Below, in pieces: positions 1 to 64,000 of a DNA stretch of 64,000 nt; the first letter of the stretch is position 1, and every line of letters begins with the position of its first letter. The notes under the pieces were generated by a model. The model did no database searches and was not told where the DNA came from. It was given only the letters and a program-made list of their open reading frames with translations. The position numbers and the translations under genes are program-made. This DNA is from Epilithonimonas sp. JDS (lineage in GTDB: Bacteria; Bacteroidota; Bacteroidia; Flavobacteriales; Weeksellaceae), in the NCBI RefSeq assembly GCF_021261315.1, contig NZ_JAJSAX010000006.1, positions 1-64,000 of the forward strand. The letters run 5' to 3'.

Positions 1-191
1 GAACTTAACTGATGATATACTTAGCATTGCACCGCATAGAGTTTACCTGGTTTCACTACAGCCGAACTGTACTTGCTTTCTGTTGCACTTGTCCTACTCT
101 CACGAATGACGGACGTTATCCGCTATGCTGCCCTATGGTGTCCGGACTTTCCTACCCAGATTGAATCTGGATCAACAAGCCACGCTTCTCT
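1..191 (-). ncRNA. rnpB: RNase P RNA (class A), 5' portion; 3' end lies beyond the left edge
   Basis: Catalytic RNA of RNase P, which matures tRNA 5' ends. Read on the minus strand the segment carries the conserved 5' core GGAAAGTCCGGAC (about 155-143), then GATAACGTCCGTC, GAGAGTAGGACAAGTGC and the GTAGTGAAACCAGGTAAAC block close to the edge. A hairpin of CCAGATT/AATCTGG lies just before the core, at the P3 position. The usual length in this phylum is well over 300 nt, so only the 5' half is present. The 5' end at about 191 is inferred from the -7 box at 198-205. The conserved blocks make the identity secure. Confidence 0.93.
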
Positions 192-197
192 GAGGTG

Positions 198-205
198 CAA
201 AAGTA
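198..205 (-). promoter_or_regulatory. -7 promoter box of rnpB (TACTTTTG)
   Basis: Exact match on the minus strand to the Bacteroidota -7 consensus TAnnTTTG, placed 7 bases before the inferred RNase P RNA 5' end. No convincing -33 TTTG is visible. Confidence 0.7.
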
Positions 206-254
206 CAAAATATTGTTTGAGTTTCTAATAGAATGCGAATGTTCTTCCTTGCGA

Positions 255-355
255 AGCGCATCCCGGATGGAACGGCATGTTTGAGCTCATCCTGAAAATA
301 GCTTCGGATATTAGCTTTGGCTTTTTAGGATAGCGAGTAGTGAGAGCCGGTTAAG
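255..355 (-). repeat. Degenerate copy of an intergenic stem-loop repeat family (copy 1)
   Basis: One arm reads GGATGGAACGGCATG and the other GGATAGCGAGTAGTGAGAGCCGG around a variable centre. This is the pattern of the elements at about 4130, 13335 and 52211. It is the most diverged of the four copies and lies between the rnpB and sigma-factor promoters. No gene is visible in 206-410. Confidence 0.5.
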
Positions 356-410
356 ATGCCCAAATATTTATCATATTGATATTATCTTCTATTATTTTTC
401 GTAAAATCCT

Positions 411-418
411 TATCTTCG
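411..418 (+). promoter_or_regulatory. Likely -7 box for the sigma-factor gene (TATCTTCG)
   Basis: Seven of eight positions match TAnnTTTG. It sits 8 bases before the ATG at 427 and downstream of the longer ORF start at 376, so it excludes the longer start. No clear -33 element. Confidence 0.5.
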
Positions 419-426
419 TTCGCGGA

Positions 427-921
427 ATGGAGAACAAACAGAAAGCTTTTTCTAAATTAATAAAGGATAACCAGGGACTTATCATCAAAGTCTCGCGCCT
501 TTATACCCATTCTCTGGAAGATCAGGAAGATCTTTTTCAGGAAATCGTGTTACAACTTTGGAAATCGTACGACTCATTCCAAGGTAATTCTAAAATTTCG
601 ACGTGGATGTACCGTGTGGCTTTGAATACGGCCATCACCTTATTCCGAAAGAAGACCAGACAGCCACAGACGGACGAACTTCAGGATTTCCACAGCAAAG
701 ATTTCCTTGAAGATAATGATGAAAAACAGCAGCAGATTTCGCTTTTGTACAAGGTTATCAAACTTCTGCCGGATGTCGAAAGAGCCATCGTAATGATGTA
801 CCTGGACGATGAGCCTTACAAAGAAATTGCTGAAACATTGGGAATCACAGAAGTAAATGCACGCGTAAAAATGAACAGATTGAAGAAAGTATTAAAAGAA
901 TTAATGATAAAGCATGCCTAA
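427..921 (+). CDS. RNA polymerase ECF-type sigma-70 factor
   Basis: An alternative sigma factor of 164 residues that directs RNA polymerase to a dedicated promoter set. Region 2 covers roughly residues 10-75, with the -10-melting helix around DLFQEIVLQLW. Region 4 covers about 105-155, with the helix-turn-helix YKEIAETLGITEVNARVK. The ATG at 427 is chosen because an upstream ATG at 376 lies before a -7-like box at 411. The gene overlaps the next one by 8 bases, so the two are translationally coupled. No canonical anti-sigma gene with a FecR or zinc-type domain follows. The family call is firm; the regulon is unknown. Confidence 0.9.
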   Translation: MENKQKAFSKLIKDNQGLIIKVSRLYTHSLEDQEDLFQEIVLQLWKSYDSFQGNSKISTWMYRVALNTAITLFRKKTRQPQTDELQDFHSKDFLEDNDEKQQQISLLYKVIKLLPDVERAIVMMYLDDEPYKEIAETLGITEVNARVKMNRLKKVLKELMIKHA

Positions 922-1597
922 CCAAGAAGATTTTGATATCGATTCGCTAAAGAAAACCTGGCAAGACCAGGAGATTGCTGACGGCTATGATCAGAATGAA
1001 ATCGAATCTATGCTTAATAAAAAATCAAGGAATTACGTCAAGTATATTCTTTGGATCAGTATTGCAGAATTTGTAATCTTTGGATTGATTAATTTTATTG
1101 CTTTATTTTCTAACGATTTCCAGACAGATTTTACAAGTATTCTCAACAAACTTCAGATCAGAAATCAAAATGAAGTTGAATTTTCTTTGGACAGGATTTA
1201 TTATTTAATGAAGATTTTCAGTTTAATCATAACCGGCGTTTTCGTTGTAATTTTTTATCTTAATTATAAAAAGATTAATGTAGAATCCAACCTGAAAAAA
1301 TTTATCACGCACATTATCCATTTCAAGAAGACTGTCAATCTGTTTATATTCAGTAATATATTTTTGCTGATACTTTTCATCGGAAGTTTTACAAGCTTTA
1401 TTGTTTTTACAATCAAGAAACAGAATATTCATATCGATAATCCAACGTTCTGGGGATTGATTACGGGCGTCATTTTCAGTTTGTTGATTTGTATTATTCT
1501 GATTCTGCTTTATTACAAGCTGGCTTATGGTATTTTATTGAAAAGACTTTCCAAAAACCTCACCCAGCTAGAACAAATCGATTCTGAAAAGTTTTGA
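914..1597 (+). CDS. Membrane protein coupled to the ECF sigma factor (function unknown)
   Basis: A 227-residue protein with a hydrophilic, probably cytoplasmic N-terminus (about 1-40, including SLKKTWQDQ) followed by four predicted membrane helices near 42-66, 95-118, 140-165 and 178-205. It overlaps the sigma gene by 8 bases. Position and topology fit a membrane-bound partner or anti-sigma protein, with the N-terminal segment as a possible sigma-binding arm. No known anti-sigma domain is recognisable, so this is inference. Similar proteins may be labelled beta-carotene monooxygenase in annotations; nothing seen here supports that enzyme name. Confidence 0.7.
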   Translation: MPNQEDFDIDSLKKTWQDQEIADGYDQNEIESMLNKKSRNYVKYILWISIAEFVIFGLINFIALFSNDFQTDFTSILNKLQIRNQNEVEFSLDRIYYLMKIFSLIITGVFVVIFYLNYKKINVESNLKKFITHIIHFKKTVNLFIFSNIFLLILFIGSFTSFIVFTIKKQNIHIDNPTFWGLITGVIFSLLICIILILLYYKLAYGILLKRLSKNLTQLEQIDSEKF

Positions 1598-1650
1598 TAA
1601 TTGTCATACATTATTGATTATCATTAGACTAAGATTTGAGACATTTTCCT

Positions 1651-1658
1651 TATCTTTG
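1651..1658 (+). promoter_or_regulatory. -7 box for nusB operon (TATCTTTG)
   Basis: Perfect TAnnTTTG match 22 bases upstream of the nusB ATG. It probably drives nusB-DUF1573-yajC. Confidence 0.65.
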
Positions 1659-1680
1659 CACCCAATAAAAGATCTTTGAA

Positions 1681-2586
1681 ATGCTGGGAAGAAGACAAAT
1701 CCGTGAAAAAGTTGTAGAATCGCTCTATGCTTACTATCAAAACCCGATCAGGTTTGAAGTCGTTGAGAAAAATATGTTCTCAGAAATCAACAAAATCTAC
1801 AATCTGTACATCTACACGCTCAACTTTATGGTTGGTCTCAAGAGTTTGACAGAGGATCAGATAGAAATCGGGAAAAACAAATACATCAAAACCACGGAGA
1901 ATGAAAATCCAAATCAGAAATTGGTAAGAAATCAAGTTCTGATTCAGTTGGAAGACAATGAGGAGAGAAGAAGTTTCTCCAGCAGACATAAAGACCTCAT
2001 CTGGGATTCTAATGATCCGATTCTGGTAAAAACATTCCAACGCATCAAAGCAGGAAAACGTTATCAGGATTATATGGAAGACGGAGAAATCTCTTTCGAG
2101 GACGATCAGAAATTCATTGGAAAACTTTTCCTGAGATATGTTGCAGAAAATAGTGATTTGCACGATAGATTTGAGGAAAAAGAAATGTCCTGGGCAGATG
2201 ATCTTCACATTTCCAATTCTATGATTCAGAAAACCATTGGTTTTATGAAAGAAAACGAACCTTCTCACACCCTTATCAAAATGCTCAAAGATGATGAAGA
2301 CGAAGAATTCGCTAGAAAGCTTTTGAGATCTTCGCTTAACAATTGGGAAGAATCTGAGAAAAAACTGCAGGAACGTCTTGTGAACTGGGAATTGGACAGA
2401 ATTTCTCTACTAGACAGAATCGTCCTGATCGCAGCGATTACAGAGCTTGACAATTTCCCATTGACTGCTTCCAGAATTATCATCAATGAATATATCGATA
2501 TTTCCAAAGTCTACGGAACCGAAAAATCCAATATCTTTATCAACGGTGTTTTGGACAAATACACAAAGGATACAAACCGAGTATAA
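1681..2586 (+). CDS. nusB: Transcription antitermination factor NusB
   Basis: NusB binds boxA RNA with NusE/S10 to keep RNA polymerase processive on rRNA operons. The protein has 301 residues, about twice the E. coli length, as is usual in Bacteroidota, with a long N-terminal extension. The N-terminus MLGRRQIREKVVESLYAYY and the C-terminal helical part (about 215-300: LLDRIVLIAAITEL, IIINEYIDISKVYG, FINGVLDKY) are the conserved NusB signatures. It is the first gene of a three-gene operon with a DUF1573 lipoprotein and yajC. Confidence 0.93.
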   Translation: MLGRRQIREKVVESLYAYYQNPIRFEVVEKNMFSEINKIYNLYIYTLNFMVGLKSLTEDQIEIGKNKYIKTTENENPNQKLVRNQVLIQLEDNEERRSFSSRHKDLIWDSNDPILVKTFQRIKAGKRYQDYMEDGEISFEDDQKFIGKLFLRYVAENSDLHDRFEEKEMSWADDLHISNSMIQKTIGFMKENEPSHTLIKMLKDDEDEEFARKLLRSSLNNWEESEKKLQERLVNWELDRISLLDRIVLIAAITELDNFPLTASRIIINEYIDISKVYGTEKSNIFINGVLDKYTKDTNRV

Positions 2587-2609
2587 TTTCAAATAAATAA
2601 TATTTACTT

Positions 2610-3113
2610 ATGAAATCAATCAAAATATTAGCTATCGCAGCACTTTGCACATTGACTTTTTCTTGTAAAAAAGAGGAAAAAACTTTAGACCATATTCCAG
2701 GCGTAGATTCTGCTCAGGCAAGTACTGTGGTAGAAGCAATGTCTCAGGAATCAGTAAATCCGGAAGATGCCGCACTGGTAAAAGAAGCGCAAAGCAAACC
2801 ATTGACAACAATTGCTTTCAGCGAAACTGATCATAATTTTGGCGATATCAAAAAAGGAGAAAAAGTAGAACATATCTACGAAGTAACCAATACAGGAACC
2901 AATCCACTAATCATCTCAAACGTAAAACCAGGTTGTGGATGTACAGTTCCGGATTTTACAAAGGAACCAATTTTGCCAGGTAAAAAAGGAAAAATCACTT
3001 TGCATTTCGACTCAACAAATTTTGATGGAGCAGTTAACAAAGTGGCAGACGTTTTCGTAAACGTAGAAAAAGCACCGGTAAGATTGACTTTCTCGGCTAA
3101 CATTACTCAATAA
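2610..3113 (+). CDS. DUF1573 lipoprotein
   Basis: A secreted 167-residue protein with a lipoprotein signal (LTFSC, Cys19) and a DUF1573 domain over about 75-165. The domain is an Ig/MSP-like beta sandwich recognisable by DHNFGDIKKGEKVEH, NPLIISNVKPGCGCTVP and the PGKKGKITLHFDS strand. DUF1573 proteins usually lie in the envelope; their role is not settled. It is 23 bases after nusB and 8 bases before yajC, an arrangement frequent in Flavobacteriia. Confidence 0.88.
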   Translation: MKSIKILAIAALCTLTFSCKKEEKTLDHIPGVDSAQASTVVEAMSQESVNPEDAALVKEAQSKPLTTIAFSETDHNFGDIKKGEKVEHIYEVTNTGTNPLIISNVKPGCGCTVPDFTKEPILPGKKGKITLHFDSTNFDGAVNKVADVFVNVEKAPVRLTFSANITQ

Positions 3114-3121
3114 TAAAAATT

Positions 3122-3451
3122 ATGCTAACAGTATTTTTACAAGCAGCAGCACCAGCACAATCTATGACTCCGACATTAATTATGATCGGTTTGATGGTTG
3201 TTGGATTTTATTTTCTGATGATTCGTCCTCAGATGAAAAAACAAAAGCAGGAAAAGAATTTCCAGGAAGCTTTGAAACCAGGTGCAAGAGTAGTGACTAC
3301 TTCCGGAATGCACGGCAAGATCTTCAGCATTGCAGATGACGGTGTGGTTATCGAAACTCTAAGTGGAAAATTAAAGTTCGAAAAAGCTGCAATCTCAAAA
3401 GATTTCACAGCAGCAAGATTCCCGGAAACTTTCGGAGAAGTGAAGAAATAA
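3122..3451 (+). CDS. yajC: Preprotein translocase subunit YajC
   Basis: A small accessory subunit of the SecDF-YajC complex at the inner membrane. 109 residues, with one membrane helix (about 18-36, ending FYFLMIRPQMKKQK, the family hallmark) and a cytoplasmic domain containing GARVVTTSGMHGKI. Last gene of the nusB operon, followed by a strong terminator. Confidence 0.93.
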   Translation: MLTVFLQAAAPAQSMTPTLIMIGLMVVGFYFLMIRPQMKKQKQEKNFQEALKPGARVVTTSGMHGKIFSIADDGVVIETLSGKLKFEKAAISKDFTAARFPETFGEVKK

Positions 3452-3468
3452 GAAATTTTTCTAAATAT

Positions 3469-3507
3469 AAAAAGGCACGTAATTATTAAATTATGTGCCC
3501 TTTTTTT
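3469..3507 (+). terminator. Rho-independent terminator after yajC
   Basis: A stem with arms GGCACGTAAT and ATTATGTGCC (one G-U pair) and a short loop, followed by a run of seven T. Confidence 0.85.
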
Positions 3508-3546
3508 GACTTATATTTTAAAAAGCTAATAGCCAAAAGCCAATTG

Positions 3547-4104
3547 CTATTTCGTCACATTTTCAATGAATTCCAAGATAGAATCCTTGCTCCAATCCAT
3601 CGAGCTGTCTTCCTTTTTCAAAATCCTGCCATCTTTTCCAATTAAATAAGTTGTGGGAAAAGCAACCGGCAAAATTTTCGGGTCCAAAGGACTTTCAGCA
3701 ATATAAACCGGAACAGTATAATTATTTTCCTTCAGGAATTTTTTCACATCTTCCTCTTGGTCCTGCATCGCGATCAGGGCGAATTCCAGTTTATCTTTTT
3801 TCAGGTCGTATAGTTTCTGTATCGTGGGCCATTCCGTTCTGCACGGCGGACACCAAGTTCCCCAAAAATTAAGGAACAAAACCTTTCCACGCAGATTTTT
3901 CAGATTCGTACTGCTCGTGTTGATGCCTTTCAAATCGATGTCCAAAACCTCGTCTGCAAGCAAAGTTTCATTATTGATCTTGGAAACCGTCGGACTCATC
4001 GCAATTTGTTCCGACACAAAATCCCTAAGTGGCTTGATGGTCATAAAAGCCAGCAAGACGATCAGTAAAATGAAGTAAACAATATTTTTTCTTAGAAAAT
4101 TCAT
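3547..4104 (-). CDS. TlpA-like membrane-anchored thioredoxin
   Basis: A thiol-disulfide oxidoreductase of the envelope, 185 residues. One N-terminal membrane helix (about 8-22) anchors a periplasmic thioredoxin fold with the redox motif WCPPC (Cys85, Cys88) and a cis-proline at FPTTYL (Pro150). A longer frame to 4176 exists, but its first 24 residues are translated from the intergenic stem-loop element at 4125-4258; the ATG at 4104 opens with a normal signal anchor (MNFLRKNIVYFILL). Likely roles are cytochrome c maturation or periplasmic reduction; the substrate cannot be told from sequence. Confidence 0.88.
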   Translation of the reverse strand: MNFLRKNIVYFILLIVLLAFMTIKPLRDFVSEQIAMSPTVSKINNETLLADEVLDIDLKGINTSSTNLKNLRGKVLFLNFWGTWCPPCRTEWPTIQKLYDLKKDKLEFALIAMQDQEEDVKKFLKENNYTVPVYIAESPLDPKILPVAFPTTYLIGKDGRILKKEDSSMDWSKDSILEFIENVTK

Positions 4105-4124
4105 AACAATAATATTAAAAATTG

Positions 4125-4258
4125 GGGCGTATCCCTCGCCAACACTAGGGCCAGCCGCTCGGGTCGGGCTATCCACTACTATCTTCTACTTGCCTGGCAA
4201 GGCAAGCAGAAGGATATCCGTTACTATCCCTTACGCAGGATTCGTCTCCCGATTGAAA
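4125..4258 (-). repeat. Intergenic stem-loop repeat (copy 2)
   Basis: On the minus strand it reads AACGGATATCCTTCTGC, a GC-rich hairpin (CTTGCC/GGCAAG), then AGAAGATAGTAGTGGATAGCC and the flank CCGACCCGAGCGG. The outer block GGGGCG...CCCTCGCC and the CTCGGGT flank recur at copy 3 (13260-13470). It fills the gap between two thioredoxin-fold genes and creates a false N-terminal extension on the downstream one. Confidence 0.75.
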
Positions 4259-4259
4259 T

Positions 4260-4826
4260 TTACAACAATTCCAGAAGTTCCTCTACCGTATCGAAACCTC
4301 TGTTTTTAGCATAATACGTTTGCAATTCCACATAGAATTGGTCTTTCGTGAATGCTTCCGGATTCGCTTTATGTTTATTCAGAAGTTCAGTGCCGTGTTT
4401 TGGTCTCGGTCCCCAATGTGCGATCTCATTGAAGTTTTCATCAAGGAAAATCACGATCGGAATCGACTTTCCGCCGTTTACCAAATAGTCATCAATCAAA
4501 CTTGGTTCCTGGTCACGGTAAGAGATCCTGATCTCAAACTGCTCAAAAAACTTGACCACAACCGGAATCACCTGACTCGCGTCGCCGCACCAAGCTTCAG
4601 AAATGATCAATATTTTACCATTGAAATTCTTATTAGCCAAAGTCGCCACCTGCTCAGAATTTGGAAGATATTTTTCCCACATTCTGTTCATCCTCTGGAT
4701 TCCCAATCGGTAATATTCTGCGTAATCAGATTCCTGCGAATTCTTTGGATTTCCCAGCCTTTCTCCAGCTTCCCTTAGATATTCTGTGTAAGAAACAGCA
4801 TCGTCCCAAAATGATTTGATATCCAT
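4260..4826 (-). CDS. Cytoplasmic thioredoxin-family protein with a single active-site Cys
   Basis: 188 residues, no signal peptide. A helical N-terminal part (1-55) precedes a thioredoxin-like fold. The usual CxxC is AWCGDAS, so only Cys80 remains, with a cis-proline at KSIPIVIF (Pro123). This matches the thioredoxin-like group often coded in Bacteroidota as small stand-alone proteins. A monothiol or non-disulfide role is inferred. The start overlaps the aroC stop by one base (TAATG), so it is expressed with aroC. Confidence 0.8.
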   Translation of the reverse strand: MDIKSFWDDAVSYTEYLREAGERLGNPKNSQESDYAEYYRLGIQRMNRMWEKYLPNSEQVATLANKNFNGKILIISEAWCGDASQVIPVVVKFFEQFEIRISYRDQEPSLIDDYLVNGGKSIPIVIFLDENFNEIAHWGPRPKHGTELLNKHKANPEAFTKDQFYVELQTYYAKNRGFDTVEELLELL

Positions 4827-5887
4827 TATATTTTTCTGGTTTTATTAATTAAATACATATCTGCCAAAACAAATGCAGCGAGACTTTCCACAATCGGGAC
4901 AGCTCTTGGAACCACACAAGGGTCGTGTCTTCCTTTGCCTTCCACAGTCACAGATTCGCCATTTTTATTGATGCTTTCCTGCGGACGAAGAATCGTAGCA
5001 ACGGGTTTGAAAGCCGCACGAAAATAGATGTCCATGCCATTCGAAATTCCACCTTGGATTCCGCCGGAAAGATTGGATTGTGTTGTTCCATCTTGGTTGA
5101 AAAGGTCGTTGTGTTGCTTTCCTGTCATCTTCGCGCCACAAAATCCGCTTCCATATTCAAAACCTTTGCAAGCGTTGATATTTAGCATTGCTTTGCCTAA
5201 TTCGGCGTGAAGTTTATTGAAAATCGGTTCGCCCAATCCAACGGGAACATTTTTGATAATGCAAGTTACAGTTCCGCCAATCGTATTGCCTTCTTTTTTG
5301 ATTTCTTTGATTCTTTCAATCATTTTCTCGGCCGTTTCCTCATCTGGACAACGGACGATGTTGTTTTCGGTTTTAGAAAAATCTAAATCCTGATAAGGTT
5401 TTTCACAGAATATTTCGCCAACAGAAGAAACGTAAGCGTTGATTTCAATCTCGGGTAAAAGTTGTTTTGCTAATGCGCCTGCAACCACCCAATTCAAAGT
5501 TTCACGAGCAGAAGATTTTCCGCCACCACGATAATCTCGGATGCCATATTTCTGGTCATAAGTATAATCGGCGTGACTCGGGCGATATGCTTGAGCAATA
5601 TGGTCGTAATCTTTGGAACGTTGGTTTTCATTTTCAACAATGAATCCAATTGGCGTTCCTGTGGATTTTCCATCAAAAATCCCGGATAAAAATCGAACTT
5701 TATCGCCTTCCTTTCTTTGTGTTACAATTGCGGATTGTCCTGGTTTTCTGCGGTCAAGCTCGAGCTGAACTTTCTCAATATCGATTTCCAGACCAGCCGG
5801 AAAATTGGTGATAATTCCGCCGTAAGCTTCTCCGTGACTTTCGCCGAACGAAGAAAGCGTCAAAAAGTTTCCTAAAACATTAAACAT
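4826..5887 (-). CDS. aroC: Chorismate synthase
   Basis: The last step of the shikimate pathway: EPSP to chorismate using reduced FMN. 353 residues, the normal length. Family signatures seen: [13 protein letters not shown] at the N-terminus, the [15 protein letters not shown] block, the [12 protein letters not shown] block around 118-130, and the C-terminal [16 protein letters not shown]. It starts with its own promoter and runs into the single-Cys thioredoxin gene with a 1-base overlap. Confidence 0.97.
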
Positions 5888-5971
5888 AAATAGAAGTTAG
5901 ATGTGAGAAATTAGAGGCTAGATTTTTAAACTAAATATATTTTCTAATTGCTCCGATTTCTTTAATAAGTA

Positions 5972-5992
5972 CAAATTTACGGATTTTAAAAT
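5972..5992 (-). promoter_or_regulatory. Promoter of aroC operon (TAAATTTG -7 box in a conserved 21-base block)
   Basis: The minus-strand TAAATTTG at 5979-5972 is a perfect -7 box. The 21 bases 5972-5992 are identical to 52039-52059 upstream of mrp. Confidence 0.7.
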
Positions 5993-6036
5993 GTACTGAT
6001 ATCTAAAATCTGACTTCTAATCTCTATTTTTACCAT

Positions 6037-6765
6037 ATGAATTCCAATAAAACTGTTCTGATTCTCGGTGCCAATTCTGATGTGGCGAAACAATGTATTT
6101 TGCAATATTTGTCGAAAGGCATTTCCATCATTGCATCTTCCAGAAATTTAGGTTCCTTGGAAAATTTCATCAATGAAAATCAATTAGATAAATCAAAAAT
6201 TGAAATCAAATATTTTGACGCAACAGATTTTTCTTCTCACCAAAAATTTTATGATGAATTATCTATCAAACCAAATATCGTGGTTTATGCAGCAGGGTTT
6301 TTAGTTGAAAATCAGGAAGCTTTAAGAAACTTCGAAGGCACTTTTGAAATGATGAAGACGAATTATGTTGGCGCAGTTTCAATTTTAAATATTATTGCGA
6401 CTGATATTAATAATAAAAATATTGAAAGAATCATTGGACTTTCCTCGCTTTCCGGTGTTCGTGGTCGGAAAAGCAACTTTGTTTATGGAAGCACAAAATC
6501 TGCCTTTACACAATATTTAGCTGGCCTTCGACAAGAATTGAATTCAAGGAAAATTACGGTGAATGTTCTGGTAAGCGGTTACATTAATACAAAAATCAAT
6601 GCTGGTTTGGATTTGAACAAATCGTTATTAATGGAACCTGACTATGTGGCGAAACATATCGTGAATGCTGGCAATTCTTTTACCATCGTTCCCAATTGGA
6701 AATGGAAAATCATCTATTGGATTTTGAAATTGTCTCCGGAGTTTCTCGTAGCAAAGTTGCCTTAG
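6037..6765 (+). CDS. Short-chain dehydrogenase/reductase
   Basis: An NAD(P)-dependent oxidoreductase of the SDR family, 242 residues. Rossmann start ILGANSDVAKQC (residues 8-20) in place of the classical TGxxxGIG. The catalytic part comprises SSLSG (Ser around 138) and YGSTK (Tyr around 151, Lys 155). The hydrophobic C-terminus (WKWKIIYWILKL) may touch the membrane. The variant glycine motif resembles DprE2-type reductases; the substrate is unknown. The neighbouring aroC is divergently transcribed. Confidence 0.87.
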   Translation: MNSNKTVLILGANSDVAKQCILQYLSKGISIIASSRNLGSLENFINENQLDKSKIEIKYFDATDFSSHQKFYDELSIKPNIVVYAAGFLVENQEALRNFEGTFEMMKTNYVGAVSILNIIATDINNKNIERIIGLSSLSGVRGRKSNFVYGSTKSAFTQYLAGLRQELNSRKITVNVLVSGYINTKINAGLDLNKSLLMEPDYVAKHIVNAGNSFTIVPNWKWKIIYWILKLSPEFLVAKLP

Positions 6766-6789
6766 AAATCAAACTTTAACTCATACTTT

Positions 6790-6821
6790 TTTGGTATGAA
6801 TTGAATTTATTTCTACTTTTG
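6790..6821 (+). promoter_or_regulatory. Promoter for cupin_8/JmjC gene (-33 TTTG, -7 TACTTTTG)
   Basis: TTTG at 6790-6793, a 20-base spacer and a perfect -7 box at 6814-6821, 19 bases before the ATG. A complete Bacteroidota-type promoter. Confidence 0.75.
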
Positions 6822-6839
6822 TCCCTTTAATCATCGATT

Positions 6840-7751
6840 ATGAAGTTAAAAGAGATAGGCAGAATTCGAAATTATAATTCCGAAGAATTTACTTCGAAGT
6901 TTATGAAACCCAATATTCCGGTCATTATAGAAGACTTTATCGACGCGGAAAGTCCGGCTCTCAAAAACTGGAATTATGATTATTTCAAAGAAATTGCAGG
7001 GAATAATGAAGTAGATGTCTATGGTGAAGAAATCCATTCTCTTGACAGAGCGGCGAGTAAACCATTGGCCAGAATGAAATTTTCTGAATATCTGGATTTG
7101 ATAAGCCGAGAAAAAACAAAATACAGATTGTTCCTGTTCAATCTTTTGACCATCAAACCAGAACTCAAGAAAGATGTCATTTATAAAGATATTACGAAAG
7201 GCAAAGTCTTGTCTTGGCTGCCTTTTATGTTCTTCGGTGGACAAGGTTCCAATACTAGAAACCACGTTGATATCGATATGTCACACGTTTTCTTGACTCA
7301 ATATCAAGGCATTAAAAAAGTTTGGTTGTTTCCGTTAAGTCAATCAGATTTGATTTATAAATTACCCTATAATTTTCACAGCATCGCTAATTTGAAAACG
7401 TCTTCTCAGAAAGAATTTCCTGGTCTGAAATATCTTGATGGATACGAAGCAGTTCTGAAACCTGGGCAAACACTTTATATGCCGTCTGGCTGGTGGCATT
7501 TTATCCAATATGAAACAGAAGGTTATTCAATCTCTGTCAGAGCTTTGCCTTTTCAATTGATAGAAAAATGGAGAGGTTTCAAAAATCTGGTAATTACACA
7601 ACATTTTGATAATCTGATGCGAAAACTTTTCAAAGAACAATGGTTCGATTACAAAGTTTCCGTTGCTAAAAAAAGAGCTCAAAATGCTATTGATAGAATT
7701 GAGGGAAGACATGTTTTGGAAGATATTCCGGATATTCCAATTCACTTTTGA
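6840..7751 (+). CDS. Cupin_8 / JmjC-like protein (putative Fe(II)/2-oxoglutarate oxygenase)
   Basis: 303 residues. The double-stranded beta-helix core carries the HxD metal pair in TRNHVDIDM (around 140-147) and the distal histidine in MPSGWWHFIQYE (around 220), the layout of JmjC-type hydroxylases acting on proteins or other polymers. The N-terminal IPVIIEDFIDA and the strand KVWLFPLSQSDLIY are typical of cupin_8. The biological substrate is unknown. It is monocistronic, with its own promoter and a terminator behind it. Confidence 0.85.
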   Translation: MKLKEIGRIRNYNSEEFTSKFMKPNIPVIIEDFIDAESPALKNWNYDYFKEIAGNNEVDVYGEEIHSLDRAASKPLARMKFSEYLDLISREKTKYRLFLFNLLTIKPELKKDVIYKDITKGKVLSWLPFMFFGGQGSNTRNHVDIDMSHVFLTQYQGIKKVWLFPLSQSDLIYKLPYNFHSIANLKTSSQKEFPGLKYLDGYEAVLKPGQTLYMPSGWWHFIQYETEGYSISVRALPFQLIEKWRGFKNLVITQHFDNLMRKLFKEQWFDYKVSVAKKRAQNAIDRIEGRHVLEDIPDIPIHF

Positions 7752-7773
7752 ATCACTAACATTAACATAATAG

Positions 7774-7806
7774 AAAAGCCAAAGATTTCCGAATCTTTGG
7801 CTTTTT
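7774..7806. terminator. Bidirectional terminator between convergent genes
   Basis: Arms AAAAGCCAAAGATT and AATCTTTGGCTTTT with a 4-base loop. Flanking T and A runs make it usable from both strands. Confidence 0.88.
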
Positions 7807-7814
7807 GTTTTAAT

Positions 7815-8297
7815 TTATTTAATCCCAACTTTATCAAGATAAACTTTTTGGATGGCGAGAATGCTGTCTGGTTTTGACTTTAATTTTTTGAAATTTTCTA
7901 TTATAAGTTCGTAAGAGCCTTCTCTCATTCTCGGATCAGATTCGGTGAAAAAGTCTTTGGCAGCCTGACCTTGTGCATTTACTGCATCGATATATTCCAA
8001 AGCTCCCTTATAAAAAGGCATCGCTTCCGGGCTCACCGAAGTGCCTGCAATATTCTTCAAACCTGCACTTGCGTCTTCCGAAAGCTTGATTGCATCTTTG
8101 ACCTCGACGGCAGTTTCTGCAGAAGGTGCTTTTGCTAATGCGCTGGAATCTGAAAAATATTTCGATTCGAATTCGTCGAGCGCACTCATTTCCTTGAGAA
8201 ATTCATTTGCTACTTTTTCATTGAGCGCAAATTCGTCGCCCTTTTTACAACCTACCAAAAGAAGAATTGGTATCAAAAAAATCGCTGCTTTTTTCAT
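7815..8297 (-). CDS. Small lipoprotein of unknown function
   Basis: 160 residues with a clear lipobox (LLLVGC, Cys17) and a mostly alpha-helical, Lys/Glu/Ala-rich mature part. No known domain recognised. It lies convergent to the cupin_8 gene and 75 bases downstream of recQ, possibly with its own promoter. A helical-bundle envelope protein is the most that can be said. Confidence 0.75.
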   Translation of the reverse strand: MKKAAIFLIPILLLVGCKKGDEFALNEKVANEFLKEMSALDEFESKYFSDSSALAKAPSAETAVEVKDAIKLSEDASAGLKNIAGTSVSPEAMPFYKGALEYIDAVNAQGQAAKDFFTESDPRMREGSYELIIENFKKLKSKPDSILAIQKVYLDKVGIK

Positions 8298-8372
8298 AGT
8301 TTGTCTTTTTTATAAAATTAGCAAAATTTTATATTCAAAGTATAAAAAGAGATAAAAATATTTTGCGCTTCT

Positions 8373-10547
8373 TTATTGCTGAGATTGATGATAAGCCATC
8401 GCAATATGAATGTCAAAATAAGAAAAACCTTCGCCTAATTCCTCTTTGATGGCTTTTAAAGATGGAATGGTTTGGGATTTTGCAATTTCGAGAATCGGTT
8501 CTATTTTGCTCATATCCATTAATTCGTCGGCTTCTATTTTTCCAGTTGCTACAAAATTTGCTAAATGATTTTGAATAGTGTTGATAGACAGATTTCTGAT
8601 TTTAGCGATTTCTTCGATAGTTTTTCCGTCTTTGTACATCTCAAAAGTTGTCGCAAAAGTTCCAGATGTCTTGGGATTCGTCTTTTGGGGGTCTCGTTTT
8701 TTCTTCGGTTTTTTCTCGATGACTTTACTAGTCAAACTATGAATGTTGCAATAATCTGTAATCGGAGTCAAAAATATCTCACCATATTTTTCAATTTTAA
8801 AAGCTCCGAAACCGCTAATTTGACTTAATTCCTCTTTGGAATTTGGAAGATAAGTTGACAATTCCAGCAAAGTTGCATCAGAGAAAATGACATACGGTGG
8901 AACATTTTCTCGTTCGGCAATTTCTCGTCTTAAAGTTCTTAGTTCCGCAAACAAATCTTCATTTGCATCAAAGTCTGGAGCTGAATAATCGTTCTCAACT
9001 TCAGCAACAACGACGGCTTTGGCTTGTTCTTTTACTTTTCGGAAAGTGACTTTTTTATCTTTAAATAAAACCAATTTGCTCTCTTCATTCAGCTTTAAAA
9101 CAGAAAATTCTTCATTCGATTCATTCAAAAAACCATTAATCAATAATTGTCTTATCAAGTTTTGCCAATAATTTTTATCCTGATTATTTCCAATGCCATA
9201 AGTTGGCAAACTGCGCATCGAATCTGTAATTTTCACACTTTTTGAACCTCGCAGAAAATCAATGATTAAGTTTTTTCCGTATCGTTCCTTCAACCTAAAA
9301 ATCGCACTCAATAATTTTTGAGCATCAGTTGTTGCGTCCCAAGTTTCAAATTCGCTCAAGCAAAAATCGCAGGAATTGCAGTTTCCATCGTGTTTTTCGC
9401 CAAAATATTCCATCAAGTATTGTCGTCGGCATTTTTGCATTTCGGCAAAGTCGGACATTTGTTTCAGCTTTTGCAACATCAATTCAGATTGCTCTTCGTT
9501 GCCTTCTATCATTGCAAATCTTCTCAATTTTATCACATCGGCAAATGAATAAAACAAAATCGCTTCACTCGGCAAACCGTCTCGTCCAGCTCTTCCCGTT
9601 TCTTGATAGTAACTTTCAATATTTTTGGGCAAATCTGCGTGCATTACAAAACGGACATTGCTCTTGTCGATTCCCATTCCAAAGGCAATCGTCGCAACCA
9701 TCACCCGAGTTTTATCCTTTAAAAAATCTTCCTGAACTTTCGCTCTTTCCATAGAAGAAAGTCCGGCGTGATAAAAAGCCGAGTTGATGCCATTTTCTCG
9801 CAAATTATTCGACATTTCTTCCGTTCCTTTTCTCGATAAACAGTAGATGATTCCCGAATCGTTCGGATGTTCATTGAGGTATTGAATGATGTTTTGGAAG
9901 ACCGATTGTTTCGGCTGAACAAAATATTTGATATTCGCTCTGTCGAAAGAAGAAATTAAAACCAGCGGATTTTGAAGATTCAGTTGTTTGATGATGTCTT
10001 TCCTTGTGATTTCGTCTGCACTTGCCGTCAATGCGATGATTGGGACTTCTGGAAATTGCTTTTTAATTCCATTTAAAAACAAATAATCCGGACGAAAATC
10101 GTGACCCCAATGTGAAACACAATGCGCCTCATCTATCGCAAACAGGGAAATATTGACCTCATTCAGCAATTTTAAAAACGCACCATTATCAGCACTCAAT
10201 TTTTCCGGCGCTACATATAAAAGTTTGAGCTTACCGTTTTTTAATTGGTTTAAAGTTTCATTTTGCTCATAAACACTCATCGAAGAATTGATGTACGAAG
10301 CCGAAATTCCGTTCACGCGCAACGCATCAACTTGGTCTTTCATCAAAGCAATCAAAGGCGAAATCACAATCGCAGTTCCATCCAAAACCAACGCTGGAAC
10401 TTGGTAGCAAAGTGATTTACCACCGCCAGTTGGCATCAAAACAAACGTATCTTTTTTTTCAATTACATTTTGAACTGCGTTTGCTTGTTCGAGACGGAAA
10501 TTGTCGTAGCCGAAATATTGTTGGAGTATTTCTAGTGGAGATTTCAT
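8373..10547 (-). CDS. recQ: ATP-dependent DNA helicase RecQ
   Basis: A 3'-5' helicase for recombination and repair, 724 residues. Walker A in MPTGGGKSLCYQ (about 40-51), DEAH box in AIDEAHCVSHWGHDFRPDY (about 137), helicase motifs V/VI in TIAFGMGIDKSNVR and QETGRAGRDG. The zinc module has its four Cys within CRRQYLMEYF...CNSCDFC (about 375-400). A winged-helix RQC domain, an HRDC domain (about 525-600) and a C-terminal helix-turn-helix extension (about 625-724, IEEIAKIRNLSINTIQNH) follow. The extra C-terminal domain is common in Bacteroidota RecQ. Confidence 0.95.
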   Translation of the reverse strand: MKSPLEILQQYFGYDNFRLEQANAVQNVIEKKDTFVLMPTGGGKSLCYQVPALVLDGTAIVISPLIALMKDQVDALRVNGISASYINSSMSVYEQNETLNQLKNGKLKLLYVAPEKLSADNGAFLKLLNEVNISLFAIDEAHCVSHWGHDFRPDYLFLNGIKKQFPEVPIIALTASADEITRKDIIKQLNLQNPLVLISSFDRANIKYFVQPKQSVFQNIIQYLNEHPNDSGIIYCLSRKGTEEMSNNLRENGINSAFYHAGLSSMERAKVQEDFLKDKTRVMVATIAFGMGIDKSNVRFVMHADLPKNIESYYQETGRAGRDGLPSEAILFYSFADVIKLRRFAMIEGNEEQSELMLQKLKQMSDFAEMQKCRRQYLMEYFGEKHDGNCNSCDFCLSEFETWDATTDAQKLLSAIFRLKERYGKNLIIDFLRGSKSVKITDSMRSLPTYGIGNNQDKNYWQNLIRQLLINGFLNESNEEFSVLKLNEESKLVLFKDKKVTFRKVKEQAKAVVVAEVENDYSAPDFDANEDLFAELRTLRREIAERENVPPYVIFSDATLLELSTYLPNSKEELSQISGFGAFKIEKYGEIFLTPITDYCNIHSLTSKVIEKKPKKKRDPQKTNPKTSGTFATTFEMYKDGKTIEEIAKIRNLSINTIQNHLANFVATGKIEADELMDMSKIEPILEIAKSQTIPSLKAIKEELGEGFSYFDIHIAMAYHQSQQ

Positions 10548-10594
10548 AGAATTTGTGTTTTAGTAAAAATAATGAAAATCTGTTGTTTAAGTAA

Positions 10595-10629
10595 ATTAAA
10601 AACCTCATAATTTTTTAAAACTATGAGGT
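10595..10629 (-). terminator. Terminator after the ParE-type toxin gene
   Basis: An 8-bp stem ACCTCATA/TATGAGGT (10602-10609, 10622-10629) with a T-rich tail in the minus-strand direction. The rest of 10548-10724 holds no gene. Confidence 0.55.
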
Positions 10630-10724
10630 CAATTATAAAGTCCTGAATTAAATTTTTTCATTTGAGCGTAAATGCTTTTTACCAAACCACTGATATTTAG
10701 AACCAAAATTACAGTTAAATATGA

Positions 10725-11018
10725 TTAAAAATGCGAAACAACATCCATTTGTTGATGAAGAATTCTTATAATTTCTATTTTTTCTTCTTGTAAATTGATT
10801 TTGTAAAATATAAAATGAGATTTTATTCTAGTACGGAAATATCCTTTTCTTACGTTGCTATAATCCGTTCCTGATTTCGGATTTTCGGAAATATATTCAA
10901 TCTCGTCCATCAGTAAATCAAAATAATAATCAGCTTGCTCCATAGACCATTCTTCAAAAGTATAGAGCCAAATATTTTCTAAATCAATCTCAGCCTGTTT
11001 ACTGATTTTATAATTCAT
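10725..11018 (-). CDS. ParE/RelE-superfamily toxin
   Basis: 97 residues of the RelE/ParE fold: N-terminal YKISKQAEIDLENIWLYT, then the basic strands GYFRTRIKSHFIFYKI and the C-terminal EIIRILHQQMDV, which is the ParE pattern. ParE toxins generally poison DNA gyrase, RelE relatives cut mRNA; sequence favours ParE. The ATG overlaps the antitoxin stop by one base. Typical type II TA cassette, antitoxin first. Confidence 0.88.
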   Translation of the reverse strand: MNYKISKQAEIDLENIWLYTFEEWSMEQADYYFDLLMDEIEYISENPKSGTDYSNVRKGYFRTRIKSHFIFYKINLQEEKIEIIRILHQQMDVVSHF

Positions 11019-11266
11019 TATTCAGCAGCATATTTTTGACGTATATTTTCTTTGAAATCTTCACGATTAAAATTTACAGAAAACCCGGATTTTTCACCTT
11101 TTTTAAGTTCTTTAATTAATTCAGATTTCTTGATTTCTTCGTATTCAAACAATCGCAAAGCGGCTCTTACAACTTCACTTGTGGAAGAATACTTTCCCGT
11201 TTTTATTTGTGAATTGATAAAATTGTCGAAATAATCGCCCAGTAAAATCGAAGTATTTTTAGCCAT
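11018..11266 (-). CDS. ParD-type antitoxin (CopG-like ribbon-helix-helix)
   Basis: 82 residues. The N-terminal ribbon-helix-helix (MAKNTSILLGDYFDNFI, then KYSSTSEVVRAALRLFE) binds DNA as a dimer. The disordered acidic/basic C-terminus would wrap the toxin coded immediately downstream. Autoregulation is likely because a 15-base palindrome sits between the -7 box and the ATG. Confidence 0.88.
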   Translation of the reverse strand: MAKNTSILLGDYFDNFINSQIKTGKYSSTSEVVRAALRLFEYEEIKKSELIKELKKGEKSGFSVNFNREDFKENIRQKYAAE

Positions 11267-11297
11267 AACTTTATCATTTAATTTCTAAAACCTAATG

Positions 11298-11327
11298 TAC
11301 CAAGTTTTGGTATTTTTTCCAAATTTA
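11298..11327 (-). promoter_or_regulatory. Promoter plus operator-like palindrome of the ParDE module
   Basis: Minus-strand -7 box TAAATTTG at 11327-11320 followed by the palindrome TACCAA-GTT-TTGGTA (11298-11312) overlapping the expected transcription start. A well-placed operator for the RHH antitoxin. Confidence 0.65.
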
Positions 11328-11360
11328 ATTGCGTAGAAATTTTTGAATATTGTTGATATT

Positions 11361-11388
11361 AAAAAAGCGAGAAAAAAATTCCCGCTTC
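11361..11388 (-). terminator. Terminator of aspS
   Basis: On the minus strand, AAGCGGG and CTCGCTT arms (one G-U pair) around a T-rich loop, followed by TTTTTT, just after the aspS stop. Confidence 0.65.
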
Positions 11389-11392
11389 TAAT

Positions 11393-13147
11393 TTATGATT
11401 TTAAATCTAATTTAAGTTCCAGTTCTGTCAGCTGTTCCTGATGAATCGGCGCCGGCGCATCAATCATCACATCTCGCCCAGAATTATTTTTCGGGAAAGC
11501 GATGTAATCTCTAATCACCTCGTTTCCATCCAAAATCGCTACCAAACGGTCAAATCCGAACGCCAAACCTCCGTGAGGCGGAGCACCATATTTGAAGGCG
11601 TTCATCAGGAATCCGAATTGCGCTTCTGCTTCTTCTTTTGAGAATCCTAAAAGGTCAAACATTTTCGACTGCAAATCTTTATCAAAAATCCTGATAGAGC
11701 CGCCACCAATTTCGTTTCCGTTTAAAACCAAATCGTATGCGTTGGCTCTTGCTTTTCCTGGGTCGGTTTCCAACAGGTGGAAATCTTCTGTTTTTGGAGA
11801 CGTGAAAGGGTGGTGCATTGCGTGGTAACGTCCGCTTTCTTCATCAAATTCCAACAACGGGAAATCTACAACCCAAAGTGGTGCAAATTCGTTTCCTTTT
11901 CTGAGTCCAAGACGGTTTCCGAGTTCCATTCTAAGAGCGGAAAGTTGCGTTCTCACTTTGTCTGCGTTTCCGGACATTACGAACATTAAATCTCCAGCTT
12001 TTGCTCCGAATTCTTCTGTGATTTTCTTTAAATCTTCTTCAGAATAGAATTTATTGACAGACGAAGTCACAACACCATCATTTTGGAATTTAATCCAAAC
12101 CAATCCTGTTGCGCCAATTTGAGGGCGTTTTACCCAATCCACCAATTCGTCGATTTGTTTTCTGGTGTAATCTGCAATGCCTTCAACATTGATTCCGACT
12201 ACCAATTCTGCCTCGTCGAATATTTTGAAATCTTTTCCTTTTGTTAAGTCATTCAATTCGTGAAATTCCATTCCGAAACGGATGTCCGGTTTGTCGTTTC
12301 CATATTTCTGCATCGCATCTGCGAAGGTCATTCTTGGGAAATCTCCGAATTCGTTTCCTGTAATGTCTTTCAAAAGAACTTTCGTCATTCCTTCGAAAAC
12401 ATTCATAATATCTTCCTGCTCTACAAACGCCATTTCGCAATCGATTTGGGTGAATTCCGGCTGTCTGTCAGCACGCAAATCCTCATCACGGAAGCATTTT
12501 ACGATTTGGAAATATCGGTCCATTCCACCGACCATCAATAACTGTTTGAAAGTTTGTGGCGATTGTGGTAATGCGTAAAATTGTCCCGGATTCATTCTGC
12601 TTGGCACAACAAAATCTCTCGCGCCTTCCGGAGTAGATTTAATTAAAACCGGCGTTTCAACCTCGATGAAGCCCTCTTCGGAAAGATAATTTCTTACTTT
12701 CTGCGCCATTTTGTGACGGAAAATCAGTTTGTCTTTTACCGGATTTCTTCGGATGTCGAGGTATCTGTATTTCATTCTCAATTCTTCGCCACCGTCGGTT
12801 TCGTCTTCGATGGTGAAGGGTGGCAATTGAGATTCATTTAATATGATTAGATTTTCAACTAAGATTTCTACGTCGCCCGTTGCAATCTTTGGGTTTTTGG
12901 AAGTACGTTCGATAACGGTTCCTTCTACTTTGATGACGAACTCACGGCCGAGTTTCTTAGCGGTTTCTAAAAGTTCTTTGGAAGTTCTGTCCTCGTCCAA
13001 AACCAATTGTGTGATGCCGTAACGGTCTCGCAAATCTATCCAAATCATAAAACCTTTGTCGCGGATGGTTTGTACCCAGCCGGAAAGTGTTACTTTTTCA
13101 TTCAGATTTTTCAGCGTCAGTTCGCCGTTTGTGTGTGTACGGAACAT
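11393..13147 (-). CDS. aspS: Aspartate--tRNA ligase
   Basis: Charges tRNA-Asp. 584 residues, the bacterial type with an insertion domain. N-terminal OB fold ([24 protein letters not shown], in the first 50 residues), class II motif 2 region [18 protein letters not shown], the GAD insertion in the middle, and motif 3 [14 protein letters not shown] near the C-terminus. Own promoter and terminator. The bacterial length suggests discriminating activity, but whether this organism also makes Asn-tRNA indirectly cannot be seen here. Confidence 0.97.
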
Positions 13148-13209
13148 TTTTTTAGATGTTAGATGTTAGACTTTAGAGATTAGACATTTAGTCGTCTAAT
13201 TTCCGAGTG

Positions 13210-13243
13210 CAAAGATAATAATATGAATAGAGAATACGGCAAA
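13210..13243 (-). promoter_or_regulatory. Promoter of aspS (-7 TATCTTTG, -33 TTTG)
   Basis: A perfect -7 box on the minus strand at 13217-13210 and TTTG at 13243-13240 with a 22-base spacer. A short AT-rich leader with a TTAGA-type repeat lies between it and the ATG at 13147. Confidence 0.65.
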
Positions 13244-13259
13244 TATGTACATAATTGTC

Positions 13260-13480
13260 CATTTTTGACGTAAATAATTTCAATCGGGGCGAAGCGCGTG
13301 AGGGATTTACTTCGTACAGTTCGGCTAGCGCCTCGGGTGTAGTGGATATCCTTTTTTGTGGCGGATGGAATTGGCGGATGGGAAAAAAGATATTAACGGA
13401 TAGCCCGGCCCGAGTGGTTGCCCTTCGAGAACCTCAGGATGACACGCCAATGCGAGGGACACGCCCGAATTCTTGGTGGT
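13260..13480 (+). repeat. Intergenic stem-loop repeat (copy 3) filling a 378-base gap
   Basis: Core arms GTAGTGGATATCCTTTTTT (13339-13357) and AAAAAAGATATTAACGGATA (13383-13402), with CTCGGG/CCCGAG extending the pairing outside. A GGGGCG...GAGGG block lies left, and a REP-like stretch (CTTCGAGAACCTCAGGATGACA style, about 13422-13445) lies right. Two ORFs of 82 and 76 codons read through it on opposite strands and are rejected as genes. Confidence 0.75.
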
Positions 13481-13526
13481 CTCGGAAAATTGTTGTAATT
13501 TAGTGGAAATCAAATATTTAATTATT

Positions 13527-13712
13527 ATGGGAAGAGGAGACCAAAAATCTACCAAAGGAAAAATCGCGCGAGGAAGTTATGGAAAATCCAGACTTAGAAA
13601 AGCCTCGAAAACTGTAGTAGTGGCGGAAAAGCCAGCAAAAGAAAAAGCAGAACCAAAGCTGAAGGCGACGAAAGCCAAGGCTGAAAAACCAAAGGAAACT
13701 GAAGAAAAATAA
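13527..13712 (+). CDS. 30S ribosomal protein bTHX
   Basis: A very small, highly basic ribosomal protein (61 residues) that sits in the head of the 30S subunit. The N-terminal half MGRGDQKSTKGKIARGSYG is the THX signature in Bacteroidota; the rest is a Lys/Ala/Glu-rich tail. The longer frame from 13473 is rejected because it begins inside repeat DNA and before the characteristic MGRGD start. Monocistronic, ending in a strong terminator. Confidence 0.9.
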   Translation: MGRGDQKSTKGKIARGSYGKSRLRKASKTVVVAEKPAKEKAEPKLKATKAKAEKPKETEEK

Positions 13713-13713
13713 A

Positions 13714-13749
13714 AAAATCGGGCTCGTAAATTTTACGAGCCCGATTTGT
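13714..13749. terminator. Terminator after bTHX, shared with convergent DUF937 gene
   Basis: A stem of about 15 bp with arms AATCGGGCTCGTAAA and TTTACGAGCCCGATT and a minimal loop, flanked by A and T runs. Likely works in both directions. Confidence 0.9.
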
Positions 13750-13766
13750 ATTTGTAGTGTAATCTT

Positions 13767-14420
13767 TTATTTTCCGAAAAGTCCGCCTAGTAATCCACCA
13801 AGTCCCCCTTGCTGAGATTGTTGTTGCTGATTTCCTCCGCCTAGAACACTTCCAAGAATGTCGCCCAATCCGCCTCCGGAAGATTGCGTTGCACCGCCAA
13901 GTACGCTTCCTAAAATATCACTCAAAGGATTGTTGGATGCCTGTGCTTCTTGAGCAGAACCGCCAAGGATTCCGCCAAGCAAATCTCCCAATCCACCGCC
14001 AGAAGTCACGTTGTTGGCTTGCTTTTGCTGACCAATGTAACCCATAATTACGGGCGCCAACATTGCCAAGATTGGTCCAATTTTGTCCATAGAAATTCCG
14101 GTATTTTGTGAAAGTTGGTTTTCCACAGTAGCTTTCTCGCCTCCGAAGATGTGGCTTAGGATAGAGTCGCCTTCTTGCTCTCTGTCTAGTGCTTGCGCAG
14201 GATTGTTTAAGATGCTTCCGTCGTGGTGTTTGTCAAGCGTTGCATTTAGTTTGTCTGCTTCGTCAGTGTTTTCTGATTTTTTCTTCAAATAGCTGATGAC
14301 CAAAGGCGCAGCAACTATCAAAAGTGCGATGATTTGATTTTTGCTGATTCCGAATTTGTTCTCAGCTTGTTCTGCAACCTGGTTGCCTGTACTTCCTGTG
14401 ATAAGGTCTAATAAACTCAT
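13767..14420 (-). CDS. DUF937 domain protein
   Basis: 217 residues. Two helical repeats of the DUF937 type: residues 1-60 (FGISKNQIIALLIVAAPLVISYLKKK) and 85-135 (TGISMDKIGPILAMLAPVIMGYIGQQK). A low-complexity Gly/Leu/Gln tail with repeated GGLGDLLGGILGG-like units follows. The function of DUF937 is not established; the tail may be flexible or aggregate-forming. No signal peptide. Confidence 0.85.
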   Translation of the reverse strand: MSLLDLITGSTGNQVAEQAENKFGISKNQIIALLIVAAPLVISYLKKKSENTDEADKLNATLDKHHDGSILNNPAQALDREQEGDSILSHIFGGEKATVENQLSQNTGISMDKIGPILAMLAPVIMGYIGQQKQANNVTSGGGLGDLLGGILGGSAQEAQASNNPLSDILGSVLGGATQSSGGGLGDILGSVLGGGNQQQQSQQGGLGGLLGGLFGK

Positions 14421-14440
14421 AATATGTTTTTGTTTGAAAT

Positions 14441-14448
14441 CAAAGATA
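14441..14448 (-). promoter_or_regulatory. -7 box of the DUF937 gene (TATCTTTG)
   Basis: A perfect TAnnTTTG on the minus strand, 20 bases before the ATG at 14420. Confidence 0.6.
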
Positions 14449-14482
14449 AAAATTTTGATTAGATCTTCTAAATTAAATGCGA

Positions 14483-14992
14483 TTAATTTTTAAAAATCGG
14501 AACATTGCTACACGCTTCCCCAAACATCAAAGATTTCACAAGCGGTTTCAGTTGTTCCACCAATTCCACGTAAGCATTGTTCGGAATCGATTCATCGCTA
14601 CAACCCTTTACCAGCACACGTTTGTCTCGCAGTTCAGAGAAATCGTAGGTTTGAATCGCATTATGCATTAGCAAAACTTCCAAATCCTCACGGTTTCCAA
14701 AAACCACTTTTTTCGCAGGGTCTGTAACTTTGGACGTAATTAGAAAATAAGCCCACAACGGAATAATCACATCCTCAGAGCAATAGATGTAAACATAAGC
14801 GTCTCTATAAACCTCTGCATCGATGTTCGCAATTTTTTCGCGGAAGTCTTTTTCCTTCAAAATCATCCCTTCCCAAAGGAAATCCTTGATGTCGATTCCC
14901 AACCTTTTCCCCTTCGGATATAGGTCGGTAATATCAAAATTCACCAATCCGCTTCCTGCTACTTTATTTTTAATCTCGAAATCTTCTGTCAT
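14483..14992 (-). CDS. DUF2480 family protein
   Basis: 169 residues from the ATG at 14992. The longer frame to 15016 is rejected because its ATG lies upstream of the expected transcription start given the -7 box at 15014-15021. The body contains the DUF2480 signatures LVNFDITDLYP, IDIKDFLWEGMILKEKDFRE and KGCSDESIPNNAYVELVEQLKP. A conserved Bacteroidota protein, probably cytoplasmic; its biochemical role is not known. Confidence 0.85.
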   Translation of the reverse strand: MTEDFEIKNKVAGSGLVNFDITDLYPKGKRLGIDIKDFLWEGMILKEKDFREKIANIDAEVYRDAYVYIYCSEDVIIPLWAYFLITSKVTDPAKKVVFGNREDLEVLLMHNAIQTYDFSELRDKRVLVKGCSDESIPNNAYVELVEQLKPLVKSLMFGEACSNVPIFKN

Positions 14993-15013
14993 TTTTTTAT
15001 AACTTTGAATAAA

Positions 15014-15021
15014 CAAATTTA
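15014..15021 (-). promoter_or_regulatory. -7 box of the DUF2480 gene (TAAATTTG)
   Basis: A perfect match on the minus strand. It decides the start codon at 14992. Confidence 0.65.
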
Positions 15022-15046
15022 GTTTAAAAATTTTTAAAACTTAAAA

Positions 15047-15277
15047 ATGATGACTACACTTGAACGCAAAAAATTAATTAAAGAAAAAATCGATATTTCG
15101 GATGAATCTGTTCTGGAAAAAATAGAAAAAATCCTTGAAGAAGATATTTATATTCTTTCTGACGAGCAGCTTCTTAGACTAAAAGAAGCAAAAGCCGAAT
15201 ATAATAAAGGAAAATTCACTTCACAGGAACTAGAAGCTAAAGAGATGGAAGAATGGTTTCGGGAGCAAGAGAAGTAA
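15047..15277 (+). CDS. Putative antitoxin of a type II TA pair
   Basis: 76 residues, highly charged and helical. The N-terminal half (LERKKLIKEKIDISDESVLEKIEKIL) resembles the addiction-module components coded in front of ParE toxins in Bacteroidota. No DNA-binding fold is obvious. The stop overlaps the start of the toxin gene by 25 bases. The pairing with a ParE-like protein is the main evidence. Confidence 0.72.
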   Translation: MMTTLERKKLIKEKIDISDESVLEKIEKILEEDIYILSDEQLLRLKEAKAEYNKGKFTSQELEAKEMEEWFREQEK

Positions 15278-15555
15278 TATGGTCTTTTCGGGCAAAAAAA
15301 GATAAAAGGGAAATCTTCAAATATTGGAATCTTCGAAATAAATCAACAATTTACAGTCGAAAATTAAATAATTTTTTCAATGAGAAAATGAAGCAGATTT
15401 CTATTAATCCTTTCCTTGGAAGAAGAACATCTGTCGAAAATGTAAGAACGGTTATCGTTCGCAATTGTTTGTTGATTTATGAAATTTTCGATGATGTCAT
15501 CTTAGTTTCCGGAGTCTGGGAAGCTCATCAAAATCCTGACAGCTTAAGTCTTTAA
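15253..15555 (+). CDS. ParE/RelE-superfamily toxin
   Basis: 100 residues: IWSFRAKKDKREIFKYWNLRN, then NPFLGRRTSVENVRTVIVRNCLLIYEIFDDVILVSGVW, the plasmid-stabilisation RelE/ParE pattern with a conserved arginine and a hydrophobic final strand. The ATG at 15253 lies inside the antitoxin gene. An ATG at 15279 is out of frame, so the overlap start is the only plausible one. Confidence 0.82.
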   Translation: MVSGAREVIWSFRAKKDKREIFKYWNLRNKSTIYSRKLNNFFNEKMKQISINPFLGRRTSVENVRTVIVRNCLLIYEIFDDVILVSGVWEAHQNPDSLSL

Positions 15556-15593
15556 AAATTATTTACTATTTATTAAAAACCAAAATCTAACCC

Positions 15594-16700
15594 TTGAAAT
15601 ATTACATTATTGCAGGAGAGGCTTCCGGCGATTTGCACGCTTCCAACCTGATGAAGGCCATCAGACAGAAAGACCAGAACGCAGAATTCCGTTTTTGGGG
15701 TGGCGATTTGATGCAGAAGCAAGGCGGAACTATGGTCAAACATTACCGCGACCTCGCGTTTATGGGTTTTCTGGAAGTGGTTCAAAATCTTGGGACCATT
15801 CTCAACAATATCAAAATTTGCAAAAAAGACATTCAGGAATACAAACCAGATATGTTGATTTTGGTAGATTATCCAGGATTCAATTTGAGGATTGCAAAGT
15901 TTGCCAAAGATTTGGGAATCAAAGTGGTTTATTATATTTCGCCACAACTTTGGGCTTGGAAAGAAGGTCGTGTGGAAACCATCCGGAAATATGTGGACGA
16001 AATGCTTGTCATTCTCCCATTCGAAAAGGATTTTTATAAGAAACACGGCATAGAAACACATTTCGTAGGTCATCCGTTGCTTGATGCGATTGAAGGCTTG
16101 CAACTTGTTGATATTCAAAAATTTAAATCAGAAAACAATCTTAACGAAAAAGAAATCATCGCCCTTTTGCCTGGTTCGAGGAAGCAGGAAGTCACAAAGA
16201 TGCTGGAATTGATGTTGTCTGTAAGAAGTCATTTTACTGATTATCAGTTCGTAATAGCTGGTGCGCCGAGCTTGGAGAAAGATTTCTATGAGCAGTTTGT
16301 AGATGCTGATGTTCATTTTGTTTCCAACAAAACTTATGATTTGTTGAGATGTTCCAAAGGCGCTTTGGTAACGTCCGGAACTGCAACTTTGGAAACGGCT
16401 TTGCTCAATATCCCAGAAGTCGTCTGCTATCGAGGAAGCCGAATTTCCTACGAAATTGGAAAACGTCTCATCAAAAATATCAAATACATTTCGCTGGTCA
16501 ATTTGATAATGGACAAAGAAGTGGTCACGGAATTGATTCAAAATGAATTGAATACGACTAACTTGGTCAAAGAACTCAATAAAATCCTCAATACAGAAAA
16601 ACGCGAACAAGTTTTGAATGACTACGAGATTTTGCGTTCAAAATTAGGCGGAAGTGGCGCGAGCAATAATGCATCGGAAATCATCGTAAACTTGAAATAA
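15594..16700 (+). CDS. lpxB: Lipid-A-disaccharide synthase (TTG start)
   Basis: Joins UDP-2,3-diacylglucosamine and lipid X to make the lipid A disaccharide at the inner membrane (GT19 family). 368 residues. N-terminal KYYIIAGEASGDLHASNLM, then AFMGFLEVVQN, ISPQLWAWKEGRV, FVGHPLLDAI, LLPGSRKQEV and the SGTATLETAL sugar-nucleotide block. An in-frame stop at 15588-15590 lies immediately upstream, so the TTG at 15594 must be the start. The stop overlaps the ATG of the DUF1569 gene by one base. Confidence 0.95.
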   Translation: MKYYIIAGEASGDLHASNLMKAIRQKDQNAEFRFWGGDLMQKQGGTMVKHYRDLAFMGFLEVVQNLGTILNNIKICKKDIQEYKPDMLILVDYPGFNLRIAKFAKDLGIKVVYYISPQLWAWKEGRVETIRKYVDEMLVILPFEKDFYKKHGIETHFVGHPLLDAIEGLQLVDIQKFKSENNLNEKEIIALLPGSRKQEVTKMLELMLSVRSHFTDYQFVIAGAPSLEKDFYEQFVDADVHFVSNKTYDLLRCSKGALVTSGTATLETALLNIPEVVCYRGSRISYEIGKRLIKNIKYISLVNLIMDKEVVTELIQNELNTTNLVKELNKILNTEKREQVLNDYEILRSKLGGSGASNNASEIIVNLK

Positions 16701-17155
16701 TGGATAAAATCGAAATACAACTTCAAAAAATAGAATTACTTTTATCCAAAATTGATGTGACAAATGAGAAAGTTTCCAAAGCTTCGGTTGGTTGGCATCT
16801 CGAACATTTGTTGTTGATTCTGAACAGCAGTCTGAAAGGTTTGACGATGACAAATCCTAAAGATTATAATCCGAAATTTAGTTTGAAGAAATTTGTCTTT
16901 CTGAATTTTGGAATGATTCCAAGAGGAAAAATACGAGCACCAAAACAATTCATTCCATTAGAAGTTCCAACTCGGGAAAGTATTTTGAAATTGATTAATC
17001 GGGCAAAAGAAAGATTGAAAGCTGTTGAAAATCTTCCAGAAAAATCATTTATTACACATCCTTTTTTAGGCGATTTTGATAGGAAAACAACATTTCGTTT
17101 TTTGTGGCTTCACAGCAATCACCATTTGAAAATTGTGGATGATATTTTGAAATAG
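16700..17155 (+). CDS. DUF1569 protein (DinB-like fold)
   Basis: 151 residues. The histidines in ASVGWHLEHLLLIL and LWLHSNHHLKIVDDIL are at the positions that bind metal in DinB/YfiT-like four-helix bundles; PFLGDFDRKTTFRFLWLH is the DUF1569 signature. Function unknown; a metal-dependent thiol transferase is a possibility for the superfamily. Translationally coupled to lpxB. Confidence 0.82.
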   Translation: MDKIEIQLQKIELLLSKIDVTNEKVSKASVGWHLEHLLLILNSSLKGLTMTNPKDYNPKFSLKKFVFLNFGMIPRGKIRAPKQFIPLEVPTRESILKLINRAKERLKAVENLPEKSFITHPFLGDFDRKTTFRFLWLHSNHHLKIVDDILK

Positions 17156-17247
17156 AGTCTTTTTGTTTTAAAATTTTTCGCAAATTTTCCGAGACATTCA
17201 GATTTTTATAAATTTAATTTGTAGATTTATAAAAACACAAATCAAAG

Positions 17248-19041
17248 ATGAACAAACAACCTTTGCTCATTTTAGTACTCTGTCTCATACTTGGAATTCT
17301 TCTCCAAGAGTATTTGATTTTGAGTAAATTAACTATTTTTGCTTTGCTGGTTTTCTCCAGTATTTCATTAATTTCAATCCTCATCAAATCTTCATTTTTC
17401 CAGAAGGCAAAATATTTCTTTCTAGGGTTTTTCTTTTTCTCAATAGGAATTTTCCTACATTTTCAAAATTCTCACAAGCCAGCAATTCCAACTTTAAAAG
17501 AAAAAGAAAATATTGTTTTTCAACTCAGCAAAAAACTGAATTCCAATGAAAAGAACAGAAGATATTTCGTTGAAATCTTAGCAATTCCTTCAAACGAAAT
17601 TAAAGATTTCTCGCCAATCAAAACGGTTCTCAGTATTCCAAAAGAACAGGAACAATTGGATTTTAACCATTTTTATAATGCAGAAGTTTACATTCATCAG
17701 CCAGAAGAAATTAATAATAATTTTCAATTTGATTATAAAAAATATCTCGCAAGACAGGAGGTTTATCTGCAAGCCTACCTGCCAAATGAAATTCTAAAAA
17801 CTCCAAAAACCGAAGTTTCTTTTTCTGATGAAATTCGACAAAAGCGTCTTGAGATTCTCAATAAAATCAATCAAACGCCACTTTCTCCAAAGATTCAGGA
17901 ATTTTTGAAAGGTATTATTTTGTCAGACAGAACTGAGATGGACAAAGAAACGGTAAACGATTTCAATCAAACTGGTTTGGTGCATTTGTTGGCGATTTCC
18001 GGTTCGCATATGGTAATTATTTTTTGGATGACTTTGTTTGTTTTGAATCAAATTATTCCAGTCAAGTTTCGGAAGTTTTCAATAATTCTTAGTCTAGCTT
18101 TGATTTGGGCTTTTGCTATATTTATCGATTACGGAAGCTCTGTGATGCGGAGTTGTTTGATGATCTCTTGTTATTATGTAATGGTTTTGTTGCAACGGAA
18201 ATCCGATTTGTTGCATTCTTTGGCGTTGTCGGCGTTCATTCTTTTAATTGTCGATTCTAATCAGTTTTTCGATGTCGGATTTCAATTGAGTTATGTCGCA
18301 GTTTTGGGAATTTGGTGGTTATCTGGACCGATTAAAAAATTATTTCGGAAACCAAGATATTGGCTGGAAGATTTCGTTTACAGCATTACAGCGATGACTT
18401 TTTCTGCGCAGATAGCGACTTTGCCATTGGCGATTTATTATTTCCATCAATTTTCGTTGGTGTCCATTTTCGCGAATTTGCTCATCATTCCACTTTCCGA
18501 AATTATCATTATCTCATCTTTGTTAAGGGTAATTGCCATCGCTTTTGGAATGAAATATCTCTTGATATTCCAGATTTTCGATGCGTTTATCATTTATGTT
18601 TTGAAAGCCATTCACTGGTTTTCCAGCTTTGAATCGTTGATGAATAATAATATTCCGTTAAATATTTTGGAAGTTGGAGCTTTACTTTTGGGAATCTATT
18701 TCCTGAAATTCTTAATCAAAGATTTCTTTAATTTGAAATATGTGCTACGCTTCAGCTTTTGTCTGTTATTACTTTGCGGATTGAGAATTGGTTTTAATTA
18801 TTGTAATTTTGAGAAAGAAGAAGTTCTTGTTCATCATTTTTATAAAGAAAAAATCATCAGCATTAAAAAGAAAAGTCAAATTGTTTTCTGGCTTAAGGAA
18901 AATAAGAATGAAGAGAAAATTAAAGATTTTGTCATCAATCCTTATTTGGTTTCCAGGCGCATTTCCGATTACGATATCAAATACTATCCTGAAGATTCTG
19001 AAGCTTTTGTGTACGGAGGAAAGCAATATAATATAGAATGA
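17248..19041 (+). CDS. ComEC/Rec2-family DNA uptake channel protein
   Basis: 597 residues, about ten membrane helices. The N-terminal DUF4131 part covers about 1-190. The competence domain (about 210-480) begins FLKGIILSDRTEMDKE and contains LVHLLAISGSHMVIIFW, SSVMRSCLMISCYY and the GFQLSYVAVLGI signature. The metallo-beta-lactamase-like nuclease domain of long ComEC proteins is absent, as in many Bacteroidota. Probably transports single-stranded DNA across the inner membrane; natural competence here is inferred, not shown. Confidence 0.9.
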   Translation: MNKQPLLILVLCLILGILLQEYLILSKLTIFALLVFSSISLISILIKSSFFQKAKYFFLGFFFFSIGIFLHFQNSHKPAIPTLKEKENIVFQLSKKLNSNEKNRRYFVEILAIPSNEIKDFSPIKTVLSIPKEQEQLDFNHFYNAEVYIHQPEEINNNFQFDYKKYLARQEVYLQAYLPNEILKTPKTEVSFSDEIRQKRLEILNKINQTPLSPKIQEFLKGIILSDRTEMDKETVNDFNQTGLVHLLAISGSHMVIIFWMTLFVLNQIIPVKFRKFSIILSLALIWAFAIFIDYGSSVMRSCLMISCYYVMVLLQRKSDLLHSLALSAFILLIVDSNQFFDVGFQLSYVAVLGIWWLSGPIKKLFRKPRYWLEDFVYSITAMTFSAQIATLPLAIYYFHQFSLVSIFANLLIIPLSEIIIISSLLRVIAIAFGMKYLLIFQIFDAFIIYVLKAIHWFSSFESLMNNNIPLNILEVGALLLGIYFLKFLIKDFFNLKYVLRFSFCLLLLCGLRIGFNYCNFEKEEVLVHHFYKEKIISIKKKSQIVFWLKENKNEEKIKDFVINPYLVSRRISDYDIKYYPEDSEAFVYGGKQYNIE

Positions 19042-19113
19042 TTATAGTTTTTATAAATAAAGTTTTGCGGTTTTCATAAGAAATATGTATTTTTAGAAAA
19101 AACAAAATAAACT

Positions 19114-19680
19114 ATGATGGATTTCTTTGATGGGATGAGCACTTTGCAACAATCCTTCTGGTGGGTAGCCATTATCGCTAGTCTCATTTTTCTGCTTCAA
19201 CTTATTTTTACAATCATCGGGACCGACCTCAGCGATGGCTTGGGCGCCGACTTCGATGGGAATCTGGATGCCGTTCACGGGCCTTTCCAATTATTTTCTT
19301 TCCGGAATCTGATCAATTTTCTGATGGGATTTGGCTGGACTGGTGTAGCCTTTTTCCATAGCATTCAGAATCAGATGTTTTTAATTATTCTGGCAGCGCT
19401 TGTCGGGATTTTGTTTGTGGTCATCTTCTTTGTGGTCATTAAGCAAATCTTAAAATTGACCGAAGACAACACTTTTAATATCAATAAACTAATTGGCAAG
19501 ACTGCCGAAGTCTATCTCAGAATTCCCGAGGCTAGATCTGGCAACGGAAAGATCCAGGTTTCTCTTAATGGAACCAATCACGAATTGTTGGCCATCACAG
19601 AAACGGGAGAGATCGCTTCTGGATCTTTGGTAAGGATTATCCGTGTGGAAGAAAAAGTACTAATTGTAGAAAAAATTTAA
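19114..19680 (+). CDS. NfeD/YqiJ-like membrane protein
   Basis: 188 residues with helices near 15-38, 65-80 and 88-112, then a C-terminal OB-fold domain (about 125-188: LIGKTAEVYLRIPEARSGNGKIQVSLNG, SGSLVRIIRVEE). This is the NfeD-like partner usually encoded just before a flotillin. It is 8 bases from the next gene. The pair shapes ordered membrane domains; NfeD-type OB folds are thought to help flotillin assembly. Confidence 0.82.
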   Translation: MMDFFDGMSTLQQSFWWVAIIASLIFLLQLIFTIIGTDLSDGLGADFDGNLDAVHGPFQLFSFRNLINFLMGFGWTGVAFFHSIQNQMFLIILAALVGILFVVIFFVVIKQILKLTEDNTFNINKLIGKTAEVYLRIPEARSGNGKIQVSLNGTNHELLAITETGEIASGSLVRIIRVEEKVLIVEKI

Positions 19681-19688
19681 TAACATAT

Positions 19689-21242
19689 ATGGAAATGATT
19701 AATGGAACATTTATTCTGATTTTGGTCGGTGTATTCGTATTATTTGTAACATTCTTGGCGCTGATCTCGCGCTACAAACGTTGTCCGTCTGACAAGATCT
19801 TGGTGATCTATGGTAAAACCGGCGGCAGCTCTGCCAAATGTATCCACGGTGGAGGTGCGTTTGTTTGGCCTGTGATCCAGGATTTTGCTTATCTCGATTT
19901 GAAGCCGATTTCTATCGAGGCCAATTTGACCAATGCCCTTTCCCGTCAAAACATTCGTGTGGATGTGCCTTGTAGATTTACAATCGCAATCTCTACAGAA
20001 CCAGATACGATGGGAAATGCCGCAGAACGATTGTTGGGTCTTTCGCAGGAGCAGATCCAGGAACTTTCCAAAGATATCTTGTTTGGTCAGCTTCGTTTGG
20101 TCATTGCAACGATGACGATTGAAGAGATCAATACAGACAGAGATAAATTCTTGGATAATATCTCCAAAAACGTTGATACAGAACTTAAGAAAATAGGTCT
20201 TAAACTGATCAACGTCAACGTGACCGATATCAGAGATGAGTCAGGCTACATCGAGGCTTTGGGTAAAGAAGCTGCAGCGAAAGCAATCAACGAAGCGATT
20301 ATTTCCGTAGCTGAGCAAACCAAAATCGGGGAAACCGGGAAAGCAATTGCCGACAGAGAAAAAGATACACAGATCGCTGAAACGCAAAGAGATCGTGATG
20401 TGAAGATCGCCATCACGCAAAAAGACAGAGAAGTAAGTATTGCTGCTGCTGGAAAAGATGAAGCCATCGGAAAAGCGGAAGCGGCAAAAGAAGCGAGGAT
20501 CGCCACATCATTGGCCAACTCGATCGCGGTAAAAGGAGAGAATGAGGCGAAAATCACCATCGCCAATTCTGATGCCGAAAGAAGAGAAAAAGAAGCAGAA
20601 GCTTTAAGAATTGCGACTGCTGCTGAGAAAGTGCAATCTGCAAGATCTTTGGAAGAATCCTACGTTGCCGAGCAAAAAGCAGAAACTGCCAGAGCAGAAA
20701 GAGAACGCTCGACACAACAAGCCAACATCGTGGTTCCTGCAGAGATCGCCAAACAAAAAGCCATCATCGATGCACAGGCCGAAGCTGAGAAAATTAGACT
20801 TCAGGCCAAAGGTGAAGCTGACGCTATCTTTGCAAAAATGGAAGCGGAAGCAAAAGGTCTATATGAGATCTTGACCAAGCAAGCTGAAGGTTACGACAGG
20901 ATCATCCAAGCGGCTGGCGGTGATACGAACAGCGCATTCCAGTTGTTATTAATTGAAAAACTACCTGAATTGGTGAAGACCCAAGTGGAAGCCGTGAAGA
21001 ATATCAAGATTGATAAAGTAACCGTTTGGGATAGTGGCAACAATGCAGATGGTAACAATTCCACTGCGAATTTCGTTTCCGGAATGATGAAAACCGTGCC
21101 ACCACTCAACGATCTTTTCAATATGGCTGGACTAAATCTTCCGAGTTATCTGAAAGGCGAAGAAGAAAAACAAGTGGTAGAAGTCAAAGAAGTGAAAACC
21201 GAAACGCCACCGAAAGCGGATGATGGCGCAGGGCATTCTTAA
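19689..21242 (+). CDS. Flotillin-family protein (YqiK/FloT-like)
   Basis: 517 residues. N-terminal membrane hairpin (about 5-28), an SPFH/band-7 domain (about 30-210), a long coiled coil with heptads rich in Ala, Glu, Lys and Arg (about 220-400, including repeated units such as REKDTQIAETQRDRDVKIA), and a flotillin C-terminal part with AGGDTNSAFQLLLIEKLPEL. Scaffold of membrane microdomains. Co-transcribed with the NfeD-like gene and closed by a terminator. Confidence 0.92.
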   Translation: MEMINGTFILILVGVFVLFVTFLALISRYKRCPSDKILVIYGKTGGSSAKCIHGGGAFVWPVIQDFAYLDLKPISIEANLTNALSRQNIRVDVPCRFTIAISTEPDTMGNAAERLLGLSQEQIQELSKDILFGQLRLVIATMTIEEINTDRDKFLDNISKNVDTELKKIGLKLINVNVTDIRDESGYIEALGKEAAAKAINEAIISVAEQTKIGETGKAIADREKDTQIAETQRDRDVKIAITQKDREVSIAAAGKDEAIGKAEAAKEARIATSLANSIAVKGENEAKITIANSDAERREKEAEALRIATAAEKVQSARSLEESYVAEQKAETARAERERSTQQANIVVPAEIAKQKAIIDAQAEAEKIRLQAKGEADAIFAKMEAEAKGLYEILTKQAEGYDRIIQAAGGDTNSAFQLLLIEKLPELVKTQVEAVKNIKIDKVTVWDSGNNADGNNSTANFVSGMMKTVPPLNDLFNMAGLNLPSYLKGEEEKQVVEVKEVKTETPPKADDGAGHS

Positions 21243-21295
21243 TATTATTTAAAAACATCGCGTTTTCTTAAAATCAATATGATTACGCTTTCAAA

Positions 21296-21335
21296 AAAAC
21301 TCCGCATCTCTTAATAAAGGTTGCGGAGTTTTTTA
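21296..21335 (+). terminator. Terminator after the flotillin gene
   Basis: Arms AAACTCCGCA and TGCGGAGTTT around a 15-base loop, followed by TTTTT. Confidence 0.8.
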
Positions 21336-21411
21336 TTAGAACAATAAAAATTGGCTGTAAAATAAATTCTTGGCTTGCATCATTTATAATCATTCTAACG
21401 ATAAAAAATTC

Positions 21412-21419
21412 TAATTTTG
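21412..21419 (+). promoter_or_regulatory. -7 box immediately before the 21424 gene (TAATTTTG)
   Basis: A perfect TAnnTTTG ending only 4 bases before the GTG start, which predicts a leaderless or nearly leaderless mRNA. No -33 TTTG at the usual distance. Confidence 0.5.
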
Positions 21420-21423
21420 ATAT

Positions 21424-21804
21424 GTGAAAAAATGGATTTCCATATTGCTGCTTTCTTTATATTTGGTTTCAACAACTGAGCTCAACCAGTTTTTGAAGCT
21501 GCCGGTGCTTATTGAGCATTACAACGAGCACCACAAGCTGAATCCGGAAATGACGATACTTACATTTTTCAAACTACATTACGATCATCCGGCAAAGGAC
21601 GCTGATTACAAAACGGACATAAAGCTTCCGTTTATCATGCACTCCACAATTTCTCTTGTTTTTATCCTTGCCTCCAATTTTAATTTTGAGATGACAGCTA
21701 GTCATTACAAAGTTTTTAAGAACCATACATTTTCTGCTTTTGATGAAGATTTTTTTATCAAAGGGTATTTACATTCCATTTGGCAGCCACCGAGAAAGGC
21801 CTGA
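21424..21804 (+). CDS. Small signal-peptide protein of a metal-type locus (unknown function, GTG start)
   Basis: 126 residues from a GTG; no in-frame ATG is available before residue 43. N-terminal hydrophobic segment (about 4-20), then a His-rich stretch (IEHYNEHHKLNP, KLHYDHPAKDADYKTD), a second hydrophobic segment (about 78-90) and a tail LHSIWQPPRKA. Small proteins of this shape and PP-containing tail are remembered from Bacteroidota metal efflux or uptake loci; that link is family memory, not a domain hit. It heads the six-gene ApbE/DUF4266/DUF3570 cluster, 111 bases before the thioredoxin gene. Confidence 0.65.
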   Translation: MKKWISILLLSLYLVSTTELNQFLKLPVLIEHYNEHHKLNPEMTILTFFKLHYDHPAKDADYKTDIKLPFIMHSTISLVFILASNFNFEMTASHYKVFKNHTFSAFDEDFFIKGYLHSIWQPPRKA

Positions 21805-21859
21805 TTTATGGGGTCTGATTTAGTCAAAATTTCAGAAACTAACATCGATAATTTGAGAT

Positions 21860-21882
21860 CTGAATATTTTTAAAATATTCAG
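21860..21882. promoter_or_regulatory. Perfect 23-base palindrome in front of the thioredoxin-ApbE genes
   Basis: CTGAATATTTT, one central T, AAAATATTCAG. It lies 33 bases before the ATG at 21916. The symmetry fits an operator for a dimeric regulator; an attenuating hairpin is the alternative. It is not followed by a T run, so it is not a standard terminator. Confidence 0.5.
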
Positions 21883-21915
21883 CATTAACTGGTTCTACAC
21901 TTCAACTTAAACATA

Positions 21916-22356
21916 ATGAAAACAATATTCGCAGCAGGACTCCTGGTTCTGTTATCCGTATTTGCAGCTGCGCAGACAAGATTTGAAACAGCAAAGAAAA
22001 ATGCGTCCGAAAAAAATGAATTGATATTGCTCAATTTTTCCGGCTCCGACTGGTGTATTCCGTGTATCAAGCTACATAGAAATATTATCGAGACAGATAT
22101 ATTTAAACAATTATCGACTGATCATATTTTGGAGTATCTCAATGCAGATTTCCCAAGAAGCAAGAAAAATCAACCTGCCGCAGATGTTCAGAAAGAAAAT
22201 GCAGCTTTGGCTGATCAATACAATCCGAAAGGTATTTTTCCATACACGGTTTTACTGGATTCTGGTGGCAAAATTCTGAAAACCTGGGAAGGTCTTCCAT
22301 TGGAGAATGCAGTTGCTTTCACTAATGAGATCAGAAGTTTTTATCAAAAAAACTAA
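21916..22356 (+). CDS. Periplasmic thioredoxin-family protein
   Basis: 146 residues with a cleavable signal peptide (to AAAQ, about residue 20) and a thioredoxin fold with redox motif WCIPC (Cys47, Cys50). The cis-proline region is GIFPYTVLLD. Similar stand-alone periplasmic thioredoxins keep secreted cysteines reduced. The next gene, apbE, starts 4 bases after the stop. The Cys-rich tail of the DUF4266 protein two genes on is a plausible client; this is inference. Confidence 0.88.
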   Translation: MKTIFAAGLLVLLSVFAAAQTRFETAKKNASEKNELILLNFSGSDWCIPCIKLHRNIIETDIFKQLSTDHILEYLNADFPRSKKNQPAADVQKENAALADQYNPKGIFPYTVLLDSGGKILKTWEGLPLENAVAFTNEIRSFYQKN

Positions 22357-22360
22357 AGTG

Positions 22361-23287
22361 ATGCTAAAGGAATTTCGCAACGCCCAAAAACTAATGGGGA
22401 ATATCTTCGAAATCACGGTTGTTGCTGACAATGAAGCAATTGCTCTTGAGAATATTGAAGCCGCAGTTTCGGAAATCAGAAGGATCGAAAATCTGCTCAC
22501 AACTTACAGCGGCAACAGTCAGACAAATTTGATTAATGAAAATGCGGGAATTCAATCCGTAGAGGTGGATGCAGAGGTATTTCAGCTGATCGAAAGGTGT
22601 CTCAGGATCAGCAATATTACCGATGGTTATTTCGATATTTCCTACGGCGGAATCGATAAATCTTTTTGGAATTTTGACCGTGAAATGAAGCAGCTTCCCA
22701 ATCCTGAATTGGTAAAAGAACATCTGAAACTTATCAATTACAAAAACATTCTTTTGGATCCGGAAAATCAAACCGTTTTTTTGAAACAGAAAGGAATGCG
22801 AATCGGTTTTGGTGGGATTGGGAAGGGCTACGCTGCAGAGATGGCAAAAAAAATTCTTCAGCAAAGAGGTGTTGTTTCGGGCGTTGTAAACGCTTCGGGT
22901 GATCTCACAACCTGGGGATCGCAGGCCGACGGAAAACCTTGGACCATCGGAATTGCGGATCCGGACAATGCAGCTCTTCCTTTCTCTTATATGAGCATTA
23001 CCAACACCTCTGTTGCCACTTCCGGCAATTATGAAAAGTTTGTAATGATAGCCGGGAAGAAATATTCACACACCATCAATCCAAAAACAGGAATGCCGGT
23101 TTCAGGAATCAAAAGCGTAACGATAATTTGTCCGAACGCAGAAGTTGCGGATGCAATGGCAACACCTGTCACCATTATGGGAATTGATACGGCAATCAGT
23201 CTCGTAAACCAGATCAACCATTTGGAATGTATTATTATCGATGATGATAATCATATTCATTCTTCCAAAAACATCAATTTCAAGTAA
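22361..23287 (+). CDS. FAD:protein FMN transferase (ApbE)
   Basis: Transfers FMN from FAD to a Ser/Thr of a target protein, Mg2+-dependent. 308 residues. Motifs: FGGIGKGYAAEMAKK (flavin site), NASGDLTTWGSQ, KYSHTINPKTGMPVSG, and the C-terminal metal site VADAMATPVTIMG. The ATG at 22361 is used because it follows the thioredoxin stop by 4 bases; a longer frame from 22307 lies inside that gene. No signal peptide or lipobox is visible, unlike most Gram-negative ApbE proteins, so it may act in the cytosol. No classic NqrC- or FMN-bind-type substrate gene is present nearby. Confidence 0.92.
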   Translation: MLKEFRNAQKLMGNIFEITVVADNEAIALENIEAAVSEIRRIENLLTTYSGNSQTNLINENAGIQSVEVDAEVFQLIERCLRISNITDGYFDISYGGIDKSFWNFDREMKQLPNPELVKEHLKLINYKNILLDPENQTVFLKQKGMRIGFGGIGKGYAAEMAKKILQQRGVVSGVVNASGDLTTWGSQADGKPWTIGIADPDNAALPFSYMSITNTSVATSGNYEKFVMIAGKKYSHTINPKTGMPVSGIKSVTIICPNAEVADAMATPVTIMGIDTAISLVNQINHLECIIIDDDNHIHSSKNINFK

Positions 23288-23333
23288 TGTCCTGGAGAGT
23301 CTTTGACATTAAAAAACAAGTAAAAAAATCCAA

Positions 23334-23564
23334 ATGAAAAATATATTAATAAAAGTGCTGATTGGCATTTCTGCCTTTCTTGGACTTTCATCAGCAAAAT
23401 CCTGCTCTACCGTTAAGGAATACGAAAAAATCAAACTGAACGATTCAGAAATGATGCTAGGCAATCGGCCAATTGAAAAAACAGAACTCAGTTTCCAGTC
23501 TTACCGCGAGGGCTCATCCGGCGCCAATGCGGGCAAAGTAGGCGGTGGCTGCGGATGCAATTAG
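23334..23564 (+). CDS. DUF4266 small Cys-tailed secreted protein
   Basis: 76 residues. Hydrophobic signal segment (about 3-20) and Cys24 in AKSC, which could be a lipobox with an unusual Lys at -2 or a residue just after signal cleavage. The C-terminus is Gly-rich: REGSSGANAG followed by the conserved end GGGCGCN. Two C-terminal cysteines could bind a metal or form a disulfide. The SSGAN stretch resembles ApbE acceptor sites (S/T-G-A-S/T), with Asn at the last place. Encoded between apbE and a DUF3570 barrel, an arrangement remembered from other bacteria. Function unknown. Confidence 0.85.
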   Translation: MKNILIKVLIGISAFLGLSSAKSCSTVKEYEKIKLNDSEMMLGNRPIEKTELSFQSYREGSSGANAGKVGGGCGCN

Positions 23565-23597
23565 ATTAATAATTACTAAAACATAGAATCAATTATT

Positions 23598-24773
23598 ATG
23601 AAAAAAGTAATTATAAGCATCATCGCCCTTTTTGGATTCATCAATGCTAAGTCTCAGGAAAACAGCGTTGTTCCATCACCTAAAAAATTAAGTCTGGATG
23701 AGATCAATCTTGTCTCAAGCTACTACAAACAGGACGGAAACAATTCTGCGGTTACGGGCGGCATCGGTTCGGAAAAGCTCACAGATATTTCCAATGCAAT
23801 AGATGTGGTCTTGGTGAACTATGACAAAAAATTAAGAAAGAATAAATATACTTTGGATGTCGGGATAGACCATTATACGTCTGCCTCGTCGGATATGATT
23901 GATCTTAAAGCCAATTCTTCGGCATCCCATGCAGACACGAGGATCTATCCTTCCTTAGGATGGAGCCGTGAGAACGAAACCAAAGGCAGTACAATAATGG
24001 CGGGCATTTCCTTTTCCGCTGAATACGATTATCAATCAATTGGAGCCAATATAGGAATTGCACAAAAAACGCCCAACAAAATGGGAGAATTCACGGCCAA
24101 GTTTCAGGCTTTTATGGATCAGGTAAAATTAATTGCTCCCGTAGAGCTTAGAACTGCAGGCGGCGAAAACAGTGGGACGAGTGGTAGAAATACCTATGCA
24201 CTTTCACTGGCTTATTCTCAGATCATTAATCAGAATTTTCAATTGGAATTGATGACCGATGCTGTTCAGCAGACTGGATATTTGAGTTTGCCCTTCCACC
24301 GGGTTTATTTTACGGATGGATCTGTGCATCAGGAAGCTTTGCCGGATAAGCGATTTAAAATACCTTTAGGATTGAGAGCCAATTACTTCTTTGGAGATCA
24401 GATCATCGTGAGGGCTTATTACCGTTATTATACCGATGATTGGGGACTTAGATCCAGTACAGTCAGTCTAGAAACGCCCGTGAAGATCTCACCTTTTGTT
24501 TCGCTAAGTCCTTTTTACAGATATTATTCTCAAACTGGTGCCAAATATTTTTCACCCTACCAGCAGCATACGAGTTTCGATGATTTTTATACGAGCAATT
24601 ATGACCTTTCAAAATTCAACAGCAGCTTTTATGGAGCGGGCATTCGCATCAACCCTAAAAATGGAATTTTCGGAGTAGAAAGACTCAGTATGCTGGAGCT
24701 CAGATATGGACATTACACCAAATCTATCGGGATGAAATCAGATATTATATCATTGAATCTAAGGTTCAAATAA
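23598..24773 (+). CDS. DUF3570 predicted outer-membrane beta-barrel
   Basis: 391 residues with a signal peptide (about 1-18, ending NAKSQ) and an alternating amphipathic strand pattern throughout, closing with a terminal strand IISLNLRFK as expected for a barrel. Blocks seen: LSSYYKQDGNNSAVTGGIG near the N-terminus, YALSLAYSQIINQNFQLEL, and YRYYTDDWGLRS. DUF3570 proteins travel with DUF4266 and ApbE; their role is unknown. A pore or an assembly platform for the DUF4266 lipoprotein are options. Confidence 0.85.
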   Translation: MKKVIISIIALFGFINAKSQENSVVPSPKKLSLDEINLVSSYYKQDGNNSAVTGGIGSEKLTDISNAIDVVLVNYDKKLRKNKYTLDVGIDHYTSASSDMIDLKANSSASHADTRIYPSLGWSRENETKGSTIMAGISFSAEYDYQSIGANIGIAQKTPNKMGEFTAKFQAFMDQVKLIAPVELRTAGGENSGTSGRNTYALSLAYSQIINQNFQLELMTDAVQQTGYLSLPFHRVYFTDGSVHQEALPDKRFKIPLGLRANYFFGDQIIVRAYYRYYTDDWGLRSSTVSLETPVKISPFVSLSPFYRYYSQTGAKYFSPYQQHTSFDDFYTSNYDLSKFNSSFYGAGIRINPKNGIFGVERLSMLELRYGHYTKSIGMKSDIISLNLRFK

Positions 24774-24790
24774 TTTTTTAAAATTTTAAA

Positions 24791-25486
24791 ATGATGAACG
24801 ATCAATTAGAAAAACATTATGTCATTCGAGTAGGCTGGCTTCGGGCTTCGGTTTTGGGAGCTAATGACGGTTTGCTGTCCACCACCAGTATCGTAATCGG
24901 TGTAGCGGCTGCAGACCCAAGCCGCAATGCGATTATTCTGGCAGCACTTGCCGGGATGATTGCCGGCGCAATGTCTATGGCTGCGGGAGAATACGTGTCC
25001 GTCAGCTCACAGGCTGATACGGAAACCTCAGATCTGGAGCGGGAAAAAAGGGAACTTGCGGAAATACCGGAAATTGAACTGCAGGAACTTGCCAAGATCT
25101 ATGAAAAAAGAGGTGTAAGCAAAGAAACTGCTTTGCAGGTTGCAACAGAACTCACTGCGCACGATGCTTTGGCAGCGCACGCTCACGACGAGCTGGGCAT
25201 CAACGAGATCACTCAGGCAAAACCGTTTCTGGCATCTGTAGCATCATTTTTTTCTTTTTTGGCTGGCGCATTGCTGCCGATGATTTTGGCAATAGTGGCT
25301 CCGGAAAAAGAAATGGTGTATTATCAATATGGATTTTCAATTATATTCCTGATGATTTTGGGCGCTATCTCTGCAAAAATTGGAGGTTCCAGTATCAAAA
25401 ACTCTGTCTTGAGAATCTGTTTCTGGGGTACTGTCGCAATGGTTATCACAGCTTTGGTAGGCCATTTCTTTGGATCAGTCAATTAA
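24791..25486 (+). CDS. VIT1/CCC1-family Fe2+/Mn2+ transporter
   Basis: 231 residues with five membrane helices: near 30-50, 52-75, 145-165, 172-195 and 205-228. Family motifs LGANDGLLSTTSIVIGVAA and AGAMSMAAGEYVSVSSQ, and a cytoplasmic charged segment (about 80-130, rich in Glu) that acts as the metal-binding domain in plant VIT1. In bacteria such proteins probably export or store Fe or Mn. It lies 17 bases behind the DUF3570 gene, which links a metal to this cluster. Confidence 0.9.
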   Translation: MMNDQLEKHYVIRVGWLRASVLGANDGLLSTTSIVIGVAAADPSRNAIILAALAGMIAGAMSMAAGEYVSVSSQADTETSDLEREKRELAEIPEIELQELAKIYEKRGVSKETALQVATELTAHDALAAHAHDELGINEITQAKPFLASVASFFSFLAGALLPMILAIVAPEKEMVYYQYGFSIIFLMILGAISAKIGGSSIKNSVLRICFWGTVAMVITALVGHFFGSVN

Positions 25487-25569
25487 GAAAAATTGGATAA
25501 TTGTCAATTATTAAAAGCTTTGAATTTTAATTTAATTAATAAATCTCATCGCCGGACTTCAAAAGAGTT

Positions 25570-25603
25570 AAAATCCTGAATTTCTAATTCAGGATTTTGC
25601 TTT
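25570..25603. terminator. Bidirectional terminator closing the ApbE/DUF3570/VIT1 cluster
   Basis: A 13-bp perfect stem AAAATCCTGAATT/AATTCAGGATTTT with a 3-base loop, between convergent genes. Confidence 0.88.
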
Positions 25604-26623
25604 TTATTTCACTATCGGCGCTACTTTCTCTCCGAATAATTCTATCGATTTCATCATTACATCGTGCGCAGGATCACCCACATCCATATGTCCGATGAAT
25701 CTGGTTAGTCCAAATAATTCTTTCATTTCAGAGATCTTATCTGCGACTTCATTTGCGCTTCCAATGAAAAGAGCACCGTCTTTGCTTCGGCCGCCTTCGT
25801 ATTGGTCTTTTGTATAAGGCGCCCATCCGCGGCTTCTTCCAATCCTGTCCATCTGAGATTTGTAATTGAAAAAATATTGATCGATATCCTTTTGGTCATC
25901 ACTTACGAAAGTGTGGGAATGGATGGCGATCTGCATTTTGCTCTCGTCGTGTCCGGCTCTCAAATATTCCTGTTTGTAAAAGTCGATGAGGTTTTTGAAC
26001 TGTCTTGGCATTCCGCCGATGATGGCAACAATTAATGGTAATCCTAGTTTTGCAGCTCTCAAGACAGATTCCGGTGTTCCACCAACGGCAATCCAAATTG
26101 GTAATTTGCCTCCGTTGTAAGCTCTTGGATAAACGGTTTGATTTTGCATAGGCGAGCGTAATTTTCCGCTCCAGCTCACATTTTCCTCATTGTTTATTTT
26201 TAATAATAAATCAAGTTTCTCTTCAAAAAGCTGATTGTAATCCGAAAGATCATAGCCGTACAATGGGAAAGACTCAATGAAGCTTCCTCTTCCAACAAAG
26301 ATTTCTGCACGTCCTTTTGAGATCAAATCGATCATTGAAAAATCTTCATAAACTTTCACAGGTTCTGATGAACTCAAAACGGTGACGCCGCTTGCCAGTT
26401 TGATATTGCTGGTAATGCTTGCCGCAGCTGCCAAAAGAATCTCTGGTGACGAAACGGCATAATCTTCACGATGGTGTTCGCCCATTGCAAAAACGTCCAG
26501 TCCAACCTGATCCATCAGTTTTGCCTGCTCCAGGATTTCGTTTAGTTTTACGCTGGCATCTCTATATTTTCCGGTTTTTGTATCCAATGCAACATCACCG
26601 AACATTCCTATTCCTAATTCCAT
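25604..26623 (-). CDS. LLM-class flavin-dependent oxidoreductase
   Basis: 339 residues of the bacterial luciferase-like TIM barrel. GIGMFGDVALDT at the N-terminus, VFAMGEHHREDYAVSSPEI (around 45-63), LASGVTVLSSSEPVKVYEDFSMIDLISKGRAE and the late IGSANEVADKI block are standard. Uses reduced FMN or F420-like cofactor for mono-oxygenation; the substrate is unknown. Own promoter at 26647. Confidence 0.9.
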   Translation of the reverse strand: MELGIGMFGDVALDTKTGKYRDASVKLNEILEQAKLMDQVGLDVFAMGEHHREDYAVSSPEILLAAAASITSNIKLASGVTVLSSSEPVKVYEDFSMIDLISKGRAEIFVGRGSFIESFPLYGYDLSDYNQLFEEKLDLLLKINNEENVSWSGKLRSPMQNQTVYPRAYNGGKLPIWIAVGGTPESVLRAAKLGLPLIVAIIGGMPRQFKNLIDFYKQEYLRAGHDESKMQIAIHSHTFVSDDQKDIDQYFFNYKSQMDRIGRSRGWAPYTKDQYEGGRSKDGALFIGSANEVADKISEMKELFGLTRFIGHMDVGDPAHDVMMKSIELFGEKVAPIVK

Positions 26624-26646
26624 AATAGTCTCATTTTTTGATAGAA

Positions 26647-26654
26647 CAAATTTA
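26647..26654 (-). promoter_or_regulatory. -7 box of the LLM oxidoreductase gene (TAAATTTG)
   Basis: A perfect match on the minus strand, 24 bases before the ATG, preceded by CCG as at 5972 and 52039. Confidence 0.65.
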
Positions 26655-26713
26655 CGGTTTCAACTTTTCATTGGCATTGATGTAAGATAATTACGATTCT
26701 CTTTTATTAGTCT

Positions 26714-26744
26714 AAAAGAAAAGCCCCAGAAGAATCTGAGGCTT
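26714..26744 (-). terminator. Terminator of the choice-of-anchor I gene
   Basis: Minus strand: AAGCCTCAGA, loop TTCT, TCTGGGGCTT (one G-U pair), then TTCTTTT. Confidence 0.75.
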
Positions 26745-26774
26745 AACCAAAAAATTTAAAAGAAGAAAAAAGAT

Positions 26775-29700
26775 TTATTTTACAATCACTCTTTTCACAT
26801 CGCCATCCGAAGTTTTTACAAGATAGACGCCTGTAGAAAGTTTTGAAGTATCAATGGTTAAAGCATTGTTTTCTTTGCCCAATAATTTTCCTGACATATC
26901 GTACAATTCGTAATCCTTAGTTTTATTGAAATAAAGAGTATTGCCTTTGTTAACAGGATTTGGGAAGATGTTGAATGTTGCTTTCTCGGATTTCACGTCG
27001 CCTGCCGCAAGTGTTTGAGAAAGAACCACTTCGTACATCGATAACGTTCCGCTGATTTCATTGGCAACGATCACGTAACCTTTTCCTGTTGCAGAGTTTT
27101 CAGGAGCAATGTAAGTGATACCTTCCGGACCATTGTCGCCACCGTAAGCCGTCGTCATTCTGGAATGTTTGTAATCTGTGAACGTGACATTATCCGGGTC
27201 TGTCACGTTATAAACCATTACGCCGCCAGTTCTTTCTAAAGTAATAAAGGCAAAAGTATTTCCATTGATATTTCCCAGCGTTATACCTTCAGGTTCCGGT
27301 CCTTTTGCACGACTCCTTACTTTTGCGCCGTTTGCTTCATTATCTGCATTGAAGATCAAAGGATGATTGGCAGCAACGTGTCTTTCGAACTGGTCGCCGC
27401 TGTCGTAAACGATTGCTTTTGTATCGGCATTGAAGATCGAGAATGATCTTGCGCCCAATGCGTGGATTTCTTCAAATTGTGCGTCCCCGTCTGTGTTTCC
27501 GTTCACATTCGTTACCCGTAATCTTCCTAAGTTATGAGATGCTTTCAAAACTGAGGCATTTGGGAAAACTGTTGAATCTAACGCGTAGCCGTTTGCACCA
27601 ACCGTAGTTCTCTCGCTGAAACCTCCAAGGTCTTTCTCATCGCCTTCGTTTGCAGTTACAATATAATTTGTATTTCCGACTTTAAAATAAGCCATTGCAT
27701 CAGGATTGTAATAAGCTTTTACCGGCCAGTTTGCGATTAATATTTCACCATTGTTATCAGAAGCGTCGAAACCATTTCCTGGAAGGCTCATATCTTTTTG
27801 ACCCAATCCCCAAATGTTTCCTAAAGTTTTCGTTGCCAAATTAACCTCGATTACGGCATTGTTTTCCTGACAAGAAATCCAGGCTTTCTGGCTGTCTGCG
27901 CTGATGGCGATATATTCAGGTTCAAGATCCTGAGCCAAAGTGCTGGTAGATTTTACTTTTCTCACGCCGGATGCTGCCAATGCTGCTTCCTGACCGTTAA
28001 AGCCTGTAAAAGAAAGTGTCGTCACATTAGATTGAAGAAGATTCGAAACGCCTCCGGTGATATCAATAATGCTGATCGAGCCTTCCGGATCTACGGTGTA
28101 AGCATCATTCGGTTCGCCTTCGTTGGCAGTCATCACTTTTGTTCCGTCTGGTGTGAACGTGATCATATCCGGCAGCACGCCTACAGTGACTTGCTTAATG
28201 AAATTCCCATCAATATCAAAGAAAACAACAGAACCGTTTTGTTGCGCATTAGTTCCGTTTGGCGAAGCTACCGCAATGATTCCGTTTTTCACAGCCACAC
28301 TTGTGATGCCTCCGTAAGGCAGCATATTCACAGTTTTGATGATGCTCGGACTTGTGGGATTGCTGAAGTCAATAATATCAAAAACATCTGTCAGAGAACT
28401 GATCGTAAAAAGTCTTTGAGTCGCAGGATCGTGAACTACGATTTCTGTAGAACTGTTGTTATTTCCTGAAGGATCAAAGAAACCCAAATAATTCAGTTCA
28501 ATCTGTTTTGATGCAACCGGAGCCTGTTTGTCATTATCAACAATATAAATGGTGGACAAAGCTTCGCCGGAAATAGTGGCGCCAACCGGATTTTCAAGAC
28601 CCAAAACAAAATATTCTGCCTGCTGCTCTTCCAAAGTATCATCAATAATTGGAATGTTGATGGTAACACTTGTAGTGGACGGCGTAATATTAATTGTCTG
28701 ATTTGATAAAGTAAAATCACTGCTGTTTGCTGTACTGAAAGGCGCTGGTTTCACTACCAGATTTACGGTTGCAGTCGAAGGATTTGTTACATTAATTTTA
28801 AATGCTAATGTTCCCGCATTCTCATTAACCTTAATAAAAGTTTTATCTAAAGAAATACTTGTTCCGGCAGTTGTAAAAGTGGATGAGGTTGCGGAAGTCA
28901 CTGCATTATCACTTGCATCTTCAACGGTATTCGGTTTTAAGGCTAAATAATAAGTTTGATTCGGAACTAAGCCAGCCGTTGGAATTACCGTGATTTTATT
29001 ATCAGCAAATGTTGTTGTGGAAGGGATTGCAGTTCCTGTAGCGTTACTTAGTCTTAATTCTACCAAATTCTGAGCATTTGCATCAGTAATGGCAGAATTG
29101 TCTATCAATCTTACATTTTCATTAAAAGTGATGGTCGGATTTGATGTGGTGGAAGCGTTTGCGATGTTGTTGGCCGGAGAGTAAGTCACTGTTGGTGCCG
29201 TTGTATCTGCATTTCCTATAGCGTCTGCATCTACTGTGAAATTATCGAATCGGTTGTTCCCGACTGTTCCGCCTGCGCCGGCAGAAAACTCGACTTTAAG
29301 CTTGAAATTTGGATTGTTGGAAACATTTGCAATCGCTGAAAAATCCAGTGTGACCAGCTTTGGATCTCCGTCTGGAGGCAAAACCAAACCGTCTGCATCA
29401 TTGTCTGCAGTGTAATCGTAAGGCAGAAAAGTAGCGCCGTCCAAGGAGTAATACCACTTTTGCTTTCCTGCACCAGATCCGGATCTTCTGGTTGTAAATT
29501 TAACTACGACATTATTATAGCCTGTTGTCGGAATATTAAACTGAAGATTCCCATTAATAGGATTGTTGTATCTCAAATGTGTTCCTGCCGCATCGTTATT
29601 TCTTGAATTTAATGTACTAAAACCATTTCCTGTCGCACTCGCAATATTGATAAATGTGCTTGGGTCAGCTGTTCCGTTTTGTACGGCTGCAATTGTTCCG

Positions 29701-29855
29701 TTTTGTAATGTGGCAAAATCGGACGGTTTGATAATGTTCTCAACAGAAGAAGCATTGTTGAAATTCCAGTAATGGATTAAAGTTTGTCCCGAAGCAAAGC
29801 CGTGAAATAGCGCAGCAATCGGCAAAAGACCTCTGAAAAGGTATTTGTTTTTCAT
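26775..29855 (-). CDS. Secreted choice-of-anchor I family protein with T9SS sorting domain
   Basis: 1026 residues. Signal peptide (1-24, ending ASGQ). A jelly-roll-like N-terminal domain covers about 25-210, an SbsA-type Ig domain about 215-330 (TFNENVRLID), and a Calx-beta-like domain about 335-440. A long beta-propeller (about 455-930) follows, with TANEGEPNDAYTVDPEGSI and HALGARSFSI, the choice-of-anchor I or alkaline-phosphatase-like region. It ends in a type IX secretion C-terminal domain (FNIFPNPV, then GVYLVKTSDGDVKRVIVK). Exported to the surface or medium; the enzymatic role is unproven. An 11-bp-period direct repeat lies in its promoter and ppk1-ppx are next door, suggesting phosphate-linked control. 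Confidence 0.88.
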   Translation of the reverse strand: MKNKYLFRGLLPIAALFHGFASGQTLIHYWNFNNASSVENIIKPSDFATLQNGTIAAVQNGTADPSTFINIASATGNGFSTLNSRNNDAAGTHLRYNNPINGNLQFNIPTTGYNNVVVKFTTRRSGSGAGKQKWYYSLDGATFLPYDYTADNDADGLVLPPDGDPKLVTLDFSAIANVSNNPNFKLKVEFSAGAGGTVGNNRFDNFTVDADAIGNADTTAPTVTYSPANNIANASTTSNPTITFNENVRLIDNSAITDANAQNLVELRLSNATGTAIPSTTTFADNKITVIPTAGLVPNQTYYLALKPNTVEDASDNAVTSATSSTFTTAGTSISLDKTFIKVNENAGTLAFKINVTNPSTATVNLVVKPAPFSTANSSDFTLSNQTINITPSTTSVTINIPIIDDTLEEQQAEYFVLGLENPVGATISGEALSTIYIVDNDKQAPVASKQIELNYLGFFDPSGNNNSSTEIVVHDPATQRLFTISSLTDVFDIIDFSNPTSPSIIKTVNMLPYGGITSVAVKNGIIAVASPNGTNAQQNGSVVFFDIDGNFIKQVTVGVLPDMITFTPDGTKVMTANEGEPNDAYTVDPEGSISIIDITGGVSNLLQSNVTTLSFTGFNGQEAALAASGVRKVKSTSTLAQDLEPEYIAISADSQKAWISCQENNAVIEVNLATKTLGNIWGLGQKDMSLPGNGFDASDNNGEILIANWPVKAYYNPDAMAYFKVGNTNYIVTANEGDEKDLGGFSERTTVGANGYALDSTVFPNASVLKASHNLGRLRVTNVNGNTDGDAQFEEIHALGARSFSIFNADTKAIVYDSGDQFERHVAANHPLIFNADNEANGAKVRSRAKGPEPEGITLGNINGNTFAFITLERTGGVMVYNVTDPDNVTFTDYKHSRMTTAYGGDNGPEGITYIAPENSATGKGYVIVANEISGTLSMYEVVLSQTLAAGDVKSEKATFNIFPNPVNKGNTLYFNKTKDYELYDMSGKLLGKENNALTIDTSKLSTGVYLVKTSDGDVKRVIVK

Positions 29856-29886
29856 TTTTACTTTTATTTTAGATTGGCGTAAAGAT

Positions 29887-29936
29887 GAAAAATATTACAG
29901 GCTCGGAACTTTAAATGAACTTTAATTATTATTTAA
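29887..29936 (-). promoter_or_regulatory. Promoter with 11-bp-period direct repeats (possible Pho-type activator site)
   Basis: The 9-mer GAACTTTAA occurs at 29906-29914 and 29917-29925, and TTTAA recurs in phase at 29932-29936. On the minus strand the repeats end 11 bases before a -7-like box (TATTTTTC, 29894-29887), replacing the -33 region. OmpR/PhoB-type regulators bind direct repeats with this 11-bp period. The regulator is inferred only from spacing and neighbours. Confidence 0.45.
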
Positions 29937-30045
29937 GAAAGCTTGTAATAATGGTAGTTTTCAGAGTGTTTTTATGCGAAATTTAATCAACAGTTATCAT
30001 TAAGATAATTGACTTCGGGCGAAAAGTTATGCATCTTGCAAGTCC

Positions 30046-30930
30046 TTATTTTCCTTCGGTTACTTTTGTATAAATGCTGTGAACCAAACCATCTGCTACA
30101 GAGATCTTTGGAACATAGATATGTTTGATGTCTGCCCAGGTCATCACATTGTTGAAGATTGTCAAAGCAGGAACGATAACATCTGCGCGGTCTTCCCGGA
30201 TTTGATAGTTGTGCATTCTTTCTTCTACAGAAAGTTTTTCCATTTCTTTCAGATATTTTTTGATGATGGAAACAGGCATTGGTTTGCCGTCTTTGGTTTT
30301 GCTCATCGAGAAAATCTTATTGATGTTCCCGCCGGATCCAATGGCGACTATCGTTTTTTTACTTTTGATTTTATCTTTGATTTCGTCTTTCATATCGTCC
30401 CAGATGGTTGGCGTTACCAATCCGTTCAATAGACGAATCGTTCCGATGTTGAAAGAATGCTCATATTGCATCTCGTTATTCTCGTAGAAAGTAAGTTCTG
30501 TAGATCCACCGCCAACATCTACATACAGGTAAGCGAAATCTTTGTCAAGGCCTTCCGCAACGTGATTTTCGTAGATCAAAGTGGCTTCTTCATCGCCGGT
30601 AATGATTTCGATATTAATGTCAGATTGCTCTTTTACAATGTCGATGATTTCCTGTCCGTTTTTTGCATCTCGCATCGCACTGGTTGCGCAGGCACGGTAA
30701 TGTTCCACTTTGTAGATTTCCATCAGCTCACGGAAAATAGTCATTGTTTTGATGACCATCTGTTTTCTTTCTGCACCAATTTCGCCTTTGCTGAAGACGT
30801 CAAAACCCAATCTGAGCGGGATTCTGAGAAGATTCAGTTTTGTGAATTCTGCTTTGCCGTTGGTTTCTTTTACTTCATTAATGAGCAGTCGGGCGGCATT
30901 ACTTCCTATGTCTATAGCGGCGATTATCAT
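30046..30930 (-). CDS. Exopolyphosphatase / Ppx-GppA family phosphatase
   Basis: 294 residues, the short form comprising only the two actin-like ATPase subdomains; the C-terminal HD domain of long Ppx is absent. Phosphate-binding loops AIDIGSNAARLLI (6-18) and YVDVGGGSTELTF (around 138-150), and GDEEATLIY. Hydrolyses polyphosphate or pppGpp. It follows ppk1 by 39 bases on the same strand, so synthesis and breakdown of polyphosphate are co-expressed. Confidence 0.92.
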   Translation of the reverse strand: MIIAAIDIGSNAARLLINEVKETNGKAEFTKLNLLRIPLRLGFDVFSKGEIGAERKQMVIKTMTIFRELMEIYKVEHYRACATSAMRDAKNGQEIIDIVKEQSDINIEIITGDEEATLIYENHVAEGLDKDFAYLYVDVGGGSTELTFYENNEMQYEHSFNIGTIRLLNGLVTPTIWDDMKDEIKDKIKSKKTIVAIGSGGNINKIFSMSKTKDGKPMPVSIIKKYLKEMEKLSVEERMHNYQIREDRADVIVPALTIFNNVMTWADIKHIYVPKISVADGLVHSIYTKVTEGK

Positions 30931-30969
30931 TTCTGGAACTTAATTAAAGATTAAATTTAAACTAAATTT

Positions 30970-33039
30970 TTAGTATTTCTGATTTTTGAGGTAATTATAA
31001 GTTTCAATCTGTGATCTTTTCGGAATCGTACTGTCACTTTCTACATATTCGTTTCTCATATTTTTATCCAGAATTCTTGATTTCACGTTATCAGAAAGCT
31101 GAAGATCCAAAAGTGTTTTCAGTTCTTTCTTCAGATTTTTCTGTAGAATTGGTGTTGCGGCTTCTATTCTGTAGTCCAGATTTCTGGTCATCCAGTCGGC
31201 GGAAGAGATGTACATATTTTCCGCACCTTTATTGTAGAAATACATCACTCTCGCATGTTCCAGATATTCGTCAACAATACTGATGGCGTAGATTTTCTTC
31301 TTGAATTCTTTTTGATTGATGGCGCAGTAGATTCCACGCACAATCATTTTGACTGTAACTCCGGCCTGCGCGGCTTCATAAAGTTTTTTGATCAGCGTTC
31401 TGTCACTCAGAGAATTCACCTTAATGATCATTTCAGCTTTTCTTCCTGCCTTGGCTTCATCAATTTCTTTGTCAATATGGGCAATGATTTTTTCTCTCAT
31501 AAATTCCGGGCAGACCATCAGACTTTTGCAGCTTCTGAGAGTAATTGTTGGGTCAAATTTCGGTTTGTTGAGTGCCGCAAATATTTTATTAATATCTGCC
31601 ATTATTGCTCTGTTGGAAGTCATTACGAGATGATCACCATAGATTTTGGCAGTCTTCTCATTGAAGTTTCCGGTGCTCACAAAACCATATTGAATTGTCT
31701 TGTTGTTCACCCTTTTTTTGATGACGCACAATTTGGCGTGCACTTTTCTGTTGTGTATGCCAAGTAGTACTTTCACGCCTTCCATCTCCAGTTTGTCCTT
31801 CCACATCAGATTGGATTCTTCATCAAATCTTGCGCGGAGTTCTAGCATCACTGTCACTTCTTTTCCGTTTCTCACCGCATTAATCAGTGCATTTACAATT
31901 TTTGAGCTGGATGCCAATCTGTAAGCTGTAATTTGAATTGATTTCACATCAGGATCCATCGCGGCTTCTCTCAAAAGATCAATTACAGAGTCATAAGAAT
32001 GATATGGGAAAGTCAGAAGCACATCTTTTTTGATGATCACATCTGTCACGCGCTGTTTGTTTGCAAATTCCGGATGCATAAAAGATGTACGCTCCACAGG
32101 TTTGTGGTACGCCTTGAAAACATCAGGGAAATCCATAAAATGTCTGAAGTTGTGGATCTTCTGTCCCGGGATGATACTGTCCTTTTTCGTAAGATTAAGT
32201 TTTTTAATAAGGAACTCCAGCAGAGCTTTATCCATTTCCTTATCGAAGACAAAACGGGTTGGTTTCCCTTTCCGTCGGCTTTTGATACCTTTTTCTATTT
32301 TGTCCGCGAGCGTCGTTTTAATATCATTATCCAGATCAAATTCTGCATCCTTTGTCACTTTGAAACAATGTGCGGTGAACTCATCATAACCGAAATAAGA
32401 AAAAATGTGCGGCAGATTGTGGATAATGACATCTTCCAAAAGCATTACATCTTTCTGTTCCGGAGCTTCTGTCGGCAGCAGGACAAATCTTCCGTTGGCT
32501 GTCACGGGAAGTTCAATAATGGCATACTGACTTTCGTACTGCCATTCTTTTCTCCGCATTGCGATGCCGATAAAAAGACTTTTTTCCCGGAGATACGGCA
32601 TTGGTTTGTTGTCGTGCAGAAGAACGGGGATCACATTGGATTCCACTTCCTCATCAAAATATTTGACTACAAATTCTTTTTGGGCAGCAGTAAGGTGTTT
32701 ATGATCTTTAATGAAAACCTTTTCCTTCGCCATTTCGCGCTGAACATCCTTCCAGGTTTTGTCAAAATCTTCCTGCTGCTGGATGACAAGCTTGTTTATT
32801 TTTTGTAAAATTTTGGAAGGTGCGTCATAAAAAGACTCTGCCAAAACCTTTTGTTTGAAATCCATCGCCCGTTTCAAACCGGCAACTCTCACACGGAAAA
32901 ACTCATCAAGGTTATTGGAAAAAATACCTAAAAATCGGATTCTAAGATGAATAGGAACACTTTTGTCCATCGCTTCCTGGAGAACTCTCGCGTTGAAGCC
33001 GAGCCAGGTGACGTCGCGCGGATTAAATTCTTGTGGCAT
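30970..33039 (-). CDS. ppk1: Polyphosphate kinase 1
   Basis: Makes polyphosphate from ATP. 689 residues from the ATG at 33039, which gives MPQEFNPRDVTWLGFNARVLQEA, the usual N-terminus of the family; frames starting at 33078 or 33099 only add non-conserved residues. Motifs: LRIRFLGIFSNNLDEFFRVRVAGL, the first catalytic histidine in GIHNRKVHAKLCVIKK, GFVSTGNFNEKTAKIYGDH, and ITAYRLASSSKIVNAL. Phospholipase-D-like folds are in the C-terminal half. Operon with ppx. Confidence 0.93.
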   Translation of the reverse strand: MPQEFNPRDVTWLGFNARVLQEAMDKSVPIHLRIRFLGIFSNNLDEFFRVRVAGLKRAMDFKQKVLAESFYDAPSKILQKINKLVIQQQEDFDKTWKDVQREMAKEKVFIKDHKHLTAAQKEFVVKYFDEEVESNVIPVLLHDNKPMPYLREKSLFIGIAMRRKEWQYESQYAIIELPVTANGRFVLLPTEAPEQKDVMLLEDVIIHNLPHIFSYFGYDEFTAHCFKVTKDAEFDLDNDIKTTLADKIEKGIKSRRKGKPTRFVFDKEMDKALLEFLIKKLNLTKKDSIIPGQKIHNFRHFMDFPDVFKAYHKPVERTSFMHPEFANKQRVTDVIIKKDVLLTFPYHSYDSVIDLLREAAMDPDVKSIQITAYRLASSSKIVNALINAVRNGKEVTVMLELRARFDEESNLMWKDKLEMEGVKVLLGIHNRKVHAKLCVIKKRVNNKTIQYGFVSTGNFNEKTAKIYGDHLVMTSNRAIMADINKIFAALNKPKFDPTITLRSCKSLMVCPEFMREKIIAHIDKEIDEAKAGRKAEMIIKVNSLSDRTLIKKLYEAAQAGVTVKMIVRGIYCAINQKEFKKKIYAISIVDEYLEHARVMYFYNKGAENMYISSADWMTRNLDYRIEAATPILQKNLKKELKTLLDLQLSDNVKSRILDKNMRNEYVESDSTIPKRSQIETYNYLKNQKY

Positions 33040-33162
33040 TACTGAAGTTTTGATATTCTCAAAAGTAATAAAATTCATTGGATAAGTTTGGGTTCGCAAA
33101 CTACAATCTTATAGACTTAATGAATGTTTACATAATATCAATTAAAGTTTAAATATCATCAA

Positions 33163-33202
33163 TGACAATTTGTCACATTTTTTGACGTGGTACAAATATT
33201 GA
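33163..33202 (+). promoter_or_regulatory. dnaK promoter region: palindrome plus sigma54-like -24/-12 element
   Basis: Perfect palindrome TGACAA-T-TTGTCA (33163-33175), then TGGTAC-N5-TTGA (33188-33202), with GG and GA separated by 10 bases as in a sigma54 promoter. No TAnnTTTG box is seen in front of dnaK. The expected start is about 33213, giving a 40-base leader. The regulator that binds the palindrome is unknown. Confidence 0.5.
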
Positions 33203-33252
33203 GAATTGCTCATTGTAAATATTAATAATAACAAAAAATAACATATAAAAAA

Positions 33253-35142
33253 ATGAGTAAAATAATCGGAATTGACTTAGGTACAACCAACTCTTGCGTT
33301 GCAGTAATGGAAGGTAAAGATGCTGTAGTTATCCCTAATGCAGAAGGAAAAAGAACGACGCCTTCTATCGTAGCGTTCATAGAAGCTGGTGAAAGAAAAG
33401 TAGGAGATCCTGCAAAAAGACAAGCGGTGACAAACCCTACAAAAACTGTATATTCTATCAAAAGATTCATCGGAACACATTTCAAAGATGACGCTTCTGA
33501 AGTTTCAAGAGTGCCTTACGCAGTGGTAAGCGGACCAAACGATACTGTAAAAGTAAAAATCGACGACAGAGAATATACACCACAGGAAATTTCTGCAATG
33601 ATCCTTCAGAAAATGAAGAAAACTGCTGAAGATTATCTTGGACAGGAAGTAACAAGAGCGGTGATCACTGTTCCGGCTTACTTTAATGATGCTCAAAGAC
33701 AAGCTACGAAAGAAGCAGGAGAAATCGCTGGACTTAAAGTAGAAAGAATCATCAACGAGCCTACAGCAGCAGCTTTGGCTTACGGAATGGACAAGTCTCA
33801 CAAAGACCAAAAAATCGCGGTTTACGATTTAGGTGGTGGTACTTTTGACGTTTCTATCCTAGATCTAGGAGACGGTGTTTTCGAAGTATTGTCTACAAAT
33901 GGTGACACGCACTTAGGTGGTGATGACTTTGATGATGTGATCATCAACTGGATGGCAGACGAATTCAAAGCTGAAGAAGGTGTAGATCTTAAAGGTGACG
34001 CGATCGCATTACAAAGATTGAAAGAAGCTGCTGAAAAAGCAAAAATCGAGTTGTCTTCTTCTCCTCAAACTGAGATCAACCTTCCATATATCACAGCTAC
34101 AGCTACAGGTCCTAAACACTTGGTGAAGACTTTAACTAAAGCTAAATTCGAGCAATTATCTGCTGACTTGGTAAGAAGATCTATGGAGCCTTGTAAAAAA
34201 GCGCTTTCTGATGCAGGTCTTTCTATCAGCGATATCGACGAAGTAATTTTGGTAGGTGGTTCTACAAGAATCCCAATTATCCAGGAAGAAGTTGAGAAAT
34301 TCTTCGGTAAAAAACCTTCAAAAGGTGTTAACCCGGATGAGGTTGTAGCAATTGGTGCAGCAATCCAAGGTGGCGTTTTGACTGGAGATGTGACAGACGT
34401 TCTTTTGCTAGACGTTACGCCACTTTCTTTAGGTATCGAAACTATGGGTTCTGTTTTCACTAAATTGATTGAAGCGAACACAACCATCCCAACTAAAAAA
34501 TCTGAAGTATTCTCTACAGCTTCTGACAATCAGCCAGCTGTAAGCATCAGAGTAGGACAGGGTGAAAGACCAATGTTCAACGATAACAAAGAGATTGGTA
34601 GATTTGACCTAACAGATATTCCACCAGCACAAAGAGGTGTTCCTCAGATCGAAGTGACTTTCGATATCGATGCGAATGGTATCTTGAGCGTTTCTGCTAA
34701 AGATAAAGGAACTGGAAAAGAGCAATCTATCAAGATCCAGGCATCTTCAGGACTTTCTGACGAGGAAATCGAAAGAATGAAAAAAGAAGCTCAGGAAAAC
34801 TCTGCAGCAGATGCGAAGAGAAAAGAAGAAGTTGAGGTTTTCAACAAAGCTGACGGATTGATCTTCCAAACTGAAAAGCAATTGAAAGAATTCGGCGATA
34901 AATTGTCTGCTGACAAAAAAGCAGCCATCGAAACTGCACACGCAGAATTGAAAACTGCTTTCGAAGCTAAAAACGGTGACGATGTGAAAGCTAAAACCGA
35001 AGCTCTAGACGCAGCTTGGATGGCGGCTTCAGAAGAAATGTACGCACAAGGTCAAGGTGCTGATGCAGGTGCTCAACAAGGTCAAGGAAATGCAAGCGGA
35101 GCAGAAGATGTTCAGGATGCAGATTTCGAAGAAGTGAAATAA
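33253..35142 (+). CDS. dnaK: Chaperone protein DnaK (Hsp70)
   Basis: 629 residues. ATPase domain (1-385) opens [18 protein letters not shown], with [15 protein letters not shown] and the [11 protein letters not shown] signature. Substrate-binding domain about 390-500 and a helical lid 505-605 follow. The C-terminal tail is Gly/Gln/Asp-rich and ends DADFEEVK, a bacterial DnaK ending. No grpE or dnaJ adjoins; the gene stands alone with its own stress-type promoter and a terminator. Confidence 0.98.
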
Positions 35143-35167
35143 GACTTTAAAGTCAATCAATATTATA

Positions 35168-35199
35168 AAATCCCCAAGTGAAAGCTTGGGGATTTTTTG
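35168..35199 (+). terminator. Terminator after dnaK
   Basis: Stem AATCCCCAAG/CTTGGGGATT, 6-base loop, then TTTT. The sequence is nearly identical to the terminator at 35956-35988. Confidence 0.88.
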
Positions 35200-35398
35200 T
35201 TATAAGGGTAATTCCTATATTAGTTTGAAAATTAATGATTAATTAGAATTTATAGTTAGTACAATTGGTATTCGCTCAGCAGAAAGGAAATTATGGTGAT
35301 TTAAGATAAAAACATTAATTTTATTTTTAAAGATTGTCAAAACAGCGAATGGGCTAAAACTTTTAACCGAACAAAGAAAGGCATACTATTAGAATAAT
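35200..35398 (+). pseudogene. Decayed duplicate of the thioredoxin-gene 5' region, plus an orphan coding relic
   Basis: 35205-35305 aligns with 35990-36110: both have AATTCCTA.TTTAG.TTGA.AATTAA, then GTTAGT.CAATT.G.ATTCGCTCAG..GAA, which in the intact gene at 36036 encodes the signal peptide end (QFGFAQEK). The ATG and middle part are lost. Further right, 35321-35397 has an open frame ending ...NSEWAKTFNRTKKGILLE-stop without a start codon, perhaps a C-terminal relic. With the duplicated terminator this indicates a duplication and decay around the 35401 gene. Confidence 0.55.
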
Positions 35399-35400
35399 TA

Positions 35401-35943
35401 ATGATGATTATAGCAGAGAAAAAAAATAAAATATGTTATTTGTTGTTCGCCATTCTTTTATTTGGATGTACAGAAAATACCAGTAACACGAATGATAATA
35501 TTATAAATAGAAACTCTTACAAGGGCTTAGGTGTTTTTTATTATTTTGAAATTGATAGCGGAAGTCGTTATACGATGGTATTTATACCATTTCATTTCAA
35601 AGAGAATGTAAAAAATCTCAAAGGGCTATCAAAACAAAGAATATTACAAAATACTCAGAATATTATTTTTGAAAAGGGATTGGGTTTTGGCACGTTTAGT
35701 AACGAAAATGTTTTTGATGAAATATTTTCTAATTCACAGCCCTGTGAAACTAAAAAGTATTGTTTTGCTTATGTTGATTTTATAGAGAATGACCAAACAG
35801 AAATAGAAAAAAAACTTTTTGATAAAAAAGAATTATCCATTAGAATTTGTACAAATGAAGGTGTACAAATCGTAAAGTATTACCAATACGAAAATAATGG
35901 TAGAGATTTGATAAAAATAAATACACTAAAAATAATACAATAA
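35401..35943 (+). CDS. Orphan lipoprotein, AT-rich
   Basis: 180 residues with a lipobox (LLFGC, Cys23) and no recognised domain. The mature part is beta-rich with GVFYYFEIDSGSRYTMVF and the Cys pair ETKKYCFAYVDF/CTNEGVQIVKYYQYE. Clearly more AT-rich than neighbours. It is flanked by two copies of the dnaK-type terminator and of the thioredoxin leader, so it looks like a recent insertion or lineage-specific gene. Function unknown. Confidence 0.7.
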   Translation: MMIIAEKKNKICYLLFAILLFGCTENTSNTNDNIINRNSYKGLGVFYYFEIDSGSRYTMVFIPFHFKENVKNLKGLSKQRILQNTQNIIFEKGLGFGTFSNENVFDEIFSNSQPCETKKYCFAYVDFIENDQTEIEKKLFDKKELSIRICTNEGVQIVKYYQYENNGRDLIKINTLKIIQ

Positions 35944-35955
35944 GAACGTAAATGT

Positions 35956-35988
35956 AAATCCCCGAGTGAAAGCTTGGGGATTTTTTTG
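35956..35988 (+). terminator. Terminator after the orphan lipoprotein (near-copy of the dnaK terminator)
   Basis: Arms AAATCCCCGAG/CTTGGGGATTT followed by seven T; same loop (TGAAAG) as at 35168. Confidence 0.85.
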
Positions 35989-36035
35989 TGAAAGGAATAA
36001 TTCCTAATTTAGATTGATAATTAAACAAATCATCA

Positions 36036-36551
36036 ATGAAATTTTCAAAAATAATTTTAGTCGCAGCATTATTGTTAGTGCAATTTGGATTCGCTCAGGA
36101 GAAGGCAGATGTTGTTTTGAACAAAGCGTTGACTCAAGCAAAAGCAGAAAATAAAAATGTTCTATTGGTGTTTCACGCGTCGTGGTGTGGCTGGTGCAAA
36201 CTGATGGAGAAGAATATGGAATTGCCAACTACAAAACTGCTTTTCGATAAAAATTATGTCACCGCTTATCTTGATGTTCAGGAACGCGGCGAAAAGAAAA
36301 GTCTGGAAAATCCCGGCGGTCAAGAATTGATGAACAAATACAAGGGCGAAACAGCAGGTCTTCCATTTTGGTTGATGCTAAGTCCGAAAGGCGAAGTTTT
36401 AGCCGATTCCTTCGATGCAAAAGGAGAAAATATAGGCTCGCCTGCAAGTCCAGAAGAAGTCGCTTCGTTTCTTGTGAAATTGGAGAAAACGTCAAAATTG
36501 AATAAGGCAGAAATCCAAACCATACAAAAGGTTTTCGTTAAGAAAAATTAA
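36036..36551 (+). CDS. Periplasmic thioredoxin-family protein
   Basis: 171 residues with a signal peptide (1-20, ending GFAQ), a thioredoxin fold with ASWCGWCK (Cys51, Cys54) and a cis-proline region ETAGLPFWLML. The C-terminal part (about 135-171) is helical. Like DsbD gamma or DUF953-type domains it may accept electrons from an inner-membrane transporter; no partner lies adjacent. Its own leader region is duplicated in decayed form at 35205-35305. Confidence 0.85.
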   Translation: MKFSKIILVAALLLVQFGFAQEKADVVLNKALTQAKAENKNVLLVFHASWCGWCKLMEKNMELPTTKLLFDKNYVTAYLDVQERGEKKSLENPGGQELMNKYKGETAGLPFWLMLSPKGEVLADSFDAKGENIGSPASPEEVASFLVKLEKTSKLNKAEIQTIQKVFVKKN

Positions 36552-36553
36552 TA

Positions 36554-36585
36554 AATATCCCGAGCGCTGACTTGGGATATTTTAT
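36554..36585 (+). terminator. Terminator after the 36036 thioredoxin gene
   Basis: Arms AATATCCCGAG/CTTGGGATATT then TTATTT; a third member of the same terminator type. Confidence 0.75.
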
Positions 36586-36645
36586 TTAACAATGTCCTAA
36601 TAAATTGATTAGCTTTGTTTTAATAATCAATCAAACAAAATTAAA

Positions 36646-37149
36646 ATGAAAAATTTCAAAGTAATATTCAGTTTTATATTGTTAATGACAGGCGTTCTTG
36701 GTTTTTCTCAAACCGATGAGAAAGCAATTCAGGCACAAGTTTCGCAAATGGTTTCCGATTGGAACACGCACGAGTTCAAAAATATGGATTCTTACACAAC
36801 GGAAGATGTGGAATGGGTGAATATCGTAGGAATGTGGTGGAAAGGCAGAGCTGAAGTAAAATCGGCGCATCAGGGAATTTTCGACAGAATGTTTAAAGGT
36901 GTTCCTTTTACTCAGAAAAGTTTGAAAACCCGGTTTTTGACAAAAGATGTGGCTGTTGCAACTTTGATTTCCAGTGTGGGCGAATTCTTCCCACCAGACG
37001 GTATCGACCACGGAAACAACAAGATGCCCGCGAGTGACGATATTCTGACTTTGGTTTTCGTTAAGAAAAATGAAAAATGGCTTCTTGCCTCCGGACAAAA
37101 TACAGTGGTTGATGCGAGAGCAGCGAATAATAATCCTTCTAAAAAATAA
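36646..37149 (+). CDS. Secreted NTF2-like protein (SgcJ/EcaC-type)
   Basis: 167 residues. Signal peptide (1-22, ending FSQ) and an NTF2-like alpha+beta cone: DEKAIQAQVSQMVSDWNTHEFKNMDSYTTEDVEWVN, MWWKGRAEVKSAHQGIF, then ILTLVFVKKNEKWLLASGQNT. Members with this fold include ketosteroid isomerase-like enzymes and ligand binders; no catalytic pair can be assigned. A TAGCTTTG -7 box lies at 36610-36617. Confidence 0.83.
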   Translation: MKNFKVIFSFILLMTGVLGFSQTDEKAIQAQVSQMVSDWNTHEFKNMDSYTTEDVEWVNIVGMWWKGRAEVKSAHQGIFDRMFKGVPFTQKSLKTRFLTKDVAVATLISSVGEFFPPDGIDHGNNKMPASDDILTLVFVKKNEKWLLASGQNTVVDARAANNNPSKK

Positions 37150-37152
37150 AAT

Positions 37153-37182
37153 AAATCCCAGACTTAGGTTTGGGATTTTTAA
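37153..37182 (+). terminator. Terminator after the NTF2-like gene
   Basis: Arms AAATCCCA/TGGGATTT with additional inner pairs and a TTTTT tail, in front of a convergent gene. Confidence 0.72.
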
Positions 37183-37493
37183 TTAGAATCGGTTTTTGGT
37201 AAGCATTTTTCCACCATTTTATAGATGATTTTCAGTCGCTCTACAACTTCTTCCATATTTTTCGTGAGTCTTTTCACTTCTTGCGGGTCTTTTGATTTCA
37301 GAACTTCATCGCCACTTTTGGAGACGCATTTTTGAGTTTCAGCTTTTGAGATTTGTCCGTAAGTTGAAACTTTCATCTGGATGCACTCGCAGGATTTTTT
37401 GGCAACTTCTTCTTCGATGGTTTGAGCATTTGCAAGCGTCGATGTCATTAATAAAAAAAAGAAGGCACAATATTTTGAGAGAGGGAAAATCAT
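37179..37493 (-). CDS. Small secreted protein of unknown function
   Basis: 104 residues, signal peptide ending LANAQ (about residue 24), mature part helical with three cysteines (SCECIQMK, KCVSK) plus one near the end (KCLPK). Four cysteines could make two disulfides. The CECIQMKVSTYGQ style recurs in secreted proteins of flavobacteria. Minus-strand -7-like box TATCTTCG at 37521-37514. Function unknown. Confidence 0.7.
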   Translation of the reverse strand: MIFPLSKYCAFFFLLMTSTLANAQTIEEEVAKKSCECIQMKVSTYGQISKAETQKCVSKSGDEVLKSKDPQEVKRLTKNMEEVVERLKIIYKMVEKCLPKTDSN

Positions 37494-37617
37494 AGTTTCA
37501 AAGCTTTTCTTGACGAAGATAATTATTTCTTTCGAAGCAATTCCGCAATTTTAACATTAAATCAAAATCCTTAAATTGCAATAACATCAAATCAAATCAA
37601 TCAGAATCAATTAAAAA

Positions 37618-38097
37618 ATGAAGAAAGCAAAGGCAGTAATTTTAGGATTAATAGGAGTTTTAATATGTTCTTGTCAGGAAAGCAAAGTCGAAAGTTCTGA
37701 AGTTGAAAATTCTAAAAGGTCAGAAATGATATTCGAAAAAGGCGACAAAGTTCCGAATGACAAATTTGTAGGCAGTGTTTATCAAGCGATTTTAAGTGAT
37801 GAAGGAACTCGCGTCAGCAACGTCACTTTCGAGCCGAAAGGTCGCACGAATTGGCACAATCATCCTGGCGGACAAACGCTTTTGGTGACCGACGGCGTGG
37901 GCTATCATCAGGAAGAAGGAAAGCCAGTTCAAATAATTAAAAAAGGCGATGTCATCAAAATTGGGAAGAACGTAAAACACTGGCACGGCGGAACTGCAGA
38001 CCAAGCGATGACGCACATTGCGGTGAGCATAGACCACGAGAAAAATCCGTCACAGTGGTTTGAGCCTGTGAGTGAGGAAGAGTATAAAGTGAAGTAA
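37618..38097 (+). CDS. Cupin-domain lipoprotein
   Basis: 159 residues with a lipobox (LICSC, Cys19) and a small cupin barrel (about 55-140). Metal ligands are visible in TNWHNHPGGQTLLVT (two His plus Gln) and KHWHGGTADQ (His). The block matches the manganese cupins of the (R)-hydroxynitrile lyase/carboxymuconolactone-type group. Extracytoplasmic; substrate unknown. Confidence 0.83.
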   Translation: MKKAKAVILGLIGVLICSCQESKVESSEVENSKRSEMIFEKGDKVPNDKFVGSVYQAILSDEGTRVSNVTFEPKGRTNWHNHPGGQTLLVTDGVGYHQEEGKPVQIIKKGDVIKIGKNVKHWHGGTADQAMTHIAVSIDHEKNPSQWFEPVSEEEYKVK

Positions 38098-38103
38098 TTA
38101 TAA

Positions 38104-38128
38104 AAAATCCCTGAGTGCAAACTTGGGG
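38104..38128 (+). terminator. Weak terminator-like hairpin after the cupin gene
   Basis: ATCCCTGAGT/ACTTGGGGA arms; a degenerate fifth member of the terminator type seen from 35168 on. It lacks a good T run. Confidence 0.4.
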
Positions 38129-38136
38129 ACATCCAT

Positions 38137-38460
38137 TTATAAAAACTGAATAATCTCAGAATAATTATTAGTAATGTAAGTGACAAGAAAACGATGGTCG
38201 GAACTTTCAAAGAAAATATACCAAGTCGTGTTGGGATTGGCTTTGTAGAAAATATATTTTGAACCTAAATCTATTAAGTTTTCAGGCGTATGTTTGTGAG
38301 CGAAAATTGGAAGATTGTGTTCTATAAAATCATATATTTTTTGAACATAAATTTGAGCATCACTTTCGAATCCAAAATATTCATTTTCATATAAAATCAA
38401 AATGAGTTCTTCCAGATAATCTGTAACGTTTTGAAGAAGAATAATTTCTATTTCTTCCAA
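38137..38460 (-). CDS. Putative type II toxin (RelE/ParE-like)
   Basis: 107 residues. Helical N-terminus (VTDYLEELILILYENEYFGFESDAQIYVQKIYDFIE) followed by strands KYIFYKANPNTTWYIFFE and HRFLVTYITNNYSEI, the order of a RelE-fold toxin, though basic catalytic residues are few. It overlaps the preceding antitoxin-like gene by 13 bases, the main evidence for a TA pair. Confidence 0.65.
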   Translation of the reverse strand: MEEIEIILLQNVTDYLEELILILYENEYFGFESDAQIYVQKIYDFIEHNLPIFAHKHTPENLIDLGSKYIFYKANPNTTWYIFFESSDHRFLVTYITNNYSEIIQFL

Positions 38461-38645
38461 TCTAAAGATTTTATGAAATCAGAAGTTTTCTTTCTCCCGT
38501 CAGAAATTGTAATACCTTCTTTCCATTCCTTTTCAAAATCAAAAGATTTTCTTTTTCTGATTTTATTGATTTCTTCTATCAAAAGAGGATTTTCCAAAGA
38601 CTGAACCCATTTGATGATTTCGTTTTTTTCGGCAGACAAATTCAT
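38448..38645 (-). CDS. Putative antitoxin
   Basis: 65 residues from the ATG at 38645 (MNLSAEKNEIIKWVQSL). The frame to 38666 is rejected because that ATG lies at the upstream -7 box (38664-38671) and could not be transcribed. A short helical N-terminus and a charged tail (KRKSFDFEKEWKEG, SDFIKSLDWKK) fit antitoxins coded in front of RelE/ParE toxins in Bacteroidota. Confidence 0.68.
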   Translation of the reverse strand: MNLSAEKNEIIKWVQSLENPLLIEEINKIRKRKSFDFEKEWKEGITISDGRKKTSDFIKSLDWKK

Positions 38646-38663
38646 TGTGCAAACTTTTCCTAA

Positions 38664-38671
38664 CAAAGATA
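38664..38671 (-). promoter_or_regulatory. -7 box of the third TA pair (TATCTTTG)
   Basis: A perfect match on the minus strand; sets the antitoxin start at 38645. Confidence 0.65.
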
Positions 38672-38721
38672 ATTATTTCTTTTTTACCTTATTTTTTTTC
38701 TAAATAAAATAATTCAAAACC

Positions 38722-38729
38722 TATCTTTG
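38722..38729 (+). promoter_or_regulatory. -7 box of the nucleoid-associated protein gene (TATCTTTG)
   Basis: A perfect match 20 bases before the ATG; divergent from the TA promoter 50 bases away. Confidence 0.65.
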
Positions 38730-38749
38730 CAAACTCAAAAGATAAAAAA

Positions 38750-39778
38750 ATGTTTTCAAAAATCACAGTTCACAGAGTCGGGAATAAAATCAATGGAGAA
38801 TCATTAACGCTTTCTCAGCAAGAGCTTCAGCTGGATGAGGATATGACAGAATTGCTGGGAAATTACTTCATCAATGCTTTCAAATCTGAGGAGCAATTTC
38901 AGTTTTACAGTGATTCTTATTTGGTCAATAATCCGGTTTACAGTTCTGTTTCAGAGATTTTTGAAGACAAAGCCAAGTTCCAATGGGAGTCTGAAAATAT
39001 CGCCAAACACCTTTACGAAGCAGCGGAAAATCCGAGAGTTCAGGCAGGCGAACTGTTCGTTGTTTATTTTGAAGGCGAAGTTTTTGAATCTGCAGATGGG
39101 AAAAGTGAAAAGACAGATTCTATCGGAATTTTCAAGACTGAAAAAAGAGAAGGTTTCCTGAAAATCAATCCTCAGGACGAATCTTTTGAAATCGAAAGAG
39201 ATTTCGGAATCAGCCTTTCGAAAATCGATAAAGCGGCTTTGATCTACAACAGCGAGAAAGAAAGTGGCTACGTTCTGTCCGTCATAGACAACAACAAAAA
39301 TGGCGACATCTATTATTGGTTCGAGGATTTCCTGAAAGTGAAACAGCGCGACAACGAGTATTTCCACACGCAGGAAACTTTATCCGTTTATAAAGATTTC
39401 ATCACGCAGAAATTGCCGGAAGAATTTGAGGTTTCAAAAGCTGACCAAGCGGATTTTTTGAATAAATCTATTAATTTCTTCAAAGAAAAAGAAGAATTTA
39501 AATATGATGATTTTGTGAAGGAAGTGTTGCAGGACGACACAGTGATAGAAAGTTTTTCCAACTTCAAATCCGATTATGAGAACGATATGCAAATTTCGAT
39601 TTCAGAAGATTTTCCAATTAATAATCAGGCGGTTAAAAAGCAACAAAGGCATTTCAAATCCATCATCAAGCTCGATAAAAATTTCCATATCTATATCCAC
39701 GGCGACCGCGACAAACTGGAAACCGGACAAGACGACAAAGGGAAATATTACAGATTGTATTTCGAAGAGGAGAAATAA
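38750..39778 (+). CDS. 37-kDa nucleoid-associated protein (NdpA/YejK-like)
   Basis: 342 residues, cytoplasmic. The N-terminus FSKITVHRVGNKINGESLTLS, then LLGNYFINAFKSEEQFQF, GELFVVYFEGEVF and the C-terminal FKSIIKLDKNFHIYIHGDRD are family blocks. Binds the chromosome in E. coli (YejK); its exact role is not known. Own promoter. Confidence 0.87.
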   Translation: MFSKITVHRVGNKINGESLTLSQQELQLDEDMTELLGNYFINAFKSEEQFQFYSDSYLVNNPVYSSVSEIFEDKAKFQWESENIAKHLYEAAENPRVQAGELFVVYFEGEVFESADGKSEKTDSIGIFKTEKREGFLKINPQDESFEIERDFGISLSKIDKAALIYNSEKESGYVLSVIDNNKNGDIYYWFEDFLKVKQRDNEYFHTQETLSVYKDFITQKLPEEFEVSKADQADFLNKSINFFKEKEEFKYDDFVKEVLQDDTVIESFSNFKSDYENDMQISISEDFPINNQAVKKQQRHFKSIIKLDKNFHIYIHGDRDKLETGQDDKGKYYRLYFEEEK

Positions 39779-39816
39779 TTTTGATTTAACATAATAATTA
39801 AAATACCAAAAAGTTC

Positions 39817-39824
39817 TACCTTTG
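39817..39824 (+). promoter_or_regulatory. -7 box immediately before the 39830 gene (TACCTTTG)
   Basis: A perfect TAnnTTTG ending 5 bases before the ATG at 39830, implying a leaderless transcript. It overlaps the GTG that would begin the longer frame. Confidence 0.6.
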
Positions 39825-39829
39825 TGGCT

Positions 39830-40189
39830 ATGTTGAACAGGAGAAGTAAAACTTTCAAGAATTTCATTTCGGTATTTTTTGCCGGAATGTATCTTTTTGT
39901 GGCTTTGTTTTCTTCCCAGTTGCATAGTCACGACGGCGAATCTTTCTTCAGGGATTCTGGTTTCAAAAAGACGGAGAAAACTTTCTCATCCGATATTTCC
40001 AAAGGCCAGTCCGGCGATTGTTTGGCTTGTCATTTCCTTGCAACGGGCAATTCTTTGGTTCCGGAGCAGTTTTCCTTCCATTTTGAGAACCACACACACG
40101 AGACTCAACAAACTTTTTCTGTACAGGAAAAAATATGGTCAGCGACCAAATTCACTTTTCAACTTCGCGGTCCACCCGCCATTTCATAA
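39830..40189 (+). CDS. Small membrane protein of a TonB-receptor metal locus (DUF2946-like shape)
   Basis: 119 residues. One N-terminal hydrophobic segment (about 12-30), HSHDGE right after it, CLACHFLATGN (Cys-x-x-Cys-His) in the middle, HFENHTHE, and a tail FQLRGPPAIS. A short hydrophobic lead, Cys/His motif and RGPPA-like end resemble DUF2946-type small proteins found beside copper or zinc TonB receptors; the assignment is by shape. The GTG at 39824 is rejected because it lies within the -7 box. The receptor gene follows 230 bases on. Confidence 0.68.
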   Translation: MLNRRSKTFKNFISVFFAGMYLFVALFSSQLHSHDGESFFRDSGFKKTEKTFSSDISKGQSGDCLACHFLATGNSLVPEQFSFHFENHTHETQQTFSVQEKIWSATKFTFQLRGPPAIS

Positions 40190-40360
40190 TTTTTTAGATT
40201 CTTTTCGGATTTTTACTTTGAATTTTTAAATGATTCTTGATGGACAATTGATTCCATTTTGATGATGTTTGATAACCTTAATTATTCAATACTTAGCGAT
40301 GTCATTCTGCATCGTAAAATCCAATTTTTTAACGAAACGTACTTTTCAGAATTTGAGTTT

Positions 40361-40380
40361 TCAATTGTTTTTTTAATTGA
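40361..40380 (+). promoter_or_regulatory. Short inverted repeat upstream of the TonB receptor
   Basis: TCAATT, 8 T-rich bases, AATTGA, 40 bases before the receptor ATG. Possibly an operator for a metal regulator. The remainder of 40190-40419 is AT-rich without a gene. Confidence 0.3.
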
Positions 40381-40419
40381 ATATCAATATTTTGAAAGTA
40401 CAAAATCTATCTATTTATA

Positions 40420-42804
40420 ATGAAATTGATATATAGTTTACTGCTTATCTTTTGTGGATTAGCAATGACGAACGCACAGAAAACTTACACGGTTGAAGGA
40501 ACTGTTCAGGATTTTCACGACAAGACGATGCTGGAAAATTCAGTGGTCAAAATCGGAGAATTTACAGCAAAAACCGATAAAAAGGGTAAGTTTTCATTCA
40601 ACAGAATTCCTGCAGGAACTTATCAGCTCATTGCCAAACATCCCGCTTGCGATGATTATACTGAAAATGTAAAAATTGATAAGGATCTGCATTTGGCAAT
40701 TACACTGGAACATCATATCGGCGAAATCGAAACGGTAAATCTCCACGGAAGTCACAAGACAAAAGGTTCTGTGATTATGAAAACGCTGGACAAAACCGAA
40801 ATCGAAAGAAACTCTACAGAAAACCTGGGAAATCTTCTATCGAAAATTTCTGGTGTCACCGCTTTGAAGACAGGCAATAACATTTCGAAACCAGTCATTC
40901 ATGGATTGTATGGAAGCCGAGTTTCTATCCTAAATAATGGTGTGAAAATGGCCGAGCAGGAATGGGGTGTAGAACACGCACCAAATGTGGATGTCAATGA
41001 TTTCGAACACGTTGACGTCGTGAAAGGTGCTTCCGCGTTGAAGTATGGAAATGAAGGCGTCGGCGGTGTTGTCGTCCTCGAACCAGCCATTTTACCAAAG
41101 ATAGATACGGTGATGGGAAGTGTAAGACTTTCCGGAATTTCTAACGGTAGAGGCAGTGAACTTGGTGCGAATGTCGCAAAAGTTTGGGAAAACCAGTGGT
41201 TTGTGAAAGCTGGTGGAAGTTACAAGAAAACGGGCGACCAATATGTTCCGCATCACACGTTGCAGAATACGGGAATGGAGTTCAATTCCTTCAATTTCTC
41301 ATTTGGGAAACATAGTTTTTTGCAAGGTTTTGATGTCTCGTACAGCGGAACCAACCAGGAATTTGGGATTTATAGAGGTGCACACTTGGCGAGTCCGGAA
41401 GATTTTTACAACGCGGTCAATTTTGGGCAGTCTTATTATCTGGACCAGTTCACGCACGACATAGACAATCCAAAACAGGAAGTAGCGCACCATATTGCAA
41501 AACTTTCAGCTTACAGACGTTTTGCTGACTTTGGAAAACTGACTTTTCAGTACAGCTTCCAGTTGAACCGAAGAAAAGAATATGACATCAGACGAGGTGA
41601 GTTGAGCAATGTTCCATCAATGGATTTGAGATTGATCACACATTCAGCGAGTTTGGTTCATTTGATTGAACGTTCGGACTGGAGTTTGGAAAGTGGAATT
41701 TCCGGCAGTTTTCAGGATAATTTCCCGAATCCTGCGACCAAAGCGAGACGTTTGATTCCTGATTATTACAGATATGATGCAGGTGCATTTTCAGTTTTCA
41801 AATATCGATTCAATTCAAAACTGAATGCAGAAGCAGCCGTGAGATATGATTTCAGCCGTTATGACGCTTACAAATATTATGATTCGGATAAATGGAATGA
41901 CAATTATGCAGACATTTTCCCTGAGTTTTTTGTGAGCGAATCCGGAAGCAGAATTTTAACAAGACCAATTCTGGATTATCATAATTTCTCAGCAAATGTC
42001 GGGTTGGATTATAAACCAATTCAGAATTTTGAAGTGAAGTTAAATCTCTCCAGAGCGGACAGAACGCCAAATGCAGCGGAACTTTTCTCAGACGGATTGC
42101 ACCATTCCGCAGCGGTGATGGAAGAGGGAAATCTTAACATCAAAAAAGAAATAGTTTACAATGTGAATTTATCTTTGGCAGGGCATTTCGATGTGCTGAA
42201 AGGTCTTCACATCGAGGCAAATCCTTATGTGATGATGTCTGATAATTTCGTCAACCAGATTCCGACAAGTGTTCTGAATACGAATCGAGGGGTTTTTCCG
42301 GTTTGGACTTATCAGCAGATCAAAGCCAGAATTTATGGTTTGGATGCAGATGCAGAGCTTAATATTTTGGAAAATCTGAAATGGAAATCAGGTTTCAGTA
42401 TTTTGAGAGGTGACGATCTTTCGAATGATGAACCATTGATTCTAATGATGCCGGCGAAACTTAGAAATTCAATCGAAATTAATCTCAACAAGCCTAAGAA
42501 TTTCTATGTAAGTCTTGAGAATGAAAATACATTCAAACAAAATCGTTTCCCGATAAGAAATCTTCCGGTAACCTTTATTAAAGACGGTGTAGAATATAAT
42601 GAAATCGTGGACTTCAGTTCTACGCCGGCGGCTTACACATTATTTAATGCTTCCATTGGAGCAGACCTATTCAAAAACCTGAATTTTAATTTCAGGATCA
42701 ACAACCTATTTAACACAGAGTACCGGGAATATCTTAATAGACTTAGATATTATATGTTCGAGCCAGGAAGAAATTTCGTGGTGACTCTGAAGTACAATTT
42801 TTAA
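40420..42804 (+). CDS. TonB-dependent receptor, ZnuD-like (probable metal uptake)
   Basis: 794 residues. Signal peptide (1-19, ending TNAQ), a carboxypeptidase-regulatory-like domain (about 23-100), the plug (about 115-225: ENLGNLLSKISGVTALKTG, IHGLYGSRVSILNNGV, VKGASALKYGNEGVGGVV) and a 22-strand barrel ending RNFVVTLKYNF. Closest remembered group is ZnuD-type zinc receptors. The upstream Cys/His-rich small protein and the His-rich lipoprotein 24 bases downstream support Zn or Cu as cargo. Confidence 0.88.
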   Translation: MKLIYSLLLIFCGLAMTNAQKTYTVEGTVQDFHDKTMLENSVVKIGEFTAKTDKKGKFSFNRIPAGTYQLIAKHPACDDYTENVKIDKDLHLAITLEHHIGEIETVNLHGSHKTKGSVIMKTLDKTEIERNSTENLGNLLSKISGVTALKTGNNISKPVIHGLYGSRVSILNNGVKMAEQEWGVEHAPNVDVNDFEHVDVVKGASALKYGNEGVGGVVVLEPAILPKIDTVMGSVRLSGISNGRGSELGANVAKVWENQWFVKAGGSYKKTGDQYVPHHTLQNTGMEFNSFNFSFGKHSFLQGFDVSYSGTNQEFGIYRGAHLASPEDFYNAVNFGQSYYLDQFTHDIDNPKQEVAHHIAKLSAYRRFADFGKLTFQYSFQLNRRKEYDIRRGELSNVPSMDLRLITHSASLVHLIERSDWSLESGISGSFQDNFPNPATKARRLIPDYYRYDAGAFSVFKYRFNSKLNAEAAVRYDFSRYDAYKYYDSDKWNDNYADIFPEFFVSESGSRILTRPILDYHNFSANVGLDYKPIQNFEVKLNLSRADRTPNAAELFSDGLHHSAAVMEEGNLNIKKEIVYNVNLSLAGHFDVLKGLHIEANPYVMMSDNFVNQIPTSVLNTNRGVFPVWTYQQIKARIYGLDADAELNILENLKWKSGFSILRGDDLSNDEPLILMMPAKLRNSIEINLNKPKNFYVSLENENTFKQNRFPIRNLPVTFIKDGVEYNEIVDFSSTPAAYTLFNASIGADLFKNLNFNFRINNLFNTEYREYLNRLRYYMFEPGRNFVVTLKYNF

Positions 42805-42828
42805 TAACAACTTAAAATTTAAATCAAA

Positions 42829-43389
42829 ATGAAAAAATTCATCAATATTACATTAGTCCTTTTAGTTTCACTTTTCATCTTCTCTTGTAGAAATGACGAC
42901 GACGCAGTTCCCGAAGATGTTCACGAACACGACGAAATTGGAAAAGTGGTTTTAACCTTGACTAATAAGAATAATGCAGCGGATGTTCAAACCGTAAATG
43001 TGATCTCAGGGAAAGCAGACGGTCACTTGCATTTGCACGCTGGTGATACTTACTCGGCTGTGTTGGATTTCCAGATCAAGCACGACGATCATTACCATTC
43101 TTCTGACGAGATCGAGGAGGAGAAAGATCACCACTTCATCACTTTCGGTCCTGCCAATGCAGATATTGTTGTCTTAAGAGCAGCAAATGATATTGTGAGA
43201 ACAGACGGACAAAAGCTGGGTCTTAGAACAGAATGGACTGTAAACTCTACTCAGGAAACCGGAAAAATGCAGATCAAATTGATCCACGGTCCTGCAACTG
43301 TCAATCAAAATTATCCTTCAGCTGCTAATCAGTTAGGACAAACTACTGGAGGAGAAACAGATGTGGATATTACGGTTGATGCACATTAA
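42829..43389 (+). CDS. Histidine-rich lipoprotein (probable metal binding)
   Basis: 186 residues with a lipobox (FIFSC, Cys20). Many histidines in clusters: DVHEHDE, DGHLHLHAGD, KHDDHYHSSDE, KDHHF and the C-terminal DAH. A beta-rich body follows. Such clusters bind Zn2+, Cu2+ or Ni2+. Operon partner of the TonB receptor, likely handing metal to it or capturing it at the surface. Confidence 0.8.
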   Translation: MKKFINITLVLLVSLFIFSCRNDDDAVPEDVHEHDEIGKVVLTLTNKNNAADVQTVNVISGKADGHLHLHAGDTYSAVLDFQIKHDDHYHSSDEIEEEKDHHFITFGPANADIVVLRAANDIVRTDGQKLGLRTEWTVNSTQETGKMQIKLIHGPATVNQNYPSAANQLGQTTGGETDVDITVDAH

Positions 43390-43409
43390 TCTTAAATTAT
43401 TTTATTGAT

Positions 43410-43447
43410 AATAAAGATGTTCTTTTTTAGAGCATCTTTATTTTTTT
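43410..43447 (+). terminator. Terminator of the TonB receptor/His-rich lipoprotein operon
   Basis: Arms AATAAAGATG(TTC) and (AG)CATCTTTATT around a T-rich loop, followed by TTTTT. Confidence 0.8.
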
Positions 43448-43512
43448 ATAGAGAGTTACAAGATATAATTAGTAATTGGATTTGAATATTAATATTAATT
43501 AATAATAAATAT

Positions 43513-43542
43513 TTTGTTATTGATAAATAATTACTACATTTG
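43513..43542 (+). promoter_or_regulatory. Promoter of the 43613 surface-protein operon
   Basis: -33 TTTG at 43513-43516, 18-base spacer, perfect -7 TACATTTG at 43535-43542. The leader to the ATG at 43613 is unusually long (about 65 bases). Confidence 0.7.
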
Positions 43543-43612
43543 TTGCTTATTCATTGGGAATTAACACAGTTCAATGAATATTTATTTGATTTATTAAATT
43601 AAATATAAACTG

Positions 43613-45367
43613 ATGATTAATTATTTATTTAAGAATAATGTTTTTGCATTATTCCTGATTGTGCTGTCTCTTGACTGCTACTCGCAATGTGCTGGCTGCA
43701 CAGTTACAAATCCCACTGCCGGCAATTACACTTTCGCAACAAACAGCGTCGCCTGTTTTACTTCCGGAACGACCACGATGAGTGATGTGGTTTTCCAGAA
43801 TAATTCGAAAATATGCATTGCATCCGGCGCCACTTTGATTATTCAAAATAATATCAACTCCACCAGCGGAACCAATGTTACTTTTGAGATTGCGGGCACT
43901 TTGCAATTTAACCAAAGTCCGAACATTAATTCCAGTCTGACTGTCAATATTGCAAATGGCGGTATTCTGAGGGCAGGCTCGGGCGGAAATAACAATTTTA
44001 CTTTTTCCGGAACTAATAACACTGTTTCAAATAATGGAACGATTGATGTTGGTGTTTTGGGCTTCAGTGGAAATGGGACCAACCTTGTGGACAATTACAA
44101 TCTGTTCTCCATCACACAAAACATCAATATCTCTGGAACTACCACTTTCAGAAATTTTGGAACGATAAATGTCGGCGCCAGTTATAACAACAACAGCACG
44201 AGCACCTATCTCAATTGCGGAACGATCAATTCTTTGATAGGATATAACCTTGGAGGCGGTAAAATCGTAAATACAGGAACCTTCAATGTGGGAAATGGCT
44301 CGATTGATATGTCCGGAACGAGCAGGCTGGAAAATTACGGCACTTTCTATTCCAAAGGTACGATCAATGGCGCCAGTTCTTCCGTGATTTATAATGAAGG
44401 ATTAATGAAAATCACAACGTGGCAGCCCAATGGTGCGACTATGAACGGGCCAACGAGCTCTTCAAAAAAAGGCTATACTTATTTTCTGAATACAGTCAAT
44501 CCAAACGGTGCGAAAATAGGACCCAATCTAGACCTCACGAGATATTCTCAATACGAGGCAACGATGGTAAAAGCAGGAACTCAGGGGCAAAATGCCATTT
44601 TTAATTCTGCGCCAACTTACATTAATTCTTCCGGAACTTCAACGACTGCCGCTTTGGCAAGTGTTACCTACGACTGTGCTGGAAGCGGTAACTGCAGCGC
44701 GCCTGTAGTCACGGTTACGAATATCTGTATGAATACCGATGGGTCTTTTCCGCCCGTTGCGAATAATGATACATTTGCGATCACTGCTGGAGCGTCATCC
44801 GCAACATCTGTCCTTGCTAATGATTTGGAACAATATAATGGTGTAGCGGCAAGTACTTCCAATGTTATTCTAACACAAGTTTCTGCCTCCAGTCCAAATG
44901 TCACTCTTAATACGGCAACAGGTTTGGTGCAGGTTGGTTCTGGTGTAGCTACCGGAACTTATACAATTAATTATCAAATATGCCGCACGAGTCTGCCAAG
45001 CAGCTGCAGCACAGCGGTTGTGACTGTAAATGTAACCGGAATCAGTACGCTTACAGTTTGTTATAAACCCGGCGTCATGGCTGGAACTGCTTTATCAACT
45101 AATGCTGGAATTACCTCATTAGCAAGAGCAAATCCGGGAAGTGCAAACTGGCCGGAAGTAAGAAAAGGTGCCTGGCTGATTTTAGAATCTAAAACCAAAG
45201 GTTTGGTGCTCAATAGATTGACGACGACGCAGATTTCAGGAATTCCTTCAGCCGATGTGAAAGAAGGAATGGTAGTCTACAACACTACACTCAATTGTTT
45301 ACAGATAAACACAGACGGAACAGCAGGGGGCTGGAAATGCTTTAATACGCAGACCTGTCCGGATTAA
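43613..45367 (+). CDS. Secreted surface protein with Ig-like and C-terminal GLVLxR module
   Basis: 584 residues. Signal segment (about 8-24, CYSQ). A Gly/Asn/Thr-rich repetitive beta domain covers about 30-290 (units such as NNGTIDVG, NFGTINVGAS, NTGTFNVGNG, a right-handed beta-helix pattern). A cadherin/Ig-type segment covers about 370-470 (PVANNDTFAITAG, ANDLEQYNG). A C-terminal module KGLVLNRLTTTQISGI...EGMVVYNTTLNCLQIN...WKCF ends it. Many cysteines. Adhesin or matrix protein, probably exported. Confidence 0.75.
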   Translation: MINYLFKNNVFALFLIVLSLDCYSQCAGCTVTNPTAGNYTFATNSVACFTSGTTTMSDVVFQNNSKICIASGATLIIQNNINSTSGTNVTFEIAGTLQFNQSPNINSSLTVNIANGGILRAGSGGNNNFTFSGTNNTVSNNGTIDVGVLGFSGNGTNLVDNYNLFSITQNINISGTTTFRNFGTINVGASYNNNSTSTYLNCGTINSLIGYNLGGGKIVNTGTFNVGNGSIDMSGTSRLENYGTFYSKGTINGASSSVIYNEGLMKITTWQPNGATMNGPTSSSKKGYTYFLNTVNPNGAKIGPNLDLTRYSQYEATMVKAGTQGQNAIFNSAPTYINSSGTSTTAALASVTYDCAGSGNCSAPVVTVTNICMNTDGSFPPVANNDTFAITAGASSATSVLANDLEQYNGVAASTSNVILTQVSASSPNVTLNTATGLVQVGSGVATGTYTINYQICRTSLPSSCSTAVVTVNVTGISTLTVCYKPGVMAGTALSTNAGITSLARANPGSANWPEVRKGAWLILESKTKGLVLNRLTTTQISGIPSADVKEGMVVYNTTLNCLQINTDGTAGGWKCFNTQTCPD

Positions 45368-45392
45368 TCATATATAATAACACACAAACAAA

Positions 45393-45905
45393 ATGAAAAA
45401 ATTTTATTTAATGACTTTAGCTATGGCTTTTAGTCTTGATTGCGCCCAGGTAGCTATTGGGAAAACAACATTGGAATCTGCTTCATCCTCTGTGGAGTTT
45501 GGTTCAGAAAATCGCGGGTTGGTTCTTCCGTGGACTACAAGTTCGGCAAGTGTAGTCAATGTCGTCAACGGGACTTTGATTTTTGATATTAATGAAAAAA
45601 AAACAAAAATCTACACGGCCAACACATGGAAAGATCTTACTGTAGAATCCAATGGAGCTGTGGACACTTCTTTACAAGATGGTTTGACGGAGCAGACAGG
45701 TGCGAAAATTTCTGTGGGAACAGTGACTTCAACGCCGGGGATTCTGGTTTTAGAGGATACAAACCGAGCGATGATTCTCCCAAAAGTAGCCAATGCGCAT
45801 CTTAATATTATTGCGCCCACAGCCGGAATGCTCGTTTACGACACAGCAAAAAAAATGTTGTTGGTTTACAACGGAACGGTCTGGACTTTCTGGAAAGCTT
45901 CTTAA
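45393..45905 (+). CDS. Secreted protein with two GLVLP-type modules
   Basis: 170 residues, signal peptide ending DCAQ (about 19). Two tandem copies of the module that also ends the preceding protein: NRGLVLPWTTSSA...NGTLIFDINEKKTKIYTANTWKDL (about 40-85) and NRAMILPKVANA...AGMLVYDTAKKMLLVYNGTVWTFW (about 122-167). Encoded 25 bases behind its larger relative, likely the same operon. Function unknown; surface display inferred. Confidence 0.75.
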   Translation: MKKFYLMTLAMAFSLDCAQVAIGKTTLESASSSVEFGSENRGLVLPWTTSSASVVNVVNGTLIFDINEKKTKIYTANTWKDLTVESNGAVDTSLQDGLTEQTGAKISVGTVTSTPGILVLEDTNRAMILPKVANAHLNIIAPTAGMLVYDTAKKMLLVYNGTVWTFWKAS

Positions 45906-45961
45906 AATTTTAAATTCTGAAAACTTTATGATTTTTTATAAAAACCGCAGGTGTATTTAAT

Positions 45962-45992
45962 TTTGAAGTTCCTTAGAATTTGACTACTTTTG
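45962..45992 (+). promoter_or_regulatory. Promoter of tig (-33 TTTG, -7 TACTTTTG)
   Basis: TTTG at 45962-45965, 19-base spacer, perfect -7 box at 45985-45992, 20 bases before the ATG. Confidence 0.78.
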
Positions 45993-46012
45993 CAACCTAA
46001 AAATTTCAATTA

Positions 46013-47347
46013 ATGAACGTTACAGCTACAAACCATGACGATGTAAGTGCATTGCTTACGGTAACATTGGAAAAATCTGATTATAAAGAAAAAGTTGAAA
46101 AGCAACTACTAAACTATGCAAAAAATGCGCAGGTTCCTGGATTCAGAAAAGGAAAAGTGCCATTGAGTATGGTTAAAAAACAATATGAAGCAGGCATCGC
46201 TTTCGAAGAGATCAACAAACAGGTTTCTGAAGCTTTGAATGGCTATGTAAGTGAAAACAAACTTAGATTGGTAGGTCAGCCTGTTCCTCAGCCGGTAAAC
46301 GATTTCGATCACAATGCAGAATCTTTATCTGTAGCTTTCGAAGTTGGCTATGAGCCGGAATTCACAGTTGATTTGGCTAAATATGAAGCGCCTCATTACA
46401 AAGTAGAAGCTTCTGAAAAAGAAATCTCTACAAGTGTTGAGAATATGCAAAAGCGTTTCGCAGAGAGATTACCGGAAGATAAAATTGGTAAAGATTCTTA
46501 CGTAGCTTTGGAAATTGCTCAGGTTGTAGAAGAAGGTGCAGAAGGTGAACACAACCACGCTCCAAAAAACGTAACGATTTCTAAAGATCAGAAAGAAGCT
46601 TACGATTTGGTGAAAAAATTGAAAAAAGACGAATCTGTAAAAGTTTCTAAAGAAGACCTGCAAGCTAAGGAAGAATTGGCAACTCAGTTAGGATTCTCAA
46701 AAGAAGATGCAGAACACCTTCACCACAACGAAGTTGAGGTTACAGTAAAAGATATCTACGGATTGAAATTGGCTGAACTTGACCAAGAGTTGTTCGACAA
46801 AGTTTACGGTAAAGACGTAATCACAACTGAAGAAGAATTGAAAGCTAGAGTTAAAACTGAATTGGACGAATATTTCCAGCAAAATGCTGATGTTCATTTC
46901 GTAAACAAAATCCTTCAGCAAGTAAATGAAAAAGAAGAGATCAAATTACCTGAGGCTTTCTTGATCAAATGGTTGTTGTTCTCAAACCAAAACATCACTT
47001 CTGAAGAGCAGGCAAAAGAAATCCTTGAAAACGAGAAAAACATTATCAAAGGTCAGATCCTTGAAGGAAAATTGATGAACGATAATGACATCCAGTTGGA
47101 TTATGCTGAAGTTCTTGGACAAGCTGAGCAGTTGGTAAGAAACCAATTGGCGATCTACGGAATCCACCACTTAGGCGACGATGAGGTTCAGAAATATGCA
47201 GCAGAAATGTTGAAAGACGAAAACCAGGTAAGACAAATCTCTTCTGAAGTTGCTATGGCAAAATTGAAAGATGTGATTTTGGAAAAATCTAAGAAAACAG
47301 AAACTGTAATCTCTCACGACGAGTTTCTTGAAGAATTGAAGAAATAA
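46013..47347 (+). CDS. tig: Trigger factor
   Basis: Ribosome-bound chaperone, 444 residues. Ribosome-binding domain (1-115) with the docking motif PGFRKGKVP around residues 42-50. A reduced, divergent PPIase region (about 150-250) lacks clear FKBP catalytic residues, as usual in this phylum. The C-terminal chaperone arms run about 260-440. Own promoter and terminator. Confidence 0.94.
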   Translation: MNVTATNHDDVSALLTVTLEKSDYKEKVEKQLLNYAKNAQVPGFRKGKVPLSMVKKQYEAGIAFEEINKQVSEALNGYVSENKLRLVGQPVPQPVNDFDHNAESLSVAFEVGYEPEFTVDLAKYEAPHYKVEASEKEISTSVENMQKRFAERLPEDKIGKDSYVALEIAQVVEEGAEGEHNHAPKNVTISKDQKEAYDLVKKLKKDESVKVSKEDLQAKEELATQLGFSKEDAEHLHHNEVEVTVKDIYGLKLAELDQELFDKVYGKDVITTEEELKARVKTELDEYFQQNADVHFVNKILQQVNEKEEIKLPEAFLIKWLLFSNQNITSEEQAKEILENEKNIIKGQILEGKLMNDNDIQLDYAEVLGQAEQLVRNQLAIYGIHHLGDDEVQKYAAEMLKDENQVRQISSEVAMAKLKDVILEKSKKTETVISHDEFLEELKK

Positions 47348-47366
47348 TTAATTCTCAATTGTATAT

Positions 47367-47397
47367 AAAAAGCGATCCAGATTGGGTCGCTTTTTTT
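47367..47397. terminator. Terminator of tig
   Basis: AAAAGCGATCC/GGGTCGCTTTT stem (one G-U), 5-base loop, seven T; convergent to the DUF4269 gene. Confidence 0.88.
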
Positions 47398-47917
47398 ATG
47401 ACTGATATTTTAAAAGTTCAATGTACGGATCTCTTGTCAATCCTAACAATTTGGCAAATGCCGGTTCGGTTTTCAAGCCTTGTTTTTTTAGTTCGATGAT
47501 TTTTCTCCGAAATTCATCGCCTTCTTTTTCCAGAATCTCAAACTCCTTGATCATATGCAGATAAGCATTTTGACGATCAGTCGGTTGGTCTTGAGCAAAT
47601 ATCTCTACAGGAAATTCTTCCATTTGGAATTTACAGATCAGAGATTCGACTTCATTGATTTCAGTTAAGTTAATGCTGAATTGTTCTTGATTCTGAAATT
47701 CCTTGATCAATAATTTCTTTAAAGTTTCAAAATCATCAGTTTCCAGAATAATATCAAGGTCACTTCCATCGATATTGATTCCAATAGGAAAAGTCCCTGC
47801 AAGAATCGGATTGTATTTCTTAAGTTTTTGAAAGATCTGATGATTCTCTAAAACCTGAAATATTCTTCTCTGAATCTCAGATCCATTTTTCAAATACTCT
47901 AAAGTTAGAAAGTCCAT
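47396..47917 (-). CDS. DUF4269 nucleotidyltransferase-fold protein
   Basis: 173 residues. The block AGTFPIGINIDGSDLDIILE (about 41-60) has the Gly and the DxD pattern of pol-beta-type nucleotidyltransferases, and FPVEIFAQ supplies the third acidic residue. A helical C-terminus includes LKTEPAFAKLLGLTRDPYIELL. DUF4269 members have unknown substrates. Monocistronic. Confidence 0.85.
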   Translation of the reverse strand: MDFLTLEYLKNGSEIQRRIFQVLENHQIFQKLKKYNPILAGTFPIGINIDGSDLDIILETDDFETLKKLLIKEFQNQEQFSINLTEINEVESLICKFQMEEFPVEIFAQDQPTDRQNAYLHMIKEFEILEKEGDEFRRKIIELKKQGLKTEPAFAKLLGLTRDPYIELLKYQS

Positions 47918-47998
47918 TGATGCTAATTATTATTTTGCCAGTCTGAGGTTTCCAAAATTTCCCCAGTTGTCAGTCTGAGGCTCTCAAAGACATATAAA

Positions 47999-48886
47999 TT
48001 AAAAATTCAAAAACAACCTCGGATTGATCGGCTGATTATTTTTATGAACTTCATAATGAAGATGAGGCCCTGTAGATCGGCCTGTATTTCCTGATTTTGC
48101 AATGATTTGTCCGACTTTCACCCGGTCATTAGTCTCGACCAAAAGTTCTGAAAGATGACCATAAAGTGTAGCTAAACCATTACCGTGTTCTACGATCACA
48201 CAATTTCCGTAACCGCCTTTCACACCAGCGAAAATTACTTTTCCGGCAGCAGCACATTTCACCGGACTTCCGTAGGCAACAGCGATATCCAGGCCTTTGT
48301 GAAACTGCATCTGGTCTTTCTCTGCCGGTGCATTGCTGGACGCATTTTTGTCTTCTTTTACGATTGCCTGACGTTTAATTACATTTCCTAAACTGTCTTT
48401 TTCCTCAGCAACATTAGTTTGAGCAGCAAGTTTGGGGTCAGCCTTCGGAGGAATTGGATTTTTTCTGATGCCGAAGTTAGAGGAAATATAGCCGTCGGTC
48501 GGAATTCCCAATGGAACTTGCTGCAATTTCTGCTCGAGATCAATCAGATATTGGCTGTAGCGGTTGCTGACTTTTGCAAGGTAAACTTCGTTTTGAAGAC
48601 TGTCTTTTGCCAGATTTTCAATTCTGAGATCCGAGACGTTTTTTGATTTCAGGAATCCGTCGATGCTTCTGATGCTTTGATCTACAATCGCAAGATCTGT
48701 TTTCAGCTGAAGGTGATCGATGCTATCTTTTTCATTATTAATTTTCACAAGATTGACTGGATAAACCTTATTATCAGCACCATTATATAATTTGGCGATA
48801 ATGAGAGCCTGCACAAAACAGACAATTAATAATAAAATGAGAACGATATTTTTTTTCTTTTTCGATTTCAGAAATTGGACCATCAA
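47999..48886 (-). CDS. M23-family peptidase (cell-wall endopeptidase)
   Basis: 295 residues. One N-terminal membrane helix (about 14-32), a helical stalk (about 50-125), and a LytM/M23 domain (about 130-290). Zinc ligands are seen in FHKGLDIAV (HxxxD) and THLHYE-like GPHLHYEVH. GLATLYGHLS is also typical. Cleaves peptidoglycan cross-links in the periplasm, or activates other hydrolases. Confidence 0.93.
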   Translation of the reverse strand: MMVQFLKSKKKKNIVLILLLIVCFVQALIIAKLYNGADNKVYPVNLVKINNEKDSIDHLQLKTDLAIVDQSIRSIDGFLKSKNVSDLRIENLAKDSLQNEVYLAKVSNRYSQYLIDLEQKLQQVPLGIPTDGYISSNFGIRKNPIPPKADPKLAAQTNVAEEKDSLGNVIKRQAIVKEDKNASSNAPAEKDQMQFHKGLDIAVAYGSPVKCAAAGKVIFAGVKGGYGNCVIVEHGNGLATLYGHLSELLVETNDRVKVGQIIAKSGNTGRSTGPHLHYEVHKNNQPINPRLFLNF

Positions 48887-48906
48887 TTAATTTTTAAAAT
48901 GGACTG

Positions 48907-48935
48907 CAAAAGTAAGAAATTTTTATTTTTATCAA
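48907..48935 (-). promoter_or_regulatory. Promoter of the M23 peptidase gene
   Basis: Minus strand -7 TACTTTTG at 48914-48907 and TTG at 48935-48933 with an 18-base spacer. Confidence 0.68.
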
Positions 48936-49036
48936 TGTTAATCCTTGTTTTGAATATTAATGACTTCAATAAAAGTTAATTATTCTTAAATTATTTTAAA
49001 AAGGAAAATAGATTTATGTAAATTCACAAATTACAT

Positions 49037-49044
49037 TAGATTTG
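49037..49044 (+). promoter_or_regulatory. -7 box of gpsA (TAGATTTG)
   Basis: A perfect TAnnTTTG 48 bases before the ATG; TTTA at the -33 distance. Confidence 0.55.
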
Positions 49045-49092
49045 TAATCTTGGAAAGTAATAGATATTTATAATTGAAAATGCAGATAAAGA

Positions 49093-50109
49093 ATGACTAA
49101 GAAATCGACTAAATCATCTAAAAATGTGCGCGTTGGCGTTTTAGGAAGCGGAAGTTTTGCAACAGCCATTGTAAAAATGCTTGCAGAAAATTGTAAAACC
49201 GTGAATTGGTGCGTCCGAAACGAGTTCGTGAAAGGCGCAATTGAGCAACGTGGACACAACCCGACGTATCTTACAACAGTTTCTTTCAACTTAAAGAAAT
49301 TACAAATTACTACCGATATCAATGAGTTGGTTTCCAATTCAGATGTAATTATTCTGGCAGTTCCGTCCATATATTTAGCAGAATCAATGGAGAAATTGAC
49401 CTGTGAATATCAGGACAAATTATTCTGTTCTGCCATCAAAGGAATTGTTCCGAAACACAATGATATTGTTGCGCATTATTTAAAAGATCAATTCAAAATA
49501 GGATTCAAAAATCAGGCGGTGATTGCAGGCCCTTGTCACGCAGAAGAAGTAGCGATGGAAAGACTTTCTTATTTGACGGTTGCTGTGGCTCAGCAAGAAG
49601 ATGCGGATGTTTTGAAAAGCATTTTGTCTTCTTATTATATCAAGGTCAATACAAGCTGCGATATTCTCGGAAACGAATATTCAGCAATTCTAAAAAATAT
49701 CTACGCAATAGGAGCGGGGATTGCAAGTGGTTTGGGTTATGGAGATAACTTCATCGCGGTTTATGTTTCCAACGCAATCCGTGAAATGGAAATTTTCTTA
49801 GAATCCATTTATCCGGAGAAACGAGATGTGAATGACAGTGCATATCTTGGCGATTTAATTGTAACCGCTTATTCCTTATTCTCAAGAAACAGAAACCTTG
49901 GAAACTTAATTGGTAAAGGCTACACGGTAAAATCTGCAATACAGTCCATGAGTATGGTTGCGGAAGGATATTATGCCACAAAAGGAATCTATTCGATATG
50001 TGAAGAAAAGAAATTGAAATTGCCAATTATCAACGCTGTTTACGATATTCTTTATGAAGGCAAAAGTGCAGAAAAACAATTTGCAAAATTGACTGATAAA
50101 TTGACTTAA
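49093..50109 (+). CDS. gpsA: Glycerol-3-phosphate dehydrogenase (NAD(P)+)
   Basis: Reduces dihydroxyacetone phosphate to sn-glycerol 3-phosphate for phospholipid synthesis. 338 residues. Rossmann motif VGVLGSGSFATAIVKML (13-29), SDVIILAVPS, SAIKGIVPK, AGPCHAEEVA, and the helical C-domain ILKNIYAIGAGIASGLGYGDNF with the catalytic Lys. Starts M-T-K-K; no closer alternative start. Confidence 0.95.
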   Translation: MTKKSTKSSKNVRVGVLGSGSFATAIVKMLAENCKTVNWCVRNEFVKGAIEQRGHNPTYLTTVSFNLKKLQITTDINELVSNSDVIILAVPSIYLAESMEKLTCEYQDKLFCSAIKGIVPKHNDIVAHYLKDQFKIGFKNQAVIAGPCHAEEVAMERLSYLTVAVAQQEDADVLKSILSSYYIKVNTSCDILGNEYSAILKNIYAIGAGIASGLGYGDNFIAVYVSNAIREMEIFLESIYPEKRDVNDSAYLGDLIVTAYSLFSRNRNLGNLIGKGYTVKSAIQSMSMVAEGYYATKGIYSICEEKKLKLPIINAVYDILYEGKSAEKQFAKLTDKLT

Positions 50110-50203
50110 TAATTAATTAACAAAACATTACGATTTTCCATGATTTGATTGGAATAGAATTTGCGAAATTTGATAAGTCGAAAAAAATAAAACAAACACA
50201 TAA

Positions 50204-50545
50204 ATGAAATATTCAAAATTAAAACTGGCTCAGGAAGCCATCAAACACAAAGGATTTCTGCAGAAGATTCCTTCTGTGTACCGAATGTTCAAACTCTGGT
50301 ATAGAGGCGAATATAAAATGAAATTCACAGACGTATTAATCCCAGCTTTGGCTTTGATCTATGTGATTTCGCCAATAGATATTATTCCCGATTTCGTACC
50401 TGTTGTAGGTGCTCTGGATGATTTAGCAATCTTGGCTTTGGCCATTCCGATGCTGATGAAAGAAGTGGATAAATTCCTGCTTTGGGAAAGCCAACTCAGA
50501 AAAGGTGGAAATTCTCAGATACAGGATGCTGAAATAGTTGAATAA
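50204..50545 (+). CDS. YkvA family (DUF1232) membrane protein
   Basis: 113 residues. Core ALIYVISPIDIIPDFVPVVGALDDLAILALA (about 51-82) is the DUF1232 hallmark, with a re-entrant or single membrane helix. Function unknown. Followed by a terminator. Confidence 0.88.
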   Translation: MKYSKLKLAQEAIKHKGFLQKIPSVYRMFKLWYRGEYKMKFTDVLIPALALIYVISPIDIIPDFVPVVGALDDLAILALAIPMLMKEVDKFLLWESQLRKGGNSQIQDAEIVE

Positions 50546-50546
50546 A

Positions 50547-50585
50547 AAAATCCCGATTCAAAACTGAGTCGGGATTTTTATTTTT
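50547..50585. terminator. Bidirectional terminator between YkvA and NifU-like genes
   Basis: Arms AATCCCGATTCA and TGAGTCGGGATT (one G-U) around a short A-rich loop, flanked by A and T runs. Confidence 0.88.
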
Positions 50586-50835
50586 AAACGCTGATGACTT
50601 CTTCAATCTCCGGAGCGTGTTGCTTGATGGTGCTTTCCACACCCAGCTTCATCGTAGAACTGCTGATGCCGCAACTTGAGCAGCTTCCCAAAAGTTTTAC
50701 GAATACTTTCTTCTCCTGAACGTCAACCAATTCAATATCGCCGCCGTCTTTCTGCAAAAACGGACGAATGCTTTCCAAAGCATCCATCACCTTGGTTACC
50801 AGTTCTTCCTGAATTTGATTTGTATTATTATCCAT
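50584..50835 (-). CDS. NifU-like Fe-S cluster carrier (C-terminal NifU domain)
   Basis: 83 residues comprising one NifU C-terminal domain: RPFLQKDGGDIELVDV and the cluster-ligand motif GSCSSCGIS (CxxC, about 51-54). Transfers 4Fe-4S clusters to apo-proteins. Lies 74 bases downstream of mrp on the same strand; together an Fe-S delivery pair. Confidence 0.92.
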   Translation of the reverse strand: MDNNTNQIQEELVTKVMDALESIRPFLQKDGGDIELVDVQEKKVFVKLLGSCSSCGISSSTMKLGVESTIKQHAPEIEEVISV

Positions 50836-50855
50836 TTTATATATTTTCTTATTAA

Positions 50856-50907
50856 CTACCCCGTCAAAATTTCTGCGAAATTCGCCACCCCTTCAGAGAA
50901 GGGGAAC
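50856..50907. repeat. Tandem-hairpin intergenic element between nifU-like and mrp genes
   Basis: AATTTC-TGC-GAAATT followed by CCCCTTC-AGA-GAAGGGG (50888-50904). The latter may also end mrp transcription. The CTACCCCGTCAAAAT...CTTCAGAGAAGGGG wording is remembered as a recurrent intergenic sequence in flavobacterial genomes. Confidence 0.6.
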
Positions 50908-50909
50908 TT

Positions 50910-52016
50910 TTATTTTTTCGGAGAACAACCCGCCATTGTTGTAATTTTAACGGCTTCGGTTGCAGGTAGATTTTTGTTTCTCTCAACAAGACTTTCTACC
51001 ATATTCTGAGCAGTCTTGATGTAAATCTCAGAAATCTTAGAATTTTCCTGAAGCGCCGCTGGTCTTCCAACGTCACCCGCTTCTCTGATGCTCTGAATCA
51101 ATGGAATCTCTCCCAAAACCGGAATTCCCAAATCCTCGGCCATAAACTGAGCACCTTGTTTGCCAAAGATATAATATTTATTCTCAGGTAACTCTTCCGG
51201 CGTGAAATAAGCCATATTTTCTATCAATCCCAAAACCGGAATGTTGATACTTTCCATATTGAACATCGCGATTCCCTTTCTCACATCCGCCAAAGCAACG
51301 TGTTGAGGCGTACTCACAATCACCGCACCAGTCACCGGAACTTCCTGAATGATAGATAGATGAATGTCGCCAGTTCCCGGAGGAAGGTCAATCAACAAGA
51401 AATCCAATTCGCCCCAATCCGCATCACGAATCATTTGATTCAACGCTTTGGAAGCCATTGGTCCTCTCCAGACAACCGCTTGGTTGGCACCTGAGAAATA
51501 TCCGATGGACAGCATTTTCACGCCGTAATTTTCAATTGGCTTCATCAGGTTTCTGCCGTTTACTTCCACAGAAATTGGTTTTTGACCTTCTGTATCAAGC
51601 ATTGTCGGGACAGATGGTCCGTAGATATCCGCATCCAGCAATCCAACTTTGAAGCCCATTTTTGCCAACGTCACCGCAAGGTTCGCCGCAACCGTAGATT
51701 TTCCAACGCCACCTTTTCCGGAAGCGATGGCAATGATATTTTGAATTCCAGCGATTTGCTTTCCTTTGATTTCGTTGGTCACCGGCGTTGCTGGTAATTC
51801 CGGAGACGTGATTTTCAATTTAAGATTCACGTGCTCTCCAAATTCAGAAGCAAAAGCCTGCTTCATAGCCACTTCCAGTTTCTTTTTCTCGTGCATTGCC
51901 GGAGAGTGGGCCGTCATATCAATATAAATATCGTCTCCCATCACCTGAAAATTACTTACCAGGTCTTCCACTTCTATCTCTTTCAGGAAATCCTGAACCT
52001 TTGATTTCGTCAGCAT
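50910..52016 (-). CDS. mrp: Mrp/ApbC/NBP35-type Fe-S carrier ATPase
   Basis: 368 residues. N-terminal DUF59 domain (about 1-90, DDIYIDMTAHSPAMHEKKKLEVAMKQAF), then a deviant Walker A ASGKGGVGKSTVAANLAV (about 112-129), DADIYGPSVPTML and DLPPGTGDIHLS. The short end GCSPKK has a lone Cys. Carries Fe-S clusters in an ATP-dependent manner. The promoter shares a 21-base block with the aroC operon. Confidence 0.94.
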   Translation of the reverse strand: MLTKSKVQDFLKEIEVEDLVSNFQVMGDDIYIDMTAHSPAMHEKKKLEVAMKQAFASEFGEHVNLKLKITSPELPATPVTNEIKGKQIAGIQNIIAIASGKGGVGKSTVAANLAVTLAKMGFKVGLLDADIYGPSVPTMLDTEGQKPISVEVNGRNLMKPIENYGVKMLSIGYFSGANQAVVWRGPMASKALNQMIRDADWGELDFLLIDLPPGTGDIHLSIIQEVPVTGAVIVSTPQHVALADVRKGIAMFNMESINIPVLGLIENMAYFTPEELPENKYYIFGKQGAQFMAEDLGIPVLGEIPLIQSIREAGDVGRPAALQENSKISEIYIKTAQNMVESLVERNKNLPATEAVKITTMAGCSPKK

Positions 52017-52038
52017 AAAAATTTGATTCTTAATCCTG

Positions 52039-52059
52039 CAAATTTACGGATTTTAAAAT
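52039..52059 (-). promoter_or_regulatory. Promoter of mrp (TAAATTTG -7 box in a conserved 21-base block)
   Basis: The minus-strand TAAATTTG at 52046-52039 followed by the same upstream bases as at 5972-5992. Confidence 0.68.
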
Positions 52060-52111
52060 TAATTTAGAATCAATACGATTTGTGATTTTGTCTATGTTAA
52101 TGATTTTTGGC

Positions 52112-52210
52112 AGACGTGTTGGGTGGGAGGGTTGGAGTGTTTTAGTGTTCGAGAGATAAGCGTAACGTAAAAACTCATCAACTCTCAAACTCTCCCACAC
52201 TCCAACTCAT
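52112..52210. repeat. Decayed inverted repeat of GTTGGAGTGT / ACACTCCAAC type
   Basis: GGTTGGAGTGT...TTCGAGAG on the left and CTCTCAAACTCTCCCACACTCCAACTC on the right form an imperfect long inverted repeat. Part of a gene-free stretch from 52060 to 52501. Confidence 0.55.
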
Positions 52211-52331
52211 TAGGAGCCGGGAACCTGCTGTCCACTATATCTTTTTTGTCATTGCGATTGGCGTGCAGCATCTTGATTGAAGTTTTTTCCCGCAATGCCA
52301 CAAAAGGATGCCGTTCCCATCAGGGCTAGGG
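52211..52331 (-). repeat. Intergenic stem-loop repeat (copy 4)
   Basis: On the minus strand: CCCTGATGGGAACGGCATCC, TTTTGTGG, a variable centre that itself resembles a REP (GTCATTGCGA style), then AAAAAAGATATAGTGGACAGC and AGGTTCCCGGCTCCT. Same architecture as copies 1-3. Confidence 0.75.
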
Positions 52332-52411
52332 ATTTTGTCTCCAAATCACGTTTTGTCAATTAAAAACATATTTCTGTTTTCTATTGTTCTCAAAAAAAGT
52401 TTCATTTAAAA

Positions 52412-52494
52412 AGCCACGAAGTGGCTCAATATCAATAGCATCGGGTGAAGCCCGATGTCAATTAGAAGCCACGATTAATAAGCCCTGAAGGGGC
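52412..52494. repeat. Cluster of three short REP-like hairpins
   Basis: AGCCAC-GAA-GTGGCT (52412-52426), CATCGGG-tgaag-CCCGATG (52439-52457) and GCCCTGAAGGGGC (52482-52494, one G-U), directly abutting the 3' end of the serine hydrolase gene. May protect or terminate its mRNA. No transposase is nearby. Confidence 0.65.
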
Positions 52495-52501
52495 GAAATG
52501 T

Positions 52502-53953
52502 TTAATCAACCGTCAAAGTCAAATTATTATCATTAGGATTCCCATTGGTATTGAGTGTGCTGTAAGGTGTGGAGAGCCAGCCATTTTTGTTCATCACAAA
52601 TCGGAACTCATACGTTTTCCCTTTCTCGAATTGAGATTTCGGCAACGCCAACTCAAATGTATTGTTGTCCTTTAAAACCATTTGATAAGCCGTATTCCCA
52701 GGATTCCAATCATTGAATGAACCTGCAACAGCCATCTTCGTTATCGCTTTTACATTTAAGTCTTTAGGAATTTTGTAAATGAAAATCACGTTATCATTCT
52801 CAATCCGATAACCATAGATTTCCTTTTTGACATCAGGTTTATTAATTAAATCAAAAATAACAGATTCTTCTCTGGATAAATACGGATTGGCTAATTGTTT
52901 ATCCATCAATCCTGCAATATGGTTGACTATAAAATATAAAGGCGGAAAAGCATTGTATTTGTAACCATTTGACATAAAAATGATAGACAAATTATTCTCC
53001 GGAAATAGACTGTATGCACTCACATTTCCGCCAGAAAAACCGTAAGATGTAACGTTTCCAGTTTTGGTAATTTCCCAGCCGTGTGCAAAAACATCTTGCT
53101 TGTTGGTGTAATCAAACGGTTGCCACATCAGCTTTTTCGTCTCGTTCTTCAGGAATTTGTTTTTAGCCAGATGAAGGCTCCATTGCAGAAAATCTGGAAG
53201 CGAAATCGCCAATCCGTTGCCAGGATGCGCCCTCACACCGCCAACGTGCGTCGATTTTTTGTACTGTTTGAGAGAATCATTAAACACATATTTTTGAACG
53301 CGATGCGGGATTTCCTCTAGAGAATTGGAAGAGAATATCACTTTGTTTTTAGCATCAGAAAATTGATTTTTCAAAACATAATCTTCAAATTTTTGTCCCG
53401 TAATTTTTTCGATAATCATCGCCAAAAGCATAAAATTCGTCTGGTTGTAACTGAATTGATTTCCAGTCTCGAATTCCATTTTTTCCTTTGCCAATCTTGC
53501 AAAAACTTCAGCGTTGGAAGCATCGGCAGAAATATCCTCATATCTGGCAAAATCCGGAATGCCAGATGAATGCGACAACAGATTTTTGACTTTCACATCC
53601 TGCCATTCTTTTGGAAGATGGTCAACATACTTCGATATTTTATCTTCAAGCGAAAGGTTCCCTTTTTCAATCAACTGGAAAACAGCAACATTGGTAATCA
53701 GTTTCGTCGTCGAATAAACCCTGAAAAGAGAATTTGAATCCACTTTTTTATCAGACTCCAAATTTTCTCTGCCGTAATATTTTTGAAAAATAATTTTATC
53801 ATTTTTCACAACACCAACTGCCAAACCGGGAATCTCATAAGTTTTCATCACTTCGGTCAGGTAATTGTCGATGGATTTTGTCTGCTCTGTTTTTTGACAA
53901 AGTTCTAAAAATGAAAGATTTAAAAAGAATAAAATTAAGAAGGCTTGTTTCAT
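52502..53953 (-). CDS. Serine beta-lactamase-fold hydrolase fused to a CBM48-like domain
   Basis: 483 residues. Signal peptide (about 1-18). A class C/DD-peptidase-like domain (about 25-380) has the catalytic STTK (SxxK, in YSTTKLITN), YNQ in QFSYNQTNFMLL as the YxN-type tyrosine and GLAISLPDFLQW. A short linker leads to a C-terminal domain (about 400-483): VAGSFNDWNPGNTAYQM...YEFRFVMNKNGW, the AMPK/CBM48 glycogen-binding pattern. The combination of an esterase/peptidase fold with a glycan-binding domain suggests a surface esterase on polysaccharide; this is inference. AT-rich repeats lie behind it. Confidence 0.85.
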   Translation of the reverse strand: MKQAFLILFFLNLSFLELCQKTEQTKSIDNYLTEVMKTYEIPGLAVGVVKNDKIIFQKYYGRENLESDKKVDSNSLFRVYSTTKLITNVAVFQLIEKGNLSLEDKISKYVDHLPKEWQDVKVKNLLSHSSGIPDFARYEDISADASNAEVFARLAKEKMEFETGNQFSYNQTNFMLLAMIIEKITGQKFEDYVLKNQFSDAKNKVIFSSNSLEEIPHRVQKYVFNDSLKQYKKSTHVGGVRAHPGNGLAISLPDFLQWSLHLAKNKFLKNETKKLMWQPFDYTNKQDVFAHGWEITKTGNVTSYGFSGGNVSAYSLFPENNLSIIFMSNGYKYNAFPPLYFIVNHIAGLMDKQLANPYLSREESVIFDLINKPDVKKEIYGYRIENDNVIFIYKIPKDLNVKAITKMAVAGSFNDWNPGNTAYQMVLKDNNTFELALPKSQFEKGKTYEFRFVMNKNGWLSTPYSTLNTNGNPNDNNLTLTVD

Positions 53954-54045
53954 TAGTTATCGGTTTACGACATCAAGACAATTCTGAGCTTTGATTTGTT
54001 ACATCGTTTAAACACAATTTTGTCATTCTGAAAGAATCTAAACTG

Positions 54046-54672
54046 TTATTTTTTTCTACAACGAATTAGACTTTCTCTTGTTATGCTATCAAGTTTAGGA
54101 TTACTTGCAAAGAAATTATACCTAATGGAATCTCCATTATAGATATAAAAATCGTAATATTTTATATCTGTCATCTCAGTATAACCATAACCGAGCGACA
54201 AAAGACTTGGAACAGGTTTTCTGCTACTAATAATTTCTGCTTCAGGAATTATTATTTTTTTTCCATCTTTATCAAGGTAAAAGTAATGATGGTTTATTGC
54301 TCCATCATCTTTCACAGATAATATCAAAACGCCATCATTTGGAATTTGATACGTTTTGTTATCAATATTCTGTCCACACTTTTCTTCAAAAACAATCCTT
54401 ACTGGACCAGAATAATTTTTAGAAATTATAAATTCTTTACGTGTTAAGTGTGAATATAATTCCAATTTTAAAGAATTAACAGGGGAAAATAAAAGTAGTG
54501 GCAGTAATATAATTAGTATCTTGTATATTATTTTAATTTTAGAAAATATAATAATTATACAACCTAAAATGAATATGGGAATTGTAAAAACAAAATAATA
54601 AATAGAATATAAGGTTCCAATGAAGCTTAAAATAATTAATGTTATTCCAAAATATAATGAATTGAATTTCAA
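54046..54672 (-). CDS. AT-rich membrane-anchored protein of unknown function
   Basis: 208 residues. Two hydrophobic N-terminal segments (about 8-45, 48-66, rich in Ile/Leu) and a soluble beta-rich C-terminal part (about 80-208, with SKNYSGPVRIVFEEKCGQ). Base composition is AT-rich relative to the neighbouring symporter, as with 35401-35943. No family recognised; possibly a lineage-specific gene. Confidence 0.65.
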   Translation of the reverse strand: MKFNSLYFGITLIILSFIGTLYSIYYFVFTIPIFILGCIIIIFSKIKIIYKILIILLPLLLFSPVNSLKLELYSHLTRKEFIISKNYSGPVRIVFEEKCGQNIDNKTYQIPNDGVLILSVKDDGAINHHYFYLDKDGKKIIIPEAEIISSRKPVPSLLSLGYGYTEMTDIKYYDFYIYNGDSIRYNFFASNPKLDSITRESLIRCRKK

Positions 54673-54717
54673 TTGATTTGTTTATGTAATTGTACTAAAA
54701 ATTATCGAAAATATTTC

Positions 54718-55953
54718 CTAACTCTCCAATTGCCCTTCCCACTTACTCACCGCAGACGTCGCCAAAGCATTACCCAAAACATTCGTCATACTTCTTCCCA
54801 TATCGCAGAAGTGGTCGATTGGTAAAATCAACGCAATGCCTTCCACCGGAATATCAAACATTCCACACGCGGCGACAATAATTACCAGACTCGCTCTCGG
54901 AACGCCGGCAATTCCTTTACTTGTCAACATCAAAACCAAAAGCATTATGATTTGTTGTCCAAGTGGCATATCGATGCCGTAAATCTGAGCAATGAAAATC
55001 GAGGCAAATGTCATATACATCATACTTCCGTCCAGATTGAAGGAATATCCCAATGGCAAAATGAACGAAACAATCCTACTATTGCAACCAAATCTTTCCA
55101 ATTCCTCTACCAACTTCGGAAAAACAGCTTCAGAACTTGTGGTGGAAAATGCAATCAACAAAGGTTCTTTGATTCTTCTCAACAATTCGAAAAGTCGGTT
55201 GCCGAGAATCATATATCCAACCAACAAAAGCACCAACCAAAGAATGCCGAGTGCAAAGAAAAAATCACGCAAATAGATGGCGTAAACTTTGAAAATCTCA
55301 AAACCATTCGTCGCCACTACCGCAGAAATCGCTCCGAAAACACCCAAAGGCGCCACCCACATAATGTAACCTACCATTTTCAAAATCGCGTGGGCAATCA
55401 CGTCCAGACCTTTGATGACGGGTTTCGTATATTCTTCACCCATCGCAGAAAGGGCAATCCCGAACATTACGGAAAAAACCACGATTTGAAGAACCTCATT
55501 GGTCGCAAATGCTTCGAACAAACTTTTCGGAATGATGTGCGTCACAAAGTCTTCCATAGAAAAACCTTTGCTGTTGCTCACAATGTCAGAAGCGGACGAA
55601 ACATCCTGAATCGGAAGTTGCGTCACGTGTCCAGGCTCCAGCCAATTCACCAAAACCAAACCAATCGATAACGAGACCAAAGACGCCGAGATAAACCAAA
55701 GCATCGCCTTCGTCCCAACACGACCCACCATTTTGATGTCGCCCATTTTTGCAATTCCCACAACCAAGGTCGAGAAAACCAATGGCGCAATAATCATCTG
55801 AATCAATCGGATAAAAACCGTTCCCAGCAATTTGATATTCTTAGCGAATTCCTCTTTCGATTCGAGGTAACTGGTGTGGACAATTCCTCCTAAAATAACG
55901 CCCAAAACCAATCCGATGATAATTGCGATAAACAGTTTATTCTGACCTTTCAT
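54718..55953 (-). CDS. Dicarboxylate/amino acid:cation symporter (DAACS family)
   Basis: 411 residues, about eight membrane helices plus two re-entrant hairpins. The HP1 serine-rich loop is AFSTTSSEAVFPKL, TM7 shows YSFNLDGSMMYMTFASIFIAQ, HP2 is SKGIAGVPRASLVIIVAA, and TM8 ends IDHFCDMGRSMTNVLGNALA. Imports glutamate/aspartate or C4-dicarboxylates with Na+ or H+; the ion and substrate are not distinguishable here. Confidence 0.94.
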   Translation of the reverse strand: MKGQNKLFIAIIIGLVLGVILGGIVHTSYLESKEEFAKNIKLLGTVFIRLIQMIIAPLVFSTLVVGIAKMGDIKMVGRVGTKAMLWFISASLVSLSIGLVLVNWLEPGHVTQLPIQDVSSASDIVSNSKGFSMEDFVTHIIPKSLFEAFATNEVLQIVVFSVMFGIALSAMGEEYTKPVIKGLDVIAHAILKMVGYIMWVAPLGVFGAISAVVATNGFEIFKVYAIYLRDFFFALGILWLVLLLVGYMILGNRLFELLRRIKEPLLIAFSTTSSEAVFPKLVEELERFGCNSRIVSFILPLGYSFNLDGSMMYMTFASIFIAQIYGIDMPLGQQIIMLLVLMLTSKGIAGVPRASLVIIVAACGMFDIPVEGIALILPIDHFCDMGRSMTNVLGNALATSAVSKWEGQLES

Positions 55954-55977
55954 AACTTTTATTATAAATTTTAATTT

Positions 55978-56240
55978 CTTAAACGCAAAGATTATTTTTT
56001 CAACTTAAAGATTTAGAGAGCAAAGAACCGAATAAATCCGTTTTCTAAGCGCTCGCTTCATTATTTGCTTTAGCAAAATCTTTGCTTCCTAAAAATTTTT
56101 TCAGCAATCGAAAACCTTTGCGTTTAAAATCACCAAGATTTCAACCAAACAATCTTAAGCGAAGCGACTTTGTGACCCTAAAGCAGTTTCAATTTCAAAA
56201 AATCCTTGTGTGCTTTGTGTTCAAATCTCAGCACCGCAAG
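55978..56240. repeat. Intergenic repeat with AAACGCAAAG / CTTTGCGTTT inverted ends
   Basis: TTAAACGCAAAGATTA (about 55979) is mirrored by CTTTGCGTTTAAAA (about 56117), enclosing AT-rich DNA with GCGCTCGCTTC. Further right, TTAAGCGAAGCGACTTTGTGACC and CTTGTGTGCTTTGTGTTCAAATC continue the same wording. This accounts for most of the 484-base gap before 56438. No coding sequence is supported. Confidence 0.6.
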
Positions 56241-56437
56241 ACTCAATGTAAATTGTAACTGAACAAAACTAATATTTTTGAGAGAATATCCACTTATTTT
56301 TTAAATTAATATTAAGACAATCAGGAAATTCATCCGTTTCGTATCAATAAATATAAAATACGATTCACGCACAGTTCAAATTAGAAATCGTTCTTTGTAT
56401 AAATCTGATTGTGAATGAAATCGCCCTTAATCCAAAT

Positions 56438-57262
56438 ATGAAAAGAGATGTCGAAATTGTCATTATTTCTGATGTGCATCTTGGAACTTACGGTTGCAAG
56501 GCGAAGGAATTGTTGCGTTATCTCAATTCCATTCGTCCGAAAACTTTGATTCTGAATGGCGACATCATTGATATTTGGCAGTTCAAGAAATCCTATTTCC
56601 CGAAATCTCATTTGAAAGTAGTCAAGAAATTAATCTCATTTGCAACCAAAGAATCAGAAGTTTTCTACATCACAGGCAATCACGATGAGGCTTTTCGGAA
56701 CTTTACAGATTTTGAATTGGGAAAATTGAAATTGTGCAATAAACACGTTTTGAAACTTGGAGACAAAAAGGCGTGGATTTTTCACGGCGATGTTTTCGAT
56801 GCTTCGGTTCAGCATTCTAAATGGATTGCGAAATTGGGCGGACAAGGTTATGATTTGTTGATTGCGTTCAACAATCTCGTGAATTGGTTTCTGGAGAAAA
56901 TGGGAAAGGAGAAATATTCATTCTCAAAAAAGATAAAGAATAATGTCAAAAAAGCGGTGAAATATATCGGCGATTTTGAATTGACGGCTTCGGAATTGGC
57001 GATTGAAAATAACTTCGATTACGTGATTTGCGGACATATTCATCAACCTCAAATCCGAGAAGTGATTGGCAAAAAAGGAAAATGCACTTATCTGAATTCT
57101 GGCGATTGGGTGGAAAATCTTTCCGCTTTGGAATATCAAAATGGCGAATGGAAATTGTTCTATTATGAAGATGAAAAGCACACGTTGCTTGACGAAGAAT
57201 CAGACGAATTAAAAGAAATTAATAGTGAGGAATTGATGAAAATCGTAACTCAAATGATATAA
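56438..57262 (+). CDS. Metallophosphoesterase, UDP-2,3-diacylglucosamine diphosphatase-like
   Basis: 274 residues from the ATG at 56438 (MKRDVEIVIISDVHLG); a GTG at 56411 would add nine non-conserved residues. Calcineurin-like motifs in order: ISDVHLG, LNGDIIDIW, TGNHDEAFR, FHGDVFD and CGHIHQPQIR. The N-terminal order and the amphipathic C-terminus resemble the LpxH-related family. It overlaps in operon with a glycosyltransferase 12 bases on, so a lipid or envelope-glycan role is likely. Confidence 0.85.
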   Translation: MKRDVEIVIISDVHLGTYGCKAKELLRYLNSIRPKTLILNGDIIDIWQFKKSYFPKSHLKVVKKLISFATKESEVFYITGNHDEAFRNFTDFELGKLKLCNKHVLKLGDKKAWIFHGDVFDASVQHSKWIAKLGGQGYDLLIAFNNLVNWFLEKMGKEKYSFSKKIKNNVKKAVKYIGDFELTASELAIENNFDYVICGHIHQPQIREVIGKKGKCTYLNSGDWVENLSALEYQNGEWKLFYYEDEKHTLLDEESDELKEINSEELMKIVTQMI

Positions 57263-57274
57263 AAACACAAATTA

Positions 57275-58243
57275 ATGAAAGTATTATATGCCTTCCAAGG
57301 CACAGGAAACGGACATCTCGCCAGAGCTCAGGAAATCATCCCGATTCTCAAAAAACACGCATTGGTAGACACTTTGATAAGCGGACATCAGACGCAATTG
57401 AAGTCAGATTTTGATATTGATTTCCGTTTTAAAGGTGTTTCTTTGCTTTATAACAAAACGGGCGGATTGTCTTATAAAAAGACATTTTTGGAAAACAATT
57501 TCTGCAAAGCGGCAAAAGTTATCAAAGATTTGGATTTATCAGCTTATGATTTGATTATCAATGATTTTGAGCCTTTGACAGGTTGGGCGGCGAAACTAAA
57601 AAATCTGCCAATTGTGGAACTCAGTCATCAGGCTTCTTTGACCTTTAAGGAAACACCAAAACCTGAGAAAAGAGATTGGTTGGGAAGTTTGATTTTGAAT
57701 GGTTATGTGCCTTGCAAAAAGAAAATTGGTTTTCATTTCGAGAACTATAATTCACATATCAAAAAGCCTGTCATCAGACAAAAAATCAGAAATCTGAATC
57801 CAACCAATCAAGGTCATTACTTGGTTTATCTTCCCAGTTTTTCGGACGAAGTCATCACTAATTTCCTGACGAGAATTGATGTTCAATGGAAAGTGTTTTC
57901 AAAATATGCCAAGCAAAATCAGAAGTTCAATAATGTGGAGATTTTCCCGATTGATGAGAAAAAATACCTTGAGCTTTTCGAATCTTGTGAAGGAATTCTT
58001 TGTAACGCTGGCTTCGAAACACCTGCGGAAGCAATGTTTATGGACAAAAAATTATTCGTAATCCCAATAGAAAATCAATACGAACAGGAATGTAACGCCT
58101 TTGCGCTCGACAAAATGGGCGTTGCAAATGCGACCAAGTTGGATTCGACAAAAATCAGGAATTGGATTAATTCTGAAAATTTGATTGAGGTCAATTATCC
58201 GGATAATATTGAAAGTATTTTGACGAAAGAGGTTTTGTATTGA
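57275..58243 (+). CDS. MurG-like glycosyltransferase family protein
   Basis: 322 residues, GT-B fold of the Glyco_trans_1_3 / MJ1255-like type. N-terminal LYAFQGTGNGHLARAQEI (3-20), LIINDFEPLTGWAAKLKNLPIVELSHQ, and the nucleotide-sugar site GILCNAGFETPAEAMFMDKKLFVIPI near residue 245-270. The acceptor is unknown, perhaps a lipid. Co-transcribed with the phosphoesterase. Confidence 0.85.
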   Translation: MKVLYAFQGTGNGHLARAQEIIPILKKHALVDTLISGHQTQLKSDFDIDFRFKGVSLLYNKTGGLSYKKTFLENNFCKAAKVIKDLDLSAYDLIINDFEPLTGWAAKLKNLPIVELSHQASLTFKETPKPEKRDWLGSLILNGYVPCKKKIGFHFENYNSHIKKPVIRQKIRNLNPTNQGHYLVYLPSFSDEVITNFLTRIDVQWKVFSKYAKQNQKFNNVEIFPIDEKKYLELFESCEGILCNAGFETPAEAMFMDKKLFVIPIENQYEQECNAFALDKMGVANATKLDSTKIRNWINSENLIEVNYPDNIESILTKEVLY

Positions 58244-58246
58244 TTG

Positions 58247-58359
58247 AAACCACATAGGCACATAGATATAAGTAAGTAGAAATAATATTAAGATTACATA
58301 GCTATTTGAACTTAATATTACTTCCTTTTCAAATTTGTTCTTATGTGTCTATGTGGTTT
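58247..58359. repeat. Nested double inverted repeat between convergent genes
   Basis: Outer arms AAACCACATAGGCACATA (58247 on) and TATGTGTCTATGTGGTTT (58342-58359) pair over about 18 bp. Inner arms TAATATTAAG (58283-58292) and CTTAATATTA (58311-58320) pair perfectly. It can act as a bidirectional terminator; the wording is like widespread CACATAGANACATA intergenic repeats of flavobacteria. Confidence 0.65.
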
Positions 58360-58366
58360 AAACTTT

Positions 58367-61081
58367 TTAAGATTTACTTCCACCAATTTTATTGAATTTA
58401 AATATCAAAGTCAGCATAAAATAACGGCGCAAAATCAATTCTTCCTTATCCTCCACATAATTGTCACCAATTGTTCTCGTGATGTTCTGGCGCTGATTCA
58501 GTAAATCATACACTTTGAATTTCAGCATCATCTGCTTCTTGTAAAACTGATAAGTCAAACTCGAATTCCAGAAATATGACGCTCGGTTGAAACCAGCCGA
58601 AATGTTGGAATTGTTTGCGTACCGGAAATCATTCTCCCAAAAAAGGTCTTTCTTCAGGAAATAATTGGTCGTTCCGATATTGACCGTTTGGTTGGCGATT
58701 TTCGTTTTGTCCAGACTGTAATTGGTGTAATGCGAGTAAGAATAATTGATTCCAAAAGACGAACGAACATCCATAATGTCTTTCCAGTTGAGCGTCACAT
58801 TCAGCCTCGGATAAAGCGTGTAAATATCATTCGTGAATTGTGTAGCGTCCACAAATCCCTTTCTGTAGCTGTAACTTGTTGAGAATGTCGGTGCAATTCT
58901 CAATCGGTTTCCGTTCCATTTGTAACTTTTGGAAAACGAGGTGTTGAAGTTCGCGCGCTTGTTTCCGCTGATGTTCGCGTACGTGCTGAACTGTTTCCCG
59001 GACTCATCAAAGTAAGAAAAATCCACAATGTCATTATTGATATAACTGAAATTCATCGTCGCAAAAAAGTTGATTCCTCTCGCCACATCATTAGAATTAT
59101 AATTGATGTTCGTCGAGTTTTGCCACGTGCTTTTCAAATCTTTATTTCCCTGAACCGTGATTAATGGATTTGAAATATCGATGAAAGGATTCAGTTCCAT
59201 TGCCGATGGAATAGTGTAATTGGCATTGTTCGTAATTCTCAGGCTCTTGCTTTTTGTGAACTTATATTGCAACATCAAACTATATTCCGGCAGCACAAAA
59301 TTCTTTTTGAGCGGTATATTTTCCTGATTATAAATCGAATTAAGGTCAAGTTTGGAATAATTAAGATTCGCGCCAGCACGGAAGGTCAGTTTTTCTTTGT
59401 TGAGGTTGTAATTGATTTCAGTATTTAGAAAATCATTATTTTGATTTAAAGTGTTCGATAACAACGAATTGTAGTTTGAATATTCATTTGAATTGGTGTC
59501 AAAATCATTCACGATTCTTTCATTGCTCAAATTCTGATGGTCAAAATTCATTTCCATAGAAACTGTCGCCGAATCAGAAATCGGTTCAAAATATTTGAAG
59601 TTGGCTCCGAACGTATTTCTGGAATTTTTGGTCTGAGAAAACTGATTTCGGTAATCATTATCCTCCGGCGTTTGGAAAAACAAAGTTTCCTGAAGATTGT
59701 AATTCCGGTTCACACTTTGCGCAAAGGTATTATTGATGGAAGCCGAGAGCGAACGTCTTTCATTTTTGAATCGCCTTGTCAAACCAATCGTTGGACTAAA
59801 GTTGTTGTTCTCAGAATTTCCTCTAACAGAACTTTTGCTGCTGTTCAGATTTTCGTCGTCTCGAAGCGTGAAAGTATTGCTGTCGCTGACATTATCAACC
59901 GAAGTGTTCGCAAAATTGGCAGAAATCGTAACATTTGTCAAAGAATCGATTTTAAGATTAGCATCCGTATTCGCATTGAATTTACTCGTGTCAGAATTTC
60001 CATTCCGCTCCGAGTTTTTATCGAGCTTATAATCCGGTAGAAAAGTCGTCCTAGAAGTTTTAGAATAAGTTTCCAGATTGCTGTCGTTGTACTGCAGACT
60101 GAGTTTTTCCAAATCCAGATTGTCACCAATTTTGTCCGCATAATTGATTCCTATAATCGAAGTCCGCATAATTCCGCTGTTGACGGCGCGGCCATTTACC
60201 GCCGAGTTTTTACTTCTGGTGCCACCATTGTCAAAAAAACTATCGACGGAAAATCCTGTGGTGTTGATATTATTCGAGGCCGCAATCAGAGCAATATTTC
60301 TGTCCTTCTGGAATCTCGTCATAAAAAGATTGCCTTCATAACGTTTGTTGCTTCCGTAGCCCAGACTCAGATTACTGAGATTTCCTTTGTTATTTTTTTC
60401 ATCGATGTTGAAGTTGACCGTCATACTGTCGGATTTCGGCGTTCTTCCGGTGAATTCTTCTTCTCTTGTCTTCGACGTTGTGAATTGGATTTTCTTAATG
60501 ATATCTGCCGGAAAAGTCTGCAAAGCAATTGTTCCATCTTTATTAAAAAATGGTTTTCCGTTGATAAGAATTTTGTTCACAGGTTTTCCATTAATGGTAA
60601 TTTTCCCATCTTCATCTGTTTCTACGCCAGGAATTTCTTTTAATAATTCATCGATTTTTGCGTCTGGTTTTACTTTTAGATAGGAAGCTGTGTATTCAAC
60701 CGTATCTTTTTTGATTTTGACAGGCGAAACCGTGATTTGAACTTCTTCAATACTCGTTACCAAGTCTTTTACCAATTTGATATTTCCAAGTTCTTCGTCC
60801 TTATTAATAACATCAAATTTTTTAGAATAGGTTTTAATTTTATCACCTGTAATCTGTAAAAATGAAGGTTCATTCTGAGTTGGAACTTTAAAGCTGAAAT
60901 TCCCGTTTTTATTCGTTCCTGTAAAATTGATGATGGAAGAATCTTTTTGTTTGATGAGTGAAACCGTTGCGTTTTCCAAAGGCGCGTTATTGTCGTCGGT
61001 CACTTTTCCGCTTACGTTGTAAGTTTGTGCGCTTAGTCTCAGGCAGATCAGAATCAAAAGGAAAAGGAATTTTCTCATCAA
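58367..61081 (-). CDS. Outer-membrane beta-barrel (OMP_b-brl_3, TonB-receptor-like without known cargo)
   Basis: 904 residues. Signal peptide (about 1-18, RLSAQ), a carboxypeptidase-regulatory-like domain (about 20-100, NVSGKVTDDNNAPLENATV), a plug-like segment (about 125-215: KPDAKIDELLKEIPGVETDEDGKITINGKPVNKILINGKPFF) and a long Asn/Ser-rich barrel to the C-terminus. It is typical of Bacteroidota OMPs annotated as TonB-dependent receptors. It ends SK rather than in an aromatic residue. Substrate unknown. Confidence 0.87.
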   Translation of the reverse strand: MMRKFLFLLILICLRLSAQTYNVSGKVTDDNNAPLENATVSLIKQKDSSIINFTGTNKNGNFSFKVPTQNEPSFLQITGDKIKTYSKKFDVINKDEELGNIKLVKDLVTSIEEVQITVSPVKIKKDTVEYTASYLKVKPDAKIDELLKEIPGVETDEDGKITINGKPVNKILINGKPFFNKDGTIALQTFPADIIKKIQFTTSKTREEEFTGRTPKSDSMTVNFNIDEKNNKGNLSNLSLGYGSNKRYEGNLFMTRFQKDRNIALIAASNNINTTGFSVDSFFDNGGTRSKNSAVNGRAVNSGIMRTSIIGINYADKIGDNLDLEKLSLQYNDSNLETYSKTSRTTFLPDYKLDKNSERNGNSDTSKFNANTDANLKIDSLTNVTISANFANTSVDNVSDSNTFTLRDDENLNSSKSSVRGNSENNNFSPTIGLTRRFKNERRSLSASINNTFAQSVNRNYNLQETLFFQTPEDNDYRNQFSQTKNSRNTFGANFKYFEPISDSATVSMEMNFDHQNLSNERIVNDFDTNSNEYSNYNSLLSNTLNQNNDFLNTEINYNLNKEKLTFRAGANLNYSKLDLNSIYNQENIPLKKNFVLPEYSLMLQYKFTKSKSLRITNNANYTIPSAMELNPFIDISNPLITVQGNKDLKSTWQNSTNINYNSNDVARGINFFATMNFSYINNDIVDFSYFDESGKQFSTYANISGNKRANFNTSFSKSYKWNGNRLRIAPTFSTSYSYRKGFVDATQFTNDIYTLYPRLNVTLNWKDIMDVRSSFGINYSYSHYTNYSLDKTKIANQTVNIGTTNYFLKKDLFWENDFRYANNSNISAGFNRASYFWNSSLTYQFYKKQMMLKFKVYDLLNQRQNITRTIGDNYVEDKEELILRRYFMLTLIFKFNKIGGSKS

Positions 61082-61147
61082 TAGTTTTTAATGGTTAGAA
61101 GTTAGATTGGAAATTAGACCAATGTTAAATGCCAATTGCTAAAAATA

Positions 61148-61178
61148 GAAAAAACCCCTGAAATTCAGAGGTTTTAAT
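61148..61178 (-). terminator. Terminator behind the SH3b gene
   Basis: Minus-strand arms AAACCTCTGAA and TTCAGGGGTTT (one G-U), then TTTTC, in the 120 bases between the SH3b stop and the OMP gene. Confidence 0.72.
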
Positions 61179-61201
61179 ATGATTTTAAATCGTTTTGAAA
61201 A

Positions 61202-61618
61202 TTAAGCTTTCAAATATCTTGCATAAGCATAACCTTCTTCGCCGTCAGCTGTTTTGATTTTCCACCAGTCGTCAGAAGATTGCTCTACCAAAGTTACGGT
61301 TTCACCTTTTGCAGCTTTTCCTACGATAGAAGCGTCCGTTGAAGGTTCCTGACGAATGTTTAAGTTAGAATCATCTGTTGCAACCGTCAAAGAAGCACCA
61401 GCTGCCAATCCTGAAACCTGAACATCGATGTTGATATCGGTTGCTGTGTAAGAAGAATCGATAGCGCCTAAAGCGTTCCAAACTGTGTCTTTTGAAGCGC
61501 TGTTTGCCGCTTTTCCTGTGATATACAACACGCCATCCTGCTCTTGAACAGAAAGGTCAGAAAGTCCAGCAGACTGAGCTGCAGAAACTACACTTGCGTA
61601 TTTATCTTGTAAGCTCAT
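61202..61618 (-). CDS. BON-like / SH3b protein
   Basis: 138 residues without a signal peptide. Residues 1-65 (LSDLSVQEQDGVLYITGKAANSASKDTVWNAL) look like a BON domain; residues 78-138 form a bacterial SH3 domain (SNLNIRQEPSTDASIVGKAAKGETVTLVEQSSDDWWKIK, GYAYARYLKA). SH3b domains mostly bind peptidoglycan, so the missing export signal is odd. Coded 2 bases after the BON lipoprotein, suggesting joint action. Confidence 0.83.
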   Translation of the reverse strand: MSLQDKYASVVSAAQSAGLSDLSVQEQDGVLYITGKAANSASKDTVWNALGAIDSSYTATDINIDVQVSGLAAGASLTVATDDSNLNIRQEPSTDASIVGKAAKGETVTLVEQSSDDWWKIKTADGEEGYAYARYLKA

Positions 61619-61620
61619 AA

Positions 61621-62100
61621 TTATTTAACTGTTATTTTGTTATCGTATTTACCAATTTTAAGAGCATCTACAGACTCTTTCACTTTTCTTGCGTTAGCAG
61701 CAGTGGTAGTTCCTGTCAATGTCAAAGTTCCAGCAACATCTTCAGCTTTCACACCTGGGATGTCTTTCAATGCTGTGTTTACTTTTGTTAGAACCGCAGC
61801 GTCAACCACGTTTACTTCTACTGGCGCAGCTACAGGAGCTACAGTTGCCATATCGTGAACATCTTTCACACCTTCAACTTTTTTCAAAGCATCGATAGCC
61901 GCTTGTTTGTCAGCTTCGGTTGCGAAAACACCGCTCAAGTGTGCTTTGCCTTCCTTCACTTCCACAGAAGTTCCAGGGTAAGCGGTAAGTGTTGTGGTTG
62001 CCTGTGATGTCAATTCTGCATCAGAGACTTTCTTTTTACAAGAAACAGCCGTCATTGAGACCATCAGGGCAAGAGCAGCGATTTTAATTGTTTTTCTCAT
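61621..62100 (-). CDS. BON-domain lipoprotein (two BON domains)
   Basis: 159 residues. Lipobox AVSC (Cys21) followed by two BON domains, about 27-80 (VEVKEGKAHLSGVFATEADKQAAIDALKKVEGV) and 100-158 (TLTLTGTTTAANARKVKESVDAL). BON domains bind phospholipid or stabilise the envelope, as in OsmY. Likely an envelope-stress protein; operon with the SH3b gene. Confidence 0.87.
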   Translation of the reverse strand: MRKTIKIAALALMVSMTAVSCKKKVSDAELTSQATTTLTAYPGTSVEVKEGKAHLSGVFATEADKQAAIDALKKVEGVKDVHDMATVAPVAAPVEVNVVDAAVLTKVNTALKDIPGVKAEDVAGTLTLTGTTTAANARKVKESVDALKIGKYDNKITVK

Positions 62101-62280
62101 AGTGATTAAATTAATTTATGTTTTTTTAAGCAGTAAAATTAATGCCAAAAGGATTTGTGTTGATTTTTCGGTCATTTAAATTTTAAACTTTCACTTATTG
62201 TAAAATTAATTTTTTTTTCGATACAGAAATTAATTTTAAATAAAATTAACAGTTTTATGAGAAGGAGATTTTTAAAATAA

Positions 62281-62312
62281 AAATGGGAACACAAAATGAA
62301 TTGCATTCCCAT
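62281..62312 (-). terminator. Terminator of the carbohydrate-binding-protein gene
   Basis: ATGGGAA (62283-62289) and TTCCCAT (62306-62312) form a stem; a T run follows on the minus strand. The rest of 62101-62334 is AT-rich without a gene. Confidence 0.6.
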
Positions 62313-62334
62313 CTGTATAAAAGTAGTTAAGTTA

Positions 62335-64000
62335 TTAGAATGAAATCGTGTTCACTGTTGCAGAAGCAGACGTTGTAGTCGTGCTTTTCAAAGTTGCTCC
62401 GGTTGTAGAATAAGTTCCGCCGGTGTACAATCCCCAAGTTGTTGCGCCGCCTACAAAACTTCCGCCTGTGTAACTTCCACCGAAGTAGATTTTATACTGC
62501 GTTGATTTTGCTAAATTCGGACTTGAGAAATGGAAATAGTAAACGGCATTTTTTGGTTTAAAGGTCACCATTTCTGTTCCCGCTGCATTTTCGATGTGTA
62601 ACAAAGAAGTGGCAGCCAACTGCGCCGAAGATTTGATGTACATACTGACTTGTGTAGAAGCTGCTCCCATTGCTTTTGTCATATTGGCGTTGGAACCTGC
62701 AGATATTAATGTTCCTCCGTTCATTAGGAACGTTCCGTTGTAATCGATGCCTTCTTCCGGCTGACTTGTCGGTCCGTTGACGATGGTTGTTCCGCCGGAA
62801 ATTGTAATGTTTCCGTTGCTGTCAATTGCATCACTTCCTGTTACAATGTTAATTCCGCCAGTAATATATAAATGACTTCCGTCGTTTCCTTCAGTTCCAC
62901 CAGAAACCGTTCCGTAAGTCGCGTTGATGCCGTCGTTAGAAGCGGTAATATTATTGACGCCGCCAGCGAAAGTAATCAATGGTGCTTCAACACCTTCTCC
63001 AACGCCAGAAGTTGCAGAAATTGCAGAAACCGTGTTTGTTCCGCCGTTGATGGTTACGGAAACATCAGAATGAATGCCGTCATCTGTTGAAGTGAGCGTA
63101 TTGTTTCCATTATTAATGACAATTGCACCAGCAGCAACCAAAGTTTTTGGATGAGAATAATCTGTTCCAGAAACCAATAATCTTGCTCCAGTAGTTGTAA
63201 TCTTTAAAGTTGGATTTCCTGTCGCCGTTCCGATGGTAACTTGACCGTCAGATTTGATTCCCTTTCCTGCGATTCCTGAACTGTTCGTAGTTAATGAGCC
63301 ACCGCTGATAATGACGTTTGCATCGCCCGAAATCGCAGCAGAAGAATAAGAATCCGTTGCTCCGGTTGTGTTGGTGTATTTTGACCCAGCTCCGGCTGTT
63401 GTTATGTTGATTGTTCCACCAGAAATTTCGATATCGGCATCTGCAGAAATTCCTTTTGTTCCGGTCGCGGATGTTGTTCCGGTTACTGTAACGTTTCCGC
63501 TTGAGATTGTAACTTTTCCGTCCGCTTTGATTCCTGTTGGGTAAGATGGGTCGAATCCACTTCCAGAAGCATTAAGCAATGTGGCGCCTAAAAGATTCAC
63601 AGTTGTGCTTCCGCCAGAGATGCTTACATTTCCATCAGCAGAAATTCCTTTGCTCGCCGTTCCGGAATTAGTCAAAACCAAAGTTCCACCAAGAATATTG
63701 ATATCAGTATCAGAAGAAATCGCAGAAGATGAATAAGAATCTGCAACACCCGTTGTATTGGTGTAAGCCGCTCCGTTTCCAGCTGTTGAGATTGTAATAT
63801 TTCCGCTGTTGATATTGATTTCCTTACCTGTCGAAATTCCTTTTCCGCCGTTTGCAGTTGAAGCTAAAGTCAGATTAATGGTTGCATTGCTCACAGCCAA
63901 GACGCCATCAGTTTTAATTGCAGTAGAGTAGGAAGGGTCAGATCCAGTTCCGGAAGCTGTAAGAACTGCAGCACCGGAAAGATTTGCCGTAATATTCCCG
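62335..64000 (-). CDS. Carbohydrate-binding domain protein (Cthe_2159/DUF4353-like), 5' end beyond the right edge
   Basis: The minus frame stays open to the window end, so the protein is incomplete at its N-terminus; a TTG at 63900 is an internal codon, not a start. The C-terminal 554 residues are a right-handed beta-helix with repeated units: DPSYxTxIKxDG (twice at least), GISADGNVSISGG, YTNTTGxxDSYSS (twice), IYITGGINIVTGSDAID. Modules of about 110 residues alternate KGI...DG and AISxD. The Cthe_2159 type binds acidic sugars and cations. No T9SS tail is seen. Surface attachment to polysaccharide is likely; function inferred. Confidence 0.83.
   Translation of the reverse strand, partial: GNITANLSGAAVLTASGTGSDPSYSTAIKTDGVLAVSNATINLTLASTANGGKGISTGKEININSGNITISTAGNGAAYTNTTGVADSYSSSAISSDTDINILGGTLVLTNSGTASKGISADGNVSISGGSTTVNLLGATLLNASGSGFDPSYPTGIKADGKVTISSGNVTVTGTTSATGTKGISADADIEISGGTINITTAGAGSKYTNTTGATDSYSSAAISGDANVIISGGSLTTNSSGIAGKGIKSDGQVTIGTATGNPTLKITTTGARLLVSGTDYSHPKTLVAAGAIVINNGNNTLTSTDDGIHSDVSVTINGGTNTVSAISATSGVGEGVEAPLITFAGGVNNITASNDGINATYGTVSGGTEGNDGSHLYITGGINIVTGSDAIDSNGNITISGGTTIVNGPTSQPEEGIDYNGTFLMNGGTLISAGSNANMTKAMGAASTQVSMYIKSSAQLAATSLLHIENAAGTEMVTFKPKNAVYYFHFSSPNLAKSTQYKIYFGGSYTGGSFVGGATTWGLYTGGTYSTTGATLKSTTTTSASATVNTISF

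Follow-up and report, generated by a model that had tools for sequence, protein, structure and literature searches.

Described systems

Gene clusters combining ApbE, DUF3570, a thioredoxin and DUF4266, with or without DsbD, were described by Meheust et al. 2021 (eLife, PMC8238504). According to that paper, VIT1 is found in 25 of the clusters, DsbD is missing from 316, and the CXC motif of DUF4266 may undergo redox cycling. The DUF3570 protein of C. luteolum was flavinylated at two sites when E. coli expressed it together with the cognate ApbE; its cloning is called "similar" to a strategy which removes signal peptides, and the cell pellet held most of the protein (PMC8238504). From this it seems possible for flavinylation to occur without export. 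Electron transfer and iron assimilation are suggested there, the function being called uncertain. This was the only paper mentioning DUF4266 or DUF3570 found in a search covering few of the subscription journals, and the literature search returned no relevant paper uniting the VIT family, thioredoxin, ApbE and Flavobacteria. The original prediction for the present locus, made from its sequence, held that the purpose of such neighbours is not described; the cluster, the flavinylation of DUF3570 and suggested roles are in fact published, while the function is uncertain in that source too.

Organization of the locus

The window, that is, the whole stretch of 64,000 nucleotides analysed here, contains the following features.

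21424..21804, + strand: head ORF (GTG start), small secreted His-rich protein
21860..21882, + strand: perfect inverted repeat (RNA hairpin) between the head and thioredoxin genes; sequence and folding
21916..22356, + strand: exported thioredoxin-like protein, WCIPC (PF13899, 3e-7)
22361..23287, + strand: ApbE, FAD:protein FMN transferase (PF02424, 1e-79), without signal peptide, LMGN motif
23334..23564, + strand: DUF4266, small lipoprotein-like protein of 76 aa ending GGGCGCN (PF14086, 3e-17)
23550..23558, + strand: codons of the CGC tail of DUF4266 (residues 73-75), from the sequence
23598..24773, + strand: DUF3570, predicted outer-membrane barrel and likely ApbE substrate (PF12094, 5e-31; barrel-fold matches)
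23877..23888, + strand: putative flavinylation site 1, TSAS in DHYTSAS, acceptor Ser97 (aligned motif)
23916..23927, + strand: putative flavinylation site 2, SSAS, acceptor Ser110 (aligned motif)
24791..25486, + strand: VIT1-family Fe/Mn transporter (PF01988, 4e-66, over cut-off)
25569..25599, + strand: terminator-like hairpin 3' of VIT1, terminator-like in both directions (hairpin scan)

ORF and profile checks upheld the coordinates, gaps and domains originally given. The gaps of 4, 46, 33 and 17 nucleotides are exact with ApbE beginning at ATG 22361, its best start; the mechanical first ATG (22307) would overlap the thioredoxin gene. The DUF3570 match spans only profile positions 114-377 of the 427 in PF12094.

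Because 111 nt and the hairpin separate the end of the head gene from the thioredoxin gene, the former is only a candidate member of the core transcript. Its product has no Pfam or NCBIfam match at E 0.1. The hairpin folds at -9.4 kcal/mol (z -2.3), as well as which 5 of 200 shuffles fold; inverted repeats were seen by eye at the same position in L068, L069 and L070, though not among the hits of a scripted search allowing spacers of at most 6. Terminator-like hairpins in the region numbered 4 against 3.5 expected in shuffles, which is a weak statistic. Bacteroidetes possess a -7 promoter motif, and a scan for it 5' of the thioredoxin gene gave no signal (10/115, against 10.1 in shuffles); a sigma-70 scan found 11 where 12.2 were expected.

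The related-locus search retained the best 80 of 374, which weights the named set towards close relatives. Among the 130 unique loci picked by DUF4266 all carry DUF3570 on the same strand within 2 kb, and 108 have all four core genes (thioredoxin, ApbE, DUF4266 and DUF3570). By profile models no ApbE lies within 4 kb in 12 of the 130 and no thioredoxin gene was found in 14; at least one locus lacking a core gene (L140) runs into a contig end. DUF4266 and DUF3570 are held by the same 21 of 59 genomes, all of which have ApbE, and of 23 genomes in the genus the 15 that carry the module, and no others, have ApbE (p 2e-6; kinship ignored). The clustering of the core genes is not due to chance, and the recurrence of DUF4266, DUF3570 and ApbE elsewhere, as the original prediction had it, is borne out. 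We consider it rather probable that the core represents a variant form of the DUF3570 system already published, which would transfer electrons in the envelope by means of flavins; in this variant FMN would be added before export, and there is probably a link to iron or other metals.

VIT1 and metal-related neighbours

VIT1 is present in 15/15 genomes of the genus with the module versus 2/8 without it (p 3e-4), and in 12 of these 15 the distance to the core is at most 3 kb. Outside the genus, 4 of the 6 genomes carrying the module have VIT1, compared with 4 of the 30 that lack the module. Its position varies, some loci having it on the 5' side of the core and others on the 3' side. As VIT1 is near the core in only 27 of the 130 unique loci, the handling of metals may have been added locally. 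None of the 12 loci of one family (coded f30) has VIT1 nearby. Four loci (L202, L203, L204 and L205) have an extra N-terminal VIT1 segment; the single one tested resembled rubrerythrin-type proteins below threshold. Genes of the CusB/HlyD type (Pfam on one), and RND and P-type ATPase genes (by eye), recur at distances of up to 7 kb, each in 10 to 16 of the 135 loci. In 28 of the 130 unique loci a member of the head family lies no more than 4.5 kb away in the same orientation, and a second copy of the head gene stands elsewhere in the genome beside what appears, by eye, to be an RND efflux operon. The original view of a redox module with metal genes nearby is supported.

Members of the VIT1 family can move metal out of the cytosol, in keeping with detoxification and assimilation alike. 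One might suggest that the locus is an accessory of metal efflux or detoxification, in which thiols or metals are held in a given redox state for VIT1, RND and P-type export, with no extracellular electron transfer. The recurrent efflux genes, the head gene copy beside the RND-like operon and the extended VIT1 proteins all favour this; yet VIT1 is near only a minority of the loci and near no f30 locus, whereas the flavin core is nearly constant, and we regard this explanation as unlikely.

Cytochrome b561 genes occur near the cluster in 10 of 130 loci. As four of the ten face the other way, a number of the rows are closely related and the count is a raw one, this link is a lead only. The six cytochromes tested all match PF01292 (b561), and five also match DUF4405, though below its cut-off; no such cytochrome was found near the window.

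The predicted DUF3570 barrel

An AlphaFold model of the DUF3570 protein (pLDDT 86.7, pTM 0.80) gave barrel-fold matches, and 16 strands, an even number, were counted from its strand list. The N-terminus looks signal-like by eye, and location in the outer membrane is predicted. Both acceptor serines (Ser97 and Ser110) fall in one loop of the modelled barrel, which from the strand order would be extracellular. A PDB sequence search with the barrel profile returned a single match (E 0.26) and no relative.

The motif D-x-x-[ST]-[GSA]-A-[ST] is present in 110 of 129 DUF3570 proteins, the Asp-led form missing in the other 19, and in 4 of 547 background ORFs (stop-to-stop, at least 300 aa, from the same 135 loci); it is absent from DUF4266 (0/132), ApbE (0/118) and thioredoxin ORFs (0/133). 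A96 and S97 are invariant across 67 aligned barrels, in a loop modelled with low confidence, and Ala-Ser is retained at site 1 in 128/129 proteins while the loop otherwise varies. The site 1 Gly is replaced by Ser or Ala in 117/117 proteins outside f30, L094 being uncertain since a TGAT a few residues downstream may indicate misalignment. At site 2 a recognisable motif is missing in 18 of 129, fifteen of them among the 117 outside f30, and 29 of the 117 have the Gly type. Neither site of the window's protein (TSAS and SSAS) has the strict [S/T]GA[S/T]; both have the relaxed Ser-for-Gly form. In another protein, a change of the motif Gly to Ala lowered flavinylation, according to a review (PMC12052999).

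Based upon the published two-site flavinylation of a DUF3570 protein (PMC8238504), the barrel, rather than DUF4266, is the likely ApbE substrate. The role first given to it, that of placing DUF4266, gives way to that of a likely flavoprotein. Alternatively, the [ST]SAS sites may have decayed, leaving the Bacteroidota barrel an unflavinylated porin for a redox-active or metal ligand. The lack of an aligned Gly at site 1 and the 15 unrecognisable second sites would be in keeping with decay, but the near-universal Ala-Ser at site 1, the 29 Gly-type second sites and the retention of ApbE beside most barrels make it quite improbable.

ApbE

In the window's ApbE no hydrophobic segment before LMGN exceeds the threshold (hydropathy alone), and it appears to have no signal peptide. 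In several relatives in-frame stops lie 0-2 codons before the start. N-termini and a tree place it in an 88-row clade without signal peptides by the same threshold; the tree was a quick one with long branches, that of L083 most of all. Searches against solved FMN transferases matched 13 distinct sequences (best 1e-40), the common stretches being around GGIGKGYA, TSGNYE and INPKTG, which we take to be catalytic. In E. coli Ftp, Tyr60 is the aromatic residue stacking on the flavin (PMC4767422). Co-variation of the signal-less LMGN ApbE with [ST]SAS was rejected as a general rule: SAS stands at site 1 also in barrels whose neighbouring ApbE has a signal peptide and LMGS or MMGT, and the tree holds only one supported independent contrast.

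This is the sole ApbE in the genome, and FMN_bind, NqrB/RnfD (NQR2_RnfD_RnfE) and DUF2271 are absent genome-wide. The original statement that no standard ApbE target is present holds for these families, yet the cluster's own barrel is a described target. That the enzyme serves another, cytosolic protein, the link to the barrel being incidental, is highly improbable. A cytosolic ApbE with a cytosolic target does exist, the fumarate reductase of Klebsiella (PMC12052999), and L193 keeps ApbE near VIT1 with both DUF3570 and DUF4266 missing; against this, ApbE in the genus tracks the module exactly (15/23) and the genome lacks FMN_bind.

DUF4266, thioredoxin and DsbD

The window's DUF4266 has both the PF14086 profile match and a C-terminal CXC, and a C[GA]C tail is found in 130/130 unique loci. 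Its fold model is poor (pLDDT 61, pTM 0.25, tail under 50). That DUF4266 is itself the flavinylated or metal-binding product, placed by the barrel, as originally proposed, is scarcely credible. It adjoins ApbE, is conserved with its tail, and contains SSGAN, reminiscent of SGA[ST], but this has no Ser/Thr at the acceptor place, the motif counts (0/132 against 110/129 for DUF3570) led us to reject it as an ApbE substrate, and the demonstrated substrate in C. luteolum is DUF3570 (PMC8238504). The CGC tail may bind metal.

WCxxC is present in 116/116 thioredoxins assigned to unique loci, and the thioredoxin could plausibly reduce the CGC tail. The one DsbD detected in the genome is unlinked, being on contig C12 with the window on C22, and is not in the cluster. 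Across loci DsbD is seldom adjacent to the core, by a proxy count of thioredoxin-model matches of at least 450 aa within 6 kb.

Proposed mechanism

Returning to the variant DUF3570 system, ApbE would attach FMN to the DUF3570 precursor at Ser97, and probably at Ser110 too. Since this ApbE lacks a signal peptide, the precursor would most likely be modified while still unfolded in the cytoplasm, ahead of its export by Sec. For substrates with rigid organic tails the lumen of the open SecYEG channel is said to reach perhaps 2.4 nm, against a counter-figure of about 0.4 nm by electrophysiology, both from one review (PMC6028853). The precursor would then fold as the predicted 16-strand outer-membrane barrel; to judge from strand order, its loop 2 would carry both flavins, either at the outer mouth or inside the lumen. 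Following PMC8238504, electrons might pass from an inner-membrane donor, for example the unlinked DsbD, to the thioredoxin, the CGC tail of DUF4266 and the flavins. To judge from gene neighbours, the electrons would probably end on ferric iron or some other metal, which VIT1 and the adjoining gene products would handle.

A more specific scheme, which we put forward tentatively and which is on balance doubtful, is a porin-flavin conduit: a barrel flavinylated in the cytoplasm would carry two FMNs in an outward loop, and the CGC lipoprotein, in or under the lumen, would relay electrons to them. In some relatives a b561 cytochrome with a C-terminal D-x-x-S-x-A-S tail would act as the donor in the inner membrane and also be flavinylated by ApbE, as its second substrate.

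A signal-less ApbE with an exported substrate would put covalent flavinylation ahead of export, and would explain how FMN reaches a surface loop despite FAD synthesis inside the cell. If both FMN sites are on the outer face of the barrel, electrons could leave Gram-negative cells (Flavobacteria, Chitinophagaceae and relatives) without multiheme cytochromes. The conduit, if real, would be a heme-free counterpart of porin-cytochrome conduits.

Comparison with known systems

The likeness of the modelled barrel to solved or modelled barrels (E. coli BamA, the 4y25 polysaccharide secretin, PelBC and BcsC) is one of fold, at 9-12% identity, and implies no common function. The ApbE of Klebsiella pneumoniae (PMC12052999) is signal-less too; its target is a soluble fumarate reductase, whereas the likely target here is a predicted outer-membrane barrel with a signal peptide (by eye). 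Huang et al. 2024 (PMC11334425) describe PepSY, MsrQ and DUF4405 membrane b-type cytochromes beside ApbE, thought to feed flavinylated proteins; the cytochromes of our relatives differ from these in matching PF01292 (b561), with sub-threshold DUF4405 matches in five of the six tested.

The system of PMC8238504 shares with the window the four core families, a two-site DUF3570 as ApbE substrate (likely so in the window), VIT1 in some clusters and the frequent lack of DsbD. The window differs in its signal-less ApbE, [ST]SAS in place of [ST]GAS, DsbD outside the cluster and the head gene, and adds a predicted barrel and a putative extracellular loop, neither term appearing in the main text of that paper. 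As [S/T]GA[S/T] does not hold letter for letter and the relaxed motif does, we file the window as a variant of the DUF3570 system. New here are the 88-row signal-less ApbE clade, the replacement of Gly by Ser or Ala at site 1, the modelled barrel with both acceptor serines in one loop, and a neighbourhood in which DsbD is rarely, and VIT1 often, adjacent.

Organization of the locus

Reading of the sequence gave six genes as originally predicted, and the intergenic gaps proposed for them are exact if the ApbE gene starts at the ATG at 22361.

21424–25486, plus strand: six genes (head, thioredoxin, ApbE, DUF4266, DUF3570, VIT1)
21424–21804: head gene; a second copy lies elsewhere in the window genome (G000:C3:31942–32316)
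21860–21882: perfect inverted repeat of 23 nt between the head and thioredoxin genes

Pfam identified five of the six (thioredoxin-like, ApbE, DUF4266, DUF3570 and VIT1); a profile search with the head ORF gave no Pfam or NCBIfam match. The head family is secreted and His-rich, and is found next to RND-like efflux operons as well as the present module. A bidirectional terminator-like hairpin lies 3' of VIT1. Three near relatives carry, by eye, inverted repeats of other sequence at the same head/thioredoxin position; since the sequences differ, the 21860–21882 hairpin may be a structural element and not a fixed operator.

Distribution and gene neighbourhood

DUF4266 and DUF3570 occur in the identical 21 of 59 genomes (the window's included), all 21 with ApbE, which bears out the expectation that the three co-occur elsewhere; ApbE itself is present in 43 of the 59. 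Within the genus all three share one distribution, 15 of 23 genomes, and in a draw from the phylum DUF4266 was present in 54 of 198 genomes versus 1 of 14 controls. The window genome has a single ApbE and, on a different contig, a single DsbD; a genome-wide profile search of it found no FMN_bind, NQR2_RnfD_RnfE or DUF2271.

Neighbours were surveyed in 55 loci (the window's included) plus the best 80 of 374, which after removal of 5 duplicates left 130. In this set DUF3570 is within 2 kb in every locus, with ApbE near 118, thioredoxin near 116, head near 28, VIT1 near 27, cytochrome b561 near 10 (same strand in six), DsbD-like genes near nine and Rieske near seven. The DsbD-like genes adjoin 8 of the 12 loci of family f30 versus 1 of the 118 others. 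In the same set VIT1 precedes the core in some loci and follows it in others, in all but one on the core strand, which argues for a functional tie. Within the genus VIT1 is present in 15/15 module-bearing genomes (no more than 3 kb from the core in 12) versus 2/8 lacking the module.

A Rieske-domain protein (Pfam run on two) is encoded directly upstream of the core on the same strand in L079, L080, L085, L087, L089, L163 and L173. A PAP2-family gene directly follows DUF3570, often preceding VIT1, at L110:9456–10226 (L069 is the same record) and in L057, L064, L068, L074, L111, L112, L118, L126, L133 and L147. G003, which belongs to the window's genus, has a decayed second copy, a 181-aa DUF3570 fragment adjoining VIT1 (L194:4215–5513), separate from its full module. 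VIT1 is split into two ORFs in the Flavobacterium-type loci L061, L130 (the L061 record) and L165, as is DUF3570 in L067; L180 has an additional broken DUF3570.

The substrate of ApbE

The cognate ApbE of C. luteolum was shown to flavinylate DUF3570 at two [S/T]GA[S/T] sites (PMC8238504). Among loci including the best 80 of 374, the motif D-x-x-[ST]-[GSA]-A-[ST] was present in 110/129 DUF3570 ORFs versus 0/132 for DUF4266, so that the original prediction of DUF4266 as the flavinylated product is unsupported. It was likewise absent from these loci's ApbE (0/118), thioredoxin (0/133), VIT1 (0/31) and head (0/31) ORFs, and present in 4/547 other ORFs of at least 300 aa. DUF3570 is very probably the ApbE substrate, a well-supported assignment; the proposals of an electron path and of a role with metals are tentative.

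In the same loci (best 80 of 374 included) site 1 reads [ST][GSA]AS in 125 of 129 barrels and ASAS in three, the one deviant (L094) being perhaps misaligned; an aligned Gly there is limited to the 12 f30 loci. At site 2, 73 barrels are of the Ser type and 38 of the Gly type (29 outside f30), and in 18 the site is unrecognisable. The window DUF3570 lacks the strict published motif and is therefore classed as a variant.

Signal-less ApbE

A hydrophobic N-terminus was found in 17 of 116 scored ApbEs from the loci including the best 80 of 374; the 99 without one comprise 88 of one clade (LMGN), 10 from f30 and L083. The 88-row clade, window included, has an SH-aLRT of 99 in a quick tree of these loci. 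Several members have an in-frame stop 0–2 codons 5' of the ApbE start, so in those no signal can have been overlooked through a misplaced start. The barrel, thioredoxin and DUF4266, by contrast, bear signal-like N-termini (by eye). Judging from these sequences together, FMN is probably attached before export. For the C. luteolum pair the cloning is described as resembling a scheme that used truncated signal peptides, and the barrel was mostly in the pellet (PMC8238504). According to one review, the lumen of open SecYEG may reach 2.4 nm when substrates carry rigid tails, but the review also cites an electrophysiological estimate of ~0.4 nm (PMC6028853).

Tailed cytochrome b561 in relatives

Five of 148 genomes, from two genera of the window's family, encode near VIT1 a cytochrome b561 bearing a long tail at its C-terminus (L193:5201–8896 in G033, L202, L203, L204 and L205); at a cut-off of E 1e-10 the window genome has none of this kind. 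All three tested matched PF01292. The tails contain DGTSSAS, DGTSLAS, DAASSAS or DGLSNAS. Fewer than 1% of shuffled tails show the pattern D-x-x-[ST]-x-A-[ST], which was noticed post hoc. Its [GSA] form is present in only two of the five proteins, and three of the five are near-identical. The full core is near three of the loci and ApbE near four: L193 keeps ApbE and VIT1 and lacks DUF3570 and DUF4266, while ApbE is absent from the region of L203 viewed. In one protein a hydropathy scan gave four segments above threshold; a fifth, weaker first helix, and therefore a periplasmic tail, is inferred. Such a cytochrome might serve both as another ApbE substrate and as an inner-membrane electron donor.

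VIT1 of 365 aa with an additional N-terminal segment is encoded at L202:8346–9440 and in L203, L204 and L205; the single protein tested gave a sub-threshold rubrerythrin match. A rubrerythrin-type segment on VIT1 resembles membrane-bound ferritins.

Relationship to a published system

A literature search on DUF4266 and DUF3570, in a collection with few subscription journals, found nothing beyond PMC8238504; a term search of the main text of its 2024 follow-up (PMC11334425) did not find DUF3570 named. The window cluster is a known kind of system (PMC8238504). As described there, DsbD clusters typically hold ApbE, DUF3570 (227 clusters), DUF4266 (221) and a PF13899 thioredoxin (183), a further 316 clusters occur without DsbD nearby, VIT1 is present in 25, and redox cycling is suggested for the CXC tail of DUF4266.
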